The notes under the pieces are model-generated. The model did not search any database. It saw only the letters and a program-made list of their open reading frames with translations, and was not told the DNA's origin. A DNA stretch of 64,000 nt from Lacisediminihabitans profunda (lineage in GTDB: Bacteria > Actinomycetota > Actinomycetes > Actinomycetales > Microbacteriaceae), in NCBI RefSeq assembly GCF_008040105.1, contig NZ_VRMG01000001.1, forward strand, positions 1-64,000. Direction: 5' to 3'. The position numbers and the translations under genes were made by a program. Of this stretch, positions 1-64,000 are shown piece by piece (position 1 is the stretch's first letter; each line of letters starts with the position of its first letter).

Positions 1-2
1 CA

Positions 3-28
3 CAACGTCCCTGGGAACTACAACTAGG
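3..28 (+). repeat. Repeat tail motif at window edge
   Basis: Bases 3-28 read CAACGTCCCTGGG, three variable bases around an A, then TACAACTAGG. The same 26 nt, with two differences, occurs on the minus strand at 4702-4677, directly beyond the end of the inverted-array repeat at 4716-5144. The orientation here implies that any attached repeat body lies to the left of the window. It sits just 3' of the minus-strand dehydrogenase gene. It could be the end of a third copy of that element, or an independent short repeat. Confidence 0.5.
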
Positions 29-31
29 TCT

Positions 32-850
32 CTACCGCGTGACCGCTGCCTCGCTGCGCTCCCAGAGCGCGCGGGCGAGTTCGTCGTCGTATGCCTGCTT
101 GTTCGCCTTCTGGATGGCCCGCTTCTCGTAGTACTCGCCGGAGACCCAGTCGGTGCCGGGCGTCGTCGTGGCCAGCCAGACCAGGGTGTCCGCCCCCTGC
201 TCGGGCGAGAGCATGAAGCGGGAGAAGAAGCCGGTGTAGCCGAGGCGCATGAAGCTGGTCGAGTTCGCGGCGAAGCTCGTGGCGACGACCCCGGGGTGGA
301 AGGCGGCAGTCGAGATTCCGGCCTCGTGGTAGCGCCGATGGAGCTCCCGGGTGAAGAGGATGTTGGCCAGCTTGCCGTTGCCGTATGCCCGGTTGGCCGA
401 ATACCCATTCGCCAGATCGAGGTCGTCGATGTCGATCCGGCCGTAGCGATTGGCTCTGCTGGACGTGTTGATCACGCTCGCCGAGCTGTCCACCAGGCGT
501 TGCATCAGCAGGGTCGTGAGCAGGAAGGGCGCGAGGTGGTTCACCTGGAACGTCTTCTCATGGCCGTCGACGGTGAGTTCGCGCCTGGCCATGATGCCGC
601 CGGCATTGTTGGCGAGCACGTCGATGCGGGGGTAGCGCGCGAGCAGTTCGGCCGCGAGTGACCGCACCTGGCCCAGGTCCGCGAAGTCGGCCGCGTAGCA
701 GTCCACGTCGAGCTCGGCCGCGATCGCCTGGGTCTTCTCGGGGGACCGCCCCACGATGACCACCGTGTCGCCGCGCGCCTTCAGGGCTCGTGCGGCAGCC
801 GCGCCGATCCCGTCGCTCGCCCCGGTGATCACTATCGTTCGTGCAGTCAT
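32..850 (-). CDS. Short-chain dehydrogenase/reductase (retinol dehydrogenase-like)
   Basis: A 272-residue NAD(P)-dependent oxidoreductase of the SDR superfamily, substrate unknown. The start chosen is the ATG of MTARTIVITG, which has AAGGG just upstream; the frame stays open further upstream but that extension is Arg-rich and unlike protein. The cofactor loop TGASDGIG is near residue 10, NNAGG near residue 90, and the active-site Tyr-x3-Lys is in AYGNGK near residue 185. The overall pattern resembles the WW-domain oxidoreductase/retinol dehydrogenase branch, in which a small domain follows the Rossmann core. It is transcribed towards the left window edge and stands alone. Confidence 0.88.
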   Translation of the reverse strand: MTARTIVITGASDGIGAAAARALKARGDTVVIVGRSPEKTQAIAAELDVDCYAADFADLGQVRSLAAELLARYPRIDVLANNAGGIMARRELTVDGHEKTFQVNHLAPFLLTTLLMQRLVDSSASVINTSSRANRYGRIDIDDLDLANGYSANRAYGNGKLANILFTRELHRRYHEAGISTAAFHPGVVATSFAANSTSFMRLGYTGFFSRFMLSPEQGADTLVWLATTTPGTDWVSGEYYEKRAIQKANKQAYDDELARALWERSEAAVTR

Positions 851-939
851 TGTTGCCCTTCGTCGTCTCGATCGATTAAAGCCCGGCGGCGCCGTTCGGC
901 GCGGGTGCCGGGCGGGGATTCGCGGAATACGATGTTGTC

Positions 940-1218
940 GTGTTCTACGTGAGCTTCTACACCCCGAACCCCGGCGGTTTCGACCGGGCGGGCGAGGTTT
1001 ATCCGCGACACCACGCATACGTCGACGAGTTCGCGCTCGGCGGCGGGATCTGGATGATCGGCACGTTCGGTGATCCGGCGACGGAGGGCGCGATGTGTGT
1101 CTTCCGGTCCCGCGAGGCCGGCGAGCGATTCATGAGCGGCGACCCCTTCGTCACGGAGGGCGTCGTCGTCGCCTCCGCCGTGCGCGAGTGGGATCCGCTC
1201 GTCTACGACGCTACTTGA
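940..1218 (+). CDS. YciI-like (YCII-related) small protein
   Basis: A 92-residue protein starting at GTG (FYVSFYTPNPGG). It resembles the YCII-related dimeric alpha/beta barrel family: an N-terminal strand, then an HHAYVDEF segment carrying the conserved His, a GDPATEGAMCVF strand and a closing VREWDPLVYD. Some family members are reported to act in small-molecule transformations, but most have no known function. It converges with the glycosylase gene on the other strand and overlaps its stop by 8 bp. The start is not strongly supported by a ribosome-binding site. Confidence 0.7.
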   Translation: MFYVSFYTPNPGGFDRAGEVYPRHHAYVDEFALGGGIWMIGTFGDPATEGAMCVFRSREAGERFMSGDPFVTEGVVVASAVREWDPLVYDAT

Positions 1219-2071
1219 GCAGTCGACTGAGCACCCGGTCGGCGAGCGGCCTGCCCCCGGTCTGGCAGGTCGGGCAGTACTGCAGCGTCGAATCGGCGAA
1301 GATCACCTGCCGTATGGTGTCGCCGCACACCGGGCAGGCCTCGCCGGCGCGGCCGTGCACCCGCATCCCGGACCTCTTCTCCCTCTTGAGCTCCGAGGCG
1401 GCGAGCCCGTCCGCTCGCGCGATCGCCCCGCGCAGCTCCTCCTGCAGGGCGGCATACAGCCGGGCGACTTCGTGCGGTGCCATCGCCGCCGGCTTGAATG
1501 GGGACATCCTGGCCAGGTGCAGGATCTCGTCGGAATACGCGTTGCCGATGCCGGCGATGATCGACTGGTTGCGCAGCACGCCCTTGATCTGAGAGCGCCC
1601 GGCGGAGGCGAGGATGCCGGCGAAGACCTCCTCGGTGAAGGCTGGCGCGAGCGGGTCCGGACCGAGCCGCGCGATGCCGGGCACCTCGAGCGGGTCGCGC
1701 ACAACCCAGAGGGCGAGGCTCTTCTTCGTGCCGGCCTCGGTGATGTCGATTCCGGACCCGTCGTCGAGCACGAGCCGCGCGGCGAGCGGTCCCTTGCCGA
1801 GGCCCTTCGAGGGCTGGGATGGGCCGTCGCGCCAACGGATCCAGCCGGCGCGGGCGAGGTGAAGCACGAGGTGCAGGTCGCCGATCGCGATGTCGAGGAA
1901 CTTCCCGTGCCGAGAGAGCGGCCCGATCACCCGGCCGGCCAGGGCGGACATCGGCGGGTCGAAGGTCTTGAGTGCCGCGAAGGAGATCACGTCGACCCGG
2001 TCGACGGTACGGCCGGTGAGGCGCGCGCCGAGGTCGGAGACGAGGGCGTGGATTTCGGGCAGCTCGGGCAC
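1211..2071 (-). CDS. Fpg/Nei-family DNA glycosylase
   Basis: A 286-residue base-excision repair glycosylase/AP lyase. The GTG start follows GGAGGC and gives mature N-terminus PELPEIHALV, with catalytic Pro at residue 2 and Glu at 3. A helix-two-turn-helix region (KGVLRNQSIIAGIGNAYSDE) lies near residues 155-175, and a C-terminal zinc finger is formed by CPVC and CPTC. The finger loop reads FADSTLQYCPTCQ; the Arg found in classical Fpg/Nei (G-R-x-T) is replaced, a variant that seems typical of one actinobacterial subfamily. It lies downstream of mutY on the same strand with a 38-bp gap, which fits joint handling of oxidised guanine. Confidence 0.9.
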   Translation of the reverse strand: MPELPEIHALVSDLGARLTGRTVDRVDVISFAALKTFDPPMSALAGRVIGPLSRHGKFLDIAIGDLHLVLHLARAGWIRWRDGPSQPSKGLGKGPLAARLVLDDGSGIDITEAGTKKSLALWVVRDPLEVPGIARLGPDPLAPAFTEEVFAGILASAGRSQIKGVLRNQSIIAGIGNAYSDEILHLARMSPFKPAAMAPHEVARLYAALQEELRGAIARADGLAASELKREKRSGMRVHGRAGEACPVCGDTIRQVIFADSTLQYCPTCQTGGRPLADRVLSRLLK

Positions 2072-2109
2072 GCCTCCAGTCTCCGCCACGGCGGCGACAT
2101 CCCGAAAGG

Positions 2110-2979
2110 TCAGCCGGGAAGCTGGTAGCCGTCGGCGACCGAGCCGGTGACGAGGCCGTCGGTGAGCAGGCCGAGCAGCGCCCGTTCGCGCTGCGCCGCA
2201 TCCGGCCACACCGTGTCGATCTCCGAGCGGGTAACGGGCACGTCCGACGCCCGGAGCTCGCGAAGGATGAGCCCGCGCACCTGCCGGTCCGAACCCTCGA
2301 ACTTCTTCTGCACCGGCTGGCGCGCGCCGAGGTATTCCGGGTAGCCGGCGGCCCGCCACGCGCACAGGTCGCGGATCGGGCAGTCCTCGCAGCGGGGCGC
2401 CCGCGCGGTGCAGACGACCGCCCCGAGCTCCATGATCGCGGCGTTCGCCACCGTCGACTCCTCCACGTCGGGCGGGAGGATCGCCTCCATCGCCGCGAGG
2501 TCCCGCCGGGAGGAGGGCGGCCCAGGCTCGGCCCGGGCGTCGATGGCGCGCGCGATCACCCGCCGCACATTGGTGTCGACGACGGGATGCCGGTGGCCGT
2601 ACGCGAAGACCGCGATCGCCCGCGCGGTGTAGTCCCCGACCCCGGGCAGGGCGAGGAGTTCGCCGACGTCGTGCGGCACGACCCCGCCGTGCCGCTCGGT
2701 GATGGTCACGGCCGCCGCGTGCAGGTTGAGCGCTCGGCGCGGGTAGCCGAGCCGGTCCCAGGCGCGCACCGCCTCGCCGCTCGGCACCGCCGCGAGAGCG
2801 GCGGGTGTCGGCCACCGGGCGAGCCAGGCCTCGAGCCGCGGGATCACGCGCACGACGGGGGTCTGCTGGAGCATGAACTCACTCACCAGGGTTCCCCACG
2901 CGGTGAAGCCCGGTCGGCGCCAGGGGAGGTCGCGCCCGTTGGCTCGGAACCACGCGTTCACGGCCGGCACGATGCTCAC
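2110..2979 (-). CDS. mutY: A/G-specific adenine glycosylase
   Basis: A 289-residue MutY that removes adenine mispaired with 8-oxoguanine. Visible features are the catalytic Glu region (FMLQQTPV near residue 38), the helix-hairpin-helix LPGVGDYTARAI near 110, the catalytic Asp in HPVVDTNVRRV near 130, and an iron-sulphur loop with spacing C-x6-C-x2-C-x5-C near 190-206. It is short and lacks the MutT-like C-terminal domain of the E. coli enzyme, as is usual in actinobacteria. Together with the glycosylase downstream it forms a GO-repair pair. Confidence 0.95.
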   Translation of the reverse strand: MSIVPAVNAWFRANGRDLPWRRPGFTAWGTLVSEFMLQQTPVVRVIPRLEAWLARWPTPAALAAVPSGEAVRAWDRLGYPRRALNLHAAAVTITERHGGVVPHDVGELLALPGVGDYTARAIAVFAYGHRHPVVDTNVRRVIARAIDARAEPGPPSSRRDLAAMEAILPPDVEESTVANAAIMELGAVVCTARAPRCEDCPIRDLCAWRAAGYPEYLGARQPVQKKFEGSDRQVRGLILRELRASDVPVTRSEIDTVWPDAAQRERALLGLLTDGLVTGSVADGYQLPG

Positions 2980-3032
2980 CGTCCCACTCTAGATTCCGAT
3001 TTGGATTCCGTCGCCCGGCGTAGTCTTGTGAC

Positions 3033-3662
3033 ATGGCCAGATGGGCACCAGAGAAGAAGGACCAGCTCGAGGCGCTCGCCGGCGAGATCCTGCACCACTA
3101 CGGCTCCGGTCGGGCGATCGTCGCCATCGACGGATCGTCCACCGCCGGCACGGCGGAGTTCGCCGCCGCCCTCGCCGACGCGATGCGCGACGCCGGGCAC
3201 AAGGTGTTCGTCGCCTCGATCCGGGACTTCCGCAAGACGCACGCCAGGCGCGAGAGCCAGAGTGCCGAGACGGCTGAGTCGTTCTACCGCGACGCCTTCG
3301 ACTATTCGGTGCTCACGCGCGTGCTGATCGACCCGTTCCGAGCCTCCGGCAGCACGGGTTTTGTGCTCGCCGCCTATGACGAGAAGCGCGACGCCCCGTT
3401 GCCGCCGAAGTGGATGACGGCGGGCAAGGACGCGATCCTCATCGTCGAGGGGGTCTTCCTCAACCGTCGCGAGCTGGCCGGGCTCTGGAACTATTCGGTC
3501 TGGCTCGACGTGCCGCGACCGGAAGACGAGGGCGGCGAGTCGGCCGAACAGGGCGCCGATGCGCTCTACCTCGAGGAGGCGAACCCCCGCGCCGCAGCCG
3601 TGGCCATCATCGACAATCGCGACGTCGATCACCCGCGCCGGGTCTTCGCCGACGCCTGCTGA
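3033..3662 (+). CDS. Uridine kinase-like protein with degenerate P-loop
   Basis: A 209-residue protein of the uridine kinase/phosphoribulokinase-like P-loop fold. The fold is suggested by IVAIDGSS near residue 30, the DFRKTHARR segment, ILIVEGVFLNR (a Walker B-like strand) and a C-terminal NPRAAAVAIIDN motif often seen in this actinobacterial family. The Walker A stretch reads DGSSTAGTAEFA where an active kinase would have GKT or GKS, so the phosphate-binding Lys is missing. It may be inactive or regulatory, or bind a nucleotide differently. It is divergent from mutY, with 53 bp between them. Confidence 0.75.
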   Translation: MARWAPEKKDQLEALAGEILHHYGSGRAIVAIDGSSTAGTAEFAAALADAMRDAGHKVFVASIRDFRKTHARRESQSAETAESFYRDAFDYSVLTRVLIDPFRASGSTGFVLAAYDEKRDAPLPPKWMTAGKDAILIVEGVFLNRRELAGLWNYSVWLDVPRPEDEGGESAEQGADALYLEEANPRAAAVAIIDNRDVDHPRRVFADAC

Positions 3663-3668
3663 CCGGCT

Positions 3669-4667
3669 CTACCCGATTACCGCCAGCCGGTCGATTCTCG
3701 CGGCGACGTCCGCGGGGGCGATGAACTCACCCGTGCGCTCGACTTCGTGCACCATCTGTACCAGGAGGTCGTTGACCGGAGTGGCGACGTCGACCTCGGA
3801 GCCAGCCTCCACGACCGCGCCGTTGAGGTAGTCGATCTCGGTCGGCTGGTGCCGGCGGATGCTCTGCAGCGTCGATCCCGGGTTGGGCGTGCGACCCATC
3901 CTGGCCCGCATGAGCAGGGGGAGCGCCTGGGCCACCGATGCCGGCAGGCGCACGAGCAGGTGCAGCATCCGGTCGGAGAGCCCCTGGAGCTTCTCGAATT
4001 CGACGCCCCGGGCGATGCCTACCCGCACCGCCTCGCGCATGCTCTCGGTCATGACCGCCCGCAGCGCGCGGTCGGCGATGACGTCCTGCGCGCTCAGGCC
4101 GGTGATCGCGGGCAGCGCGTTGACCTGGTTCACGATGAGCTTCGTCCACTGCGCGCCCTCGAAGTTGCCGGTGGAGGTGACCGGCAGGACCTCGCCGAGA
4201 AGCCGGGACGCGTAGAGGGTGGGCAGCAGATCGCCGCCGAGGTAGGTGCTTCCCGCCGTGGTGACCTTCACCTGGCCGGGGGAGAGAAAGGAGGCGGCGA
4301 AGAGCGCCAGTCCGCCGACGATGTCGGATCGCGGGGCCGCGCGCTTGGCGACCACGATCGAGCGAAGCCCGTTTTGCACGACGACGACGGGGATGCCGAC
4401 GATCATCGCGGCGTTCGCCCGGAGCGCGGACTCCGCATCCTGCGCCTTAGCGGTGACGATCGCGAGGTCAGGGCTTCTGGTGAGCGCGGCGGCAGCCTGA
4501 ACTCGCGCGGTGTGCTCGCCCCAGGCCCCGCTGAGCTTCAGCCCGTTCGCCGCGATCGCCGCGAGGTGTTCGCCCCGGGCCGTGACGTCTACGGTGTGTC
4601 CCGCCCGGTCGAGCAGCGCGGCGATCGTGCCTCCCACGGCCCCCGCGCCGATGACCGCAACCCTCAT
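3669..4667 (-). CDS. 2-dehydropantoate 2-reductase-like protein (ApbA/PanE family)
   Basis: A 332-residue NADPH-dependent ketopantoate reductase family protein. The N-terminal GAGAVGGTIAALL is the Rossmann loop (residues 7-19). The C-terminal helical domain carries the expected Asn-rich segment (WTKLIVNQVNALPAITG) and the PNPGSTLQSIRRHQPTEIDYLNG block, where Ser and Glu bind the substrate. Several paralogues of this family exist in actinobacteria, so a role in pantothenate synthesis is likely but not certain. Its upstream region is filled by a long non-coding repeat and by a CTAGGAATCCTAG palindrome at 4669-4681, immediately before the start codon. Confidence 0.87.
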   Translation of the reverse strand: MRVAVIGAGAVGGTIAALLDRAGHTVDVTARGEHLAAIAANGLKLSGAWGEHTARVQAAAALTRSPDLAIVTAKAQDAESALRANAAMIVGIPVVVVQNGLRSIVVAKRAAPRSDIVGGLALFAASFLSPGQVKVTTAGSTYLGGDLLPTLYASRLLGEVLPVTSTGNFEGAQWTKLIVNQVNALPAITGLSAQDVIADRALRAVMTESMREAVRVGIARGVEFEKLQGLSDRMLHLLVRLPASVAQALPLLMRARMGRTPNPGSTLQSIRRHQPTEIDYLNGAVVEAGSEVDVATPVNDLLVQMVHEVERTGEFIAPADVAARIDRLAVIG

Positions 4668-4676
4668 GCTAGGAAT

Positions 4677-4702
4677 CCTAGTTGTACTGCCCAGGGACGT
4701 TG
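4677..4702 (-). repeat. Repeat tail motif upstream of the PanE-like gene
   Basis: On the minus strand this reads CAACGTCCCTGGG, three variable bases around an A, then TACAACTAGG: 24 of 26 bases match positions 3-28. It lies 13 bp outside the body of the inverted-array repeat and 9 bp upstream of the PanE-like start codon. A GGTTAACC palindrome (4702-4709) touches it. It may be the outer end of the repeat or part of a promoter region; the second full copy of the repeat has no clear version of it. Confidence 0.55.
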
Positions 4703-4715
4703 GTTAACCAGCTGA

Positions 4716-5144
4716 TGGGTGGGCGGGCTCCGCTCGCGGTTGTGCGGGGATGGTATTCGTGGAGCCAGGCGCGTTGTGCAGGATGGTGCCGCCGCCCACA
4801 GGTGCCCGCCCCGCAGACTCCAGTTGTGCAGGACGAGTTCAGCAGGACGGTTCGGGCGGATGGCGAGGACGATAGGTGCAGAACCGACGGGAGCGTCCTG
4901 CAGACCGGGACCGTTCGGGGCGCCACACCCCCCCCCTGCCGTGTCCTGCACAAGCTGTCCTGCACAACTGGAGTCTGCCGGGTAGGCAACCAAGCCTCCG
5001 GGGCCCGTCCTGCAGAACACGGCCCGACCGACGCGGGCGGCCACAACGAGAGGGCCGAAAAGGTCCAGCCTCCGGCATTGCGGCGACCGGCATGCAGCGG
5101 AGGGCGGCCGGGCGGTCGCGAAGGATCGAGGTCCACGACCACGA
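4716..5144 (-). repeat. Inverted-array repeat element, copy A
   Basis: This fills most of the 540-bp gap between the MFS gene and the PanE-like gene. Six copies of a 12-mer (GTTGTGCAGGAC or its complement GTCCTGCACAAC, up to two changes) start at 4773, 4823, 4837, 4943, 4957 and 5007. The spacings 50, 14, loop, 14, 50 are exactly symmetrical. Bases 4814-4834 and 4957-4977 are perfect 21-bp reverse complements, so the transcript could fold into a long hairpin with a loop of about 94 nt. The whole element aligns at roughly three-quarters identity to 11123-11632, read on the opposite strand. No convincing protein is encoded. Its orientation matches transcription of both flanking genes. Confidence 0.85.
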
Positions 5145-5207
5145 GATCGTCCACAACCTCGCTCACGTTCACCGACCGAAGCGAGTCGTCACGCCCAATC
5201 AACCAAC

Positions 5208-6641
5208 CTACTTCGCGCGGCCGACCGAGGGCGCGAGCACCCGACCGGACGGGAGAAGCAGGGCGACGAGGGCGGAGCCGAGCAGGGCGAAGGCGCCGAC
5301 CGTCACGGCGGGGATCGCCGCGTTGACATACCCGGTGGGGGTGAGCTGCCCGCCGGCGCCCGTGAACACCGCGGTGAGCACGGCGATGCCGAGGGCGACG
5401 CCGATCTCGCGCAGCGTGGAGTTGGTGCCGCTCGCCTTCGCCCGGTCGGCGTCGACGATGTTCGCGAGCACCGCCGTCGACGAGGGGGCGAAGACGAGCC
5501 CCATCCCCACGCCGGCGAAGAGGAACGGGCCGAGGAGGGCGACGTACTTCACGTCGGCGGTCATCACTCCGCCGAGCCAGAAGATGGCGATGGACTGCAG
5601 CAGCAGCCCCGCCACGATGAGGGTGCGGGTGCCCACTCGGGGCGCGACGAGGCCGGCGAGCGGGGCGATCACCATGGGGGCAAGGGTCCACGGCATGGTC
5701 ATGATCCCGGCCTGCAGCGGGGAGTGGCCCTGCACTATCTGCAGGAACTGGATGAGGATGAAGATCGAGCCGAAGATGCCGAAACTGAAGGCGATTCCCA
5801 CGATGTTGGCGATGCTGAAGCTGCGGTCGCGGAAGAGCCGGAGCGGCAGCAGGGGGCTGGGCGTGCGCGCCTCCCAGGCGAGGAAGGCGAGAACGAGCAC
5901 GACGCCGCCCGCGAGCGAGCCGACCACCTCGAGGCTGCCCCAGCCCGCGTCGTTTCCCCGGATGATGCCGTAGACGAGTCCGAGCACTCCCACCCCGACG
6001 AGAAGGAGTCCCACGACATCCGCGCGGAGCCTGGCACCGAAGCTGTTCGGCAGGGCGAGCAGTACCAGTGGAACGGAGACGATGCCGACGGGCACGTTGA
6101 TCCAGAAGATGGCCTGCCAGTTCCAGCCCTCAACGATCGCGCCGCCGATGAGCGGCCCGAGGGCTACACCGAGGCCGGAGATGCCGCCCCAGATTCCGAT
6201 CGCGAGCGGCCGGAGCCTGGCGCTCACCGAGCCGACGAGGAGGGTGAGGGAGAGCGGCATCAGGGCGGCTGCGCCGACGCCCTGGACGGCACGGGTGACG
6301 ATGAGCATCCAGGGCTCGGTGCTCAGCGCCGAGAGGGCGGAGCTCGCCGTGAAGATGGCGATGCCGATCACGAACAGGGTACGCCGGCCGTAGCGGTCGC
6401 CGAGGGCCACCGCCATGAGCATGAACGTGGCGAAGCTCAGTGTGTAGGCGTTGACGAACCACTGCAGCTCGGTGATGCCCGCGTCGAGGCTCGTTCGGAT
6501 CACGGGGAGCGCGCTCGTCATGACGAGGTTGTCGAGGGTCGCCATGAACATGGGCAGGGAGGCGGCGATGATCGCCAGCCAGACGGGAACTCGCCGGCGG
6601 ATGTTCGTGCCGGTCTGGACCGGGGCTTCGAGAGTGGTCAT
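5208..6641 (-). CDS. MFS drug exporter, DHA2 (14-TMS, EmrB/QacA) family
   Basis: A 477-residue inner-membrane proton antiporter. About 14 hydrophobic helices are visible. Motif D1 appears as TLDNLVMTSALPVI near residue 35, motif A as GDRYGRRTLF near 82, and the antiporter motif C as LGVALGPLIGG near 160. It diverges from a TetR gene 69 bp away, the usual arrangement for a substrate-induced efflux pump. The substrate is unknown. Confidence 0.92.
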   Translation of the reverse strand: MTTLEAPVQTGTNIRRRVPVWLAIIAASLPMFMATLDNLVMTSALPVIRTSLDAGITELQWFVNAYTLSFATFMLMAVALGDRYGRRTLFVIGIAIFTASSALSALSTEPWMLIVTRAVQGVGAAALMPLSLTLLVGSVSARLRPLAIGIWGGISGLGVALGPLIGGAIVEGWNWQAIFWINVPVGIVSVPLVLLALPNSFGARLRADVVGLLLVGVGVLGLVYGIIRGNDAGWGSLEVVGSLAGGVVLVLAFLAWEARTPSPLLPLRLFRDRSFSIANIVGIAFSFGIFGSIFILIQFLQIVQGHSPLQAGIMTMPWTLAPMVIAPLAGLVAPRVGTRTLIVAGLLLQSIAIFWLGGVMTADVKYVALLGPFLFAGVGMGLVFAPSSTAVLANIVDADRAKASGTNSTLREIGVALGIAVLTAVFTGAGGQLTPTGYVNAAIPAVTVGAFALLGSALVALLLPSGRVLAPSVGRAK

Positions 6642-6654
6642 GATCCCTCACTTA

Positions 6655-6701
6655 GTTATCGTCTGATTACTTAATTCGACGATAAGGCATCGACTGATAA
6701 C
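6655..6701. promoter_or_regulatory. Candidate TetR operator between exporter and regulator
   Basis: The 69-bp divergent region is AT-rich compared with its surroundings. It contains the inverted repeat TTATCGTC (6656-6663) and GACGATAA (6678-6685), 14 bp apart, and an outer GTTATC (6655-6660) paired with GATAAC (6696-6701). Such symmetry between a TetR gene and its divergent exporter is the expected place for the repressor to bind both promoters. Confidence 0.6.
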
Positions 6702-6710
6702 CTGTCAAGC

Positions 6711-7337
6711 ATGACTGACGGAACCAGGATGCGCGCGGAAGACCGGCGAGAACTCATCCTCCAGGCGGCGACGACGGTGTTCGGCGACCACGGCTACGAC
6801 GGCACGACGACCGCGCAGGTCGCCCGGGCCGCCGGCGTGAGCCAGCCGTACGTCGTGCGCGTGTTCGGAACCAAGGAGAAGCTGTTCCTCGCCGTCCTGC
6901 AGCGCGCGCTCGACCACCTGCTCGCGGCGTTCCGGGCCGCGCTCACCGACACCGTCTCCGGTGTTCCCATTCAGCGGCGCATCGGCCTCGCCTACATCGG
7001 ACTCGCGGCCGACCGAGGGTTGCTCCTCTCGCTCATGCACGGATTCGTGCTCGGCCGAGACCCGGAGATCGGGGCGGCGGCCCGCGAGGGATTCATCCTC
7101 GTGTACCGTTTCCTACGCCACGAAGCCGGCTTCAGCCCGGACGAGTCCCAGCAGTTTCTCGCCGGTGGCATGCTCATCAACACCATGATCGGACTGCGGA
7201 TGACCGACGACTTCGACCGGGACCCCGACGTTCACGAGCTGCTCACCCACGCCTTCCCGGAGAAGATCGACATCATGCTCGAACTCGCGAAGACGGAGCG
7301 CCGCGAGGCCGCCGAGCGCGCGGGGACCGGCGCGTGA
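6711..7337 (+). CDS. TetR/AcrR family transcriptional regulator
   Basis: A 208-residue regulator. The N-terminal helix-turn-helix reads RRELILQAATTVFGDHGYDG followed by TAQVARAAGVSQPYVVRVFG (residues 13-55). The C-terminal ligand domain is unassigned. It is divergent from the MFS exporter and probably represses both genes through the palindromes between them. Its stop overlaps the GTG start of truB by 4 bp, so truB may be translationally coupled to it, an odd partnership for a housekeeping tRNA gene. Confidence 0.9.
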   Translation: MTDGTRMRAEDRRELILQAATTVFGDHGYDGTTTAQVARAAGVSQPYVVRVFGTKEKLFLAVLQRALDHLLAAFRAALTDTVSGVPIQRRIGLAYIGLAADRGLLLSLMHGFVLGRDPEIGAAAREGFILVYRFLRHEAGFSPDESQQFLAGGMLINTMIGLRMTDDFDRDPDVHELLTHAFPEKIDIMLELAKTERREAAERAGTGA

Positions 7338-8245
7338 GCGCCGCCGGGCGCAGCGGCATCCTGCTCGTCGACAAGCCGCAGGGCATCACGAGCCACGACG
7401 CCGTCTCGCGCACCCGCAAACGCGCCGGCACCCGCAAGGTCGGGCACGCCGGCACGCTCGACCCGATGGCGACCGGGTTGCTCGTGCTGGGCATCAACAG
7501 CTCGACCCGGCTTCTCACCTACCTGGTCGGCCTCGACAAGGAGTACTTCGCGACCATCCGGCTCGGGGCCGCGACCTCCACCGACGATGCGGAGGGGGAG
7601 GTCACGAGCACCGCGCCGCCCGGCGCCGTGGCCGCCCTCGATGGGGCGGCGATCGCCTCGGCCCTCGAACCTCTCACCGGCGAGATCAGCCAGGTTCCGA
7701 GCAGCGTGAGCGCCATCAAGGTCGATGGCAAGCGCGCGTACACGCTCGCCCGGGCGGGGGAAACCGTGGAGCTCGCTGCCCGCACCGTCACGGTGTCCGC
7801 CCTCGAGGTGCTCGACTCCCGCGCCGCCGGCGATTACCTCGACGTCGACGTGCGCGTCGAATGCTCCTCGGGCACCTACATCCGCGCGATCGCCCGCGAT
7901 CTCGGGGCCGCGCTCGGGGTCGGCGGCCATCTCACGGCGCTTCGACGCACGAGGATCGGCCCGTTCTCGGTGGCCGATGCCGCGGACCTGGAGACGATGG
8001 ATGTCGCCACCGCGCTGCTCGGCCCCGCCGACGTCGCGTCCCGGCTCTTCGACACCTATCCGCTCACCGAGTCGCAGGCCATCGACCTCGGGCACGGCAA
8101 GCGGCTCGTCGACGACGAGTGGTCGGGCGGGGCCGGCCCGCTCGCGGCCATCGCGCCGGACGGCCGCCTCGTGGGCCTCATCGGGTTCGACGGGCACACC
8201 GCGAAGCCGCTCGTGAACTTCCCCACCGATGAGGTGACCGCGTGA
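7334..8245 (+). CDS. truB: tRNA pseudouridine(55) synthase
   Basis: A 303-residue TruB, which isomerises U55 in the T-loop of tRNAs. The KPQGITSHDAV motif is near residue 13 and the catalytic-Asp motif GHAGTLDPMATGLL near residues 38-51. The TruB box SSGTYIRAIARDLG is near 178, and a C-terminal PUA-like extension is present. The GTG start overlaps the upstream TetR stop, and its own stop overlaps the next gene, so 6711-10044 reads as one transcription unit that ends with ribF. Confidence 0.96.
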   Translation: MSAAGRSGILLVDKPQGITSHDAVSRTRKRAGTRKVGHAGTLDPMATGLLVLGINSSTRLLTYLVGLDKEYFATIRLGAATSTDDAEGEVTSTAPPGAVAALDGAAIASALEPLTGEISQVPSSVSAIKVDGKRAYTLARAGETVELAARTVTVSALEVLDSRAAGDYLDVDVRVECSSGTYIRAIARDLGAALGVGGHLTALRRTRIGPFSVADAADLETMDVATALLGPADVASRLFDTYPLTESQAIDLGHGKRLVDDEWSGGAGPLAAIAPDGRLVGLIGFDGHTAKPLVNFPTDEVTA

Positions 8246-8610
8246 TCGAGTGGTTCACCTGGGTGCAGGTGGGCGTCGCCGTACTCTCCGGGCTCCTCTG
8301 CCTCGCCCTCGGATTCGCCGGCCGCGCCCCGAACGACTGGTCGATGGGCGCGGCGCTCGTGGTGGAGTTGCTTCTCGTGGTGCAGCTCGTCGTCGCGATC
8401 GTCGCGCCGGCGGTCGGCAACCCGCCGACGGGGAGCCTGCTCGAGTTCTACGTCTACCTCGTCTCGGCGATAATCCTCGTGCCGATCGCCGGATTCTGGG
8501 CCCTGGTGGAGCGAAATCGCTGGAGCACGGTCATTCTCGGCGTCGCCTGTCTGGCTGTCGCGGTCATGGTCTTCCGGATGTATCAAATCTGGACCGTTCA
8601 GGTGGCCTAA
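8242..8610 (+). CDS. Conserved membrane protein, four TMS
   Basis: A 122-residue protein with about four hydrophobic helices and an N-terminal MIEWFTWVQVGVAVL. It is not assigned to a functional family here. Similar small proteins are commonly found beside truB and ribF in related actinobacteria. The GTG start overlaps the truB stop by 4 bp, so it is probably co-translated. Confidence 0.8.
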   Translation: MIEWFTWVQVGVAVLSGLLCLALGFAGRAPNDWSMGAALVVELLLVVQLVVAIVAPAVGNPPTGSLLEFYVYLVSAIILVPIAGFWALVERNRWSTVILGVACLAVAVMVFRMYQIWTVQVA

Positions 8611-8620
8611 TCTTGACGTG

Positions 8621-9082
8621 ATGGCTGCCAACTCTTCCTCCCGCGCTGTCGGCGCCGGACGCGTGCTCGTTCTCGTCTACGGGATCCTCGCTCTTGCGGC
8701 GACCGGTCGATCCGTGTTCCAGATCATCGATCGCTTCTCCGAGGCGCCACTGGCCTTCTCGCTCTCCGCGCTCTCCGCGCTGGTCTACATCGTCGCTACC
8801 GTCGCCCTCATCGCGCCCGGACCGGTCTGGTATCGCGTGGCGTGGATCACGATCGGCTTCGAGTTGCTCGGCGTGCTCGTGATCGGCACGGTGAGTGTCG
8901 TGAGTCCGGCCGCCCTCGGGCTCACCAGCGTCAACCCGTTCGGCCGGGACTCCACGGTCTGGTCGGCCTACGGGCTCGGCTACCTGTTGATCCCGCTCGT
9001 GCTTCCGGTACTCGGGTTGCTTTACCTGCGCTCGCGGCGCCCCAGCTCGCCCGATGTCGTCCACTCGGATGTGCCGGCATGA
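8621..9082 (+). CDS. Conserved membrane protein, four TMS
   Basis: A protein of about 153 residues with four predicted membrane segments separated by short loops and a charged C-terminal tail (RSRRPSSPDVVHSD). The ATG at 8621 is preferred to the GTG immediately before it. It overlaps the ribF start by 4 bp. No function can be assigned; its position suggests co-expression with truB and ribF only. Confidence 0.78.
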   Translation: MAANSSSRAVGAGRVLVLVYGILALAATGRSVFQIIDRFSEAPLAFSLSALSALVYIVATVALIAPGPVWYRVAWITIGFELLGVLVIGTVSVVSPAALGLTSVNPFGRDSTVWSAYGLGYLLIPLVLPVLGLLYLRSRRPSSPDVVHSDVPA

Positions 9083-10044
9083 AGTTCTTCTCCTCGCTCG
9101 CCGAGGTGCCGGCCGACTTCGGCCCCTCGGCCGTCACCATCGGGAAGTTCGATGGTGTGCACGCCGGTCATCGCAGCGTGATCGCGCGCCTTCGGCAGGA
9201 GGCCGCTCAGGCGGGCCTCGTATCGACGGTGCTCACCTTCGACCGCCATCCACTGGCCCTCCTGCGCCCGGACAAGTGCCCGGAGAGCCTCACCAGCAAT
9301 GACCAGAAACGCGCGGTTCTGGAAACGACGGGCGTCGACGCGGTGGTGATGATCGAGTTCACCGAGGCGTTCAGCCTCAAGACACCCGAGGACTTCGTGC
9401 TGGACGTGCTCGTGAACGCCCTGCACGCGAGGCTCGTCTTCGTGGGCCCCGACTTCAGGTTCGGCCACCGGGGGCTCGGCACCGTCGAGTTGCTCGAACG
9501 ACTCGGCCTCAGCCACGGGTTCGAGGTGCGCGTGATCGAGGCGGTGCGTCCGTACGGCGATCGAGTGATCTCCTCCACCTGGATCCGCGGGCTGCTCGCC
9601 GAGGGCCGGGTCGGCGAGGCGGCCGCCCTGCTCGAGCGCCGGCCCACCGTGCGCGGAATCGTGGTGCCGGGGGAGCGCCGTGGCCGTGCGCTCGGCTACC
9701 CCACCGCGAACCTGTCCCGGTCGGTGGAGGGCTTCGTGCCGGCGGACGGGGTCTATGCCGCCTACGCGACCGTGGACGGCCGCACCATGCCGGCCGCCGT
9801 GTCCATCGGCAACAACCCGACGTTCGTGGGGGTTCCGGACAAGCAGATCGAGGCCCATCTTCTCGACGAAGACCTCGACCTCTACGGAAAGACGGTGGAG
9901 ATCGCGTTCGTCGAATACATCCGCGGCATGGAGAAATTCGCGAGCGTCGACGACCTGGTCGTGCAGATGACGGCTGACGAGGCGCGAGTGCGGCAACTCC
10001 TCGAGATGCCGGCGCGTTCTGCTCCGATCGGTCCGCGCGCGTAG
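9079..10044 (+). CDS. ribF: Bifunctional riboflavin kinase/FAD synthetase
   Basis: A 321-residue enzyme that turns riboflavin into FMN and then FAD. The N-terminal nucleotidyl-transferase half has TIGKFDGVHAGHRSVI (residues 20-35; the HxGH motif is HAGH) and later the ISSTWIRGLL motif. The C-terminal kinase half has GRALGYPTANL near residue 207, PADGVYAAYA and IGNNPTF. It is last in the truB operon and has a weak CGGCC/GGCCG hairpin after its stop. No FMN riboswitch is visible, as expected for an internal operon gene. Confidence 0.96.
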   Translation: MKFFSSLAEVPADFGPSAVTIGKFDGVHAGHRSVIARLRQEAAQAGLVSTVLTFDRHPLALLRPDKCPESLTSNDQKRAVLETTGVDAVVMIEFTEAFSLKTPEDFVLDVLVNALHARLVFVGPDFRFGHRGLGTVELLERLGLSHGFEVRVIEAVRPYGDRVISSTWIRGLLAEGRVGEAAALLERRPTVRGIVVPGERRGRALGYPTANLSRSVEGFVPADGVYAAYATVDGRTMPAAVSIGNNPTFVGVPDKQIEAHLLDEDLDLYGKTVEIAFVEYIRGMEKFASVDDLVVQMTADEARVRQLLEMPARSAPIGPRA

Positions 10045-10110
10045 GCATCAACCGGCCTTACGGGCCGTCGACCACCACGCGGGGGAAAGATCGTCGGCCT
10101 ACCATGAGGG

Positions 10111-11043
10111 ATGCTCCATCGCGCCGGCCTGAAGGCCTGTCTCGTTCTCGGGATGCTCACGGGGGCGGTCCTCACGGGGTGCACCACTGCCGCGCCGAAG
10201 CCCGTCGGCGGGTCCGAGTCGGCTCCTGCGCCATCCGTTTCGCCGTCCTCCGGAGTCGTCAGCAAGGTGCTCGTGATCGTCGTCGAGAACCACTCCCTCG
10301 ACCAGATGACGGCCCAGATGACGTACACGTTCGGGCTGGCCACGACGTTCGGCTACGCGACCCGCTACGCGGCGATCCGGCATCCCTCCCTGCCCAACTA
10401 CATCGCTCTCGTCGGTGGCCAGACTTACGGCATCACGGACGACGCCTCCCCGTCGGCCAACGAGATCCGCTCCGGAGCGTCGGTTTTCGGGCAGGCGATC
10501 GCCGCGGGAAAGACGGCGGCGTTGTTCGCCGAGGGGATGCCGGGCAACTGCGCCCTCGCGAACGGCGGCGACCACTATGCGGTCAAGCACAACCCGTGGG
10601 CCTATTTCGCCGCCGAACGGAGTCTCTGCGGCCGATACGACGTGCCGATCGGGGGCCTCGGCGCGACGATCGCCGCCGGCACTCTGCCCACCGTGGGAAT
10701 GGTCTTGCCCAACCTCTGCAACGATGCCCACGACTGTCCGCTCGGCACGGCCGACACCTGGATCAGGGGCTGGATGGAGAAGCTCTTCGCCGGCCCGGAC
10801 TGGGCCTCGGGTCACCTCGCGGTGCTGATCACCGCGGACGAGAACGACGATTCGCCGGGCAACACGGTGTTGACCGTGGTCGTGCACCCGAGCCAGAGGG
10901 CGCACGTGGTGACAACGCCCCTCAGCCACTACTCGGTGACCAGGCTTCTCGAGGACGTGGCGGGGGTGCCCCACCTCTTCGGCGCGGCCGCGGCGCCGTC
11001 CCTGTCGTCGGCATTCGCTCTCCCGATCGGAGCCTCGCCCTAG
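10111..11043 (+). CDS. Lipoprotein, phosphoesterase/acid phosphatase family
   Basis: A 310-residue secreted lipoprotein. The signal peptide ends in a lipobox LTGC at residues 20-23, followed by a Pro/Ser-rich linker. The catalytic domain resembles the phosphoesterase family that includes bacterial phospholipase C and AcpA-type acid phosphatases: VIVVENHSLDQM with a metal-binding Glu-Asn, YAAIRHPSLPNYIALVGG, then ITADENDDS and a late HYSVTRLLEDVAGVP. Four Cys may form disulphides. It is monocistronic, with GAGGG directly before the ATG; a slightly later start cannot be excluded. Confidence 0.83.
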   Translation: MLHRAGLKACLVLGMLTGAVLTGCTTAAPKPVGGSESAPAPSVSPSSGVVSKVLVIVVENHSLDQMTAQMTYTFGLATTFGYATRYAAIRHPSLPNYIALVGGQTYGITDDASPSANEIRSGASVFGQAIAAGKTAALFAEGMPGNCALANGGDHYAVKHNPWAYFAAERSLCGRYDVPIGGLGATIAAGTLPTVGMVLPNLCNDAHDCPLGTADTWIRGWMEKLFAGPDWASGHLAVLITADENDDSPGNTVLTVVVHPSQRAHVVTTPLSHYSVTRLLEDVAGVPHLFGAAAAPSLSSAFALPIGASP

Positions 11044-11122
11044 GTGTACTGTGCCACGCTGATGCTGCTTTGACTCCAAGCACAGTTACGGACGTTCGCG
11101 GCCGTCGGCGACGTTGCGGATG

Positions 11123-11632
11123 TCGTGGTCGTGGACCTCGACTCCGTCGCGGCCGCCCTCCGCCGCATGCGCATGACGGTCGCCGGTCGCCACGACGATG
11201 CTCGCCGGAGGCTGGACCGTCTCGGCCCTTCAGCCGTTAGCGTTGCCGCCCGCGTCGGTCGGGCCGTGTTCTGCAGGACGGACCCCGGAGGCGCGGATGC
11301 CTACCCCGCAGACTCTGGTTATGCAGGACAGCTTGTGCAGGACACAGCAGGGGTGGCGACCCGGGGGGTTCCGGTCTGCAGGGCGCTCCCGTCGGTTCTG
11401 CACCTCTCGTCCTCGTTATCCGCCCGAGGTGTCCTGCACAACCCGTCCTGCACAACTGGAGTCTGCGGGGTGGGCACCTGTGGACACCGGAGCCGTCCTG
11501 CACAACCCGTCCTGCGTAACTGGAGTCTGTGGGGCGGGCACCCGTGGGCGGCGGCGCCGTCCTGCACAACGCGCTTGGCTCCACGAATACCATCACCACA
11601 GGCCCCACCGCGATCGGAGCCCGCCCACCCCA
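11123..11632 (+). repeat. Inverted-array repeat element, copy B
   Basis: This fills most of the 690-bp gap between the lipoprotein and the P-type ATPase. Three left-facing 12-mers (GTTnTGCAGGAC-like) start at 11268, 11318 and 11332. Five right-facing ones (GTCCTGCACAAC-like) start at 11431, 11445, 11495, 11509 and 11559. All steps within an arm are exactly 14 or 50 bp. The arms fold back with a central loop of 87 nt. Bases 11309-11329 pair along their full length with 11509-11529 if three G-U pairs are allowed. The first 150 bp, which are shared with copy A, have a coding-like stretch (VVVDLDS) but no intact gene. Bases 11044-11122 show nothing else recognisable. Confidence 0.85.
11431..11558 (+). 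repeat. Two tandem 64-bp units within repeat copy B
   Basis: Bases 11431-11494 and 11495-11558 are direct repeats of exactly 64 bp, each holding two 12-mers 14 bp apart followed by GGAGTCTG and a G-rich stretch. A partial third unit starts at 11559. Copy A has only one such unit on this side, so the right arm of copy B has been expanded by one period. Confidence 0.88.
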
Positions 11633-11633
11633 C

Positions 11634-11684
11634 CTAGGGGCGATGGTTCCCGGGACGCCCGCTGTCAAGTCCTTAGTCCCCTAG
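11634..11684. promoter_or_regulatory. Palindromic region before the P-type ATPase
   Basis: CTAGGGG (11634-11640) is the reverse complement of CCCCTAG (11678-11684). Just inside the right arm is AAGTCCTTAGTCCCC (11668-11682). A similar AAGTCCTTGTC lies 72 bp upstream of the Hsp20 gene (17518-17528). This could be a binding site for a stress regulator or part of a promoter. The relation to DevR/OsdR-type boxes is only suggestive. Confidence 0.3.
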
Positions 11685-11735
11685 CGCGAGGCGGTCTCCG
11701 GCGGCACACTGGGGGAAGGGACGGGCGGCCCATCG

Positions 11736-14240
11736 GTGGTCGCCGTCTCCCTGAGGATGCTGGGAGCACGGGACCGGATGCGCGAATCGACTGGCGAGGC
11801 CATCGTGCTGCCCGCCCTCGACGGCGCGACACTCGCGACGGACGGTCTCGACGCCGACCAGGTTGCCGAGCGGATCGCCGCCGGACTCACCAACTTCCAG
11901 CCGACGCCCCCCAGCCGGAGCTTCTGGCACATTCTGCGCACCAACCTGTTCACCCTGCTCAACACGATTGTGATCGGCAGCGCCGTGCTGCTTCTTCTCC
12001 TCGGGCAGTGGCAGGATGCGCTGTTCGGGCTCGCCGCCCTCGGTAACGCCCTCATCGGCGTCGTGCAGGAGTACCGCTCGAAGCGGGCACTCGACAGGCT
12101 CGCCCTCTTCAATGCGCCCCACGCCCGGGTTCTGAGGGCGGGAGTCGTGCGGGAGATCGCCATGGCGGATGTCGTCCAGGACGACGTCATCGTGCTGCAC
12201 ACCGGCGACCTGGTACCGGCGGACGCGGTGGTGCTGCTGTCGGAGGGACTGGAGATCGACGAATCGTTGCTCACCGGGGAGTCCGCCCCGGCGGAGAAGC
12301 CGGTGGGGGACGAGGTGACGTCGGGTTCGACCGTCGTCGCCGGAAAGGGCAACGCGCGGGTGGTTCGGGTGGGGGCCGACTCCTTCGTGAGCCGGCTCAC
12401 CGCCGACGTCAAGCGGTTCTCCCTCGTCGACTCCGAGCTGCGCAACTCGGTGAACCGGGTGCTCCGCTGGATCAGCGTCGCCCTCTTCCCGCTCATGGTC
12501 ATCGTGATAAACGGGCAGATGCAGGCGGCGGGAGGCTGGGGGGAGGCCATCGCCTCCGGCGCGTGGCGGCACGCGTCGGTCGGCGCCATCGCGAGCGTCG
12601 TGGCCATGATCCCGCTCGGACTCGTGCTCATGACGAGCATCGCCTTCGCGGCGGGAGCCGTGCGGCTGGGGCGGCAGAGCGTGCTCATCCACGAGCTGGC
12701 GGCGGTGGAGGGGCTCGCCAGGGTGGATGTCGTCTGCTTCGACAAGACCGGCACGCTCACCGAGGGGGAGATCGTCTTCGACTCGGCGCACGAGTTCGAG
12801 ACTCCGGCCGGCTCGGATTGGCGCCAGGTGCTCGCCTGGTTCGCGGCGGACGAGAACGCGAACGCGACCACTCGATCCCTTCGCGGCGACTTCCCTCTCG
12901 CGGGGGAGCTTCACCCCTCTGCCACCGTGCCGTTCTCGTCCTCGAGGCGCTGGAGCGCCGTCACCTTCGATGGTGCGGCGGCGCGGGGACTGTGGGTGCT
13001 CGGTTCCCCCGACGAGGTGGTGGGCGCGCAGCTGGCCGAGAACCAGCCGGCGATGCAGCTGGCGGCCCGACTGGCCGCCACCGGCCACCGCACCCTCGTT
13101 CTCGCGCACTCCGTGCAACCGATGACCGCCGAGCAGGCCGCCCACGACCTGCTTCCCGAGACCCTCCGGCCCGCGGTGATCGTGAGCCTGGGCGAGAAAC
13201 TGCGGCCCACCGCGGCGCGAACCCTCGCCTACCTCGTCGAGCAGGGCGTCGCCCTGAGGGTGCTCTCGGGCGACGACCCCCACACGGTGGCGGCGGTCGC
13301 CAGGCGGGCGGGCCTCAACTGGGAGGGGGACGGCTACGACGCCCGCAACCTGCCGCATGACCCGCAGTTGCTCGCGGCGATCATGGAGCGGTATTCGGTG
13401 TTCGGCCGGGTGACGCCCAGCCAGAAGAAGCGCATGGTGATCGCCCTGCAGAGCAGCGGGCACGTGGTGGCGATGACTGGAGACGGCGTGAACGACGCCC
13501 CGGCGGTGAAGCAGGCAGACATCGGCATCGCGATGGGCTCCGGGTCGGCTGCCACCAGGGCGGTGTCGCGGATCGTGTTGCTCGACAGCGACTTCGCGCA
13601 TCTGCCTGGGATCATCCGGGAGGGGAGGCAGGTGATCGCCAACGTGGAGCGGGTCTCGATGCTGTTCCTCACCAAGACCGCCTACGCCGTGCTTCTCTCC
13701 GTGGTGTTCGGGGCCCTCCTCTGGGAGTTCCCCTTCCTGCCTCGCCAACTGTCGGCCTCGGATGGGCTCACGATCGGCATCCCGGCCTTCTTCCTCGCCC
13801 TGATGCCGAACTCGCGCCGGTACACGCCCGGGTTCCTCCGGAGGTCGTTGACGTTCGCGATCCCGTCCGGCGTCACCGTGGCGCTGGTGGTCATCGCGGT
13901 GAACGTCTACGCCCGTGCGGCCGGCCGTTACTCCGCTGGGGCGGTACACACCGGCTCGATGATCGCGTTGTCCCTGGTGGCACTGTGGGTTCTGCTCATC
14001 CTTGCCCGGCCGCTCGACCTCAGGCGGGCGGCGCTCGTGCTGGCGATGTACGTGGGAGTGGCCGGGGTGCTCATCGTGCCGTTCATCCGCGACTTCTTCG
14101 GCTTTGCGGTGCCGCCCGCGCCGCTGTTTTTGATGTCGTTGGCCGCCGGCGCGCTCGGAAGCGTCGTGGTGGAGCTCGTGCACCGCTACCTGGAGCGCCG
14201 TCGACCGGACGACCACGGGGGCGCCTTCTGGAGCCATTGA
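11736..14240 (+). CDS. CtpE-like cation-transporting P-type ATPase
   Basis: An 834-residue P-type ATPase in the membrane. The actuator motif LLTGESAP is near residue 180, the phosphorylated Asp is in CFDKTGTLTEG near 335, and the hinge GDGVNDAPAVK is near 585. Helix 4 reads VAMIPLGLVLM rather than the CPC of heavy-metal pumps or the PEGLP of classical calcium pumps. The layout with a short N-terminus and about ten helices resembles mycobacterial CtpE, a calcium transporter. The GTG start is uncertain; ATG at 11778 with GGGAG upstream is an alternative. It leads a probable operon with the GNAT-AAA fusion, 69 bp downstream. Confidence 0.88.
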   Translation: MVAVSLRMLGARDRMRESTGEAIVLPALDGATLATDGLDADQVAERIAAGLTNFQPTPPSRSFWHILRTNLFTLLNTIVIGSAVLLLLLGQWQDALFGLAALGNALIGVVQEYRSKRALDRLALFNAPHARVLRAGVVREIAMADVVQDDVIVLHTGDLVPADAVVLLSEGLEIDESLLTGESAPAEKPVGDEVTSGSTVVAGKGNARVVRVGADSFVSRLTADVKRFSLVDSELRNSVNRVLRWISVALFPLMVIVINGQMQAAGGWGEAIASGAWRHASVGAIASVVAMIPLGLVLMTSIAFAAGAVRLGRQSVLIHELAAVEGLARVDVVCFDKTGTLTEGEIVFDSAHEFETPAGSDWRQVLAWFAADENANATTRSLRGDFPLAGELHPSATVPFSSSRRWSAVTFDGAAARGLWVLGSPDEVVGAQLAENQPAMQLAARLAATGHRTLVLAHSVQPMTAEQAAHDLLPETLRPAVIVSLGEKLRPTAARTLAYLVEQGVALRVLSGDDPHTVAAVARRAGLNWEGDGYDARNLPHDPQLLAAIMERYSVFGRVTPSQKKRMVIALQSSGHVVAMTGDGVNDAPAVKQADIGIAMGSGSAATRAVSRIVLLDSDFAHLPGIIREGRQVIANVERVSMLFLTKTAYAVLLSVVFGALLWEFPFLPRQLSASDGLTIGIPAFFLALMPNSRRYTPGFLRRSLTFAIPSGVTVALVVIAVNVYARAAGRYSAGAVHTGSMIALSLVALWVLLILARPLDLRRAALVLAMYVGVAGVLIVPFIRDFFGFAVPPAPLFLMSLAAGALGSVVVELVHRYLERRRPDDHGGAFWSH

Positions 14241-14309
14241 GCCGCCCGCCCAGCGGCGCCGCCATGCCACACTGTGGTGGACGGGTCCTCATCGAGAGAG
14301 AAGTGCAGA

Positions 14310-15596
14310 GTGCCATCGTTTCGAATCCGCGATTTCCACGCCGACGACGTCGAAGGCATCCTGCACCTGTGGGAGGAGATGCGGGCGTCCCCCGCCGAGC
14401 CGGTCTACGGGTTGTCGGAGGTGCTCGCTTCCTGCCAGGAGGACCACGCGGTGGTCGCGGTGCACGACGAAGTCGTGATCGGGGCCGCCGTGGGCCGAGC
14501 CGCGCACGCACAGGGCTGGATCGTCTTCCTCTCCACCACCGAGGCCTGGCAGCAGCAGGGGGTGGGTCGAGCGCTGCTGGCGGCGTTGGAGCGGCAGATG
14601 GCCCCGCACGGGCTGTCCAAGCTCTCCGCTCTGCTGCCGGACACCGCCATGCGCGTTGACGCTTTCGTCGATCAGGGTTTCGAGATCAAGAAGAACCTGC
14701 GCTACTTCGAACGGCAGATTCCCGTTCAGCGCAAGGAGCTCGACACGCTCGCCGAGCTCGGCGGCCGAGTGCTGCCCCGTGGTCTGTGGGATGAGATCGG
14801 CGGCATGCAGAGGGAAAAGGAGTTGCTCGAGAGGCGGCTGGTCATGCCGCTCGCCAAACCGGATCTGGCGGACAGCTTCGGCGTGGTGCCGCCGCGCGCG
14901 GTGATGCTGTTCGGGCCACCAGGAACCGGCAAGACGACCTTCGCCCGGGCCATAGCGTCGCGGCTCGAGTGGTCGTTCATCGAGGTGTTCCCGTCCCGTC
15001 TCGCCGTGGACCCCAAGGGGCTCGCCGGAGCCCTTCGGGAGACCTTCCTCAAGATCGCGGACCTCGAGCACGCGGTGGTGTTCATCGACGAGGTGGAGGA
15101 GATCGCGGCCCAGCGCAGCGGCGAACCTCCCTCGCCGCTGCAGGGTGTCACCAACGAGCTCCTCAAGATCATCCCCGCCTTCCGCGACCAGCCGGACAGG
15201 CTGCTCGTCTGCGCCACCAACTTCATCCGCGCCCTCGATTCGGCATTCCTCCGGCACGGGAGGTTCGACTATGTGATCCCGATCGGGCTGCCGGACGAGG
15301 CCGCCCGACGCTCGATCTGGGAACGCTACATTCCGGAGGCCGCCGCGGGCTCCATCGACCTCGAGTCGCTCGTGCGGCGAACGGACGGCTTCTCGCCCGC
15401 CGACATCGAGTTCGCGGCCCGCAAGGCATCCCAGGGGGCCCTGGAGAAGGCGTTCTACCGGAGCGGCGCCGACGACGGAGCGACGGGGCCGGTCACCGAG
15501 GACTATCTCGAGGCGGTCGCCGCCACCCGCGCGACGGTGTCCCAGGATGTCGGAAACGAGTTCCTGCAGGACATCGAACTGTTGGCGAGGCTCTGA
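14310..15596 (+). CDS. GNAT acetyltransferase domain fused to AAA+ ATPase
   Basis: A 428-residue two-domain protein. Residues 1-140 look like a GNAT fold: FRIRDFHADDVEGILHLWEE, then the acetyl-CoA loop QQGVGRALLAALE. Residues 165-428 are an AAA+ module with WDEIGGM, Walker A FGPPGTGKTTFA near 204, Walker B VVFIDEVEE near 255, sensor CATNFIRALDSAFLRHGRFD and a FSPADIEFAARKA lid. The AAA part is of the proteasome-ATPase/FtsH-like classical type. The GTG at 14310 gives PSFRIRDF; an in-frame GTG 36 bp earlier is less likely. Its stop overlaps the start of the reductase gene. The substrate is unknown. Confidence 0.82.
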   Translation: MPSFRIRDFHADDVEGILHLWEEMRASPAEPVYGLSEVLASCQEDHAVVAVHDEVVIGAAVGRAAHAQGWIVFLSTTEAWQQQGVGRALLAALERQMAPHGLSKLSALLPDTAMRVDAFVDQGFEIKKNLRYFERQIPVQRKELDTLAELGGRVLPRGLWDEIGGMQREKELLERRLVMPLAKPDLADSFGVVPPRAVMLFGPPGTGKTTFARAIASRLEWSFIEVFPSRLAVDPKGLAGALRETFLKIADLEHAVVFIDEVEEIAAQRSGEPPSPLQGVTNELLKIIPAFRDQPDRLLVCATNFIRALDSAFLRHGRFDYVIPIGLPDEAARRSIWERYIPEAAAGSIDLESLVRRTDGFSPADIEFAARKASQGALEKAFYRSGADDGATGPVTEDYLEAVAATRATVSQDVGNEFLQDIELLARL

Positions 15597-17002
15597 TGTC
15601 CATCGACGACACCGGGGCGATCCGCCTGTCGACCCCGCCGCCGGACCACGAGGCGCGCTATCGGCGCCGGGCGAGGATCGGCGACGCGCTCGTCGTGGCG
15701 CTCTGGCTGTCCTCCGCCGTGGCGGTCGCGTTGTTCCTCGTCTCCGGCGGCACCGCACGCTTCGGCTCGGTCTCGGATGCCGTGACGAGCGTCGGCATCA
15801 TGACGGGGCTGGTCGGGACGAACCTCGTGCTTGCGATGTTCATCCTCGCCGCGCGGGTGCCATTCATCGACCGCGCGGTCGGCCACGATCGGGCCATCGC
15901 CGTGCACCGCGCGCTCGGCAAGCCGGCGTTCTACCTGCTGCTGTCCCACGGGGTGATCCTGCTCGTCGGCTACGGGCTGGCCTCCGGCCTCAATCCGATC
16001 GCCGAGATCGGGCCGCTGCTCGCCATTCCGGACATGCCGCTCGCGATCGTGGGGATGGCCCTCCTGGTCGTGGTGGTGGTGACCTCCTTCGTCTCTGTGC
16101 GGCGGCGGTTCAGCTACGAGACGTGGCACCTCACCCATCTGCTGAGCTATGCCGCGGTGATCGCCTCGGTTCCGCATCAGCTCAGTATCGGCAGCGTCTT
16201 CTCGCCGTTCAGCTTCGAACGGGCATACTGGCTCGCGCTCTACGTGCTCGCCTTCGGCGCCATCCTCACCCACCGCCTGGTGGAGCCGCTCGCCTCGAGC
16301 CTCCGCCACCGGCTGCGGGTCGGCCGGATCGTCACCGAGGCGCCGGGGGTCGTGTCCATCTACCTCACCGGTCGTCGGCTCCGTTCGCTCGAGTCGGCGG
16401 GCGGCCAGTTCTTCATCTGGCGGTTCTGGACGCTCGGAACCTGGTGGCACTCCCACCCGATCTCGCTGTCGGCGATGGCGACCGACACGGAAATGCGCAT
16501 AACCGTGCGGGACCTCGGCGGCGGGAGCCGTAGCATCAGTGCGGTGCGGCCGGGCACCCGCGTCTGGTTCGAGGGGCCGTATGGCGTCTTCACGGATGCG
16601 GGCCGCACGGCGCCGAGGCTGGCGATCGTGGTGGCTGGCATCGGCATCACCCCGGTGCGGGCGCTTCTCGAAGACTCGACGCTGCGGCCGGGGGAGGCCA
16701 CGATCCTTCTTCGGGCGTCGACGCTCGACGACACGTTCCTCTGGGGCGAGATCCTCCAGCTCGCGGAGCGGAAGGGGGTCGAGGTGACGACGATGATCGG
16801 CCCGCGAGCCCGAACGGGACCAGGCTGGATGACCCAGGCCGACGCCGACCGCGGGCTCACCATTCTCGGCCTGTTCCCCGATCTGCTCGAGAGTGACCTC
16901 TACCTGTGCGGGCCCACGCCGTGGCTCGACCTCGTCGAGGCCGACGCCCGCGCGGCCGGCATTCCCGACCACCAGATCCACGCCGAACGGTTCGACTGGT
17001 GA
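15596..17002 (+). CDS. Membrane ferric reductase-like flavocytochrome
   Basis: A 468-residue protein with an N-terminal six-helix haem-binding domain (His in AVHRALGKPAF, LLSHGVILL, ETWHLTHLL and SVPHQL) followed by a cytosolic FAD/NAD module. The flavin site appears as SHPISLSAM near residue 290, the NAD site as VVAGIGITPVRALLE near 345, and the C-terminus has LYLCGPTPW. It would move electrons from NAD(P)H across the membrane to an outside acceptor. The ATG shares its A with the stop of the previous gene, and the FMN-binding protein follows with another overlap, so the two probably work together. Confidence 0.88.
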   Translation: MSIDDTGAIRLSTPPPDHEARYRRRARIGDALVVALWLSSAVAVALFLVSGGTARFGSVSDAVTSVGIMTGLVGTNLVLAMFILAARVPFIDRAVGHDRAIAVHRALGKPAFYLLLSHGVILLVGYGLASGLNPIAEIGPLLAIPDMPLAIVGMALLVVVVVTSFVSVRRRFSYETWHLTHLLSYAAVIASVPHQLSIGSVFSPFSFERAYWLALYVLAFGAILTHRLVEPLASSLRHRLRVGRIVTEAPGVVSIYLTGRRLRSLESAGGQFFIWRFWTLGTWWHSHPISLSAMATDTEMRITVRDLGGGSRSISAVRPGTRVWFEGPYGVFTDAGRTAPRLAIVVAGIGITPVRALLEDSTLRPGEATILLRASTLDDTFLWGEILQLAERKGVEVTTMIGPRARTGPGWMTQADADRGLTILGLFPDLLESDLYLCGPTPWLDLVEADARAAGIPDHQIHAERFDW

Positions 17003-17439
17003 GGGCGCGCGCGACGGCGGTGGGTGCCGTCGGGTCGCTCGCGGTGCTGGCCGTCGCCTGGCAGGTCGGCACGCTGCTCGACGCCGGCCAATCGCCCGGC
17101 GGCACGGCCTCCCCGGCAGCCACGACCACCGCCACCCCTGGCGCTTCGGCATCGCCGGCTACGGACGGCTCGTTCGTCGGCGCGGTCGAGAACACCCGCT
17201 ATGGCACCGTGCAGGTGAAGGTGGTGGTGGCCGGCGGCAAGATCACGGATGTGGTCGCTCTGCACCTCACCGACCAGGGCGGCAGGTCCGTGCAGCTGAG
17301 CAACTACGCGGCGCCGATCCTGCGCTCCGCGGTGATCAAGTCGCAATCCGCCAAGGTCTCGAATGTGAGCGGGGCCACCTACACGAGCAAGGCCTACCTG
17401 CTCTCGGTGCAGTCGGCCCTGGACAAGGCAGGGCTCTAG
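16999..17439 (+). CDS. Secreted FMN-binding domain protein
   Basis: A 146-residue protein with an N-terminal membrane anchor or signal segment, a Thr/Ala/Ser-rich linker (to about residue 55), then an FMN-binding domain of the NqrC/RnfG/PplA type. The flavinylation motif SGATYTS is near residue 123, where ApbE-type enzymes attach FMN to Thr. No apbE gene is in the window. The GTG start lies within the stop of the upstream ferric-reductase-like gene. It likely relays electrons outside the membrane. Confidence 0.85.
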   Translation: MRARATAVGAVGSLAVLAVAWQVGTLLDAGQSPGGTASPAATTTATPGASASPATDGSFVGAVENTRYGTVQVKVVVAGGKITDVVALHLTDQGGRSVQLSNYAAPILRSAVIKSQSAKVSNVSGATYTSKAYLLSVQSALDKAGL

Positions 17440-17510
17440 GCACGGGCATCGAGGACGGAGGCGCGACCCTCGCACGGCGCCCGGCGCAGCGGCAACTCCG
17501 GGCAGACCGT

Positions 17511-17529
17511 GTGACATAAGTCCTTGTCG
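17511..17529 (+). promoter_or_regulatory. Possible stress-regulator box upstream of Hsp20
   Basis: GTGACATAAGTCCTTGTCG lies about 70-90 bp before the Hsp20 start. Its core GACATAAGTCC is close to the half-palindromic centre of DosR/DevR boxes (GAC, three A/T, AGTCC). It shares AAGTCCTT-GTC with the sequence before the P-type ATPase. The HrcA CIRCE element and the HspR HAIR motif were looked for here and not seen. Confidence 0.3.
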
Positions 17530-17600
17530 TTGTGGGATGGCGCGCGTAGCGTCGGAGTCAGGGCCGTATCGGGTGCGTGCCCCGGGTGAAGGAGAGAACG

Positions 17601-18071
17601 ATGGCTGTCTTCGTGGACACTTTCCGCAACGTCGACGGGGTTCTCGCCCTTCAGTTCGACGGCCACGGCCACCCGTGGAGCGTGCCGACCACCGCCCTGC
17701 GCGAAGACGATCGAGTGATCGTCTGCGCCGAGATCCCCGGTGTCGAACGCGAATCCACCGAGGTCGACATCGACGTCGCGGGGGAGTGCCTCACCATCCG
17801 GGTGAACGGATCGCGCGCCGACGCGCTGACAGCGCGCCGCCTCACCTCGGAGTGGGCCTCGGTGCCCGTGACGCCCGAGCTCGGATCCGCGGAGGCCCTC
17901 GACCTGGATTCGATGACCGCGAGCTACGAAGACGGCTCGTTGCGCATCGAGATCCCGGTCGTCAGCAGGCCGGCGAAGCGCCGGCTCTCCGTGCCGAGGG
18001 TCGCGCCCGTCGCCACGGTCGAGGTGAGCCCGCTGTCGTTCAACGCCGTCTCGCCGTTCCCGCGCCGCTGA
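17601..18071 (+). CDS. Hsp20/alpha-crystallin family protein
   Basis: A 156-residue small heat-shock chaperone. The ATG follows AAGGAGAG with good spacing. The alpha-crystallin core runs from about residue 30 to 125: VIVCAEIPGVERESTEVDIDVAGECLTIRV, then a variable loop and ASYEDGSLRIEIPV, the equivalent of the conserved G-x-L motif. The N-terminal arm is short and the tail is Val/Pro-rich. Such proteins hold unfolding proteins in soluble oligomers. Expression is probably stress-induced. Confidence 0.85.
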   Translation: MAVFVDTFRNVDGVLALQFDGHGHPWSVPTTALREDDRVIVCAEIPGVERESTEVDIDVAGECLTIRVNGSRADALTARRLTSEWASVPVTPELGSAEALDLDSMTASYEDGSLRIEIPVVSRPAKRRLSVPRVAPVATVEVSPLSFNAVSPFPRR

Positions 18072-18149
18072 CGTCGCCCCGCTCCCTGCCCCACCTTCTT
18101 CCTCTCTGCCGCTCCCTCCCGCCCGCCCTCCTCCAGCCCTTCCTCCGCC

Positions 18150-18237
18150 CTTCCGAAATCCATGCATTTCTCGGCGATGCCCGGCGTGTCTGTGTAGCAT
18201 CGAGCGTGTCGCGCCCGGATTGCATGGATTTCGGAAG
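18150..18237. repeat. REP-like palindromic repeat, copy 1
   Basis: The ends CTTCCGAAATCCATGCA (18150-18166) and TGCATGGATTTCGGAAG (18221-18237) are perfect 17-bp inverted repeats around 54 nt. The same element occurs at 55412-55505. The interior is only loosely conserved but shares a central CGTGTC. It sits in the 204-bp gap between the Hsp20 gene and the dehydrogenase. No transposase is attached. It could act as a hairpin terminator, but its sequence-specific ends argue for a mobile REP or MITE-type element. Confidence 0.85.
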
Positions 18238-18275
18238 ATGAGGGAGACAAAGAGAAGGGGAGGCGGGAGCGGGCG

Positions 18276-19037
18276 ATGACCGGACTGGCACGATTCACGG
18301 GTTCGACGGCCCTCGTCACGGGTGCGAGCCGCGGCATCGGATTCGCCGTCGCCGAGCGTCTGGTCGCCGAGGGCGCGCGGGTCGTGATCACGGGGCGGGG
18401 CGAAGACGCGCTCCGCTCGGCCGCCGAGCGACTCGGACCGCCGGGCACCGCACTCTGGCTCGCCGGCCGGGCAGACGATGCCGAGCACCGAACGGCGGTC
18501 TTCCACCTCATCGATGCGCGGACCGGCGGCCTCGACCACTTCGTGAGCAATGTCGGCATCAATCCGCACTTCGGACCGCTGCTCGACATCGACCCCGGCC
18601 TGCTTCTCAAGATCCTCGGGACCAACGTCGTGTCGGCGCTCGCCTGGGCCAGGGAGGCGGTGGAGCACGGCCTCGGCGAACGCCACGGCTCCGTCGTGAA
18701 CGTCGCCTCGGTCGCGGGGCTCGGCGCGACCCCCGGGATCGGTGCCTACGGCGTGTCGAAGGCGGCCCTCATCTCCCTCACCACGCAACTGGCCCTGGAA
18801 CTGGCCCCCAGAATCCGGGTGAATGCCGTCGCCCCGGCGGTGGTCAAGACCGACTTTGCGCGGGCGCTCTACGAGGGGCGGGAGGCCGAGGTCGCCGCGG
18901 GGTACCCGCTCGGCCGACTCGGGACACCGGCCGACGTGGCGGGAGCCGTCGCCTTCCTGCTGTCGGAGGACGCCGCATGGATCACCGGGCAGACCCTGGT
19001 GATCGACGGCGGCGCCATGCTGCGCCCCGTGTTCTGA
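18276..19037 (+). CDS. SDR family oxidoreductase
   Basis: A 253-residue classical short-chain dehydrogenase. The cofactor loop is TGASRGIG (residues 16-23), with Asn in SNVGIN replacing the usual NNAG. The active-site Ser is in VNVASVAG and the catalytic pair is YGVSK near residue 160. The C-terminal WITGQTLVIDGG is typical of FabG-like enzymes. A GGGAGG-type site precedes the ATG. It is monocistronic and its substrate is unknown. Confidence 0.9.
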   Translation: MTGLARFTGSTALVTGASRGIGFAVAERLVAEGARVVITGRGEDALRSAAERLGPPGTALWLAGRADDAEHRTAVFHLIDARTGGLDHFVSNVGINPHFGPLLDIDPGLLLKILGTNVVSALAWAREAVEHGLGERHGSVVNVASVAGLGATPGIGAYGVSKAALISLTTQLALELAPRIRVNAVAPAVVKTDFARALYEGREAEVAAGYPLGRLGTPADVAGAVAFLLSEDAAWITGQTLVIDGGAMLRPVF

Positions 19038-19047
19038 AGGCCGAGCC

Positions 19048-19428
19048 CTACTTCGCCGGGGTGAAGAGCGCCACGAGAAGGGCGAGGAACACGAGCACGA
19101 AGATCGTCGGAGCGACGATCCGCACGACCGCGATCCACGGCCGGGAGGCGACGATCCGCAGGCTCAGCGCGGAGGGGGCATCCACGTCGCCCATGTCTTC
19201 GATGATCGCCAGTCCCTCCCCGGCAGCGGAGATCTGTACCAGGGCGCCGAGAATGCCGCAGGCGAGCAGGATGCCGACGGCTGCGAGCCGCACCATGAGC
19301 GGGGCGGACTGGAGCCCGGTGCCGAGCAGTCCGACCGTGACGATGAGCAGGAATGTCGGGGCGAGCTGGGACACGATCAAGTGCCAGCGGGCCTTGATCC
19401 ACAGCGAGACGAGCAGTTCCTCGGTCAC
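19048..19428 (-). CDS. Small membrane protein, three TMS
   Basis: A 126-residue protein with hydrophobic helices near residues 20-40, 46-68 and 98-122 and a hydrophilic loop with GLAIIEDMGDVDAP. It is not recognised as a named family. It converges with the dehydrogenase to its left, 10 bp away. Confidence 0.72.
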   Translation of the reverse strand: MTEELLVSLWIKARWHLIVSQLAPTFLLIVTVGLLGTGLQSAPLMVRLAAVGILLACGILGALVQISAAGEGLAIIEDMGDVDAPSALSLRIVASRPWIAVVRIVAPTIFVLVFLALLVALFTPAK

Positions 19429-19527
19429 GGCGATGACTCATGTCGTCTGGCGGGTGTTGAGGCGTGCCCGGGCCCCATTCTGGCGTGTCCGCCGCCGCAT
19501 GCCGCCGAGGCCGCGCTGGGCGAGCCG

Positions 19528-20283
19528 TTATGCCTTGGGGCCGCCGGCCGCGTAGACGACCTGCCCGGAGACGAAGCCCGCCTCATCCGAGCAGAAGAAC
19601 GAGGCGAGTGCGGCGATGTCCTCGGGCTGTCCGACCCGGCGAACGGGGATCTCCTTCGCCGCCTCGCCGAGGAAATACTCGAAGCTCACCCCGAGCCGCT
19701 CCGCGGTGCCGCGCAGCATGTCGGTGGCGATGAACCCGGGCGCGATCGCGTTGGCCGTGACACCGAACGGGCCGAGTTCGATCGCGACCGACTTGGTGAA
19801 GCCCTGGATGCCGGCCTTCGCCGCGGCGTAGTTCGCCTGGCCGCGGTTGCCGAGGGCCGAGGTGCTGGAGAGGCTCACGATGCGACCCCACTTCGCCTCG
19901 ACCTGGTGCTTCTGCACCGCGCGGGTCATCAGGAACGCGCCCCGGAGGTGCACGGCCATCACCGAATCCCAGTCGTCTTCGGTCATCTTGAAGAGGAGGT
20001 TGTCGCGCAGGATGCCGGCGTTGTTGATGAGCACCGTCGGCGCGCCGAGTTCGCTCCGCGTGCGCTCGACGGCGCTCTCGACCCCGGCGAGGTCGGAGAC
20101 GTCGGCGCCGATGCCGATCGCCTTCCGGCCCGCGGCGACGATGGCTGCCACGGTCTCGGCGGTGTCAGACTCCCGGAGGTCGATCACCGCGATGTCGAAC
20201 CCGTCGGCCGACAGTCGCTTCGCGATCGCCGCTCCGATGCCTCGTGCTGCTCCGGTGACGATGGCGACGCGGTTCCCGGTCAT
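19528..20283 (-). CDS. 3-oxoacyl-ACP reductase-like SDR
   Basis: A 251-residue FabG-type reductase. The ATG of MTGNRVAIVTG follows GAGAGGAA. Motifs are TGAARGIG (9-16), NNAGIL near 85, SLSSTSALGN with the active Ser, and YAAAK as the catalytic Tyr-x3-Lys. The tail SGQVVYAAGGPKA is characteristic of an actinobacterial FabG-like subgroup that often sits in lipid, sterol or side-chain degradation loci. Here it has no such neighbours, so the pathway is open. Confidence 0.88.
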   Translation of the reverse strand: MTGNRVAIVTGAARGIGAAIAKRLSADGFDIAVIDLRESDTAETVAAIVAAGRKAIGIGADVSDLAGVESAVERTRSELGAPTVLINNAGILRDNLLFKMTEDDWDSVMAVHLRGAFLMTRAVQKHQVEAKWGRIVSLSSTSALGNRGQANYAAAKAGIQGFTKSVAIELGPFGVTANAIAPGFIATDMLRGTAERLGVSFEYFLGEAAKEIPVRRVGQPEDIAALASFFCSDEAGFVSGQVVYAAGGPKA

Positions 20284-20389
20284 GGCGTGCTTCCTCTCGA
20301 TGGTCGTCCCCCCATGATCGCCGAAGAGGCGCGGCAGTGCGAACATCGGGGCGAACGACTGCTGGTGCGAGCGCGTCGTCCCGGCGGCG

Positions 20390-21442
20390 TCAGGACGGGC
20401 GGATCTCGCCGGAGCCGCGCACGATGAGGGTGGTCGGCACGACGATCGTGCTCGGCGCGCTGTGGTCCCCGTCGAGCCTGGCGAACATCCGCTCGATCGC
20501 GAGCTCGCCGATTCGTCTCGGGTTCTGCGCGACCACGGTGATGGCCGGCTCGAGCAGGTCGCTCAGCTCGACGTCGTCAAAGCCGACGAGCGCGATGCGG
20601 TGTTGCAGGCCGAGACGCCGAAGGGCACGGATCGCACCCACGGTGACGAGGTTCTGGCTGCTGAAGATCGCCGTCGGGGGGTGTTCGCCCGCCACGAGTC
20701 TGGTGACCGCCTCGAAGGCGGCTTCCTCGCTGTGCAGGTCTTCCAGCTGGGCGATGTCGCCGGTGGGGATGCCCGCGCGGCCGATCTCCTCCTGGAATCC
20801 CCGGCGCCGCTCGCGCGCGGTCTGCAGGGCGTGGGAGTCCCCGACGTACGCGATGTTGCGGTGACCGTGTTCGATCAGATGCCGGGTGGCCGTCGCCGCG
20901 CCGATCGCGTTGTCGCTGACCACGGCATCCGCGTCGATTCCCACGGGGGCGCGGTCGACGAATACGAGCGGGGTTCCGTGGCTCTGCTCGGGAAGCAGGT
21001 AGCCCTGGCTGCTCGTGGCGGTGGTGAGGATCAGGCCGTCGACGCGCCGCCGGAGGAAGGCCGTGACGCTGAGGCGCTCCCGCTCCGGATTGTCGTCCAT
21101 GCTCGAGGCGAACACGGCGATGCCGCGCTCGATCGCGGCGTCTTCCACCGCCCGGTGCATGGCTCCGGAGAACGGGTTCGCGACGCTGCCGACGAGGAGC
21201 CCGAGCGTGCGGCTCCGACGATCGAGCCGCTTGAGGTTGCCGGCGTGCACGTCCAGCTCGTAGTTGAGCTGCGCGGCCGCCTCGTTGACGCGCGCCGTCG
21301 TGGCGGCGGAGACGTTCGCCTCACCGTTCATGACGCGGGACACGGTCTTGATACCCACCCCGGCGAGGGCGGCGACATTCTTCATCGTGGGGCGGCGGGG
21401 CGGCGGTGCTTGTTCGATTGACGAACTTGACATCGTTGTCAC
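20390..21442 (-). CDS. LacI-family repressor of the adjacent sugar importer
   Basis: A regulator of about 350 residues. The N-terminal LacI helix-turn-helix reads MKNVAALAGVGIKTVSRVMN, followed by a periplasmic-binding-protein-like domain (LGLLVGSVANPFSGAM; VFVDRAPVGIDADAVVSDN; IALVGFDDVELSDLLEP). GTG at 21442 has GGAGA seven bases upstream; ATG at 21431-21433 is the alternative. It diverges from the sugar ABC operon. Two near-identical palindromes, one across its own start and one at the operon promoter, suggest that it represses both units until the sugar binds. Confidence 0.9.
   Translation of the reverse strand: MTTMSSSSIEQAPPPRRPTMKNVAALAGVGIKTVSRVMNGEANVSAATTARVNEAAAQLNYELDVHAGNLKRLDRRSRTLGLLVGSVANPFSGAMHRAVEDAAIERGIAVFASSMDDNPERERLSVTAFLRRRVDGLILTTATSSQGYLLPEQSHGTPLVFVDRAPVGIDADAVVSDNAIGAATATRHLIEHGHRNIAYVGDSHALQTARERRRGFQEEIGRAGIPTGDIAQLEDLHSEEAAFEAVTRLVAGEHPPTAIFSSQNLVTVGAIRALRRLGLQHRIALVGFDDVELSDLLEPAITVVAQNPRRIGELAIERMFARLDGDHSAPSTIVVPTTLIVRGSGEIRPS
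21428..21441. promoter_or_regulatory. LacI operator O1 (autoregulatory)
   Basis: TGACA-TCGT-TGTCA is a perfect 5-bp-arm palindrome with a central CG, typical of LacI-family operators. It overlaps the beginning of the repressor coding region. It differs from O2 at 21506-21519 by one base over 14. Confidence 0.75.
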
Positions 21443-21469
21443 GGATCGGTCTCCATTTCGGCGCTGAGC

Positions 21470-21500
21470 TTGACTATATAGGTAAAGATGCTCTAGACAT
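21470..21500 (+). promoter_or_regulatory. Sigma-70-type promoter of the sugar importer
   Basis: TTGACT (21470-21475), an 18-bp spacer and TAGACA (21494-21499) form a good -35/-10 pair in an AT-rich stretch. The predicted start of transcription, about 21506, falls within operator O2. The first codon of the binding-protein gene is 21558. Confidence 0.7.
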
Positions 21501-21504
21501 AACT

Positions 21505-21520
21505 CTGACACCGTTGTCAG
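21505..21520. promoter_or_regulatory. LacI operator O2 (importer promoter)
   Basis: CTGACA-CCGT-TGTCAG is a palindrome with 6-bp arms that covers the expected transcription start of the sugar importer. Its core matches O1, whose centre lies 78 bp upstream, a spacing that would allow looping between the two sites. Confidence 0.75.
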
Positions 21521-21557
21521 GCACCCGCAGTGCCTCCTACCCAAGAGGGAAGTTTCA

Positions 21558-22664
21558 ATGTCGAATCACACCGCAAGCACCGTCAGGGCCAAGCGTCTCC
21601 TTGCCCTCGGTTCCATTGCCGCCATCGCGGCACTCGGCCTGGCCGGCTGTTCGTCCGCCACGACGAGTGGATCCGGCTCGTCCGGCAAGGTGGGCGTTGC
21701 GCTCATCGTGAAGACCACGACCAACCCGTTCTTCGTCGCCATGGAGGACGCGGCGAAGGCCGCCGCCTCGAAGGACAACGTTCAGCTGACCCTCGCCGCC
21801 GGCAAGAAGGATGGCGACGCCGCGACGCAGATCCAGGCGATCGAGGACTCGATCTCCCGCGGTGACAAGGGCATCCTGATCACCCCGACCGATTCCACAG
21901 TGAACAGTGCCATCACCAAGGCGCGCAAGGCCGGCCTCGTCGTGATCGCGCTCGACACGCCGCCGGACCCCGCGAACACCGTCGACGTGACATACGCGAC
22001 CGACAACTTCGCCGCCGGCCTCGCCATCGGCAAGTGGACCGCCGCACAGCTGGACGGCAAGAAGGCCGTGATCGGCCTGGTCGACCTCTTCAGCAACCAG
22101 GTGGCCTCCGTGGACTACAACCGCGACCAGGGCTTCCTCACCGGAATGGGAATCGACGTCAAGGACAAGACCAAGAACGGCGACGAGGACAAGACCGGTA
22201 AGTACACCGGCGGCAAGGGCGGCGACTACGTGATCGCCGGCAACCAGGCCTCCAACGGCGACGAGGCCGACGGCCGAACGGCGATGGAGACGCTGCTCTC
22301 GAAGAACCCGAACATCAACGTGGTCTACGCGATCAACGAGCCGGCCGCGTACGGCGCGTACCAGGCGCTCAAGGCCGCCGGCAAAGAGAAGGACACGCTC
22401 ATCGTGGCCATCGATGGCGGTTGCACGGGGGTGAAGGAAGTCACCGACGGCATCATCGGTGCGACGAGCCAGCAGTACCCGTCGAAGATGGCCTCGCTCG
22501 GCATGGAGGCCATCGTCAAGCTCGCCAAGACCGGCGCCAAGCCGACCGTCTCTGCGGGTCTCGACTTCTTCAACACCGGATCTCAGCTGGTGACGGACAA
22601 GCCGGTCGACGGACTCACGAGCATCACGAGCGCCGACGCAGCGAAGATCTGCTGGGGCAAGTAA
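21558..22664 (+). CDS. Sugar ABC transporter substrate-binding lipoprotein (FrcB-like)
   Basis: A 368-residue extracellular sugar-binding protein. The signal peptide ends in LAGC (lipidated Cys at about residue 31). The type I periplasmic-binding fold is visible from VGVALIVKTTTNPFFVAMEDAA; later DTPPDPANTVDVTYATDNFAAG and VAIDGGCTGVKEV follow. Length, order and the C-terminal KICWGK resemble FrcB, the fructose/ribose/mannose binder of rhizobia, but the ligand is inferred. A strong AGAGGGAAG site precedes the ATG. It is first of three transporter genes controlled by the divergent LacI repressor. Confidence 0.9.
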   Translation: MSNHTASTVRAKRLLALGSIAAIAALGLAGCSSATTSGSGSSGKVGVALIVKTTTNPFFVAMEDAAKAAASKDNVQLTLAAGKKDGDAATQIQAIEDSISRGDKGILITPTDSTVNSAITKARKAGLVVIALDTPPDPANTVDVTYATDNFAAGLAIGKWTAAQLDGKKAVIGLVDLFSNQVASVDYNRDQGFLTGMGIDVKDKTKNGDEDKTGKYTGGKGGDYVIAGNQASNGDEADGRTAMETLLSKNPNINVVYAINEPAAYGAYQALKAAGKEKDTLIVAIDGGCTGVKEVTDGIIGATSQQYPSKMASLGMEAIVKLAKTGAKPTVSAGLDFFNTGSQLVTDKPVDGLTSITSADAAKICWGK

Positions 22665-22754
22665 CACCCTCGATATCACCGGGCTGGGCACGCGTTGCCC
22701 GCGTGTCCAGCCCGACCTATGGTGAGTGCAAGAACAAAGAAGTTCGGAGACAAA

Positions 22755-23819
22755 GTGACCACGAATACCTCGCAGTCCAGCACACCCGCTGCTGCCGGCC
22801 CTGAGGGTGGGGGAGTCGATCTCGCCACGGAATTCCTCGACCGGAGTACGCCGCTGAGCCGGATCCGCAATCTGCTTCACCGCTATCCGGCCCTGAGCCC
22901 GGGAATCGTGCTCGTCGTGGCGGTCATCGTCTTCGGCGTGATCAGCCCGCGGTTCTTCCTGGCCAACAATCTCTCGCTGATCACCCAGCAGGTGGCTGTC
23001 GTCGGAACGCTCGCGATCGCCCAGACCCTCGTGATCCTGACCGCGGGCATCGACCTGTCGGTCGGCGCGATCATGGTTCTCTCCTCGATGGTGATCGCGC
23101 AGACGGCGAGCCAGAACCACGTGCCTGCGGCGCTCGCCCTCGTGCTCGGCCTGCTCGTGGGCCTGGCCGCCGGGGCGCTCAACGGAGTGCTCGTGACCCG
23201 GCTGAAGCTCCCGCCTTTCATCGTGACGCTGGGAACCCTCAACATCTTTCTCGCCCTCACGCTGCTCTACTCGAACAGTGCGTCGGTCATCGGGCAGAAC
23301 ATCCCCGCGCTGATCACCTCCACCGGGGCCACATTCAACGTGGGCGGCATCGGCATCACCTACGGCGTCGTCGCCATGCTCGTGCTCTACATCGTGATGG
23401 CCTTCATCATGGGCAAGACCGCGTGGGGCAGGCACGTCTACGCGGTGGGCGATGACAAGGAGTCGGCACGACTCGCCGGTATCCGGGTCAATCGGGTGCT
23501 CCTGAGCGTGTACGTCGCCGCCGGCGCCATCCTGGCCATCGGAGCCTGGATCCAGATCGGCCGCGCGGACGCGGCCAGCCCCAACGCGGGCAACGACCTC
23601 AACCTCGACTCCATCACCGCCGTCGTGATCGGCGGCACGAGCCTCTTCGGCGGTCGTGGCACCATCTGGGGATCCCTGCTCGGAGCCCTCATCGTCGGCG
23701 TGTTCCGCAACGGGCTCGCCCTCGCCGGCCTCGATGTGCTCTACCAGACTCTCGCGGTCGGGGTGCTCATCATCGTCGCAGTCTCGCTGGACCAGTGGAT
23801 CCGAAAGGTACGCAAATGA
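22755..23819 (+). CDS. Sugar ABC transporter permease (FrcC-like)
   Basis: A 354-residue inner-membrane permease of the ribose/fructose (BPD_transp_2) family. The GTG follows CGGAGA. After a 50-residue hydrophilic N-terminus, about ten helices follow, with the family motif ILTAGIDLSVGAIMVLSSM near residue 95 and TAVVIGGTSLFGGRG near 290. It overlaps the ATPase gene by 4 bp. It forms the channel, probably as a homodimer. Confidence 0.92.
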   Translation: MTTNTSQSSTPAAAGPEGGGVDLATEFLDRSTPLSRIRNLLHRYPALSPGIVLVVAVIVFGVISPRFFLANNLSLITQQVAVVGTLAIAQTLVILTAGIDLSVGAIMVLSSMVIAQTASQNHVPAALALVLGLLVGLAAGALNGVLVTRLKLPPFIVTLGTLNIFLALTLLYSNSASVIGQNIPALITSTGATFNVGGIGITYGVVAMLVLYIVMAFIMGKTAWGRHVYAVGDDKESARLAGIRVNRVLLSVYVAAGAILAIGAWIQIGRADAASPNAGNDLNLDSITAVVIGGTSLFGGRGTIWGSLLGALIVGVFRNGLALAGLDVLYQTLAVGVLIIVAVSLDQWIRKVRK

Positions 23820-24616
23820 CTCTCTCCGAAGACACCCGCCCGGCGTCAACGCTGCCGTACACGCAGCCGGTGCTGAAGGCGACCGGCCTCGTCAAGACCT
23901 ACGGACGGGTCGTCGGACTCGACGGCGTCGACCTCGAGCTCTACCAGGGCGAGGTGCTCGCCGTGATCGGCGACAACGGCGCCGGCAAGTCCACGTTGAT
24001 CAAGTGCCTCACCGGGGCCGAGATCCCCGACGAGGGCCAGCTCCACCTGCAGGGCAGCCCGGTTCACTTCAAGCGGCCCCAGGATGCGAAGCTGTACGGG
24101 ATCGAGACCGTCTACCAGGGCCTCGCGGTCTCTCCGGCGCTCGACATCGCCAGCAATCTGTACCTGGGTCGCGAGCTGCGCAAGCCGGGAATCCTCGGCA
24201 GCGTGTTTCGCATGATGGACACGAAGACGATGCGGTCGAACTCCAAGCAGGAGCTCGACCGGCTCGGAATCTCGACCCTGCAGGACGTCACGGTTGCGAT
24301 CGAGAACCTCTCGGGTGGCCAGCGTCAGGCGGTCGCCGTGGCGCGAGCCGCCGCCTTCGGGTCCAAGGTCGTCGTGCTCGACGAGCCCACCGCGGCGCTC
24401 GGGGTTCGCGAGTCGAACCAGGTGCTCGAGCTGATCCGCCGGCTCCGTGACCAGGGCATCCCGGTGATCCTGGTGAGTCACAACATGCCTCACGTCTTCG
24501 ACGTCGCTGACCGCATCCACATCCAGCGTCTGGGCAAGCGAGCGGCGGTCATCACGCCGCAGTCGCACACCATGACCGAGGCCGTCGCGATCATGACGGG
24601 TGCGGCGACCGCGTAA
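23816..24616 (+). CDS. Sugar ABC transporter ATP-binding protein (FrcA-like)
   Basis: A 266-residue ATPase with a single nucleotide-binding domain: Walker A GDNGAGKSTLIK near residue 55, signature LSGGQRQAVAVARA near 163, Walker B KVVVLDEPTAAL near 183 and switch His in VSHNMPHV. Ribose-type systems usually have two fused domains; the single domain matches the FrcA type. The ATGA overlap with the permease indicates coupled translation. Confidence 0.93.
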   Translation: MTLSEDTRPASTLPYTQPVLKATGLVKTYGRVVGLDGVDLELYQGEVLAVIGDNGAGKSTLIKCLTGAEIPDEGQLHLQGSPVHFKRPQDAKLYGIETVYQGLAVSPALDIASNLYLGRELRKPGILGSVFRMMDTKTMRSNSKQELDRLGISTLQDVTVAIENLSGGQRQAVAVARAAAFGSKVVVLDEPTAALGVRESNQVLELIRRLRDQGIPVILVSHNMPHVFDVADRIHIQRLGKRAAVITPQSHTMTEAVAIMTGAATA

Positions 24617-24640
24617 CGCGGTCGTCCCGAAATCCGGGCG

Positions 24641-24985
24641 ATGAAGTCGTTGTATGCGGAGTTCACGGCGCTGGAGGGCGCCGCGGACCTGGTCGAGCAG
24701 TTGCTGAGGACGCTCGCGGAAGCGGTGCGCCGGGAGCCCGGAAACCTCGTCTTCGACGCCTACCGAAAGTCCGACGATCCGCAGGAATTCTTCGTGTTCG
24801 AGATCTATGCGGATGAGAGCGCGTTCCGTTCCCATCTGGAGCAGGAGCACGGGCGTGTCTTCAACGAGCGGCTCGCCGAACTCGTGCAGGGAGGGCGATC
24901 TCGACTCACCTGGCTGACCCCGGTCGCCCAGGTCGGGACGGCGGACGGCGCGGGCCGGCCGGACACTGGGGCACCGCAGGCCTGA
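24641..24985 (+). CDS. Antibiotic biosynthesis monooxygenase (ABM) domain protein
   Basis: A 114-residue protein with one ABM-type ferredoxin-like domain: YAEFTALEGAADLVEQLLRTL, EPGNLVFDAYRKSDDPQEFFVFEIYADESAFRSHLEQEH, as in quinol monooxygenase YgiN relatives. The tail is Gly/Pro-rich. It lies 24 bp after the transporter genes and is probably expressed with them. In several sugar loci such proteins are near dehydrogenases, but the role here is not clear. Confidence 0.8.
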   Translation: MKSLYAEFTALEGAADLVEQLLRTLAEAVRREPGNLVFDAYRKSDDPQEFFVFEIYADESAFRSHLEQEHGRVFNERLAELVQGGRSRLTWLTPVAQVGTADGAGRPDTGAPQA

Positions 24986-25168
24986 CGGACCGGCCGCCTC
25001 GCGACGCGCGAGTCAGGCTCGAGTTGGCCGTTTTAACAGTGAATTCACAGCCACGAGAACCGTGCCCTCGATGAGCCGAAAAACTCGTGGCGTGCCGGAA
25101 GATTCCGGCGGGCGTAGAGGCAAACTGCGATACGTGGCGATGTATTACATTCATCGGTCGCGAAAAAT

Positions 25169-25210
25169 CCCCGGAATTCCGGGGGAAATGACCGTCCCCC
25201 CTACTGGGGA
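25169..25210. promoter_or_regulatory. Paired C4/G4 palindromes upstream of the polysaccharide operon
   Basis: The 319-bp gap 24986-25304 has no gene and is AT-richer than its surroundings. It holds the perfect palindrome CCCCGGAATTCCGGGG (25169-25184) and, 10 bp on, TCCCCCCTACTGGGGA (25195-25210). The second matches CCCCCTTTACTGGGG at 42326-42340, which lies inside the promoter of a small membrane protein, so both may bind the same regulator. A weak hairpin CCACGAG/CTCGTGG (25051-25057 with 25084-25090) is the only other structure seen. Confidence 0.5.
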
Positions 25211-25304
25211 CTCGGAGGGGGACAATTTAAGCCTGTAGCGTTCAAGGTGGCCTCCCGAAAGCACGACCCGAATGCGTGCTGGCCGCTCTAGGAACCCAAC
25301 CCGA

Positions 25305-27614
25305 ATGATGATTCTTGGTACAACTACGCCTGCCCGCAAACGCCAGTGGGGGTCCGAACGCCGGACCGATCCGCTCCCCACCATTCATGCCACTCCGAGT
25401 GATCGCAAGGTCACCCTGGGTCGACTGGCGATCATCGCCACGGTGATCTTCTGGGTCGCCTATGTGATCTCCACGATCGTGCGCCAGTTCATCGAGAGCG
25501 GCAACACGTTCCGCTTCACCATGGAGGCGGTGTCCTACCTCGTCGTCGTCACCTTCCTGAGCTTCTCGGCCCTGATGTACCTGGTCGCACGGCAGGGGGC
25601 GCTCCAGCGGTTCCGTAGCCACGTGCGAGTGCCGCGCGCCGAGCTCGACCGCCACTTCGCGACCCACACCGGGTCGATGACGGTACTCGTGCCGTCCTAC
25701 GCCGAGGAACCGCAGGTCGTTCGACAGACCCTCTGGTCGGCCGCCCTCCAGGAGTACCCGTCGCTCCGAGTCGTCCTGCTGCTCGACGACCCGCCCTTCC
25801 CCACCGATCCGGTGATCGCCGCGCGGCTCGACGAGACGCGTGCCCTCGCCGCCGGCATCATGGCGGCGCTGCGTGCCCCGTCCGAGCGATTCACCGCGGC
25901 GCAGCTCGAGTTCGCCGCGACGCCCGAGTCCGGCTGGGTCGACAACGAAGACGTGCGCACCCTCTCCGCCCACTACGGCTGGGCGGCGCTCTGGCTCGAG
26001 CGCATGGCCGAAGACGAGGACAACGTCGACCACGTCGACAGGTTCTTCGTCGACCAGGTTCTCGGCGGCCTCTCCGAGGAGTTCCGGCTCATCGCCGCAG
26101 CCCTTCTCGCGGCCGCCAACGAGGGCTCTGCTCCGGCCAGGGCTCGGATGACGGAACTCTACCGTCGGCTGGCCTGGACCTTCAGCGCCGAGGTTCGCAC
26201 CTTCGAGCGCAAGCTGTACGCGTCCGTGTCCCACGAGGCGAACAAGGCGATGAACCTCAACTCCTACATCGGGCTGATGGGGGCGAGCTACCGTCACGAG
26301 AGCACTCCGAACGGAACGGTGCTCCGACGGGTAGAGCGTTCCGAGCTGGGCGACCTCGACGTGCCGGACTCCGAATACCTGCTCACCCTGGACGCGGACT
26401 CCCTGCTGCTTCGCGACTACTGCCTGCGACTCGTGCACCTGCTCGAGCAGCCGGAGAATGCGAGGGTCGCCGTGACGCAGACCCCGTACTCGTCCTTCCG
26501 CGGGGCCGGCACCCGCATCGAGCGCCTGGCCGGTGCGACCACCGACCTGCAGCACATCCTGCACCAGGGGATGTCCCACTTCGGCGCGACCTTCTGGGTG
26601 GGCGCGAACGCCGTCATCCGCAAGCGTGCCCTCGAGGACATCGTCGAGACCGAGCAGGTGGGCGGGTTCGAGATCCGCCGCTACGTGCAGGACCGCACCG
26701 TGATCGAGGACACCGAGTCGAGCATCGACCTCGGCACCCATGGGTGGACCCTGGTGAACTACCCGGAGCGCCTCAGCTACAGCGCGACGCCGCCGGACTT
26801 CGGTTCGCTTATCGTGCAGCGCCGGCGCTGGGCGAACGGCGGCCTGCTCATCCTGCCCAAGCTCTGGCGCCAGATGGCCGAGCGCAAACGCAACGGCCAG
26901 CGCATCTCGCGCATCGAGCTGGCACTTCGCCTCAACTACATGGCATCGATCGCCTGGGCGAGCTTCGGGCTCGTCTTCCTGCTCGCCTACCCGTACGACT
27001 CGCGGCTGCTCAGCCCGCTCGTGCTGTTCGCCGCCCTGCCGTACTTCCTCGCCATGGGCAGCGACCTGCGCTCGGCCGGCTACCGGTTCTCCGACGTGCT
27101 GCGCATCTACGGTTTCAACCTCATCCTGTTGCCGGTGAACCTCGCCGGCGTGTTCAAGTCGCTCCAGCAGGCGATCACCGGCAAGAAGATCCCGTTCGCC
27201 CGCACCCCCAAGGTGAAGAACCGCACGGCGGCACCGGTGCCCTACGTGGTCGCCCCATACCTCATCATCGCGTTCTCGGTGTTCACGCTCTGGCGTGACA
27301 TCGTCGAACAGAACTGGGGAAACGCCGCATTCGCCGCCTTCAACGCGGTGCTCGCCACCTGGGCGACACTGTCCTACATCGGTGTGTTCAACTCGATAGT
27401 GGATGTCTGGGTCGGCATGACCGGCTGGCTCTTCGTCGACAAGCCGCGGCGTTCGACCGCGAAGGAAGACCAGCAGACGGAGTCGCCGATCGACTGGCGC
27501 GCGGTGCTGTACCACGGGCATCCCGGCGCCGATCTTCCGGATGCGCTGCGGTCGGATCAACACTCGACGGGAGCCTCCGAGGCCGCCTCGGCCAACGGGC
27601 AGGTGGCGGCATGA
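25305..27614 (+). CDS. Processive family 2 glycosyltransferase (cellulose/chitin synthase-like)
   Basis: A 769-residue membrane glycosyltransferase. Two N-terminal helices (residues about 35-60 and 72-95) precede a long cytosolic catalytic domain with the Asp in LTLDADSLLL near 362, an acidic EDTESS near 468 and the processivity motif QRRRW near 504; four to six helices follow. About 150 extra residues sit between the first strand (MTVLVPSYAEEP) and the DAD motif. AGGAA precedes the chosen ATG. Its end overlaps the GH18 gene by 4 bp, so polymer synthesis and a secreted glycosidase-like protein are coupled. Confidence 0.88.
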   Translation: MMILGTTTPARKRQWGSERRTDPLPTIHATPSDRKVTLGRLAIIATVIFWVAYVISTIVRQFIESGNTFRFTMEAVSYLVVVTFLSFSALMYLVARQGALQRFRSHVRVPRAELDRHFATHTGSMTVLVPSYAEEPQVVRQTLWSAALQEYPSLRVVLLLDDPPFPTDPVIAARLDETRALAAGIMAALRAPSERFTAAQLEFAATPESGWVDNEDVRTLSAHYGWAALWLERMAEDEDNVDHVDRFFVDQVLGGLSEEFRLIAAALLAAANEGSAPARARMTELYRRLAWTFSAEVRTFERKLYASVSHEANKAMNLNSYIGLMGASYRHESTPNGTVLRRVERSELGDLDVPDSEYLLTLDADSLLLRDYCLRLVHLLEQPENARVAVTQTPYSSFRGAGTRIERLAGATTDLQHILHQGMSHFGATFWVGANAVIRKRALEDIVETEQVGGFEIRRYVQDRTVIEDTESSIDLGTHGWTLVNYPERLSYSATPPDFGSLIVQRRRWANGGLLILPKLWRQMAERKRNGQRISRIELALRLNYMASIAWASFGLVFLLAYPYDSRLLSPLVLFAALPYFLAMGSDLRSAGYRFSDVLRIYGFNLILLPVNLAGVFKSLQQAITGKKIPFARTPKVKNRTAAPVPYVVAPYLIIAFSVFTLWRDIVEQNWGNAAFAAFNAVLATWATLSYIGVFNSIVDVWVGMTGWLFVDKPRRSTAKEDQQTESPIDWRAVLYHGHPGADLPDALRSDQHSTGASEAASANGQVAA

Positions 27615-29155
27615 GCGCCCGTCGGTTGTCCATTCCCCGTCTCCTCGTCGCGGTCGTCGTGACGGCGGGCGTCGTGGCCGGCGGTCTCGTCGGAGCCCAG
27701 TGGGTCTCCGCCTCCGCCGAGAGTTCGCCGGAGGCCTGGTTCGCCGGCTATGCGGATGTCACGGCCACGCCGACATTCGCCTTCGAGTCCCCGGCGAGCA
27801 AGGCAGGCAAGAACGTGGTGCTGTCCTTCATCGTCGCGACCCCCGGCGACAATTGCGCACCCAGCTGGGGAGCGGCCTACTCGCTCGATGATGCGTCGGC
27901 CTCGCTCGACCTCGATCGGCGGATCGCCCGGCTGCAGCAGCAGGGCGGTGACATCGCCATCTCGTTCGGCGGCCTGACCAACGACGAGCTCGCCACCACC
28001 TGCACCGACGTGTCGAAGCTCGCGGCGGCCTACGCCTCGGTGATCGACCGCTACAAGGTGACCACCATCGATCTCGACATCGAGGGCGCCAACCTCTCAG
28101 ACAGTGCGGCGAACCAGCGGCGCGCGTCCGCCATCGCGAAGGTGCAGAAGGAGCGTCGCTCGCAGGGCAAGAACCTCGCGGTGTGGCTGACGCTGCCGGT
28201 CTCGCCGGCCGGACTCGCGACCGACGGCCAGTCCGCGGTGCGCGACACGCTCGCCAGGCACGTGGACCTCGCCGGCGTCAACGCCATGACGATGGACTAC
28301 GGCAACAGCCTGAAGGCGGGGACGAGCGAGCTCACCGGATCGACCCAGGCGCTCACGGCGACCCAGCGTCAGCTCGGGGTGCTCTATCGCCAGGCCGGAA
28401 CCAGGCTGTCGGACAAGACGCTCTGGAGCAAGATCGGCGCGACGCCGATGATCGGCCAGAACGACGTGCGGAGCGAGGTCTTCACCCTCGCCGCAGCCAA
28501 GGCCCTCAACGCGTTCGCCCTCGACAAGGGCATCGGCCGGGTTTCGATGTGGTCGCTCAACCGAGACAAGACCTGCGGCTCCAACTACGTCACCCTTAAG
28601 CTCGTCTCGGATGCCTGCAGCGGCATCCATCAGGGCGGCGTACGCTTCGCCGACGTGCTCAGCGCGGGCGTCAAGGGGCGGCCGCTGCTGTCCGCCGGAA
28701 CCGTCACCACGCCGGAACCGGTGAACAAGAGCGAGATCAAGGACGACCCGGCGACGAGCCCGTACGCGATCTGGTCGGCATCCTCGTCCTATCTGCAGGG
28801 CACCAAGATCGTCTGGCATCGCAATGTCTACCAGGCGAAGTGGTGGACCCGCGGCGACCTGCCAGACAACCCGGTGCTCAACGAGTGGGAGACCCCGTGG
28901 ACGCTCGTGGGCCCCGTGCTCAAGGGCGAGAAGCCGATCCCGGTGCCGACCCTCGCACCCGGCACCTATCCCGACTGGTCGGGAGCCGCGCAATATGACA
29001 AGGGCGCTCGCGTGCTGTTCGACGATGTGCCATTCGAGGCGAAGTGGTGGAACCAGGGCGAGAGCCCGGAGGCGGCGTCGTCGAACCCCGACAGTTCCGC
29101 CTGGGTTCCGCTGACGGTCGCGCAGATCAAGGAGATCGCCGCCACGGCGAAATAG
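27611..29155 (+). CDS. Secreted GH18 protein with two chitin-binding modules
   Basis: A 514-residue exported protein. A signal peptide of about 37 residues precedes a GH18 barrel (about 40-340) with strand-3 GDIAISFGG and the catalytic DLDIEG near residue 152. Chitin-oligosaccharide hydrolysis is therefore possible. Two carbohydrate-binding modules of the ChiC/CBM5-12 type follow, each with an AKWW aromatic motif (QAKWWTRGDLP near 415; FEAKWWNQGESP near 478). The ATG overlaps the synthase stop. It may trim, bind or release the polymer made by the synthase. Confidence 0.9.
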   Translation: MSARRLSIPRLLVAVVVTAGVVAGGLVGAQWVSASAESSPEAWFAGYADVTATPTFAFESPASKAGKNVVLSFIVATPGDNCAPSWGAAYSLDDASASLDLDRRIARLQQQGGDIAISFGGLTNDELATTCTDVSKLAAAYASVIDRYKVTTIDLDIEGANLSDSAANQRRASAIAKVQKERRSQGKNLAVWLTLPVSPAGLATDGQSAVRDTLARHVDLAGVNAMTMDYGNSLKAGTSELTGSTQALTATQRQLGVLYRQAGTRLSDKTLWSKIGATPMIGQNDVRSEVFTLAAAKALNAFALDKGIGRVSMWSLNRDKTCGSNYVTLKLVSDACSGIHQGGVRFADVLSAGVKGRPLLSAGTVTTPEPVNKSEIKDDPATSPYAIWSASSSYLQGTKIVWHRNVYQAKWWTRGDLPDNPVLNEWETPWTLVGPVLKGEKPIPVPTLAPGTYPDWSGAAQYDKGARVLFDDVPFEAKWWNQGESPEAASSNPDSSAWVPLTVAQIKEIAATAK

Positions 29156-29158
29156 CCC

Positions 29159-29172
29159 GGGACCTTCGGCCC
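29159..29172. promoter_or_regulatory. DevR/OsdR-like box before the universal stress gene
   Basis: GGGACCTTCGGCCC fits the palindromic GGGACC-nn-nGGCCC form described for DevR/OsdR-family dormancy regulators in actinobacteria, whose targets often include universal stress proteins. It ends 87 bp before the gene. The call rests on the match and context only. Confidence 0.5.
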
Positions 29173-29210
29173 TGCGGCCGGTACCCGAGCCCGTCACTCT
29201 GGTGGGTGGA

Positions 29211-29237
29211 GCCACCCGTCCCGCCCGGACGGGTGGC
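29211..29237 (+). terminator. Strong hairpin after the GH18 operon
   Basis: GCCACCCGTCC (29211-29221), a CGCCC loop and GGACGGGTGGC (29227-29237) form a perfect 11-bp stem followed by TTCC rather than a T-run. It may terminate the polysaccharide operon, or, if the box at 29159 drives the next gene, form a structure in its 5' leader. Confidence 0.55.
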
Positions 29238-29259
29238 TTCCTGAGCGGAGGGATGCGCC

Positions 29260-30117
29260 ATGGACGACAAGACCGTCGTGGGCTGGAACGACTCGATCCA
29301 CGCGCGGGTGGCTCTGGAGTGGGCAGTGGCCCGCGAACGATCCCGCAAGGGCCGGCTTCGCATCGTGCGCGTCGTCGACGATTCGGCGGGGGACTTCGAC
29401 GCCTCCTCGCTGCAGAAGGCGCTCACGGAGGCGAAGGACGCCGTCAGGGCCGAGGTGGCCCGCGTCGCGCAGGACGCGCCCAAGGTGGAGGTGAAGGGCG
29501 AGGTCGTGCACGGCGAGCCGGCGAGGGAACTCGGCCGCTTCTCGAACCCGAAGACGCTCCTGGTGGTGGGCACGCGGGAACGCGGCGGGCCGAGCGCCCG
29601 CTTCGCGTGGTCGATCGGCGCGAGGCTCGGCGGTGTCGCCCATGGTCCGATCGCGATCATCCCGACCGAGGTCGACCACACGCGCACGGGAGTCGTCGTG
29701 GGGGTGGACGAGACGGCGACGTCGATGGCGGCGGCCGCCTTCGCTGCGGCGGAAGCCAGGAGACTCGGCGGCGAGCTCACCGTCGTTCACGTGTGGACGG
29801 ATCCGCCGGTGTGGCAGGAGGCCTACGTTCCCGACGACGAATTCATCGGCTGGCTCGAACGCCAGCACGGTGAGGTGCTCGATGCGGCGATCACGGAGAT
29901 CGCCAAGGCGAACCCCGGACTGCCGATTCGACGGGTTCTCGCCCGCAATGCCCTGCCGGCCTGGGAGCTGCGCGAGGAGTCGCGGGGCGCGGCTTTGCTC
30001 GTGGTCGGAAACCGGGGCCGCCGGGGACTCACCCGCCTGCTTCTCGGTTCGGTGAGCCACACGATCGTGCTCAACATCGAGGTGCCGACGATCATCGTGG
30101 GGCGCAGCGCGAGCTGA
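29260..30117 (+). CDS. Tandem-domain universal stress protein
   Basis: A 285-residue protein with two UspA domains. The second keeps the ATP-binding pattern G-2x-G-9x-G-S in VVGNRGRRGLTRLLLGSVS (about 248-266); the first (VVGTRERGGPSARFAWSIG) is degenerate. A GGAGGG site precedes the ATG. Such proteins are typical members of actinobacterial hypoxia and dormancy regulons, consistent with the GGGACC/GGCCC box upstream. It converges on the zinc-finger SDR gene, 6 bp away. Confidence 0.92.
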   Translation: MDDKTVVGWNDSIHARVALEWAVARERSRKGRLRIVRVVDDSAGDFDASSLQKALTEAKDAVRAEVARVAQDAPKVEVKGEVVHGEPARELGRFSNPKTLLVVGTRERGGPSARFAWSIGARLGGVAHGPIAIIPTEVDHTRTGVVVGVDETATSMAAAAFAAAEARRLGGELTVVHVWTDPPVWQEAYVPDDEFIGWLERQHGEVLDAAITEIAKANPGLPIRRVLARNALPAWELREESRGAALLVVGNRGRRGLTRLLLGSVSHTIVLNIEVPTIIVGRSAS

Positions 30118-30123
30118 GCCGCG

Positions 30124-31587
30124 CTACCAGGCCGCCGGCTCGTAGTCCTTGAGGAAGACGCCGCTGATGTCCTCGCCGAGTTCTCCCCGCACGATCGGGT
30201 CGTAGACCCGCGCCGCTCCGTCCACGAGGTCGAGCGGGGCGTGGAATCCCTCCTCGGCGAGCCGCACCTTCGTCGGGTGGGGTCGCTCGTCCGTGATCCA
30301 GCCGGTGTCGACACTGGTCATGAGGATGCCGTCGCTCTCGAGCATCTCCTTGGCGCTCGTGCGGGTGAGCATGTTGAGCGCCGCCTTGGCCATGTTGGTA
30401 TGCGGATGCCCAGGACCCTTGTAGCCGCGCCCGAACTGGCCTTCCATGGCGGAGACGTTCACGATGTACTTCCGACGGGCCCGGGAGGCGGCCAGGGCGG
30501 GGCGCAGTCGCGACACCAGAAGGAACGGTGCCGTCACGTTGGCGAGCTGCACCTCGAGCATCTCGAGCGGGTCGACCTCGTGCACGAACTGGGTCCAGCT
30601 GTTCTGGTCGTGGTGGTCGGGCACCAGGCCGCCAGCATCGATCGCGGTGCCGGCCGCGAGCCGGGCGAGCGACGACGAACCGGCCGCGAGGGCGAGTTCG
30701 GTGAGCTCCTCCGCCGAGAGACCGCCGGCATTGGCGAGGATGGGGTGCGAGCCGACCGAGGCCGCGAGTGCCTGCGGGTGCGCGTCGTTCGTGTGCCCGA
30801 AGGTGAGCAGCTCGGGGAGCGGCCCGTCCGGCAGTGGCGCTGATTCGGCATCCGCGAGAGGCGCGTACGAGCCGGGGGAGCGGCGAACGGTCTGGGCGGC
30901 ATTGTTGATGAGGATGTCGAGCGGGCCTGCCTCGATCATCGCGTCGGTGAGACCGATCACCTGGGCCGGGTCCCGCAGGTCGATGCCGACCACGCGCAGG
31001 CGGTGCAGCCAGTCGTGGGAGTCGGGAAGCGAGGCGAACCGGCGCACGGCGTCGCGCGGGAAGCGGGTCGTGATGGTGGTGTGCGCCCCGTCGCGCAGCA
31101 GCCGCAGGGCGATGTACATGCCGATCTTCGCGCGGCCACCGGTGAGCAGGGCCGAGCGACCGGTGAGGTCCGTTCGGGCGTCGCGCTTGGCGTGGTTGAT
31201 CGCCGCGCAGTCCGGACAGAGCTGGTGGTAGAAGGCATCCACCTGGGTGTAGTGCTGCTTGCAGATGTAGCAGGGGCGCGACTTGAGCAGCGTTCCCGCC
31301 GTGGGGGCCGCGACGGTGATCGAGAGCGGGATGCCGCGGGTCTCGTCGTCGATGCGGTCCGGCGCCCCGGTGGCGGTGTTGGCCACCACCGCGCGGTCGG
31401 CATCCGCGATCTCCGCCCGTTTCTCGAGTCGACGGTTCTTCTTCACCGACTTGAACATGCGCGCGGTGGCCTGACGCACGGCGATGAAGTCGGGATGCTC
31501 CTCGTCGAGGGAGTCCATCGTCGCGAGCACGCGCAACGTCACCTCGAGGTCGGAGGGCGGAATATTGCTGGGCAGGGAGTCACTCAT
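30124..31587 (-). CDS. SDR-family protein with N-terminal zinc-binding segment
   Basis: A 487-residue protein that is much longer than a normal SDR. Residues 106-109 (CYIC) and 124-127 (CPDC) form a four-Cys metal site. The Rossmann domain begins at LLTGGRAKIGMY near 147, with ILINNAAQTVRR later. At the usual Tyr-x3-Lys site the sequence is HPHTNMAKAALNM, with Thr in place of the catalytic Tyr and the Lys kept. An insertion of about 90 residues follows the NNA motif. The start is MSDSLPSN; the upstream frame has no protein character. Function unknown; it may not be a conventional dehydrogenase. Confidence 0.82.
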   Translation of the reverse strand: MSDSLPSNIPPSDLEVTLRVLATMDSLDEEHPDFIAVRQATARMFKSVKKNRRLEKRAEIADADRAVVANTATGAPDRIDDETRGIPLSITVAAPTAGTLLKSRPCYICKQHYTQVDAFYHQLCPDCAAINHAKRDARTDLTGRSALLTGGRAKIGMYIALRLLRDGAHTTITTRFPRDAVRRFASLPDSHDWLHRLRVVGIDLRDPAQVIGLTDAMIEAGPLDILINNAAQTVRRSPGSYAPLADAESAPLPDGPLPELLTFGHTNDAHPQALAASVGSHPILANAGGLSAEELTELALAAGSSSLARLAAGTAIDAGGLVPDHHDQNSWTQFVHEVDPLEMLEVQLANVTAPFLLVSRLRPALAASRARRKYIVNVSAMEGQFGRGYKGPGHPHTNMAKAALNMLTRTSAKEMLESDGILMTSVDTGWITDERPHPTKVRLAEEGFHAPLDLVDGAARVYDPIVRGELGEDISGVFLKDYEPAAW

Positions 31588-31668
31588 GGGCTCAGGAAAG
31601 TCTACGGCCCGGGCCGCCTCGACCGCCGCCCCGACCGCCGCCGGGGCCGGTCCGGTCGACAGCCGCGC

Positions 31669-31720
31669 CCATTCGGGCCGAATGGCCGCTGCGCCGGGAT
31701 CACACCGGCCATTCGGCCCG
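31669..31720. promoter_or_regulatory. CATTCGG inverted-repeat cluster between divergent genes
   Basis: Bases 31674-31688 (CGGGCCGAATGGCCG) and 31706-31720 are perfect 15-bp reverse complements around 17 nt. The left arm is itself part of CCATTCGG-G-CCGAATGG (31669-31685). There are thus three CCATTCGG half-sites in alternating orientation in the 283-bp divergent gap. This could be an operator cluster for both neighbours. No regulator gene is adjacent. Confidence 0.55.
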
Positions 31721-31870
31721 TCTCGACGGTGAAAATTCGGCGAGGGTTGGCTGCGGCCACGATTTCTCGCCGCCGGCCTGTGGCGGCTGCTGGTCGTACC
31801 GGAGCGTCGCGGGTAGTCCGATCTCCGGCCGATCGTCCCCGCCGCGCGCGCAATGTGGCACGGTTGACCC

Positions 31871-32800
31871 ATGGCAAAGAAGATTCTGCTCGACTGCGAC
31901 CCGGGACTGGATGACGCACTCGCCCTCTTGCTGGCGCACGGGGATCCGAACCTCGAGCTGGTGGGGGTGACCACCGTCGGCGGGAACGTCTCCCTCGAGC
32001 GGACCACCGCGAATGCTCTCGCCCTGCGCGAGTACCTCGGCTTCGGCACCGTGCCGGTGGCGGCCGGGGCGGGCAAGCCGCTCCTGGGCGACGTGCGCGA
32101 GGCCAGCCATGTGCACGGCGAGACCGGGCTCGGATCCGTCAGCCTGCCGGTGGCCACCCTCCCGCTGAGCGAGCTGCACGCCGTCGACTTCATCATCGAG
32201 ACCCTGCGCGCCACGCCGGGAGCCGTGCACCTCGTGGCGACCGGTCCGCTCACCAACATCGCCCTGGCCCTCGAGAAGGAGCCGGCGATCGCCCGGTGGG
32301 CGGCATCCTTCACGATCATGGGTGGCTCGTTCACGCGCGGCAACGCGACTCCGGCAGCCGAATTCAACATCTATGCAGACCCGGAGGCCGCCCGCGTGGT
32401 CTTCGACGCTGACTGGCAGGTGGTGATGGTGGGCCTCGACCTCACCCACCAGGCCCTCGCGAACGGCCCGGTGGTCGAGCGTCTCGCCCGGCTCGGAACG
32501 CTCGCCCACGAGCTCATCCTGCCGCTCGCCACCTACTACGCGAGCCGCAACAGCCACGACCCGGATGGCCAGGCGGTGCACGACGTCTGCGCCGTCGCCC
32601 ACGTGTCCCGTCCGGACCTCTTCGCCTCGCGCGTGGCGAGGGTGGACGTGGAGACCACGGGCAAGCTCACGAGCGGCATGACGGTCGTCGACTTCGACGC
32701 GTCGATCCCGAACGCCCTCGTGCCTGTCGCCCTCGATGTCAACGGCTTCTGGGCCTACGTCGAGCACGTCTACGGCCTCGTCGCCACCCACCATGGTTGA
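31871..32800 (+). CDS. Nucleoside hydrolase (IUNH family)
   Basis: A 309-residue ribonucleoside hydrolase that splits nucleosides into base and ribose. The calcium-binding motif DCDPGLDDA is at residues 8-16. The substrate loop EFNIYADPEAA is near 160, VATGPLTNIALAL near 120, and the catalytic His is expected in AVHDVCAV near 235. Base preference cannot be read. Its stop overlaps the start of the helicase gene by 8 bp. Confidence 0.93.
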   Translation: MAKKILLDCDPGLDDALALLLAHGDPNLELVGVTTVGGNVSLERTTANALALREYLGFGTVPVAAGAGKPLLGDVREASHVHGETGLGSVSLPVATLPLSELHAVDFIIETLRATPGAVHLVATGPLTNIALALEKEPAIARWAASFTIMGGSFTRGNATPAAEFNIYADPEAARVVFDADWQVVMVGLDLTHQALANGPVVERLARLGTLAHELILPLATYYASRNSHDPDGQAVHDVCAVAHVSRPDLFASRVARVDVETTGKLTSGMTVVDFDASIPNALVPVALDVNGFWAYVEHVYGLVATHHG

Positions 32801-35294
32801 GACGGGGCTTCTCGACAGAATCCCCGAGGGCACAGACCCGGATGCCGTCTACTCGGCGTTTGTGGACTGGGCGCTCGAGCGCGGGCTGAGCCTCTATCCG
32901 GCCCAGGACGAGGCGCTCATCGAGATCGTCTCCGGCGCCAACCTCATCCTCAGCACCCCCACGGGCACCGGAAAGTCGCTCGTGGCGGTCGGGGCGCACT
33001 TCGCCGCCCTCAGCCAGGGCAAGCGCACCTTCTACACCGCGCCGATCAAGGCGCTCGTCTCGGAGAAGTTCTTCTCGCTCGTCGAGATCTTCGGTGCCGA
33101 GAACGTCGGCATGGTCACCGGTGATTCGAGCGTCAACGCCGACGCTCCGATCATCTGCTGCACCGCCGAGATCCTCGCGAACCTCGCCCTGCGGCACGGG
33201 GCCGACGCCCCGGTCGACCAGGTGGTGATGGACGAGTTCCACTTCTATTCGGACCCGGATCGTGGCTGGGCCTGGCAGGTGCCGCTGCTCACCCTGCCGC
33301 GGGTGCAGTTCATCCTCATGTCGGCGACGCTCGGTGACGTCGAGTGGCTGGCAAAGGACCTGCGCGAACGGAACGGCCGGGAGACCGCCGTCGTGGTGGG
33401 CGTCGACCGGCCGGTGCCCCTGCACTATTCGTACGCCACCACGCCGGTGCACGAGACGGTCGAGGACCTGCTGCAGACGAACCAGGCGCCCATCTACATC
33501 GTGCACTTCTCGCAGCTCGCCGCGCTCGAGCGCGCCCAGGCCCTCACCAGCGTGAAGATCGCCACACGGGAGCAGCGCGACGAGATCGCGGCAGCCATCG
33601 GCGACTTCCGGTTCACCACCAACTTCGGTCGCACGCTCAGCCGCCTCATCCGCTCCGGAATCGGGGTGCACCACGCCGGGATGCTGCCCAAGTACCGCCG
33701 GCTCGTCGAACAGCTCGCCCAGCAGGGGCTGCTCAAGGTGATCTGCGGCACCGACACGCTCGGGGTCGGCATCAACGTGCCGATCCGCACCGTGCTGCTC
33801 ACGGCACTCACCAAGTTCGACGGCACGAAGATGCGGCAGTTGAGCGCGCGAGAGTTCCACCAGATCGCGGGGCGCGCCGGACGCGCCGGGTACGACACGG
33901 CCGGCACCGTGGTGGTGCAGGCCCCCGAGCACGAGACCGAGAACGCCAGGCTGCTCGCCAAGGCGGGCGACGACCCCAAGAAGGTGAAGCGGATCGTGCG
34001 CAAGCGAGCGCCGGAGGGCTTCGTCTCGTGGGGCGAGCCGAGTTTCACCCGGCTGGTGTCTGCCGAGCCGGAGACGCTCTCCTCGAGCATGCAGGTGAGT
34101 CACGCGATGGTTCTCAACGTGATCGGCCGCGGCGGCGAGCCGTTCGACGAGATGCGCGAGCTGATCGAGAACAACCATGAGCCGAGGGCGCGGCAGCTCG
34201 AGCTCGCCCGCCAGGCGCTCGCGATCTACCGCACCCTGCGCACGGCCGAGATCGTGCAGCAGGACGCGAGCGGCGTGATCAGCCTCACGGTGGACCTCCA
34301 GCCCAATTTCGCCCTGAACCAGCCCCTGTCGCCGTTCGCCCTCGCGGTGTTCGACCTGCTCGAGCCTGAATCGCCCAGCTACGCCCTCGACATGATCTCG
34401 GTGCTCGAGGCGACCCTCGACGACCCGCGCCCGGTTCTGTCCGCCCAGCAGTTCATGGCCCGCGGCGAGGCCGTCGCGGCGATGAAGAGCGAGGGAATCG
34501 AGTACGACCAGCGCATGGAACTGCTCGAGGAGATCCGGCATCCGATGCCGCTCGAGGAGCTTCTCGGGCAGGCCTTCGAACGCTACCGCGCCTCGCAGCC
34601 GTGGGTGGGGGACTTCGAGCTGAGCCCCAAGTCTGTGGTGCGCGACCTCTACGAGCGCGCGATGACCTTCAACGACTTCATCGGGTTCTACAAGCTCAAC
34701 CGTTCGGAGGGACTCGTTCTGCGCTACCTCTCCGACGCCTACCGAGCCGCACGGCAGACCATTCCGGATGAGGCGAAGACCGAGGAACTGCTCGACCTGA
34801 TCGAGTGGCTCGGCGAACTCGTGCGCCAGGTCGACTCGAGCCTGCTCGACGAGTGGGAGGAACTCATCAACCCGAGCGCCGCGGTGGGAGTCGAGAGGGC
34901 GACCCTGCCTCCCGTCCCGCACAACGTCACGACCAACGTGCGGGCATTCCGCATCCTCGTGCGCAACGAGCTCTTCCGGCGGGTGCAGCTCGCCGCCCTC
35001 GAGAACTACCAGGAGCTGGGGGAGCTGGATGCCGCTGCCGGCTTCGACGCGGACGCCTGGGGCGACGCCATGGACGCCTACTTCGACGCCCACAACGCGC
35101 TGGGCACCGGACCGGATGCGCGCAGTTCGGCGATGCTCATCGTGGAGGAGGGCGCTGAGACCTGGACGGTGCGGCAGATCTTCGACGACCCGGCCGGCGA
35201 CCACGACTGGGGGATCTCGGCCACGATCGACATCGCCGAATCGAACGCGGCCGGACTCGCCGTGGTACGGGTGACCGCGATCGGCATGATCTAG
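32793..35294 (+). CDS. DEAD/DEAH-box helicase with DUF3516 domain
   Basis: An 833-residue superfamily 2 helicase. Motif I STPTGTGKS is near residue 52, motif II MDEFHFY near 148, motif III LMSATLGD, and motif VI HQIAGRAGRAGYD near 355. The C-terminal half (from about 440) matches the DUF3516 region typical of actinobacterial Ski2/Mtr4-like helicases. Nucleic-acid unwinding is certain from the motifs; the RNA or DNA target is not. The ATG overlaps the nucleoside hydrolase stop, so both may act in nucleic-acid turnover. Confidence 0.93.
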   Translation: MVETGLLDRIPEGTDPDAVYSAFVDWALERGLSLYPAQDEALIEIVSGANLILSTPTGTGKSLVAVGAHFAALSQGKRTFYTAPIKALVSEKFFSLVEIFGAENVGMVTGDSSVNADAPIICCTAEILANLALRHGADAPVDQVVMDEFHFYSDPDRGWAWQVPLLTLPRVQFILMSATLGDVEWLAKDLRERNGRETAVVVGVDRPVPLHYSYATTPVHETVEDLLQTNQAPIYIVHFSQLAALERAQALTSVKIATREQRDEIAAAIGDFRFTTNFGRTLSRLIRSGIGVHHAGMLPKYRRLVEQLAQQGLLKVICGTDTLGVGINVPIRTVLLTALTKFDGTKMRQLSAREFHQIAGRAGRAGYDTAGTVVVQAPEHETENARLLAKAGDDPKKVKRIVRKRAPEGFVSWGEPSFTRLVSAEPETLSSSMQVSHAMVLNVIGRGGEPFDEMRELIENNHEPRARQLELARQALAIYRTLRTAEIVQQDASGVISLTVDLQPNFALNQPLSPFALAVFDLLEPESPSYALDMISVLEATLDDPRPVLSAQQFMARGEAVAAMKSEGIEYDQRMELLEEIRHPMPLEELLGQAFERYRASQPWVGDFELSPKSVVRDLYERAMTFNDFIGFYKLNRSEGLVLRYLSDAYRAARQTIPDEAKTEELLDLIEWLGELVRQVDSSLLDEWEELINPSAAVGVERATLPPVPHNVTTNVRAFRILVRNELFRRVQLAALENYQELGELDAAAGFDADAWGDAMDAYFDAHNALGTGPDARSSAMLIVEEGAETWTVRQIFDDPAGDHDWGISATIDIAESNAAGLAVVRVTAIGMI

Positions 35295-35386
35295 AACCAG
35301 CCAGTGCCCGTGGTGCCGGCCGGGCGCGGTCGAGCGTAGAGTGCGAAGAAACGTGAGGGTCCGATGGCCGTGGGAGGCGAGAACTC

Positions 35387-36070
35387 ATGATCACCGCGCG
35401 GGATCTCGGCGCCTTCGTGGCCGACCGGCTGTACCAGGCCCGCACGCAGTTCGGGCATGTGTTCCGACGCAAGAGCGCCGACCGCTATCACCGCGGCGAA
35501 CTCGCGCCAGTGCTCCTGTTGCCGGGAGTGTACGAGACCTGGCACTTCCTGCGCCCCGTCGCCGACCACCTGAACGCGCGGGGACACCCCATCCATGCGG
35601 TCGCCGACCTCGGCTACAACCGCCTCACGATCGCGGACTCCGCCGCCGTCGTGCAGCGCTACCTCGACGTACACGACCTTCGCGCGGTGATCGTCGTTGC
35701 GCACAGCAAGGGCGGCCTGATCGCGAAACACATGATGACCATCGACGACGTCACCGGCAGGATCGATCGGCTCATCGCCGTGAACAGCCCGTTCGCCGGC
35801 TCGCCCCTCGCCCGGTTCGCCCCGAGCGCCACCCTGCGCGCATTCGCGCCCACCGACAGCACCCTCGCCGCGCTCGCCGCCAACCTCGACGTGAATCGGC
35901 GCATCGCGTCGATCTTCAGCCGCCGGGATCCGCTCATCCCCGGCGGCAGCCGGCTCGACGGGGCGACGAACATCGAACTGGCGATGGTCGGGCACTTCCG
36001 GCCGCTCGGCTCGCAGGAGCTTCTCGACGCCATCGACCGCGTGCTCGATGCCGCGCCGAGACGAGAATAG
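35387..36070 (+). CDS. Alpha/beta hydrolase, lipase-like
   Basis: A 227-residue serine hydrolase. The oxyanion-side segment is PVLLLPGVYETWHFLRPVA and the nucleophile elbow is VVAHSKGGLIAK (Ser near residue 107), with Ser-Lys in place of the usual Ser-x. A late MVGHFRPLG supplies the probable catalytic His. It lacks a signal peptide. It precedes an MFS exporter by 5 bp and is probably co-transcribed with it. Confidence 0.82.
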   Translation: MITARDLGAFVADRLYQARTQFGHVFRRKSADRYHRGELAPVLLLPGVYETWHFLRPVADHLNARGHPIHAVADLGYNRLTIADSAAVVQRYLDVHDLRAVIVVAHSKGGLIAKHMMTIDDVTGRIDRLIAVNSPFAGSPLARFAPSATLRAFAPTDSTLAALAANLDVNRRIASIFSRRDPLIPGGSRLDGATNIELAMVGHFRPLGSQELLDAIDRVLDAAPRRE

Positions 36071-36075
36071 AAGTC

Positions 36076-37473
36076 ATGCAGAAGCACCAGCGACTCGTCC
36101 TCGCGATTGCCGTCCTCGCCTCCTTCGTCGCCTTCCTCGATGGCTCGGTGATCAACGTGGCGCTTCCGGCGATCATGCGGGAGCTGGGCGGGGGCCTCAG
36201 CACCCAGCAGTGGGTCGTCGACGCCTACCTCATCACGCTCGGCTCCCTCATCCTCGTGGCCGGGTCGCTCTCCGACGTCTTCGGCCGCATCATCGTGCTC
36301 CGCTGGGGGCTCGCCGGCTTCGGTGTCGCCTCGCTGATCTGCGCCATCGCGCCCACCGCGGAGGTGCTCATCGTGGCCAGGGGGCTCCAGGGGGTGGCTG
36401 GGGCGCTCCTGGTGCCGAGTTCGCTCGCGATCATCCTGTCCACCTTCCGTGGGCCCGAGCAGGCGAAGGCCATCGGATCGTGGACGGCCTGGACGAGCGC
36501 CGCGTTCATCGCGGGCCCCCTGCTGGGTGGCATCTTCGTGGACGTGCTCTCCTGGCGCTACGTGTTCGCCATCAATGTGCTGCCGATCGTCGTGACACTG
36601 TGGCTGCTCTTCGTGCTCAAGCAGAAGGACGAGCGCGAACCCGGCGTGTCGATCGACTGGCTCGGCGCGATCCTGGGCGTGTTCGGGCTCGGTCTGCCGG
36701 TGTTCGCGCTCATCGAACAGGGTCGATACGGCTGGACGAGCCCGGCGATCTACCTGCCGATGGTCTTCGGCGTGCTGGCGCTCGGCGCGTTCTTCTGGCG
36801 GGAAAGTGTCGCGAGGCAGCCGATGGTGCCGCTTGGACTGTTCCGGGTGCGCAACTTCGCCGTGGGAAACGTCGCCACGACGGCGATCTATGGGGCGCTC
36901 TCGATCGGCGGGTTCCTGCTCGCGGTCTTCCTGCAGCAGGTGGGCGGATACAAGGCGACCGTCGCCGGGATCGCGATCCTGCCCGTGACGATCATCAGCA
37001 TCCTGTTCTCGTCGTACATCGGTGCGCTCGCCGGCCGCTTCGGCCCGAGGATCTTCATGACGGTCGGCCCCATCATCGGAGGCCTCGGCTACCTGTACTT
37101 CCTGCGGATGGGCGCGTCGCCGAACTACTGGACGGATGTGCTGCCCGGGGTGATCCTGTTCGGGATCGGGCTCACGATCACCGTCGCACCCCTGACGAGC
37201 GCCATCCTCGGCGCGATCGACCAGCGGCAGGCGGGCATCGGATCGGCGATCAACAATGCGGTGTCGAGGGTCGCCGGGCTCATCGCGATCGCCATGCTCG
37301 GCCTGATCATCGGCCCCCTGCTCGACGTCGACGGCTTTCACCGGGGAATGGTCGTCACCGCGTGCCTGCTGTTCGCCGGCGGAGTCGCGTCCGGCCTCGG
37401 CATCCGCAACCTGCCGCACCCGGCGGAGGCCACGGCAGCAGCGTCTCCCGAGGGGCTGGCGCAACCCGAATAG
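36076..37473 (+). CDS. MFS drug exporter, DHA2 family
   Basis: A 465-residue proton antiporter with about 14 helices. Motif D1 reads FLDGSVINVALPAIMREL near residue 20, motif A GSLSDVFGRIIVLRWG near 65 and motif C-like FIAGPLLGGIFVDVLSWRYVF near 150. The shine-dalgarno before the ATG is weak. Substrate unknown. It follows the hydrolase gene closely. Confidence 0.9.
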   Translation: MQKHQRLVLAIAVLASFVAFLDGSVINVALPAIMRELGGGLSTQQWVVDAYLITLGSLILVAGSLSDVFGRIIVLRWGLAGFGVASLICAIAPTAEVLIVARGLQGVAGALLVPSSLAIILSTFRGPEQAKAIGSWTAWTSAAFIAGPLLGGIFVDVLSWRYVFAINVLPIVVTLWLLFVLKQKDEREPGVSIDWLGAILGVFGLGLPVFALIEQGRYGWTSPAIYLPMVFGVLALGAFFWRESVARQPMVPLGLFRVRNFAVGNVATTAIYGALSIGGFLLAVFLQQVGGYKATVAGIAILPVTIISILFSSYIGALAGRFGPRIFMTVGPIIGGLGYLYFLRMGASPNYWTDVLPGVILFGIGLTITVAPLTSAILGAIDQRQAGIGSAINNAVSRVAGLIAIAMLGLIIGPLLDVDGFHRGMVVTACLLFAGGVASGLGIRNLPHPAEATAAASPEGLAQPE

Positions 37474-37482
37474 TCGCACGGG

Positions 37483-38313
37483 TCAGAGCAGCAGCCGCTC
37501 GCCGCTGAAGGCGAGCACCACCACGTTGACGATCGCCGCCGCGATGATCAGCTGGAAGAGAAGCCTGGTCGGCGGGCGGCGGAGCGCCGCGGCGATTCCC
37601 GCGGCGAGTAGCAGCGTGGCGGCGAGTCCGACCCACTGGAGCGCCGACCGCTGCCCGGTCGGCCCGAGGAAGGCCAGGATGCCGGCCCCGGCGAGTGCGA
37701 GGGAGATCACCACGCCGGACGCCCGCCTGCCCAGCCGATGGGGGAGCCCGCTCACGCCTGTGCGCCGATCGTCGTCGAGGTCGGGCAGCACGTTGGCGAA
37801 GTGGGCGGCGACGCCGAGCAGAGCACCGACGCCGATCGCCCAGGGCGCGGCGATCGCCGGGTGCTGGCGGGCGAGCGAGACGATGAGCGGGATGGTGCCG
37901 AAGCCGACGGCGTAGGGGATTACCGAGAATGCGGTGTTCTTGAGCCAGGTGTTGTAGCTCCACCCGCAGGCCAGGAACACGAGGTTCGCCGTCGTCGTCG
38001 CCGGCCCGAGGGCAAGGCCGGCCAGGATCGCCAGGGCGGCGCACGCGAAGGCCGCGGCTCGTACGGCGCCCGTGCTCACCAGCCCGAGGGCCACCGGCTT
38101 GTCGGTTCGCCCGACCGTGCGATCCCGCTCGGCGTCGAGCCAGTCGTTGCTGAGCCCGACCGAGAACTGATTGGCGAGAAGGGCGAGGGCGAGCAGCACG
38201 AGTCGTGCGGTGTCGAGGCCGAGCCCGATGCCCAGGACGACCGCGACGAGACTCACCGCGAGCGACGGCCCCGGGTGCGTTGAGCGCGCGAGCGCGGCGA
38301 GCTTGCTGGGCAT
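37483..38313 (-). CDS. UbiA-family prenyltransferase
   Basis: A 276-residue polytopic membrane enzyme. The first Asp-rich motif NDWLDAERDRTVGR is near residue 55 and the second VLPDLDDDRRTG near 175, both needed to bind prenyl diphosphate through magnesium. About nine helices. Relatives attach isoprenoid chains to aromatic or quinone precursors; the acceptor here is unknown, since no quinone or carotenoid genes are adjacent. It is followed upstream by a quinone-oxidoreductase-like gene on the same strand, 34 bp away. Confidence 0.85.
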   Translation of the reverse strand: MPSKLAALARSTHPGPSLAVSLVAVVLGIGLGLDTARLVLLALALLANQFSVGLSNDWLDAERDRTVGRTDKPVALGLVSTGAVRAAAFACAALAILAGLALGPATTTANLVFLACGWSYNTWLKNTAFSVIPYAVGFGTIPLIVSLARQHPAIAAPWAIGVGALLGVAAHFANVLPDLDDDRRTGVSGLPHRLGRRASGVVISLALAGAGILAFLGPTGQRSALQWVGLAATLLLAAGIAAALRRPPTRLLFQLIIAAAIVNVVVLAFSGERLLL

Positions 38314-38347
38314 TCCCCCATCGTATGGGCTGCCCTACCTGGGCCAT

Positions 38348-39325
38348 TCAGGGGATCAGCAGCAGCTTTCCGATGTGCTCGGATGCCTCCAGCCGCCGGT
38401 GCGCGCGGGCGGCCTCGGCGAACGGAATGCGCTGGTCGATCACGGGGACCACCTGCCCGGCGACGACGAAGGGCCACACGTTCTCGCGCACGCTCGCCAT
38501 GATCGCGGCCTTCTCCTCGCTCGGTCTGGCTCGAAGGGTGCTGCCGTGGATCGTCAGCCATTTGCTCATCAGGGTTCTCACGTCGACGGTGCCCCGGGCG
38601 GCGCTCTGGTTTCCGATGATCGCGAGACGCCCGCGTGGCGCCAAGGCGTTGAGGTTGCGGTCGAGGTACGCGCCGCCGATCGCGTCGAGGATCACGTCGG
38701 CGCCCCGCCCGTCCGTGGCGTCGAGCAGACGCTCGACGAAGTCCTCAGTGCGGTAGTTGATCAGAATCACGGCTCCGAGCCGTTCGCAGGCCGCGAGCTT
38801 CTCGTCCGTGCCAGCCGTAGTGGCGACGAGCGCGCCGTGCGCCCTGGCCAGCTGGATCGCCGTCGTGCCGATGCCGCTCGATCCGCCGTGCACGAGAAGC
38901 GTCTCGCCCGCCCGAAGCCCGGCGAGCATGAACACGTTCGACCACACCGTCGCCAGGGTCTCTGGGAGTCCCGCGGCATCCACCAGGTTCATCGAGTCCG
39001 GCACGTCGAGCAGCAGGGCGGCCTCCGCCACGACGAGGCTCGCGTACCCGCCGCTCGGCAGCAGAGCGCAGACCCGGTCGCCGATCGACCGGCCGACCAC
39101 GCCGCGGCCGAGTGCGACGATCGTGCCGGAGACCTCCATTCCCGGCAGCGGAGAGGTGCCGGGCGGCGACGGGTAGTGGCCGAGTCGCTGGGAGACGTCC
39201 GCTCGATTGACGCCGGCGGCGGCCACCTCGATGAGCACCTGCCCCGGCCCGGGATCCGGGTCGGGGTGCTCACCGAGGGTGAGGACCTCCGGGCCGCCGG
39301 GCAGGGGGATCGATATCGCTCGCAT
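38348..39325 (-). CDS. NAD(P)H:quinone oxidoreductase-like (PIG3/QOR family)
   Basis: A 325-residue zinc-free medium-chain dehydrogenase. The N-terminal GroES-like fold has VAAAGVNRADVSQRLGHYP, close to the PIG3 signature. The Rossmann domain has LLVHGGSSGIGTTAIQLA near residue 145 and VILDAIGG near 210; the C-terminus is EASEHIGKLLLIP. It may protect against electrophilic quinones. It is divergent from the next gene, with 41 bp between. Confidence 0.9.
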   Translation of the reverse strand: MRAISIPLPGGPEVLTLGEHPDPDPGPGQVLIEVAAAGVNRADVSQRLGHYPSPPGTSPLPGMEVSGTIVALGRGVVGRSIGDRVCALLPSGGYASLVVAEAALLLDVPDSMNLVDAAGLPETLATVWSNVFMLAGLRAGETLLVHGGSSGIGTTAIQLARAHGALVATTAGTDEKLAACERLGAVILINYRTEDFVERLLDATDGRGADVILDAIGGAYLDRNLNALAPRGRLAIIGNQSAARGTVDVRTLMSKWLTIHGSTLRARPSEEKAAIMASVRENVWPFVVAGQVVPVIDQRIPFAEAARAHRRLEASEHIGKLLLIP

Positions 39326-39366
39326 GCGTCAACGGTACGCCCAGCCAGTACGGCTAGGTTTGGGGT

Positions 39367-39849
39367 ATGCCCAGCGCTCCAGACGAAGCCTCACTTACGC
39401 GCCTGCTCCCAGGAACCTGGCGGATCGGGGCCACCAATTTTCCCTTCTGGCTGAATGGTGACCGTCTGTCTCCCACCTTCACCTACGAGCTTGCCAAGAC
39501 CGGCCCGCTCAGCCTTCGCGACACCGTCGAATGGACGACGCCGGACGGCAGGGAGAGACGCCTCGTGGGGGTCGACCGATGGCGCGGGGACGACTTCCGC
39601 CGGAGAGGCAAAGGCGTGCTCGCCCTCACGTCGAGCCGCTGGTCGGTGACCGGGGTGAGCGAGGATTCGACGATCGTCGTCATCCGTTACTCCAAGACGC
39701 TCTTCTCCCCGGCCGGGGTGGATGTCGTGACGAGGGAGGGCGCGGACGCGCACACCCTGCGCACCAGGGTCGCCGAATCGCCCGAGGGACTCGGCCTCAC
39801 CCACGAGGAATTCGCGAGCCTCACCTGGCTCGAGCTGAAGCCGGAGTGA
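39367..39849 (+). CDS. Conserved hypothetical protein, possible small beta-barrel
   Basis: A 160-residue soluble protein with alternating beta-strand pattern (GTWRIGATNFPFWL; FTYELAKTGPLSLRDTVEW; RWSVTGVSEDSTIVVIRYSKTLFSPAGVDVV). The opening LLPGTWRIGATN and the general strand order recall lipocalin-like folds, but no family can be named. It is monocistronic and converges with the following hydrolase. Confidence 0.65.
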   Translation: MPSAPDEASLTRLLPGTWRIGATNFPFWLNGDRLSPTFTYELAKTGPLSLRDTVEWTTPDGRERRLVGVDRWRGDDFRRRGKGVLALTSSRWSVTGVSEDSTIVVIRYSKTLFSPAGVDVVTREGADAHTLRTRVAESPEGLGLTHEEFASLTWLELKPE

Positions 39850-39859
39850 CCCCGCGCGG

Positions 39860-40798
39860 TCAGGCGTCGAGGTAGCCGAGGGCCACGAGAACGTCGATCG
39901 GTCGCTCTACGGCACCGAAGTGGCCGCAATCGGCGACCACGGTGCGAACGCTCGACGGGAGCAGGCGGCCGAGCTCGTCGAGGTCGGACTGCGTGACGAA
40001 CACGTCCCGGTCGCCCTTCGTCGCGCGCACCGGGCACTCGATGGCGGCCCACATCGCCTCGGCGTCGTACCCGCGGGTGACCTCGGCGGCGGAGGCGAAC
40101 GACCGCGGGCGAACCTCCCGGGCGAGAGCCAGCACCTGCGATCGCGGCACCTTCGTCCAGTGGCGGAACAGCGGGAACGTCGCCGGGCGCAGCAACCCGA
40201 TCGCGTGGAACCCCCGCACGACGGCCGGGCCCGCCGGCCCGATGGCGGCGAGAACCCGCATGACCCGCCACAGCATGGTGAACCCGGGGAGCTCGGCGAA
40301 GTTGCGCACGGGATGTTCCACGCTGCGAATGGTGGAGAACGTGGTGCCGGACACGATCCCGACCGAGAGCACGCACTGTGGCCAGATCGAGGCCATGTGC
40401 AGCGCGATGAACCCGCCGAGGGAGTGCCCGACGAGGTCCCACTCGGTGTAGCCGAGCTCCTCCGCCATGTCCTTGACGAGGCTGCACACGGCAAGCACCG
40501 TCTGGTCGGCACGGTCGCTCGAGAGCGACGCGTCACCCCAGCCCGGAAGATCGAGCAGGACGACGTCGCCGAGGTCCACTCCGAGCCCGGCGGCGGTCTG
40601 CAGCAGGGGAGTCCAGGTGGTCCAGGAGCCCGCTGCACCGTGCAGGAAGATGGTCGCCCGGGTGGAGGTGCGCCGGGGCACGTGGCGCGCCACGCAGGTG
40701 CCGAGCGGGCTCGCGACCGTGGTGCTGACCAGCCCGAGGTCGGCGGCGTCGGTGACCAGCTCGTGCGGAGAGTACCGGTCGACGAGACGGATGGTCAT
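39860..40798 (-). CDS. Alpha/beta hydrolase
   Basis: A 312-residue serine hydrolase. FLHGAAGSWTTWTPLL (residues 51-66) is the HG-x oxyanion motif, DLVGHSLGGFIALH the nucleophile elbow (Ser near 122), then KGDRDVFV with the acid and VADCGHFGAVERP with the His near 295. A lid domain lies between 150 and 230. It overlaps the FUSC-type gene by 4 bp and is translated after it. Confidence 0.88.
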   Translation of the reverse strand: MTIRLVDRYSPHELVTDAADLGLVSTTVASPLGTCVARHVPRRTSTRATIFLHGAAGSWTTWTPLLQTAAGLGVDLGDVVLLDLPGWGDASLSSDRADQTVLAVCSLVKDMAEELGYTEWDLVGHSLGGFIALHMASIWPQCVLSVGIVSGTTFSTIRSVEHPVRNFAELPGFTMLWRVMRVLAAIGPAGPAVVRGFHAIGLLRPATFPLFRHWTKVPRSQVLALAREVRPRSFASAAEVTRGYDAEAMWAAIECPVRATKGDRDVFVTQSDLDELGRLLPSSVRTVVADCGHFGAVERPIDVLVALGYLDA

Positions 40799-41838
40799 TC
40801 TTCGGCTCCAATGATCTCTTCGCGCACGCGTCGGAGGTCCTCGAGCAGGGAGCCGACGAGAATCCAGTGCTGCGAATCGGGGCTGGCCACCACGAGCGGG
40901 GCCGTGAGCGCGGGGAGTTCCGCCGTGATCGGCGCGGTGAGCGGGGGAAGGGACCGGAGCGGTCGGGCGAGCAGTTCCAGGTCGTGGGCGGCCCGGTCGA
41001 GTTCGACACCGATCGAGACGGCGACCCGATCGTGCACGAGCTCCGGGTCGTACCGGTCGTGGAGGGCCCTCGCCATGCCGATCACCCGGGTCACCAGTGG
41101 GCCCAGGATCGCGAGCAGATCGCGGTCACGTTCGAGAAGCGACCGGTGCCTGCCGCGGCGCGGGTTGAGCATGAGGCTCTCCTCAGCGCGATCTAGCGCG
41201 TCGGCGGCAGAGTCCTTGAGCGTTCTCAGCGCCCGGGCATCCTCGAGGATCGCGGCCAGTTGTGCGTCGTCCTGGGGTTCCCGAAGCGACCGGGCGAGAG
41301 CGCGGAGGGATGCCGCGACCTTGGCGGCGAGGGACTGCACCGCGTCGTGCGCCGGAGTCAGCAGCACCGGCGGCACGATGGCGGCATTGACCGCCAGGCC
41401 GACGACGGCACCGATCACCGTCTCGATGATGCGGTTCACGGCGTAGCCGGGCGTCTGCACCCCGATGGCGAGCACGAGCATCGCGCTGATCGGGATCTGG
41501 TTGGCCGACCCGGGGGAGAGGCGCAGCGCCCACGCGAGCAGCAGCGAGACGACGATGATGCCGAGGACGATCCAGCTCGAGTGGCCGAAGAGCGCGCCGG
41601 CGCCATAGGCGAGGAGCACACCGAAGACCACCCCGACGCTGCGCTCGATTCCCTTTGCCAGGGACTGGTTGACGCTCGGCTGCACCACGAGCAGAGCGGC
41701 GATCGCGGCGAAGATCGGCAGGGGCTGGCCGAGCAGCAGAACGCAGAGCAGCCAGGCGACGATCGCGGCGACGGAGGTCTTCAACACCTGCAGGATGGGG
41801 CTGCGAGAGGATGCTCGAAGCGAGGCGATCAATCGCAT
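40795..41838 (-). CDS. FUSC/aromatic acid exporter-family membrane protein
   Basis: A 347-residue protein with six hydrophobic helices in the first 155 residues (AAIAALLVVQPSVNQSL; GVVFGVLLAYGAGALFG; NQIPISAMLVLAIGV; ETVIGAVVGLAVNA) and a long helical cytosolic half. This is the half-size form of the YccS/AaeB fusaric-acid-resistance superfamily. It may export aromatic acids. The following alpha/beta hydrolase overlaps it, which hints that the two act on the same compound. Confidence 0.82.
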   Translation of the reverse strand: MRLIASLRASSRSPILQVLKTSVAAIVAWLLCVLLLGQPLPIFAAIAALLVVQPSVNQSLAKGIERSVGVVFGVLLAYGAGALFGHSSWIVLGIIVVSLLLAWALRLSPGSANQIPISAMLVLAIGVQTPGYAVNRIIETVIGAVVGLAVNAAIVPPVLLTPAHDAVQSLAAKVAASLRALARSLREPQDDAQLAAILEDARALRTLKDSAADALDRAEESLMLNPRRGRHRSLLERDRDLLAILGPLVTRVIGMARALHDRYDPELVHDRVAVSIGVELDRAAHDLELLARPLRSLPPLTAPITAELPALTAPLVVASPDSQHWILVGSLLEDLRRVREEIIGAEE

Positions 41839-41899
41839 CCCTCCACAGTATCGCTCGGGCGGAGGGCCGGGTCTCAGGCGGGGGACTGCCTCGGTCGCG

Positions 41900-42217
41900 C
41901 TATTCGGTGGGGAGCTGGAGTCCCGGGAGTACGTTCGGCGTGCTGACGGCCGGCGGTGCCGGCGTCGGGTCGCCGGTCGCCGACGCGGCCGTCGCGCTGC
42001 CGAGAGCGACGCTGATCAGGAGCGCGCTCGCGAGGATGCCCACCGCCGACACGCCGCTGGCGAGCAGGGTGACGGGGGTCAGCCGGCCAGTTCGGCGCAG
42101 GCGCCTGACCGCGATCGCGATGCCGACTAGTGCCGCGGTCGCCATGGCGACCGTGAGCACTAGCGGCACCGTGACAGCAACCGTCGCCGCGGGAACGGCG
42201 ACAAGCAGAGCGATCAT
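41900..42217 (-). CDS. Small membrane protein, two TMS
   Basis: A 105-residue protein starting at MIALLVAVPAATVAV, with two hydrophobic helices around a basic loop (VRRLRRTGRL) and an exposed Pro/Ala/Thr-rich tail (TGDPTPAPPAVSTPN). GAGAGGAA lies upstream. A longer frame starts at 42310 but would begin only a few bases from the predicted -10, so the shorter start is preferred. Function unknown. Its promoter carries the CCCCC-TTTACT-GGGG motif shared with the polysaccharide operon. Confidence 0.65.
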   Translation of the reverse strand: MIALLVAVPAATVAVTVPLVLTVAMATAALVGIAIAVRRLRRTGRLTPVTLLASGVSAVGILASALLISVALGSATAASATGDPTPAPPAVSTPNVLPGLQLPTE

Positions 42218-42315
42218 GATCGGGCTGTTCCTCTCGGGTAAGGAACGATTCGTGTCGGGTACATGAACAGTGCCTTCCTGTCCGTCTTTAGGGGGACATG
42301 AGGTCGGCAAAAATG

Positions 42316-42344
42316 AAGCTATCAGCCCCCTTTACTGGGGTCAA
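42316..42344 (-). promoter_or_regulatory. Promoter with embedded CCCCC/GGGG operator motif
   Basis: On the minus strand TTGACC (42344-42339), a 17-bp spacer and TAGCTT (42321-42316) make a reasonable promoter for the small membrane protein. The spacer contains the complement of CCCCCTTTACTGGGG (42326-42340), nearly the same motif as at 25195-25210. A repressor bound there would block RNA polymerase. The remaining 275-bp gap also has GCCCC-ACTTC-GGGGGC (42355-42370). Confidence 0.5.
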
Positions 42345-42492
42345 GCTGGGAACCGCCCCACTTCGGGGGCACGACTGTGTCGAAAGTCGCACCGCGACGC
42401 GAAACTGGCTCCGGGACGGCGTTGTCCGTCGCCGTCCACCCGCGCGGGGATCGCTGGGGCGGCACGCCTAGACTGCTGCCACAGGAGGACCC

Positions 42493-43237
42493 ATGCCGCA
42501 CCCCGCAGAGGCGCAGACCGTTGACATCCCCACCGTGCCGGGGGCGAGTCCCGGGCTGACCGGTGTCCTCGCGGTACCGGAGGGCCCAGGACCGTGGCCG
42601 GGAGTGGTGCTGGTTCACGAGGCGTTCGGCATCAATGATGTGATGCGGCGACAGGCCAGGCGCATGGCGGACGCGGGCTATCTCGCGCTCATGCCCGACC
42701 TGTTCACCGAGGGTGGTGCGCGCAAGTGCCTCACCGAGACCTTCCGGGCGCTGACCGCAGGCGAGGGGAGGGCGTTCGCCGACATCGAGTCCGCCCGGCG
42801 GGCCCTCATGGCGCGCGACGACTGCACAGGGGCCGTCGGGGTGATCGGTTTCTGCATGGGCGGGGGGTTCGCCCTCGTCGCTGCGACGAGGGGATTCGCC
42901 GCGGCATCCGCCAACTACGGTCGGCTGCCCAGGGAGATCGACGTCGCGCTCGCCGGGGCGTGCCCGATCGTCGGAAGCTACGGCGGCAGGGACACGTCGC
43001 TGAGGGGGGCCGCGGCGAGGCTCGACGGGTCTCTCACGAGGCTCGGCGTTCCGCACGACGTGAAGGAGTACCCGGAGGCCGGTCACGCCTTCCTCAACGA
43101 CGAGGAGTCCGGACCCCCGATCCTGCGTTTCGCCCTCAAGCGGATCATCGGGGCCGGCCCGAACCCGCCAGGCGGCGGCCGACGCCTGGCGGCGCATCGA
43201 CGCCTTCTTCGCCGAGCACCTCACCGAGGCTGGCTGA
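42493..43237 (+). CDS. Dienelactone hydrolase family protein, frameshifted near the 3' end
   Basis: An alpha/beta hydrolase of the dienelactone hydrolase family. VVLVHEAFGINDVMRRQARRM, the Cys nucleophile in IGFCMGGGFALVAATRG (Cys near residue 118) and the late AGHAFLNDEESG with His are all present. After GAGPNP (about 43166) the frame breaks: the next frame continues as AWRRIDAFFAEHLTEAG and stops at 43237, the expected family ending. In the original frame the protein would run about 100 residues of Arg/Ser-rich nonsense antisense to the GH15 gene. One extra base in the CCCGCC run at 43163-43169 would explain it. The true end overlaps the GH15 stop by 17 bp. Confidence 0.75.
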
Positions 43238-45038
43238 CCCGCGCCGTCGTCTCGACTGTCGTCGTGCCGATCGCCGTCGCGATCGCGTCTGCTGCCCGCA
43301 CGAGGGCGAGGTGCGAGAAGGCCTGCGGGGTGTTCCCCGCGTGGCGCTTCGCCTTCACGTCGTATTCCTCGCTGAGCAGGCCGACGTCGTTGCACAGGGC
43401 CACGAGGCGGTCCATCAGCTCGGTGGCATCGTCGAGTCGGCCGCTTCGCGCGTACTGCTCGACGAGCCAGAACGAACAGGCAAGGAACGGATGTTCGCCG
43501 CCCGGGAGGCCGTCGACTCCGCTCTGGGTGAGGTAACGGAGCACGAGCCCGTCGTGCAGGAGCTCGCGCTCGATTGCCGACACCGTGCCGAGCATGCGGG
43601 GGTCGTCGGCGGCGACGAAGCCGATTTGGGAGAGCAGCAGCAGCGAGGCGTCGACGTTGGTCCCGCCGTAGTACTGCGTGAAGGTGTTGCGCTTCTCGTC
43701 GAATCCCTCCGTCTCGATCTCCTCGCGGATCGCGTCGCGGAGGCGTTCCCAGCGTTCGACCGGCCCGTCGAGTCCCGACTCGCGCACCGCGCGCACGGCG
43801 CAGTCGAAGGCCGCCCAGAGCATGGCGCGGGAGTGGGTGAAGTGCTGCTTCGCCCCCCGGATCTCCCAGATGCCGTTGTCGGGCCGGCTCCAGTTGTCCT
43901 CGATGAACGACATCAGCGCCCGCTGCAGCGGCCAGGAGAACTTGGTCTCGTTGAGCCCGACGCGCCTGGCCGACTGCAGGGCGAGCATCACCTCGCCGAA
44001 GATGTCGCCCTGGTACTGGCGCCACGCGTCGTTGCCCACGCGCACGGGGGACGCCCCGTGGTAGCCGGGCAGGCTCGGCACCTCCCATTCGGAGAGTCGG
44101 CGTTCGCCGGAGAGACCATACATGATCTGGATGTCGCCGGGGTCGCCGGCCACTGCGCGCAGGAGCCAGTTGCGCCAGGCGTCGGCCTCCTGCTCGAATC
44201 CGTGGCTGAGCAGCACGTCGAGGGTGAGCGATGCGTCGCGCAGCCACACGTAGCGGTAGTCCCAGTTGCGGCCGCCGCCGAACTGTTCGGGAAGGCTCGT
44301 GGTCACGGCGGCCACGATTCCGCCCGTCTCCGCGTGGCTGAGCGCCCGCAGCACGAGCAGGGAGCGGTGCACGTGGTCGTGGTACTGCGGTGACGCCACG
44401 CACATCGACGCCCACTCCTGCCACCATTTCTCGGTGTCTTCCTGCCGCTGGTCGACCTCCAGTGGCGCGGGCACCTCGCGGTGAGCGTGGAACCAGGTGA
44501 GGGTCATGTTCACGGTCTCGCCGGCCGACACCGTGAACTCGGCGGCGTGCGAGTGGTCCCTCGGGCTGAGCTTGGGCCCACGAAGCACCACGGCGTCCGG
44601 TCCAGCGACCGCGAGCAGCGCCGGCCCACCGGCTTCGTGAATCTGCCGCACCCAGGGAATCGCCTCGGCGTAGGCGAAACGGATGCGCACATCCTCCATC
44701 ATGCGCACCGAACCGGTGACGCCGCGCACCCGGCGCACGACGTCGGCTCGACGGTCGCCGATCGGCATGAAGTCGGTGACCTCCACCTCGCCGGTCTCGG
44801 TCACCCAGCGGGTGATGAGCACGAAGGTGTCCTCGAGGTAGTGCCGGCTGGTCGCGAGCACCCGGTCCGCCGGCGCGAGCAGCCAGCGACCCTGGTCCTG
44901 GGTGCCGAGGAGCGCCCCGAAGGTCGACGCCGAGTCGAAGCGGGGGAGGCAGAGCCAGTCGATGCTGCCGTCCCGACCGACGAGGGCAGCGGTGTGGCAG
45001 TCGCCGATCAGGGCGTAGTCCTCGATGTGCAGAGCCAT
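43221..45038 (-). CDS. Glycoside hydrolase family 15 protein (trehalase/glucoamylase-like)
   Basis: A 605-residue cytosolic enzyme. The N-terminal domain starts IEDYALIGDCHTAALVGRDGSIDWLCLPRFDSAS, the hallmark of this family. The (alpha/alpha)6 barrel has NWDYRYVWLRDASLTL near residue 265, the EDNWSRPDNGIWEIRG stretch with the catalytic Glu near 400, and the EEYDVKAKRHAGNTPQAFSH ending with the base Glu. Actinobacterial members act on trehalose or short glucans. GGGAGG precedes the ATG. It diverges, with only 31 bp between, from glucose-6-phosphate dehydrogenase, which would use the glucose made. Confidence 0.92.
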   Translation of the reverse strand: MALHIEDYALIGDCHTAALVGRDGSIDWLCLPRFDSASTFGALLGTQDQGRWLLAPADRVLATSRHYLEDTFVLITRWVTETGEVEVTDFMPIGDRRADVVRRVRGVTGSVRMMEDVRIRFAYAEAIPWVRQIHEAGGPALLAVAGPDAVVLRGPKLSPRDHSHAAEFTVSAGETVNMTLTWFHAHREVPAPLEVDQRQEDTEKWWQEWASMCVASPQYHDHVHRSLLVLRALSHAETGGIVAAVTTSLPEQFGGGRNWDYRYVWLRDASLTLDVLLSHGFEQEADAWRNWLLRAVAGDPGDIQIMYGLSGERRLSEWEVPSLPGYHGASPVRVGNDAWRQYQGDIFGEVMLALQSARRVGLNETKFSWPLQRALMSFIEDNWSRPDNGIWEIRGAKQHFTHSRAMLWAAFDCAVRAVRESGLDGPVERWERLRDAIREEIETEGFDEKRNTFTQYYGGTNVDASLLLLSQIGFVAADDPRMLGTVSAIERELLHDGLVLRYLTQSGVDGLPGGEHPFLACSFWLVEQYARSGRLDDATELMDRLVALCNDVGLLSEEYDVKAKRHAGNTPQAFSHLALVRAADAIATAIGTTTVETTARVSQPR

Positions 45039-45069
45039 TCTGACATCCTCCCAGAGGTAACCTGTCGGC

Positions 45070-46433
<1,364 letters not shown>

Positions 46434-46437
<4 letters not shown>

Positions 46438-47231
46438 CCCGGGGGCTGACCGGGGGCCCGCCGCCCCACGACGAGGCGCAGACCTCCGTCAAACTCCGTC
46501 AGCCCGCGGAACTCCCCATACCGCGCGTCCCACGCGCCGGAGGCGAGGTCCGAGCCCAGCTCGCGCACGAAACGCTCGACGGCGGCGGCGGGCACGAAGC
46601 TCCACGCGGACGTCGCGCGGCGCACCTCCGGCTCGAGCAGGCGTTCCGGCCGGGCGAAGAACGACTGAGCGAATCCGTCGACGCAATCGCGCGGGAGCAA
46701 CACCGTCTCCACGGTGGTGTCTCCCCCGAGCGCGGCGACGATGGAGGGGATCGACGGCATGCGACGGGACTCGATCTCGAAGAGTTCCGGCGCGTAGTCC
46801 ATCAACCACCAGTGCACAGGGGGCGCCGGATCGAAGGTGAGGATCACGACCGGCCCCGTCGTCACTCGTCTCATCTCCGAGAGGCCGGCGGCGAGGTCCG
46901 GCCACTGGTGCACGGTGACGCTGGCCATGCTCGCGTCGAAGCTGTCGTCGTCGAATGGCAGGTGGTCCGACAGCGCATCGATGGCGGGGGTGAGCCACGC
47001 CGGACGTTGTGCCCGCATCGACGCGGACGGCTCGACGGCGGTCACCGCGCGATCCACCGGCTCGTAGCTTCCGGCGCCGGCCCCCACGTTGAGCACCGTG
47101 CGCGCGTCACCGAGGGCCTCGAGGATGCGTGCGGCGATCCGCGGATCGGGCCGCCGGATCAGCGCGTAGCCCTCACCGATGCGGCTGTAGTCCGCGTCGC
47201 CGGCCGAGCCATCCGAATACCGATCGGTCAT
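46434..47231 (-). CDS. SAM-dependent methyltransferase (class I)
   Basis: A 265-residue enzyme. The SAM loop is VLNVGAGAGSYEP near residue 46, the acidic end of strand 2 is VTAVEPS, and the post-II segment LPFDDDSFDASMASVTVHQWPD and motif III LSEMRRVTTGPVVILTFDP follow. The C-terminal half is variable, as in ubiE-like enzymes. No substrate can be assigned. Confidence 0.87.
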
Positions 47232-47259
47232 GAGACAGGTTTAGCAGCAGAGTTCCGCC

Positions 47260-48303
47260 CTAGAGCAGTCCGAGGTCCTCGAGTCGCTCCGCGAGACCTG
47301 CTCCGTCGGTCCCGTAGACCCACGGTGCGCTCGTGTGAGCGGTCTCTTCGCCCTTGCTCCGTCCGCCGGCGAGCACCGCCTCGCTGTTCGACAGCTGCCG
47401 AATCGCAATGCCGGTGACGTTCTCGGGGTGCGCGATGGCGAAGTTGCCATAAATCTCCTCATCGTGCTGCCCGTCATCGCCCACGAGCAGCCAGCGCACG
47501 TCCGGGAACTCCTCGGCCAGCCGGCTGAGCGTCTCGACCTTGTGCGCCCGGCCGCTGCGGAACCAGCGGTCATGGGTGGGCCCCCAGTCGGTGAGCAGCA
47601 GCGGTCCGGGCGGATAGAGGTTGCGGGAGAGGAATCGGGAGAGCGTCGGCGCCACGTTCCAGGCGCCGGTCGACAGGTAGAACACCGGGGTACCCGGATG
47701 CGCGCGGGTGAGCCGCTCATAGAGCACGGCCATCCCGGGAACCGGCCGGCGCGCGTGCTCGTCGAGAACGAAGGTGTTCCAGGCCGCGAGGAGCGGCCGA
47801 GGGAGGGCGGTGACCATGACGGTGTCGTCGACATCGGAGATGATGCCGACGTCGACGCTCGGGTCGACGACGAAGACGGGGGCCTCCACCAGCTCGGCGT
47901 CGTCGGTGTGGATGGTGATGGTGTGCCAGCCCGGCGCCAGGTCGACGTGGATCACCGTGTCCACGACTCCGCCGCGGTCGGCGACAACCCGCTGGCTGGT
48001 GCCGCCTATGTCGATGGTCACGGCGACGTCGTTGACGGGCACGCTTGTGAAACTTCGCCAGCCGCGGATCTTCTTGTACCGAATCCCGCCGTCGGGCGTC
48101 GGTTTGGTCAGCAAAACCCGGCAGAGCACGCGCACCCAGCCCGGAGCGCCGTAGCCCGTGTACGGGATGACGGTCGGCGTGTGCCCCCGCTTGCGCGCCC
48201 ACTTCTCGCGAAACTCGTGCATCGCGTCTTCGGCTCGCGCCGCGAGATGGATGATCGGCTCGGCACTCGACACGCCGGCCGGCGTCTTTCGTGTCCTGGC
48301 CAT
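47260..48303 (-). CDS. App1-family phosphatase domain protein (DUF2183)
   Basis: A 347-residue protein. An N-terminal beta-rich part (VIPYTGYGAPGWVRVLCRVLL) precedes the catalytic domain with the HAD-like DxDxT motif in IISDVDDTVMV near residue 155, YLSTGAWNVAPTL near 210 and LLVGDDGQHDEEIY near 265. Yeast App1 is a phosphatidate phosphatase; bacterial relatives are less known. It is monocistronic and follows its own 203-bp promoter gap. Confidence 0.88.
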   Translation of the reverse strand: MARTRKTPAGVSSAEPIIHLAARAEDAMHEFREKWARKRGHTPTVIPYTGYGAPGWVRVLCRVLLTKPTPDGGIRYKKIRGWRSFTSVPVNDVAVTIDIGGTSQRVVADRGGVVDTVIHVDLAPGWHTITIHTDDAELVEAPVFVVDPSVDVGIISDVDDTVMVTALPRPLLAAWNTFVLDEHARRPVPGMAVLYERLTRAHPGTPVFYLSTGAWNVAPTLSRFLSRNLYPPGPLLLTDWGPTHDRWFRSGRAHKVETLSRLAEEFPDVRWLLVGDDGQHDEEIYGNFAIAHPENVTGIAIRQLSNSEAVLAGGRSKGEETAHTSAPWVYGTDGAGLAERLEDLGLL

Positions 48304-48452
48304 TCGGCAAGTCTTTCACGTCTCGGCTCCGATCCCTTGATCGGATGGTGCAGAGTGAGTTAGAACTGGGGACTTGTCACCTTGCCGAAAGAGGAGTAGT
48401 ACGGCAATCTGAGATTCTTCCACGATTTTTGGGCTCGCGTAGAAATTAGCCG

Positions 48453-48480
48453 CGCCCCCGCGACGGGGGCACGATATGAT
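48453..48480 (+). promoter_or_regulatory. Candidate operator/-10 region upstream of TetR gene
   Basis: GCCCCC-GCGAC-GGGGGC (48454-48470) is a 6-bp-arm palindrome directly followed by ACGA and a -10-like TATGAT (48475-48480). A similar CGCCCC...CGGGGGCACGA occurs at 42354-42374. The coding start is 27 bp downstream. No convincing -35 box was found. Confidence 0.35.
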
Positions 48481-48506
48481 GCGAGTCGACTTGAAAGGGA
48501 GTTGCA

Positions 48507-49166
48507 TTGGACGCCGTTGACCCGACACACCCCGTACCGGAAGGTGCGACGCTACTCCGAAACGAACCGGTGCAGGCACGCAGCACCGCGAGGCTCGCGA
48601 GCCTGCTCGACGCTGCGGCTGCGGTGGTCGACGAGATCGGTTACGAGCGACTGACGACCGCGCTCGTGGCCGAGCGCGCCGGCGCCTCGATCGGCACCGT
48701 GTACCGCTACTTCCCGGACCGCATCGTCGTTCTCCAGGGCCTGAGCGCGCGTTTTCTCCGCGACCGCATCGAGCGCACCCAGCAGACGCTCGTCGACCCG
48801 GCTCGTCTCACCTGGCAGGACGCCATTGACGGCGTCTTCGACGACCTGATCGACGCGTTCCGCACAATCCCGGGATTCCGGTCCCTCCGTTTCGGCGACG
48901 TGCTTGACCTCAAACCAGACCCTGCGGGCCGATCGGGAAGCGCCATGTACGCCGGTGTGGTGGCGGCCGCGCTCTCGGGGCGGTTCGGGCTCACCGACGA
49001 CCACGATCTCGCGGTGCGTACCACGGTGGTCATCGACATCATCGACGCCCTCTTCTCGCGCGCCTTCTCGGTGAACGCCACCGAGGACGACCGCTACGTC
49101 GACGAGGCACGCGCGATCTGCCACAGCTACCTTGCCGGTTTCTACGGGGAGGCCGCGAACTCCTGA
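48507..49166 (+). CDS. TetR-family regulator, probable osmolyte/choline locus regulator
   Basis: A 219-residue regulator. The TTG start follows AAAGGGAG. The helix-turn-helix region is LASLLDAAAAVVDEIGYERL then ALVAERAGASIGTVYRYFPD (residues 33-75). It lies 142 bp upstream of, and co-directional with, the glycine betaine importer genes, so it may control them as BetI-type regulators do; this is inferred from position only. Confidence 0.85.
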   Translation: MDAVDPTHPVPEGATLLRNEPVQARSTARLASLLDAAAAVVDEIGYERLTTALVAERAGASIGTVYRYFPDRIVVLQGLSARFLRDRIERTQQTLVDPARLTWQDAIDGVFDDLIDAFRTIPGFRSLRFGDVLDLKPDPAGRSGSAMYAGVVAAALSGRFGLTDDHDLAVRTTVVIDIIDALFSRAFSVNATEDDRYVDEARAICHSYLAGFYGEAANS

Positions 49167-49308
49167 GCAGTGGGGTGCCGGCTCGCACCACGCGTCTCGG
49201 ATTCGTAATGTTGACCAATCGGGAATGACGGCGGCGCCGAATAGTGTTTAGCTAGAAAGCGTCCGGCAAGTGTCGATTCGTGTAACCCACGAGGAATGAG
49301 CCGCCCCG

Positions 49309-50142
49309 ATGATCGAGTTCGTCAACGTCTCCAAGCGGTTTCCGGATGGCACGGTGGCTGTCGAAGACTTCAGCCTCGTGATGCCCTCGCGCAAGACGAC
49401 GGTGCTCGTCGGGTCGTCCGGCTCGGGCAAGACCACCCTGCTTCGGATGATCAACCGCATGGTGGACCCGTCCTCCGGGCGCATCGAGATCGACGGTGAA
49501 GACACCTCGAGCCTCGAGCCGGTGGCGTTGCGTCGGCGCATCGGCTATGTGATGCAGAACTCCGGCCTCCTGCCGCACTTCAAGGTCATCGACAATGTGG
49601 CGACGGTTCCCGTGCTCAATGGAGTGCCGAGAAAGCAGGCGCGCGAGCAGGCGCTCACCCTGCTCGACACGGTGGGCCTCGACCGCTCCCTGGCGGACCG
49701 CTATCCCAGCCAGCTCTCCGGAGGTCAGCAGCAGCGGGTCGGCGTGGCCAGGGGACTCGCCGCCAACCCGAACATCCTGCTCATGGACGAGCCGTTCGGC
49801 GCGGTCGACCCGATCGTGCGCGCCGAGCTCCAGGTTGAGCTGATCCGCCTCCAGCGGGAGCTCGACAAGACCGTGGTGTTCGTCACCCACGACATCGACG
49901 AGGCGTTCCTGCTGGGCGATCAAGTCGTGATCCTCGAGACCGGAGGAAGGGTGGCCCAGGTCGGATCGCCGACGGAGATCCTCTCCGACCCGGCGAATGA
50001 TTTCGTGGCGAATTTCATCGGCGCCGAGAAGGGCAAGCGTGCCCTGAGTATTCGCAAGACGCCGCGCGGGGAGATCCTGGTGGACACCGAGGGCCGCGCG
50101 GCCGGAGTGCTGGTGCCCGGTCCGGACGGATCACCGGCGTGA
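49309..50142 (+). CDS. Glycine betaine/choline ABC transporter ATPase (OpuCA-like)
   Basis: A 277-residue ATPase. It has KRFPDGTVAVEDFSLVM, Walker A GSSGSGKTTLLRM near residue 38, the quaternary-amine-family Q-loop YVMQNSGLLPHFKV, signature LSGGQQQRVGVARG near 134, and Walker B ILLMDEPFGAVDP. After residue 245 is a short remnant rather than the tandem CBS domains of full OpuCA. It is first of four overlapping or adjacent genes encoding the importer. Confidence 0.92.
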   Translation: MIEFVNVSKRFPDGTVAVEDFSLVMPSRKTTVLVGSSGSGKTTLLRMINRMVDPSSGRIEIDGEDTSSLEPVALRRRIGYVMQNSGLLPHFKVIDNVATVPVLNGVPRKQAREQALTLLDTVGLDRSLADRYPSQLSGGQQQRVGVARGLAANPNILLMDEPFGAVDPIVRAELQVELIRLQRELDKTVVFVTHDIDEAFLLGDQVVILETGGRVAQVGSPTEILSDPANDFVANFIGAEKGKRALSIRKTPRGEILVDTEGRAAGVLVPGPDGSPA

Positions 50143-50828
50143 ACTGGATCGTCAACAACCTTCCCCAGGTCTGGCAGCTCACCCTCCAGCACCTGGCCAC
50201 CTCCCTGCCGCCGATCGCGCTGAGCTTCGTGATCTCGGTGCCCATCGGCTGGGCGGCGAACCGGTTCCGGTGGAGCCGCGGTTTTCTGCTCACCGTCTTC
50301 GCGCTGCTCTACGCCGTGCCCTCCCTGCCCCTCTTCTTCGTGCTTCCGGCGCTCATCGGCACCGGGCTGCGGGACTCGGTCAACGTGGTCATCGCGCTCA
50401 CCCTGTACGGGGTGGCGCTGATGGCGCGCTCGACGGCCGACGGCCTCGAATCCGTCGACCCGGACATCCAGCTTTCCGCCACCGCGATGGGCTTCTCCGG
50501 TTGGACCAGGTTCTGGCGCGTCGAGCTTCCCCTCGCCGGTCCGGTGCTGCTGGCCGGCATCCGGGTCGTCGCCGTGAGCACCATCAGCCTCACCACGGTC
50601 GGCGCGGTGCTGGGCATCCCGAGCCTCGGCATCCTCTTCACCGACGGCTTCCAGCGCGGCATCGTCGCCGAGATCCTCACCGGCATCGTCGTCGTGATCG
50701 CCATCGCCCTGCTGGTGGATGCCCTGCTCGTGCAGATCGGCCGGCTCCTCATGCCGTGGGGCCGCGCAGACGCGACGGCCAGCACCGGTCGCCTCGACCG
50801 CCGCGCCAGGCGGGCGGCGGCCGCATGA
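50139..50828 (+). CDS. Glycine betaine ABC transporter permease (OpuCB-like)
   Basis: A 229-residue permease with five or six helices. It begins MNWIVNNLPQVWQLTLQHLATSLPPIALSF and carries the EAA-type loop SATAMGFSGWTRFWRVELPLAGPVL near residues 110-130. It overlaps both neighbours by 4 bp. It forms a heterodimeric channel with the next product. Confidence 0.92.
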   Translation: MNWIVNNLPQVWQLTLQHLATSLPPIALSFVISVPIGWAANRFRWSRGFLLTVFALLYAVPSLPLFFVLPALIGTGLRDSVNVVIALTLYGVALMARSTADGLESVDPDIQLSATAMGFSGWTRFWRVELPLAGPVLLAGIRVVAVSTISLTTVGAVLGIPSLGILFTDGFQRGIVAEILTGIVVVIAIALLVDALLVQIGRLLMPWGRADATASTGRLDRRARRAAAA

Positions 50829-51541
50829 ACTTCTTCGTCGAGGCGATCGCCTGGATTCTCGACCCGCGCCACTACGGCGGCGAGAACGGAATCGACACGC
50901 GCATCGTCGAACACCTCGTGATCAGCTTCGGGGTCGTTCTGGTCGCCGCCCTCATCGCGGTTCCGCTCGGCTACGCCATCGGCCACACGGGTCGGGGCCG
51001 GGCGGCGGCGATCGCCCTGTCCGGCGGCATCCGGGCGCTCCCGACCCTCGGCCTGCTCATCCTGATCGCCCTCGGCGTCGGCATCGGGCTCACCGCGCCG
51101 TTCATCGCCCTCGTGGTGCTCGCGATCCCCTCGATCCTCGCCGGCGCGTATTCCGGTTTCGAGGCCGTCGACCGGCGCACGATCGACGCGGCCCGATCGG
51201 TGGGGATGACCGAGTGGCAGGTCGTCGGACGCGTCGAGGTGCCCCTCGGTCTACCCCTGCTGATCGGCGGCCTGCGGGCGGCCTCCCTCCAGGTGATCGC
51301 GACCGCGACCCTGGCCGACTACGTGGGCGGCGGCGGACTCGGCCACTTCCTCTTCCTCGGCCTCAAGACCAACGACTACCCGCAGGTGCTCGCCGGATCG
51401 TTCGTCGTGATCCTTCTCGCGATCGTCTCGGAGATCCTGTTCGGCGTCATTCAGCGCCTCGTCATTCCGGCCGGAGTCTCGGCCGGGATGTCCACCAACG
51501 TCCGCGTGAGATCACCCCGGTCTCAAGCGGCAACGGGTTAA
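50825..51541 (+). CDS. Glycine betaine ABC transporter permease (OpuCD-like)
   Basis: A 238-residue second permease starting MNFFVEAIAWILDPRHYGG, with IRALPTLGLLILIALGVGIG and the coupling loop DAARSVGMTEWQVVGRVEVPLGLPLLIGG. The C-terminus ends in a basic tail. The ATG overlaps the OpuCB-like stop. Confidence 0.92.
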   Translation: MNFFVEAIAWILDPRHYGGENGIDTRIVEHLVISFGVVLVAALIAVPLGYAIGHTGRGRAAAIALSGGIRALPTLGLLILIALGVGIGLTAPFIALVVLAIPSILAGAYSGFEAVDRRTIDAARSVGMTEWQVVGRVEVPLGLPLLIGGLRAASLQVIATATLADYVGGGGLGHFLFLGLKTNDYPQVLAGSFVVILLAIVSEILFGVIQRLVIPAGVSAGMSTNVRVRSPRSQAATG

Positions 51542-51572
51542 TCAACCCCTAATAGTCAAAGGAAACTCAGCT

Positions 51573-52499
51573 ATGTTCACAACAGGAAGAGGCCGGCTCG
51601 TCGCACTGGGCGCAGTCGTGGTTGGGGCGGCAATAGCCCTTTCAGGGTGCGCCACGAGTAACCCGCTCGCCACGGGGGCGGCGACGCCCGCCGGCGGTAC
51701 GCTCATCGTCGGGTCCCAGGCGTACTACTCCAACGAGATCGTGGCCGAGATCTACTCTCAGGCCCTCGAGAACGGTGGCTTTAAGGTCGACCGCCAGTTC
51801 AAGATCGGCCAGCGCGAGGTGTACCTCCCGGAGATCGAGGCGGGCAAGATCGATGTGTTCCCGGAGTACATCGGAAGCCTGGACCAGGCGCTCAACAAGA
51901 CCGCGGCCGGCGGCGTCGAGGACGCCGTCTACAAGGACCTGACGTCGGTGCTCCCCAAGGGCCTGCGTGTGCTCAAGCCGGCCGAGGCAGCCGACCAGAA
52001 CTCGTGGACCGTGACCGAGGCCTTCGCCAAGAAGTGGAAGCTCACCGACATCGCGTCGCTCAAGAACGTGACCGACCCGATCATCGTCGGCGGCAACTCC
52101 GAGCTCGAGACGCGACCGTACGGGCCGACCGCCCTCAAGTCGAAGTACGGCATCACGACGGCTGGCTTCAGCGCGGTGGAGGACAGCGGCGGGCCGCTCA
52201 CGGTGAAGGCACTGGTCGACAACAAGATCCAGCTCGCCAACATCTACACGGCGGACCCGAACATCAAGTCGAACAACCTCGTGGCACTCAAGGACCCGGA
52301 CGGGCTGTTCTTCCCGGACAACATCGCGCCCGTCGTCTCCAAGAAGGTCACGGACAAGGCGGCGGCGATCCTCGACAAGGTGGACGCGAAGCTCTCCCAG
52401 AGCGACCTCGTGAGCCTCAACTCCGAGAGCGTGAACGACCAGAAGTCGGCCGACGTCATCGCGAAGGACTGGCTCACCAAGAACGGCCTGCTCAAGTAG
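51573..52499 (+). CDS. Glycine betaine-binding lipoprotein (OpuCC-like)
   Basis: A 308-residue substrate-binding lipoprotein of the OpuAC/OsmF type. The signal peptide ends in LSGC (Cys about residue 26). LIVGSQAYYSNEIVAEIYSQ and DVFPEYIGSLDQAL are the family's substrate-binding segments; PDGLFFPDNIAPVVS lies near the end. Aromatic residues for the trimethylammonium cage (YY, Y, F) are present. It completes a full uptake system for compatible solutes. Confidence 0.92.
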   Translation: MFTTGRGRLVALGAVVVGAAIALSGCATSNPLATGAATPAGGTLIVGSQAYYSNEIVAEIYSQALENGGFKVDRQFKIGQREVYLPEIEAGKIDVFPEYIGSLDQALNKTAAGGVEDAVYKDLTSVLPKGLRVLKPAEAADQNSWTVTEAFAKKWKLTDIASLKNVTDPIIVGGNSELETRPYGPTALKSKYGITTAGFSAVEDSGGPLTVKALVDNKIQLANIYTADPNIKSNNLVALKDPDGLFFPDNIAPVVSKKVTDKAAAILDKVDAKLSQSDLVSLNSESVNDQKSADVIAKDWLTKNGLLK

Positions 52500-52529
52500 C
52501 AGTCCGGTCGGCCACGGCGGGGCCGGGGG

Positions 52530-53213
52530 CTACGGCTCCCTGGTCCCGCCGTCGTCGTTGGGCAGGTCTCCCGGGGGGACATCCATGTGGCGCGCCTCCG
52601 AGCGCACGATCAGCTTCTTCGCGAGCAGGGCGAGCAGGAGGAACACCGCGATGATCGCCGCGAAGAGGTAGCCCGCGTAATGCAACTGGGACGAGAGCTG
52701 ACGGTACGAACCGGCCGCGAGCCAGCCGACGGACACGTAGGCTCCGGCCCAGATCACACAGGCCGGCGCCGTCCAGGCCAGGAACTTGCGGTAGCGCATA
52801 GCGCTCATGCCCACGGTGAGGGGGATGAGGGCGTGCAGCACAGGCAGGAAGCGGGAGACGAACACCGCGACGCCGCCGCGTCGATCGACGTAGTTCTTCG
52901 CTCGCACCCAGTTGACCTCGCCGAGCCTGCGCCCCAGGGGGCTCACTCGGATGCGCGGGCCGAAGTACCGGCCGAGGGCGAAGCCGAGGCTCTCCCCGGC
53001 GAGGGAGCCCACGACGACGGCCGCGAAGAGCGCCGCCCACTCCGCCCAGTCGACGATCGCCGTGGAGGCCACGAGCACGATGGTGTCCCCGGGCACGATG
53101 AGCCCGATCAGGATGGAGGTCTCGAGAAACATCCCCACCGTGGCCAGGAGCACGCGCAGCACAGGGTCGACCTGCCGGACGGTGTCCAGAATCCAGCCGA
53201 GGACCTCGTTCAC
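52530..53213 (-). CDS. DedA-family membrane protein
   Basis: A 227-residue DedA/SNARE-associated protein. GTG start overlaps the upstream pabC-like stop by 4 bp. VGMFLETSILIGLIVPGDTIVLVAS is near residue 25, followed by the conserved FVSRFLPVLHALIPLTVGMSAM (about 115-136). DedA proteins are flippase-like and support membrane homeostasis. Its coupling to a folate gene is probably only organisational. Confidence 0.9.
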   Translation of the reverse strand: MNEVLGWILDTVRQVDPVLRVLLATVGMFLETSILIGLIVPGDTIVLVASTAIVDWAEWAALFAAVVVGSLAGESLGFALGRYFGPRIRVSPLGRRLGEVNWVRAKNYVDRRGGVAVFVSRFLPVLHALIPLTVGMSAMRYRKFLAWTAPACVIWAGAYVSVGWLAAGSYRQLSSQLHYAGYLFAAIIAVFLLLALLAKKLIVRSEARHMDVPPGDLPNDDGGTREP

Positions 53214-54019
53214 AGCCCGGGTCCGGTCGCCGGAGGGTCGGGCAGGGGCTTGCGCAGCCGGTCGAGCCTGGCGCGCCAGAGCGCGAGACGGCCGGGAAGC
53301 TCGGCTGGTTCTGGGCCGTCGATCCACCCGGTGACGATCCGGATGCCCTGAAGCGCGTTGAGCGCCCAGATCTCCAGCCCGTCCAGCTCGCTGGGGGTCA
53401 CCGACTCATAGTGCACGTCGATGCCGAGCGCGGTCGCGAGCGCGATCACCGATCTCGCGGTGACGCTGTCCACCCGGTCGAGGTCGAGCGACGGTGCGCA
53501 GAGGAACTCTCCACGCCACCAGAGAATCGAGCTGTACGCCCCCTCGATGACGAAACCCTCCGGCGAGACGATGACCGCCTCATCCGCCCCTCGCGCCTGA
53601 GCCTCGGTGCGAAGTCGGAGGAGCGCCGCGGTGTCTGGTCCCTTGACGAGCGGGGAGGTTCGCGGGTCCCGGCCGCGATGGGTGGCCAGGCGCACCGACC
53701 TTGTGCGCTCCGGGGCGGAGCGCAGGCGGAACACCAGGAGCGGCGCGCCGTCCCTGAGCTGCAGCTCGACGCGGGGGAACCAGTCCCCGGTGCGCGGGAT
53801 CTGCGCGATCACGGCGTCCCAGAAGCCGGCCGGATCGAGTCCGGGGTGCTCGCCGGTGATTCCGGAGAGGAAACGGGAACGGTGTACCTCGAGGGCGAGC
53901 ACCGCTCCCTCGGTCACGAGCCAGGAGTCGGCCACGGCGACCGCGGTGCCGAACATGTCGCAGTACTCGAGCGGTTGCAGGTGGCCACCGTGCCAGCGGT
54001 AGATCGAGGTCGTACTCAT
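53210..54019 (-). CDS. pabC: Aminodeoxychorismate lyase-like class IV aminotransferase
   Basis: A 269-residue PLP protein. The PLP Lys is in TSPLVKGPD near residue 122, and EAVIVSPEGFVIEGAYSSILWW (about 145-166) is the phosphate-binding region typical of 4-amino-4-deoxychorismate lyase and D-amino-acid aminotransferase. The C-terminus is LNALQGIRIVTGW. It diverges from pabB with 11 bp between, so the two probably make p-aminobenzoate for folate. Confidence 0.84.
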   Translation of the reverse strand: MSTTSIYRWHGGHLQPLEYCDMFGTAVAVADSWLVTEGAVLALEVHRSRFLSGITGEHPGLDPAGFWDAVIAQIPRTGDWFPRVELQLRDGAPLLVFRLRSAPERTRSVRLATHRGRDPRTSPLVKGPDTAALLRLRTEAQARGADEAVIVSPEGFVIEGAYSSILWWRGEFLCAPSLDLDRVDSVTARSVIALATALGIDVHYESVTPSELDGLEIWALNALQGIRIVTGWIDGPEPAELPGRLALWRARLDRLRKPLPDPPATGPGL

Positions 54020-54030
54020 AGAGTTAGGTT

Positions 54031-55437
54031 ATGCGCCAACGTCTGATCGAAGCGCCTGTGCGCGGCTGGACCGACCCGGCCGACGCCTTCGCCTCACTCC
54101 TCGGCGACTCCGAGCGCGCGGTCTGGCTCGACTCCGGAGTGCATGCCGTCGCAGGAATGAGTTATTTGGCGGCGGGATCCCGGCTCGTGACCGCCTCGGT
54201 GCCGGCCGGCACGATCACGGTCGACGGTATTCCGGAGCAGGGGACCATCCTCGATTTCCTGCGCCGGGAACTGCCCACGCGCGCCGTGGGCGGTGCCGGA
54301 TTCCGCCTCGGCTGGGTCGGCTGGCTCGGCTACGAGTTGCGCTCCCAGACCATGGGCACACCGATCACCCACGAGTCCGCGGTGCCGGACGCCTCACTGC
54401 TGTTCGTCGACCGTGCGATCGCCTTCGACCACCACAGCCGCACGATGCGCGTCATCGCGCTCGGTGACGACTGGCTGGGCGAGCTCGGCGAGTGGCGGCG
54501 GACGGTCTCGCGACGGCTCGCCACGTCGGCGACCCGCGGGTCCACGGTCGCGGAGACGGCTCCACCAGTGAGCGCCCCACGGGTGATCTGGGCCTACGAG
54601 GACGACGAGTACCTCGCGATGATCCGGGAGTGCCAGGCCTCGATCGCGGCGGGCGACGCGTACCAGCTGTGCCTCACCACGCAGGCGGTCGTGGAGGCCA
54701 GGCCCGATCCGCTGGCAACCTATCTCGCGCTGCGTCGATCGAGCCCCACCCACCACGGCGCGCTCTACATCGCGGACGGGATCGCGCTGCTCAGCGCGTC
54801 GCCCGAGCTCTTTCTCTCGGTGTCCCCGGACGGCATCGTCGAATCCCGGCCGATCAAGGGCACGAGGGCGCGGGGCGCCACTGCCGGCGAGGACGCCGCG
54901 CTCGCCACCGAACTGGAGCAGAGCGACAAGGAGCGCGCGGAGAACCTGATGATCGTGGACCTCATGCGCAACGACATCGCCCGGGTGAGTGAGGTCGGCT
55001 CGGTGAGCGTGCCGAGCCTCATCGCCTTGGAGAGCTACGCGCACGTGCACCAGCTCGTGAGCACGGTGCGCGGACGGCTCGCCGCCGGCCGGACCGGCAT
55101 CGACGCGGTCGAGGCCTGCTTCCCGGCCGGTTCGATGACGGGCGCGCCCAAGCTCAGCGCGGTCACCATCCTCGAGCGGCTGGAGAACCGCGCCCGGGGC
55201 GTGTACTCCGGCGCGTTCGGCTACTTCGGCCTCGACGGCCGGATCGACCTCGCCATGGTGATCCGCAGCATCCTGATCGACCGCGATCGCAGCACGGTGG
55301 GGGCAGGGGGAGGAATCACGGCCCTGTCGGTGCCCGAGGACGAGCTCGACGAGGTGCGGCTCAAGGCGGCCGCCCTCCTCGCCGTGCTCGGCGCCCCCGG
55401 CCATCCCCCCGCCCCTTCCGAAATCCATGCAATCTGA
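54031..55437 (+). CDS. pabB: Aminodeoxychorismate synthase component I
   Basis: A 468-residue chorismate-utilising enzyme. The catalytic half has AYQLCLTTQAVVEARP, LFLSVSPDGIVESRPIKGTRARG near residue 275, EQSDKERAENLMIVDLMRND near 295, FPAGSMTGAPKLSAV near 370 and YSGAFGYFGLDGRIDLAMVIRS near 395. The N-terminal beta-sandwich has GWVGWLGYELRSQ. The PIKGT motif fits PabB or TrpE; the pabC neighbour favours PabB. The last residues PSEIHAI and the stop are encoded by the left arm of a palindromic repeat, so the original C-terminus was probably altered. Confidence 0.88.
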   Translation: MRQRLIEAPVRGWTDPADAFASLLGDSERAVWLDSGVHAVAGMSYLAAGSRLVTASVPAGTITVDGIPEQGTILDFLRRELPTRAVGGAGFRLGWVGWLGYELRSQTMGTPITHESAVPDASLLFVDRAIAFDHHSRTMRVIALGDDWLGELGEWRRTVSRRLATSATRGSTVAETAPPVSAPRVIWAYEDDEYLAMIRECQASIAAGDAYQLCLTTQAVVEARPDPLATYLALRRSSPTHHGALYIADGIALLSASPELFLSVSPDGIVESRPIKGTRARGATAGEDAALATELEQSDKERAENLMIVDLMRNDIARVSEVGSVSVPSLIALESYAHVHQLVSTVRGRLAAGRTGIDAVEACFPAGSMTGAPKLSAVTILERLENRARGVYSGAFGYFGLDGRIDLAMVIRSILIDRDRSTVGAGGGITALSVPEDELDEVRLKAAALLAVLGAPGHPPAPSEIHAI

Positions 55438-55505
55438 GCTCACCCCCGCGTGTCGTCTGCGGCTGCACGGCGTGGCGAGCCGGAAAGCATGGATTTCGGA
55501 AGGGG
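55412..55505. repeat. REP-like palindromic repeat, copy 2, overlapping the pabB end
   Basis: CCCCTTCCGAAATCCATGC (55412-55430) and GCATGGATTTCGGAAGGGG (55487-55505) are perfect 19-bp inverted repeats around 56 nt. The end sequence CTTCCGAAATCCATGC is identical to that of the copy at 18150-18237. The left arm is read as the final codons of pabB, with the stop at 55435-55437 just inside the element. The hairpin may also end the pabB transcript. Confidence 0.87.
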
Positions 55506-55554
55506 AAGGTAGGCGGGAGGATGCCCGGCGGGAACGTTCCGCGGCCGGTGCGCG

Positions 55555-55582
55555 TTGGCCAGACAGGTACATTCGGTAACCT
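55555..55582 (+). promoter_or_regulatory. Candidate leuS promoter
   Basis: TTGGCC (55555-55560), a 16-bp spacer and TAACCT (55577-55582) form a weak -35/-10 pair in the 132-bp gap after the REP element. A TTGATA just downstream is an alternative -10. No T-box or other leader structure was seen. Confidence 0.35.
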
Positions 55583-55637
55583 TGATAGCTGACCGTGCGT
55601 TATTCCGGTCGACCTCCGCTTATGAATTGAGACTTTT

Positions 55638-58244
55638 TTGGCACACGACCGCTCAGACGCCGACCAGGGCCCCCACTACGACGCCGCGGCGTTGCAGCAG
55701 AAGTGGCTCGTCCGGTGGGAGCAGCTGCAGCCGTTCCGCACCGACATTCCCAACGACAATCGGCCGCGCAAGTACATCCTCGACATGTTCCCGTACCCGT
55801 CGGGCGACCTGCACATGGGGCACGCCGAGGCGTTCGCCCTGGGCGACGTCGTGGCCCGCTACTGGCGTCAGCAGGGCTTCAACGTGCTGCATCCGATCGG
55901 CTGGGACTCCTTCGGCCTCCCGGCGGAGAACGCGGCGATCAAGCGTGGAATCGACCCGCGCGAGTGGACGTACGCCAACATCGCCCAGCAGAAGGCGTCG
56001 ATGAAGAGCTACGGCATCTCCTTCGACTGGGACCGCGAACTGCACACGAGCGACCCCGAGTATTACAAGTGGAACCAGTGGCTGTTCCTCAAGCTCTACG
56101 AGAAGGGCCTCGCCTACCGCAAGGAGAGCTGGGTCAATTGGGACCCGGTGGACCAGACCGTGCTCGCCAACGAGCAGGTGCTGCCGGATGGAACCTCCGA
56201 TCGCTCGGGCGCCGTCGTCGTGAAGAAGAAGCTCACCCAGTGGTACTTCAAGATCACCGACTATGCCGACCGCCTGCTCGACGACCTCAACCAGCTCGAG
56301 GGGTCCTGGCCGCCCCGCGTGCTCGCGATGCAGCGCAACTGGATCGGTCGTTCGATCGGCGCGGATGTCGACTTCGTGATCGAGGGCGTGGCGCGCAGCG
56401 ACGAGCCCGGTGTGACGACGCCGAGCAGGACCGTCACGGTCTTCACCACCCGCCCCGACACCCTGTACGGGGCGACCTTCATGGTCGTCGCCCCGGACTC
56501 CGACCTGGCCGCGGAGCTCGTTGCCGACGCGCCGGAGGAGCTCAGGCAGCCATTCCAGGACTACCTGACCCAGGTGCAGAAGACCTCGGAGATCGAGCGC
56601 CAGGATGCGAGTCGCGAGAAGACCGGCGTCTTCCTCGGCCGCTACGCGGTGAACCCTGTCAACGGGGAGCTCCTGCCGATTTGGGCCGCGGACTATGTGC
56701 TCGCCGACTATGGCCACGGCGCCGTCATGTCGGTGCCGGCTCACGACCAGCGTGACCTCGACTTCGCCCGCAAGTTCGGACTCCCGGTGCGCGTGGTCGT
56801 CGACACGAATGCCCCGGTCACCGGCACCATCCCGGTGATCCCGGTCAATCCGGAGACCGGTGAGGCCGAGCTGCCGGATGACCTGCCGCCGCTCGACCCG
56901 TCGATCACGGGCGTCGCGCTCGTCGGGGAAGGCCGCCTGCTCAATTCCGGGCCGCTCAACGGGCTGAGCAAGTCCAACGCCATCAAGCGCATCATCGAGC
57001 AGCTCGAGTCCGTCGGTCGCGGCCGCGCGGCCAAGAACTACCGGCTTCGCGACTGGCTCATCTCCCGCCAGCGCTACTGGGGGACGCCCATCCCGATCCT
57101 GCACGGCGAGGACGGCGAGCTCATCCCGGTGCCCGAGGACCAGCTGCCCGTGCTGCTGCCGCCCACCGAGGGTCTCGACCTCCAGCCGAAGGGCACGTCG
57201 CCACTCGGCGCCGCGCACGATTGGCTGAATGTGACCGCCCCGGACGGCTCCCCGGCGACTCGCGATCCAGACACCATGGACACCTTCGTCGACAGCTCGT
57301 GGTATTTCCTGCGGTTCATGAACCCGAATGATGACACGAAGGCCTTCGACCCGCGCGAGGTCGACAAGTGGGCGCCGGTCGACCAGTATGTCGGCGGGGT
57401 GGAGCACGCCATCCTGCACCTGCTGTATGCCCGGTTCATCACCAAGGTTCTCTTCGACCTCGGCTACGTGAGCTTCACCGAGCCGTTCAGCGCCCTGCTC
57501 AACCAGGGGATGGTGCTCTCCGGCGGCTCGAAGATGTCGAAGAGCAAGGGCGGTGTGAATCTCGGCGACGAGATCGAGGCGCACGGCGTGGACGCGATCC
57601 GTCTCACCATGGCGTTCGCCGGCCCGCCCGACGAGGACATCAACTGGGAGGACGTGTCACCGGCCGGCGCCGCCAAGTTCCTGGCCAGGGCCTGGCGTTT
57701 GGCGCACGACGTGAAGAGCGCGCCGGAGATCGACTGGAGAACGGGAGACGTGGCGCTGCGCCGCGTGACCCACCGCTTCCTCGCCGAGGCGCCGGGCCTC
57801 GTCGAGGCGTTCAAGTTCAACGTCGTCGTCGCGCGGCTCATGGAGCTCGTGAACGCGACCCGCAAGGCGATCGACACCGGACCGGGCGCGACGGATGCCG
57901 CGGTGCGGGAGGCGACGGAGACCGTGGCCCTCGGCCTGAGCCTCTTCGCCCCGTACACGGCGGAGGAGATGTGGGAGATGCTCGGCTATCCGGCGACGGT
58001 TTCCGCGTACGGCTGGCGCAAGGCCGACCCGACCCTCCTCGTCGAGAGCGAGGTCACCGCGGTGATCCAGGTCGACGGCAAGGTTCGCGATCGTCTCGAG
58101 GTCAATCCGAAGATCGACCCCGCAGAGCTCGAGAAGCTCGCGATGGCCTCCGCCGCCGTGACGCGGGCCATCGGCGACCGCTCGATCGTGAACGTGATCG
58201 TTCGGGCGCCGCGGATCGTGAACATCGCGACGAAGGCGGTCTGA
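55638..58244 (+). CDS. leuS: Leucyl-tRNA synthetase
   Basis: An 868-residue class I synthetase that charges tRNA-Leu. The HIGH equivalent is [14 protein letters not shown] near residue 56, and the KMSKS loop appears in [14 protein letters not shown] near 635. The editing CP1 domain spans about 245-440, with a [12 protein letters not shown] block. The start is TTG with only a weak GAGA upstream, because a TGA lies 15 bp before it in frame. A second start is not available, so leuS probably has low translation initiation or an unusual leader. Confidence 0.95.
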
Positions 58245-58371
58245 GCTAGAGCGCCGCCGCGCAACCGCACCGCGCGGCTCTTCTCCCCGGCAGCCACGCT
58301 TCACGACGGGCACTCCCCGGGAGCGCCTCGACTGCCGGGTCGCACCCGCACCCCGGGCGTACCGTCGCTGA

Positions 58372-59010
58372 ATGGATGCGTCGGACGAGGTCGTAGCGCC
58401 GCGCCGGCCGCGGGTTCGAATCGGGATCGGCGCGGCGGCGGTGCTCGTGGCGGTCGGGCTGGGCATCGCCATTCTCGTGTCCGCCTTCGGCTCCCACGGC
58501 AGCACGAGCACTGTCACGAAGCCGACCTTCACCCCACCGGCGTCAACCGGACCTGCCGGCGTCGAGGCCGCCAACCCCGGCGCCGGAATCTACGTGCATG
58601 TGCTCGGGGCGGTTGCCTCGCCCGGTCTCTTCCTGCTCAAGGACGGCGACCGGGCCGTCGACGCCGTCTCGGCCGCCGGCGGCTTCACCTCCACGGCCGA
58701 CCAGGCCCAACTCAACCTCGCGCGGCGCCTGGTCGACGGCGAGCAGATCTACGTGCCGAATGTCGGTGAGGCCCCGCCGACGGCCGCCGGCGGGGGAGCA
58801 ACAGCGGCACAACCCGCGGGCAAGGTGAACCTGAACACCGCCGACGAGGCGACGCTCGAGACCCTCCCGCGGGTGGGGCCGGCGATGGCGAAACGCATCC
58901 TCGACTGGCGCAAGACGAACGGGCGGTTCTCGTCGATCGAAGACCTCATGGGAGTGACCGGGGTGGGCGACAAGACGTTCGAGGGGCTCAAGGACCTCAT
59001 CACGGTATGA
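58372..59010 (+). CDS. comEA: ComEA-family competence/DNA-binding protein
   Basis: A 212-residue protein anchored by one N-terminal helix (about 17-40). A low-complexity linker is followed by an SLBB-type domain (IYVHVLGAVASPGLFLL, about 72-125), a second Pro/Ala linker and C-terminal helix-hairpin-helix repeats (VNLNTADEATLETLPRVGPAMAKRILDWR). It is the membrane-bound DNA receptor of the natural transformation machinery. It overlaps comEC by 4 bp. Confidence 0.92.
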   Translation: MDASDEVVAPRRPRVRIGIGAAAVLVAVGLGIAILVSAFGSHGSTSTVTKPTFTPPASTGPAGVEAANPGAGIYVHVLGAVASPGLFLLKDGDRAVDAVSAAGGFTSTADQAQLNLARRLVDGEQIYVPNVGEAPPTAAGGGATAAQPAGKVNLNTADEATLETLPRVGPAMAKRILDWRKTNGRFSSIEDLMGVTGVGDKTFEGLKDLITV

Positions 59011-61340
59011 CCCTCGATCTCCGGCTCGCCGCGCCGGTCGTCGTGGCCTGGATCGTGGTCGGAGTGCTGATCGGCGCTCCGGACGCGCTCGTCGGAGCCG
59101 CGGTTGCGACGTGGGCGGCGACGGTCGCGGCCGGGGGCTGGGCCGCGCTCGGGCGGCGCCACGAGACGAGCGGAGTCGTCGTCGTTGCCATCGTCGCACT
59201 CGCCGCCTCGGCGATGCTCCTCACCGTGGCCGCCGTGCAGTATCCGCACCGCCAACCGCACGTCCTGGTCGCCGCCGCCCACTCCGGGAGGTACATCACG
59301 GTGACGGCCGTGACGGCGGAGGTGCTTCACCCGGGAATGAAGAACTACGGCGTCACCGTCACAGAGGCATCGGTCGGGTCCACCAGGATCGATTGCGCCC
59401 TGCCGGTGACCGTCTTCGGCGAGCCGCCGCCGGGAGAAACTACCGGCATCGGCACGGAGCTGACGCTCGGCGGAACGCTCGTGGCGACGGACCCGGCGGA
59501 CGACGTGTCGTTCCTCCTCTTCGCATCGAAGCCTCCGACGCTCGTCGCTCCTCCGCCCTGGTACCTCGACTGGGCGAATGGCCTGAGGTCGGGTCTCGGC
59601 CGGGCCGCGTCCGGCCTCCCGGGCAGCGGCGGCGGTCTGTTGCCCGGCCTCGCCATCGGGGATACCTCGGCGGTCAGCCCCGCGCTCGGCGCGGCGATGA
59701 AGGCGACATCGCTGAGTCACCTCACGGCGGTGTCCGGGGCGAACTGCGCGGTGGTGATCGCCCTGATCATGCTTGCGGGCGCGGCACTCGGCCTCTCCCG
59801 GCGGTGGCGGATCGCCGCCTCGCTCGTGGTGCTCCTCGGCTTCGTCGTGCTGGTGACGCCACAGCCGAGCGTGCTGCGGTCCGCGGTGATGGCCACTCTC
59901 GTGCTCGTCGCGACGGCGGCCGGTCGTCCTGTGCGCGGGGTGAGCATCCTGTCGCTCGCGTCTGTCATCCTGCTGGCCGTCGACCCCTGGCTGTCCCGCA
60001 GCTACGGCTTCATTCTGTCGGTGCTCGCGACCGGCGGGCTGCTGATCCTGGCCGGGCCGATCACGCGACTCCTCGCGAGGCGGCTGCCCACCTGGGTCGC
60101 CGCGATCGTGGCGATTCCCCTCGCCGCCCAACTCGCCTGCCAGCCCGTACTGGTGCTGCTCAACCCGGTGATCCCCACCTACGGTGTGCTGGCGAACATG
60201 CTGGCCGAGCCCGCGGCGCCCCTCGCGACGGTGCTGGGCCTTGCCGCCTGCCTCGTCCTCGCCCCCCTGCCCGCGATCGGCCACGCCATTGCGTGGGTGG
60301 CGTGGCTGCCGGCGGCCTGGATCGCCGCGGTCGCCCAGTTCTTCGCCGGCCTGCCCGGCAGCGCCATCCCGTGGCCCGCCGGTGCGCCCGGTGTCGCCCT
60401 CGCGGCCCTTGCGACGGCCGCCGGGTTGCTCGCGGCCTTCCCGCCCCGCAGCAGGGCGCTGGCGGTCCGCCGGGTCGCCTCCGCCGGCCTCGCCCTGCTG
60501 CTCGTGGGGTACCTGGGAGTGGCGGGAGGGGAGCGGCTGCGTGTGCAGCTCGGCCGGCCCGGCGACTGGCAGATCGCGGTCTGCGACGTCGGCCAGGGGG
60601 ACGCCGTGCTGGTGCGGAGTCTCGGCCGGCTCGCCCTCATCGACACCGGGCCGAAGCCGGAGCGCCTCACCCGGTGCCTCGACTCGTTGGGGATCGGCCG
60701 CATCGACCTGCTCGTGCTCACGCACTACGACCTCGACCACGTGGGGGGAACCGATGCCGTGGTCGGGCGGGTGGATCGAGCCATGATCGGGCCGCGATCC
60801 GACGCCGGGGACGATCGACTCGCCCACCAGCTCGCCGCGTCGGGCGCCGCCGTCGAGCAGGTGAGTCGGGGGCTGACCGGCACGCTGGGGGAGTTGCGCT
60901 GGGAGGTGCTCTGGCCGAGATCCCCGCTCGCCGGCGTCCAGCCGGGCAATGACGCGAGCGTCACGATGCGATTTCGGGGAGCGGGCGCCTGTGCATCCGG
61001 CTGCCTGAGCTCGATCTTCCTGGGCGACCTGGGCAACGAGCCACAGGCGCGGATGATGGCCGCCAATCGCATCGCCGAGGTGGATGTGGTGAAGGTCGCC
61101 CACCACGGGTCCGCCGACCAGAACGAGGACCTGTACGCCAAACTGCACGCCACGATCGGGCTGATCGGGGTCGGGGCGGACAACACCTACGGGCATCCGA
61201 CCGACAAACTGCTCGGAATCCTTGCGAGGGTTGCAACGACGGCCGCCCGCACCGACCGCGACGGCATGATCCTGGTCTCCACCCGGCCGGGCGGTGGGCT
61301 CGCCGTCTGGACGGAGCGCTCGCCGCCGGCACTCCGCTGA
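59007..61340 (+). CDS. comEC: ComEC/Rec2-family DNA internalisation protein
   Basis: A 777-residue polytopic membrane protein. The competence domain runs across about 10 helices with SHLTAVSGANCAVVIAL near residue 240. The C-terminal metallo-beta-lactamase domain begins at DWQIAVCDVGQGDAVLVRS near 525, with LTHYDLDHVGG (metal ligands) and KVAHHGSADQNEDLY. It forms the channel for incoming single-stranded DNA. Together with comEA it suggests that this strain had, or has, DNA uptake ability; no pilus genes are in the window. Confidence 0.93.
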   Translation: MTLDLRLAAPVVVAWIVVGVLIGAPDALVGAAVATWAATVAAGGWAALGRRHETSGVVVVAIVALAASAMLLTVAAVQYPHRQPHVLVAAAHSGRYITVTAVTAEVLHPGMKNYGVTVTEASVGSTRIDCALPVTVFGEPPPGETTGIGTELTLGGTLVATDPADDVSFLLFASKPPTLVAPPPWYLDWANGLRSGLGRAASGLPGSGGGLLPGLAIGDTSAVSPALGAAMKATSLSHLTAVSGANCAVVIALIMLAGAALGLSRRWRIAASLVVLLGFVVLVTPQPSVLRSAVMATLVLVATAAGRPVRGVSILSLASVILLAVDPWLSRSYGFILSVLATGGLLILAGPITRLLARRLPTWVAAIVAIPLAAQLACQPVLVLLNPVIPTYGVLANMLAEPAAPLATVLGLAACLVLAPLPAIGHAIAWVAWLPAAWIAAVAQFFAGLPGSAIPWPAGAPGVALAALATAAGLLAAFPPRSRALAVRRVASAGLALLLVGYLGVAGGERLRVQLGRPGDWQIAVCDVGQGDAVLVRSLGRLALIDTGPKPERLTRCLDSLGIGRIDLLVLTHYDLDHVGGTDAVVGRVDRAMIGPRSDAGDDRLAHQLAASGAAVEQVSRGLTGTLGELRWEVLWPRSPLAGVQPGNDASVTMRFRGAGACASGCLSSIFLGDLGNEPQARMMAANRIAEVDVVKVAHHGSADQNEDLYAKLHATIGLIGVGADNTYGHPTDKLLGILARVATTAARTDRDGMILVSTRPGGGLAVWTERSPPALR

Positions 61341-61407
61341 CGGTGCCGGCGGTGACGGTGCCGCCGAATAGGCTGGGGTGGGTTCAAACGCAGGGTGAGG
61401 GAGTTCC

Positions 61408-62421
61408 GTGGCAGGCAAGGCTGCGCCAAAGGCAGCGGTGGCGATCCCGCAACTCGGCTGGTCGAAGGTGCGACCGGCGACTATCGTGCTCGTCTCCGGC
61501 ACCGAGGACTTCCTCGCCGACCGCGCCATCCGCATCCTGCGCGACACGCTGCGGGCGGAGGACCCGAGCCTGGAGATCAGCGACTTGGAGGCCGACGCCT
61601 ACGGGCCCGGGGAGCTCATCACCCTCGCGAGCCCATCCCTGTTCGGGGAGCCCCGGATGATCCGGGTGACCGGCGTGGAGAAGTGCACTGACGCCTTCAT
61701 CACCGAGACCCTCGCCTACCTCGAGTCGCCGGCGGACGACACCTATCTCGTGTTGCGCCATGCCGGTGGTGTGCGGGGCAAGAAGCTTCTCGACGCCATC
61801 CGCGGAGGACTCGGCAACGGGATCGAGATCGTCTGCGCCGAGCTAAAGAAGGACTCGGACAAGCTCGATTTCGCGGCGGCGGAATTCGCCGTCGAGGGGC
61901 GCAGGATCACGGGCGGCGCGCTGCGGGCGCTAGCCTCCGCCTTCTCCGACGACCTCGCCGAGCTCGCCGCGGCGTGCCAGCAGCTGCTTGCCGACGCGAG
62001 CGAGGAGATCACCGAGGCCACGGTGGAGAAGTACTACTCCGGGCGGGTGGAGACCAACGCGTTCCGGGTGGCCGACATCGCGATAGCCGGCCGCTACGGC
62101 GAGGCGCTGGTGCTCCTGCGGCATGCCCTCGCATCCGGCGCCGATCCCGTTCCGATCGTCGCTGCCTTCGCGAGCAAGCTCCGCACGATGGCGAAGATCG
62201 CGGGTGCGCGCGGTGGTTCCGGGCAGCTCGCCCAGCAGTTCGGGCTCGCGCCCTGGCAGGTCGATCGGGCCAGGCGCGACCTGCAGGGCTGGGACGACGC
62301 CGGGCTCGGCCGCTGCATAGAACTGCTCGCCGAGACCGATGCGGCGGTCAAGGGCGGCGGTCGCGACCCGGTCTTCGCGATCGAACGGATGATCGGCGTG
62401 ATCAGCGCCCGCGGGGCGTAA
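61408..62421 (+). CDS. holA: DNA polymerase III delta subunit
   Basis: A 337-residue clamp-loader subunit. GTG start follows GAGGGAG. It has the AAA+-like N-terminal fold without an active P-loop (IVLVSGTEDFLADRAIRILRD), the FGEPRMIRV region that opens the sliding clamp, and the C-terminal collar (NAFRVADIAIAGRYGEALVLLRHAL). It loads the beta clamp with delta-prime and tau. The comEC-holA-rpsT order is common in actinobacteria and many other bacteria. Confidence 0.93.
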   Translation: MAGKAAPKAAVAIPQLGWSKVRPATIVLVSGTEDFLADRAIRILRDTLRAEDPSLEISDLEADAYGPGELITLASPSLFGEPRMIRVTGVEKCTDAFITETLAYLESPADDTYLVLRHAGGVRGKKLLDAIRGGLGNGIEIVCAELKKDSDKLDFAAAEFAVEGRRITGGALRALASAFSDDLAELAAACQQLLADASEEITEATVEKYYSGRVETNAFRVADIAIAGRYGEALVLLRHALASGADPVPIVAAFASKLRTMAKIAGARGGSGQLAQQFGLAPWQVDRARRDLQGWDDAGLGRCIELLAETDAAVKGGGRDPVFAIERMIGVISARGA

Positions 62422-62534
62422 CGCGACCCGCGTATCCGTCTCTCCGCACCCGCCGGGGTCCCGCGTCGTCACCGAACGGCGGCGGAGGGATGGCTGCGCA
62501 AACGGCGGCGGATGGCTGGCCGACCGCGGGCACG

Positions 62535-62566
62535 CAAAAAGCCCGCCACCGCGAGCGGGGACGGGC
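62535..62566 (-). terminator. Intrinsic terminator of rpsT
   Basis: On the minus strand this reads AGCCCG, an inner GC-rich stem-loop, CGGGCTTTTT (ending at 62535). The 6-bp outer stem plus T-run is a classic rho-independent terminator 33 bp after the rpsT stop. In the plus direction the A-run makes it unlikely to act for holA. Confidence 0.85.
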
Positions 62567-62598
62567 TGTCAGCGGAAGGCTCTTAGAGAGCGGAGCCG

Positions 62599-62859
62599 TT
62601 AAAGAGCGGAGACCTGCTTGGCGATGGCCGACTTCTTGTTGGCGGCCTGGTTCTTGTGGATGACACCCTTGCTGGCGGCCTTGTCGAGCTTCTTCGAGGC
62701 GAGCAGCAGCGATGCGGTGGCCTTGTCCTTGTCGCCGGCCTTGACGGCCTCGCGGGTCGCGCGAATGGCGGTCTTGACCTCGCTCTTGACGGCCTTGTTG
62801 CGATCCTGCGCCTTCTTGTTGGTGCCGATGCGCTTGATCTGGGACTTGATATTTGCCAC
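62599..62859 (-). CDS. rpsT: 30S ribosomal protein S20
   Basis: An 86-residue, strongly basic, helical protein: [20 protein letters not shown] at the start, then [23 protein letters not shown] and [21 protein letters not shown]. It binds 16S rRNA early in 30S assembly. It is transcribed towards holA and ends in a strong terminator. The 207-bp gap to the aminotransferase on the right should hold divergent promoters, but no clear boxes were found. Confidence 0.97.
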
Positions 62860-63066
62860 GTTGTTACTTTCTTGTTAGTCCGAATAGTTTGAGGGCACGA
62901 GGAGGAGAATCTGGTCCTTCGAACCTCGGCCACGAATCGCGCGGCGACTCAAACGAGGCCGCGCGCAAGCCAACAGGCAACATTACCAGTAGCCGGGCGG
63001 ATCCGGCAATCGGGCGATTCGCCGGGGAGAGAAGATCCCGAGCCCCAATCGTAATAGCCTGCAACC

Positions 63067-64000
63067 ATGCCGTCTCTCGCTCCGCACATCTCCTCGGTAC
63101 CCGGGTCGGGCATCCGCCGGATCTATGAGATCGCCGTCGAACTCGACGACGTGATCTCGCTCGGAGTCGGCGAGCCCGATCGGCCGGTGGCGCCCCACAT
63201 TCTCGAGGCCGGATCCCGGGCCTGGCTCGAGGACCGCACCAACTACACCGCCAACGGCGGGATCGCGCCGCTCCGGGCGGCGATCGTGGACAAGCTCGCC
63301 CGGGAGAACGACCTTCGGGTGGATGTGGAGCAGGTGTGGGTGACGATGGGCGCGACCCAGGGCCTGCACCAGGCCATGCGTCTGCTGCTCGCCGCCGGCG
63401 ACGAGGTACTCGTACCGGACCCCGGCTACACGACCTTCACCATGAACGCGCGAATGCTCGAGGTGGAGCCGGTGCCGTACACGCTGCGGCCGGAGCACGG
63501 CTTCGTCCCGGACATCGAGGAGCTCGATCGTCTCGTCACGGACAAGACCCGGGTGATCATCGTCAACACCCCGTCCAACCCCCTGGGCACGGTGCTCGAC
63601 CGCTCGCAGCTGCGCGGCCTGCTCGACTTCGCAAAGCGGCACGACCTGTGGGTGCTGAGCGACGAGGTCTACGAGTACTTCACCTACGGGCGAAAGCACG
63701 TGAGCATCGCGAGCCTGGACGACGACGACCGGGTCTTCTCCGTCTTCTCGCTCTCGAAGACCTACGCGATGACGGGGATCCGGGTGGGCTATCTCGTGAC
63801 GCCGCCGGGACTCGCGAGCATCATGCGCACCGTGCAGGAGGCGGCCATCAGCTGCGTCAGCACTCCCGGCCAATACGCCGCGATCGCGGCGATCACCGGG
63901 GACCACCAGCACGTGGCCGACTCGAGAGAGCACTACCGGGGCAACCTCGAGGCGGCCTGCGCGCTGCTCGACGCCCGCGGCATCCGCTACCTCCAACCCC
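63067..64000 (+). CDS. Class I/II pyridoxal-phosphate aminotransferase, truncated by the window edge
   Basis: The first 311 residues are present; the frame is open at 64000. It begins MPSLAPHISSVPGSGIRRIY. LGVGEPDRPVAPHI is near 35, the GATQGLHQAM segment near 100, NTPSNPLG near 177 and the PLP Lys in SLSKTYAMTGIRVGY near 230-240. This is the aspartate aminotransferase-type fold. The substrate is not clear from the visible part. It is divergent from rpsT. Confidence 0.9.
   Translation, partial: MPSLAPHISSVPGSGIRRIYEIAVELDDVISLGVGEPDRPVAPHILEAGSRAWLEDRTNYTANGGIAPLRAAIVDKLARENDLRVDVEQVWVTMGATQGLHQAMRLLLAAGDEVLVPDPGYTTFTMNARMLEVEPVPYTLRPEHGFVPDIEELDRLVTDKTRVIIVNTPSNPLGTVLDRSQLRGLLDFAKRHDLWVLSDEVYEYFTYGRKHVSIASLDDDDRVFSVFSLSKTYAMTGIRVGYLVTPPGLASIMRTVQEAAISCVSTPGQYAAIAAITGDHQHVADSREHYRGNLEAACALLDARGIRYLQP

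Follow-up and report, generated by a model that had tools for sequence, protein, structure and literature searches.

A paired 12-mer array between genes

The window analysed here is a stretch of 64,000 nucleotides from the draft genome of Lacisediminihabitans profunda (4.02 Mb in 171 contigs), and it holds two copies, A and B, of one intergenic element, each with short sites set in facing arms and bordered by remnants of genes (Table 1). Copy A follows a phosphoesterase gene (open reading frame 10111-11043) whose TAG stop codon lies inside the left CTAG of the element. Copy B is truncated at its far end beside the stop codon of an MFS gene (5208-5210); at its other end, the start of a ketopantoate reductase gene (window 4667-4681) is only about 10 bp from the end of the transposon, so that the promoter or leader of that gene may lie in the element. 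Genomes, contigs and loci are designated by G, C and L numbers throughout.

Table 1. Features of the two element copies, in window coordinates.
Feature	Positions	Strand	Basis
Whole non-autonomous IS481-derived element, copy A	11040..11637	+	Comparison with better preserved copies
Host gene 3'-end remnant, copy A	11116..11237	+	80% identity to L060 3804-3921
Left arm, copy A	11268..11343	-	Complement 12-mers at 11268, 11318, 11332
Centre separating the arms (87 nt), copy A	11344..11430	.	Site positions; weak match of covariance model R1
Right arm, copy A	11431..11570	+	12-mers at 11431, 11445, 11495, 11509, 11559
IS481-family transposase 3'-end remnant, copy A	11573..11630	+	87% DNA identity to G012
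Copy B, inverse orientation	about 4678..5210	-	CTAG 4678-4681; intact right terminal repeat 4684-4705
IS481 transposase C-terminal codons, copy B	4681..4770	-	tblastn 62.5% over 32 aa, E 3.8e-5 (L009 1505-1416)
Arms of copy B	4773..5018	.	4773-, 4823-, 4837-, 4895+, 4943+, 4957+, 5007+
Remnant of the same host gene end, copy B	5049..5148	-	L009 1883-1784, 80%

The array of copy A consists of eight sites for the 12-mer GTCCTGCACAAC or its complement, each with zero to two mismatches, at the very starts listed in an earlier note on this DNA. The other regularities claimed there hold as well: steps are exactly 50 and 14 bp in the left arm and 14, 50, 14 and 50 bp in the right arm, with a central step of 99 bp, and the arms face each other across 87 nt (counted between 11343 and 11431). 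The right arm holds a 64-bp tandem duplication with 84% identity. The second copy that had been announced is present too, with steps of 50, 14, 58, 48, 14 and 50 bp. Covariance model R1 matches copy A weakly at 11305-11455/11469 (E about 0.001) and copy B at 4810-4981 (E 7.8e-8). Sites with up to two mismatches number 34 in the window, against a mean of 4.46 and a largest value of 12 in 100 shuffles, and the exact 12-mer occurs 160 times in the draft genome, against once for the reversed pattern. Inverted arms with 14/50-bp steps, instead of direct repeats with regular unique spacers, agree with the earlier statement that this does not look like a CRISPR. Nor is the array a conserved coding gene, a possibility that had been raised, though a captured gene end adjoins it.

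A nucleotide search with the element returned at least 141 matching pieces in the source genome. We fetched 40 loci, of which 38 aligned to the window element and two (L062 and L064) did not; the 36 aligned loci with at least three sites were used for step counts and arm order. Among their same-strand steps, 103 of 248 are exactly 14 bp and 64 of 248 exactly 50 bp, and a minus arm is strictly followed by a plus arm in 34 of these 36 loci. The 12-mer columns are the best kept part of the array in the aligned transposon copies (0.945 versus 0.871 for the rest). Copy numbers are lower bounds throughout, because only part of the candidates was scored (40 of 131 first-look candidates in the source genome, six per genome in relatives).

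An IS481-derived carrier and its cargo

The array travels inside a larger unit. Copy A runs from the CTAG at 11040 to a CTAG ending at 11637, beyond the 11123-11632 that had been proposed for it, and its terminal repeats are largely lost, none being recognisable. In well preserved copies the left end reads CTAG, N and TGTACTGCCCAGG..GTTGGTT, and the right end is its inverse followed by CTAG. The terminal repeat occurs at 33 places in the source genome (up to three mismatches), and one or both repeats are recognisable in 28 of the 38 aligned copies: the left one in 20 copies, adjoined by CTAG in 15 of them, and the right one in 22, adjoined by CTAG in 19. Both ends carry CTAG in 8 of the 38 copies, and the NCTAGN hexamers, read by eye, are identical in two of these eight.

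The ends also link this unit to the IS481 family. Its right end matches the ends of transposase genes, of which the one in G040 is intact and those in G012 and G031 have decayed, the matching region of G012 being the end of a decayed IS481-like gene, and its 5' end matches the start of the transposase gene, as read by eye. The G040 transposase with the same ends scores 336 bits for the IS481 family (cutoff 224), and the terminal repeat is the same as that of the intact element at G040 L022. Inside the copies, tblastn recovers the C-terminal codons of the transposase only. The search of the draft genome for an autonomous IS481 copy with such ends was negative: none of seven rve hits has the repeat nearby. 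Two of the seven, 46-47% identical to the G040 transposase, are situated near the starts of contigs, and parts of a transposase occur in L048, L053 and L168. The carrier is shown to be an IS481-family transposon, non-autonomous and adjoining CTAG sites, and the earlier suggestion of a MITE-like element proves right for this layer.

This kind of carrier is already known. ISRe46, of the IS481 family, is described as targeting CTAG, the TAG of which is the stop codon of its transposase and of some host genes (PMC6794481). The carrier has the target and the transposase family in common with ISRe46/TnRErm46, and here too the target TAG serves as stop for the transposase and some neighbouring genes, as described for that system (PMC6794481). 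Unlike ISRe46/TnRErm46, the carrier has its transposase gene reduced to the ends, and its cargo is a host gene tail with a motif array. Short repeats inside a bacterial MITE have likewise been described for the MITE minisatellite of Porphyromonas gingivalis (PMC4596501). That minisatellite is not known to share the inverted order of two arms or the fixed spacing. At L039 of G040, an IS481-family copy apparently lies, to the eye, inside or beside the remains of another transposase gene.

The cargo can be traced within the same genome. The remnant at the left of the array in copy A matches the end of a 680-codon open frame at L060, a gene that we take from its C-terminus to be amidohydrolase-like. 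The stop codon of this frame lies in CTAG, and directly after it comes a free-standing array that is without recognisable transposon ends. Of 39 other loci, 27 have the tail of the host gene within the element, some of them as little as 31-55 bp of it; L054, one of 28 BLAST hits of the tail, lies outside an element and was left out. Sequence comparison shows the interior of the element to consist of the 3' end of this host gene and an array of paired sites resembling the one located after that gene elsewhere in the genome. In the simplest history, the "gene end plus array" would have been captured once between IS481 ends, at or near G000:C76:40.4 kb, and an IS481 transposase supplied in trans would then have multiplied the captured unit. 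The region L060 1875-4500 (G000:C76), with its free-standing array 3' of the amidohydrolase-like gene, is the likely source of the captured segment.

A wider family in Microbacteriaceae

The array is one version of a broader family of elements that lie between genes in Microbacteriaceae, with inverted GTTNTGCAGGA arms about 66 bp apart around variable loops and, often, extra tandem arms. Nucleotide and covariance-model searches of Microbacteriaceae, the route that the earlier note had proposed, found further elements in several genera. An exact GTDB-wide scan (one genome per species) for pairs of inverted 10-mers separated by 30-60 bp yielded 63 stretches, 41 of them Microbacteriaceae-type by title (including Micrococcales and Actinomycetota bins that group there). 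The match length is 75-77 nt in 37 of 43 matches in Microbacteriaceae-type stretches versus 2 of the 22 other stretches, where lengths are scattered and five matches measure 78 nt. Within the family, 10 of 398 genomes are positive for the exact pattern. When 15 genomes were searched with a covariance model, all ten of these were recovered and, from five further genomes of the same genera, only G109; G012, G054, G164 and G188 gave no element (in each case among the matches listed).

The layout is clearest in G229, a single-contig genome of another genus, with 83 occurrences of GTTNTGCAGGA against none of the reversed pattern. Fifteen clusters hold 73 of the 83 sites, all pointing inwards and never minus-then-plus. 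The inner spacing is 66-67 bp in nine of the 15 clusters, about one or two units larger in five and 97 bp in one, and the outer steps measure 18-22 bp in 40 of 43 cases (the ten single sites left out). The 14/50-bp rule is therefore peculiar to the source genome, one species' version of a general layout: the exact spacing that the earlier note had emphasised is kept in source-genome loci and gives way to other steps in G229, and what persists in many loci of several genera is inverted paired spacing. Seven of the 15 clusters of G229 fall within 202 kb (G229:C1:808-1009 kb) of its 2.96-Mb genome (post hoc p about 0.002). In Microbacterium mitrae, one intergenic gap (L104/L215) holds four complete elements in tandem and another (L217) holds three, spaced about 150-240 bp apart.

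Our literature searches of open-access papers found no description of the array family, which is in line with the earlier claim of novelty and leaves the family apparently unreported.

Arms and loops of these elements have had different fates. Across 11 ortholog pairs, 215 of 220 core positions are identical, compared with 356 of 465 in the loops, under an aligner so generous that shuffled loops give 0.69; leaving out two nearly identical pairs (L123/L198 and L144/L096), the figures are 176 of 180 and 266 of 374. The contrast is inflated because the pairs were found through their arms. Between elements of one genome, mean loop similarity is 0.68-0.74 versus the shuffled 0.69, with single pairs up to 0.90, and recent copying is therefore not general. 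Arms that stay fixed while loops drift nearly to random similarity suggest that something reads the arms. Presence/absence differences occur at three syntenic sites, without clean boundaries, since the intergenic DNA has diverged so far that MAFFT could not fix the insertion boundaries.

What may read the arms

The reading that we consider rather probable has two layers: an IS481-derived mini-transposon carrying a captured array, and an array that belongs to a family of protein sites. A putative sequence-specific protein would occupy the arms as double-stranded DNA, their spacing and orientation would set the geometry of the complex, and the elements would persist as a REPIN-like population and not as an RNA or a plain terminator. 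A protein-binding array was among the possibilities raised in the earlier note, and it is now the best reading of the array; the arms are constant between orthologs, and the support is indirect.

The same arms could instead form a hairpin in RNA or in single-stranded DNA, acting as terminator, mRNA stabiliser or transposition intermediate, a reading that we hold to be unlikely. All 40 elements folded give strong hairpins (-34 to -63 kcal/mol). Across genera, positions outside the core show 73 both-side changes versus 35.7 in shuffles, a value that none of 500 shuffles reaches (alignment A1, 38 of 40 unique elements, leaving out L094 as an overlapping array and L144 as a near-duplicate of L096), and in three of five sets (g43, G284 and G229) matching exceeds the control, only at offset -1, the base adjoining the core; this covariation and the matching core-adjacent base could suggest a hairpin. 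But each genus has its own longer consensus. Against the hairpin, arm-to-arm covariation is not significant within any of the five sets: when arms were swapped between loci of one set, pairing did not drop significantly (permutation p 0.12, 0.79, 0.83, 0.79 and 0.93; 64 of the 69 elements of 100-106 nt, with G126 left out at n=5). The value of 0.12 belongs to set g43, which pools G309 and G346, the remaining four sets being single genomes. Mismatches on the transcribed strand do not favour RNA either, with 16 G-U against 9 A-C in 17 of the 20 codirectional elements (three longer ones left out), and a single hairpin leaves the extra tandem arms unexplained. In four genomes, with genes called by our own gene finder, 45 of 47 elements are extragenic, 20 between codirectional, 17 between convergent and 8 between divergent genes; the convergent cases speak for a hairpin and the divergent ones against it, and the two elements inside genes may reflect miscalled genes. 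Rfam gave no match above the gathering score for six loci. The structured RNA of the earlier note is not supported by the Rfam search, the covariation within sets or the mismatch counts; cross-genus covariation speaks for it. Constant arms with drifting loops, together with the lack of within-genome co-variation between arms, lead us to prefer protein-binding sites on double-stranded DNA to a structured RNA. These results suggest that every arm is a separate double-stranded site of one motif, constrained in orientation and spacing.

The resemblance to REPINs, whose layout of inverted doublets is tied to Y1 transposases (PMC3116915), raises the alternative of a genuine REPIN population that a tyrosine transposase mobilises. 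Two inverted arms at a preferred spacing, a variable, drifting spacer, an extragenic position and some tandem clusters all agree with what is described for REPINs (PMC3116915), and the presence/absence differences at the three syntenic sites can be counted on the same side. However, the arms here are shorter than those of REPINs and REPs and have tandem extra copies, compensatory change within genomes is not significant, and no Y1 transposase was found: the Y1/RAYT domain (PF01797) is present in none of 21 genomes searched, ten pattern-positive ones included (G440 was not among the 21), while the control search was positive in 5 of 14 reference genomes. Since loop similarity within genomes also speaks against general recent copying, we regard a RAYT-driven population as very improbable. 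REPs without a dedicated transposase have a precedent in the CGTC REPs, as these are described (PMC3116915; PMC3733652), and a term search of the text of the latter paper returned no mention of Actinobacteria.

Returning to protein sites on double-stranded DNA, we offer more tentatively, as a possibility short of even chances, a fuller proposal: a RAYT-independent REPIN-like population in several genera, bound by a putative dedicated protein (perhaps AbiEi-like/DUF559), that was hijacked and multiplied in one species by an IS481 derivative. The persistence of small repeat populations in bacterial chromosomes has so far been best explained by the REPIN/RAYT pair, and a similar layout found without the Y1 enzyme would be an independent case. 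The window also illustrates how capture by a transposon can spread an array of host motifs. With the genomes listed above as positive or negative, the factor suspected of reading the arms can be looked for.

One candidate comes from conserved neighbours, compared at loci that were chosen for holding elements. Three genera share a locus at which the element is upstream of dapA and adjoins a gene whose product has a DUF559 domain, which we take to be a Vsr-like nuclease domain. This protein, whose start is AbiEi-like and whose gene lies between thyX and dapA, could be the partner, as an analogue of RAYT. An element stands between the gene and dapA in eight genomes of three genera, a second one stands on the other side of the gene in L109, L127, L115, L209 and L266 (23.6 bits in L266) and weakly in L096, and the proteins score above the DUF559 cutoff in four of four cases, with AbiEi models matching one of three. 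On the other hand, homologues occur at dapA in the model-negative G012 and G164 and the pattern-negative G005, the gene is split into two parts in the element-rich G284, and G000 has only a partial match to it. Moreover, no element lies at dapA in G440, G000 or G109, and the idea was formed after the loci had been seen. A switch of motif, by which G005, without GTTNTGCAGGA pairs, would have a different paired motif beside its gene copy, was rejected: in 400 kb around that copy no rival motif was found, the suspected pair and every inverted 9-mer pair occurring at most once. We therefore rate this partner as quite improbable, and the gene flanked by elements in three genera as a weak lead. L130 and L137 were considered as further flanked genes and dropped, the genes in between being unrelated to the DUF559 gene; in both, weak model matches lie about 1.25 kb from the elements. 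The flanked DUF559 gene itself occupies L109 5138-6301, L127 3166-4329, L115 1233-2438, L209 2503-3620 and L266 216-1447, and is broken in L209.
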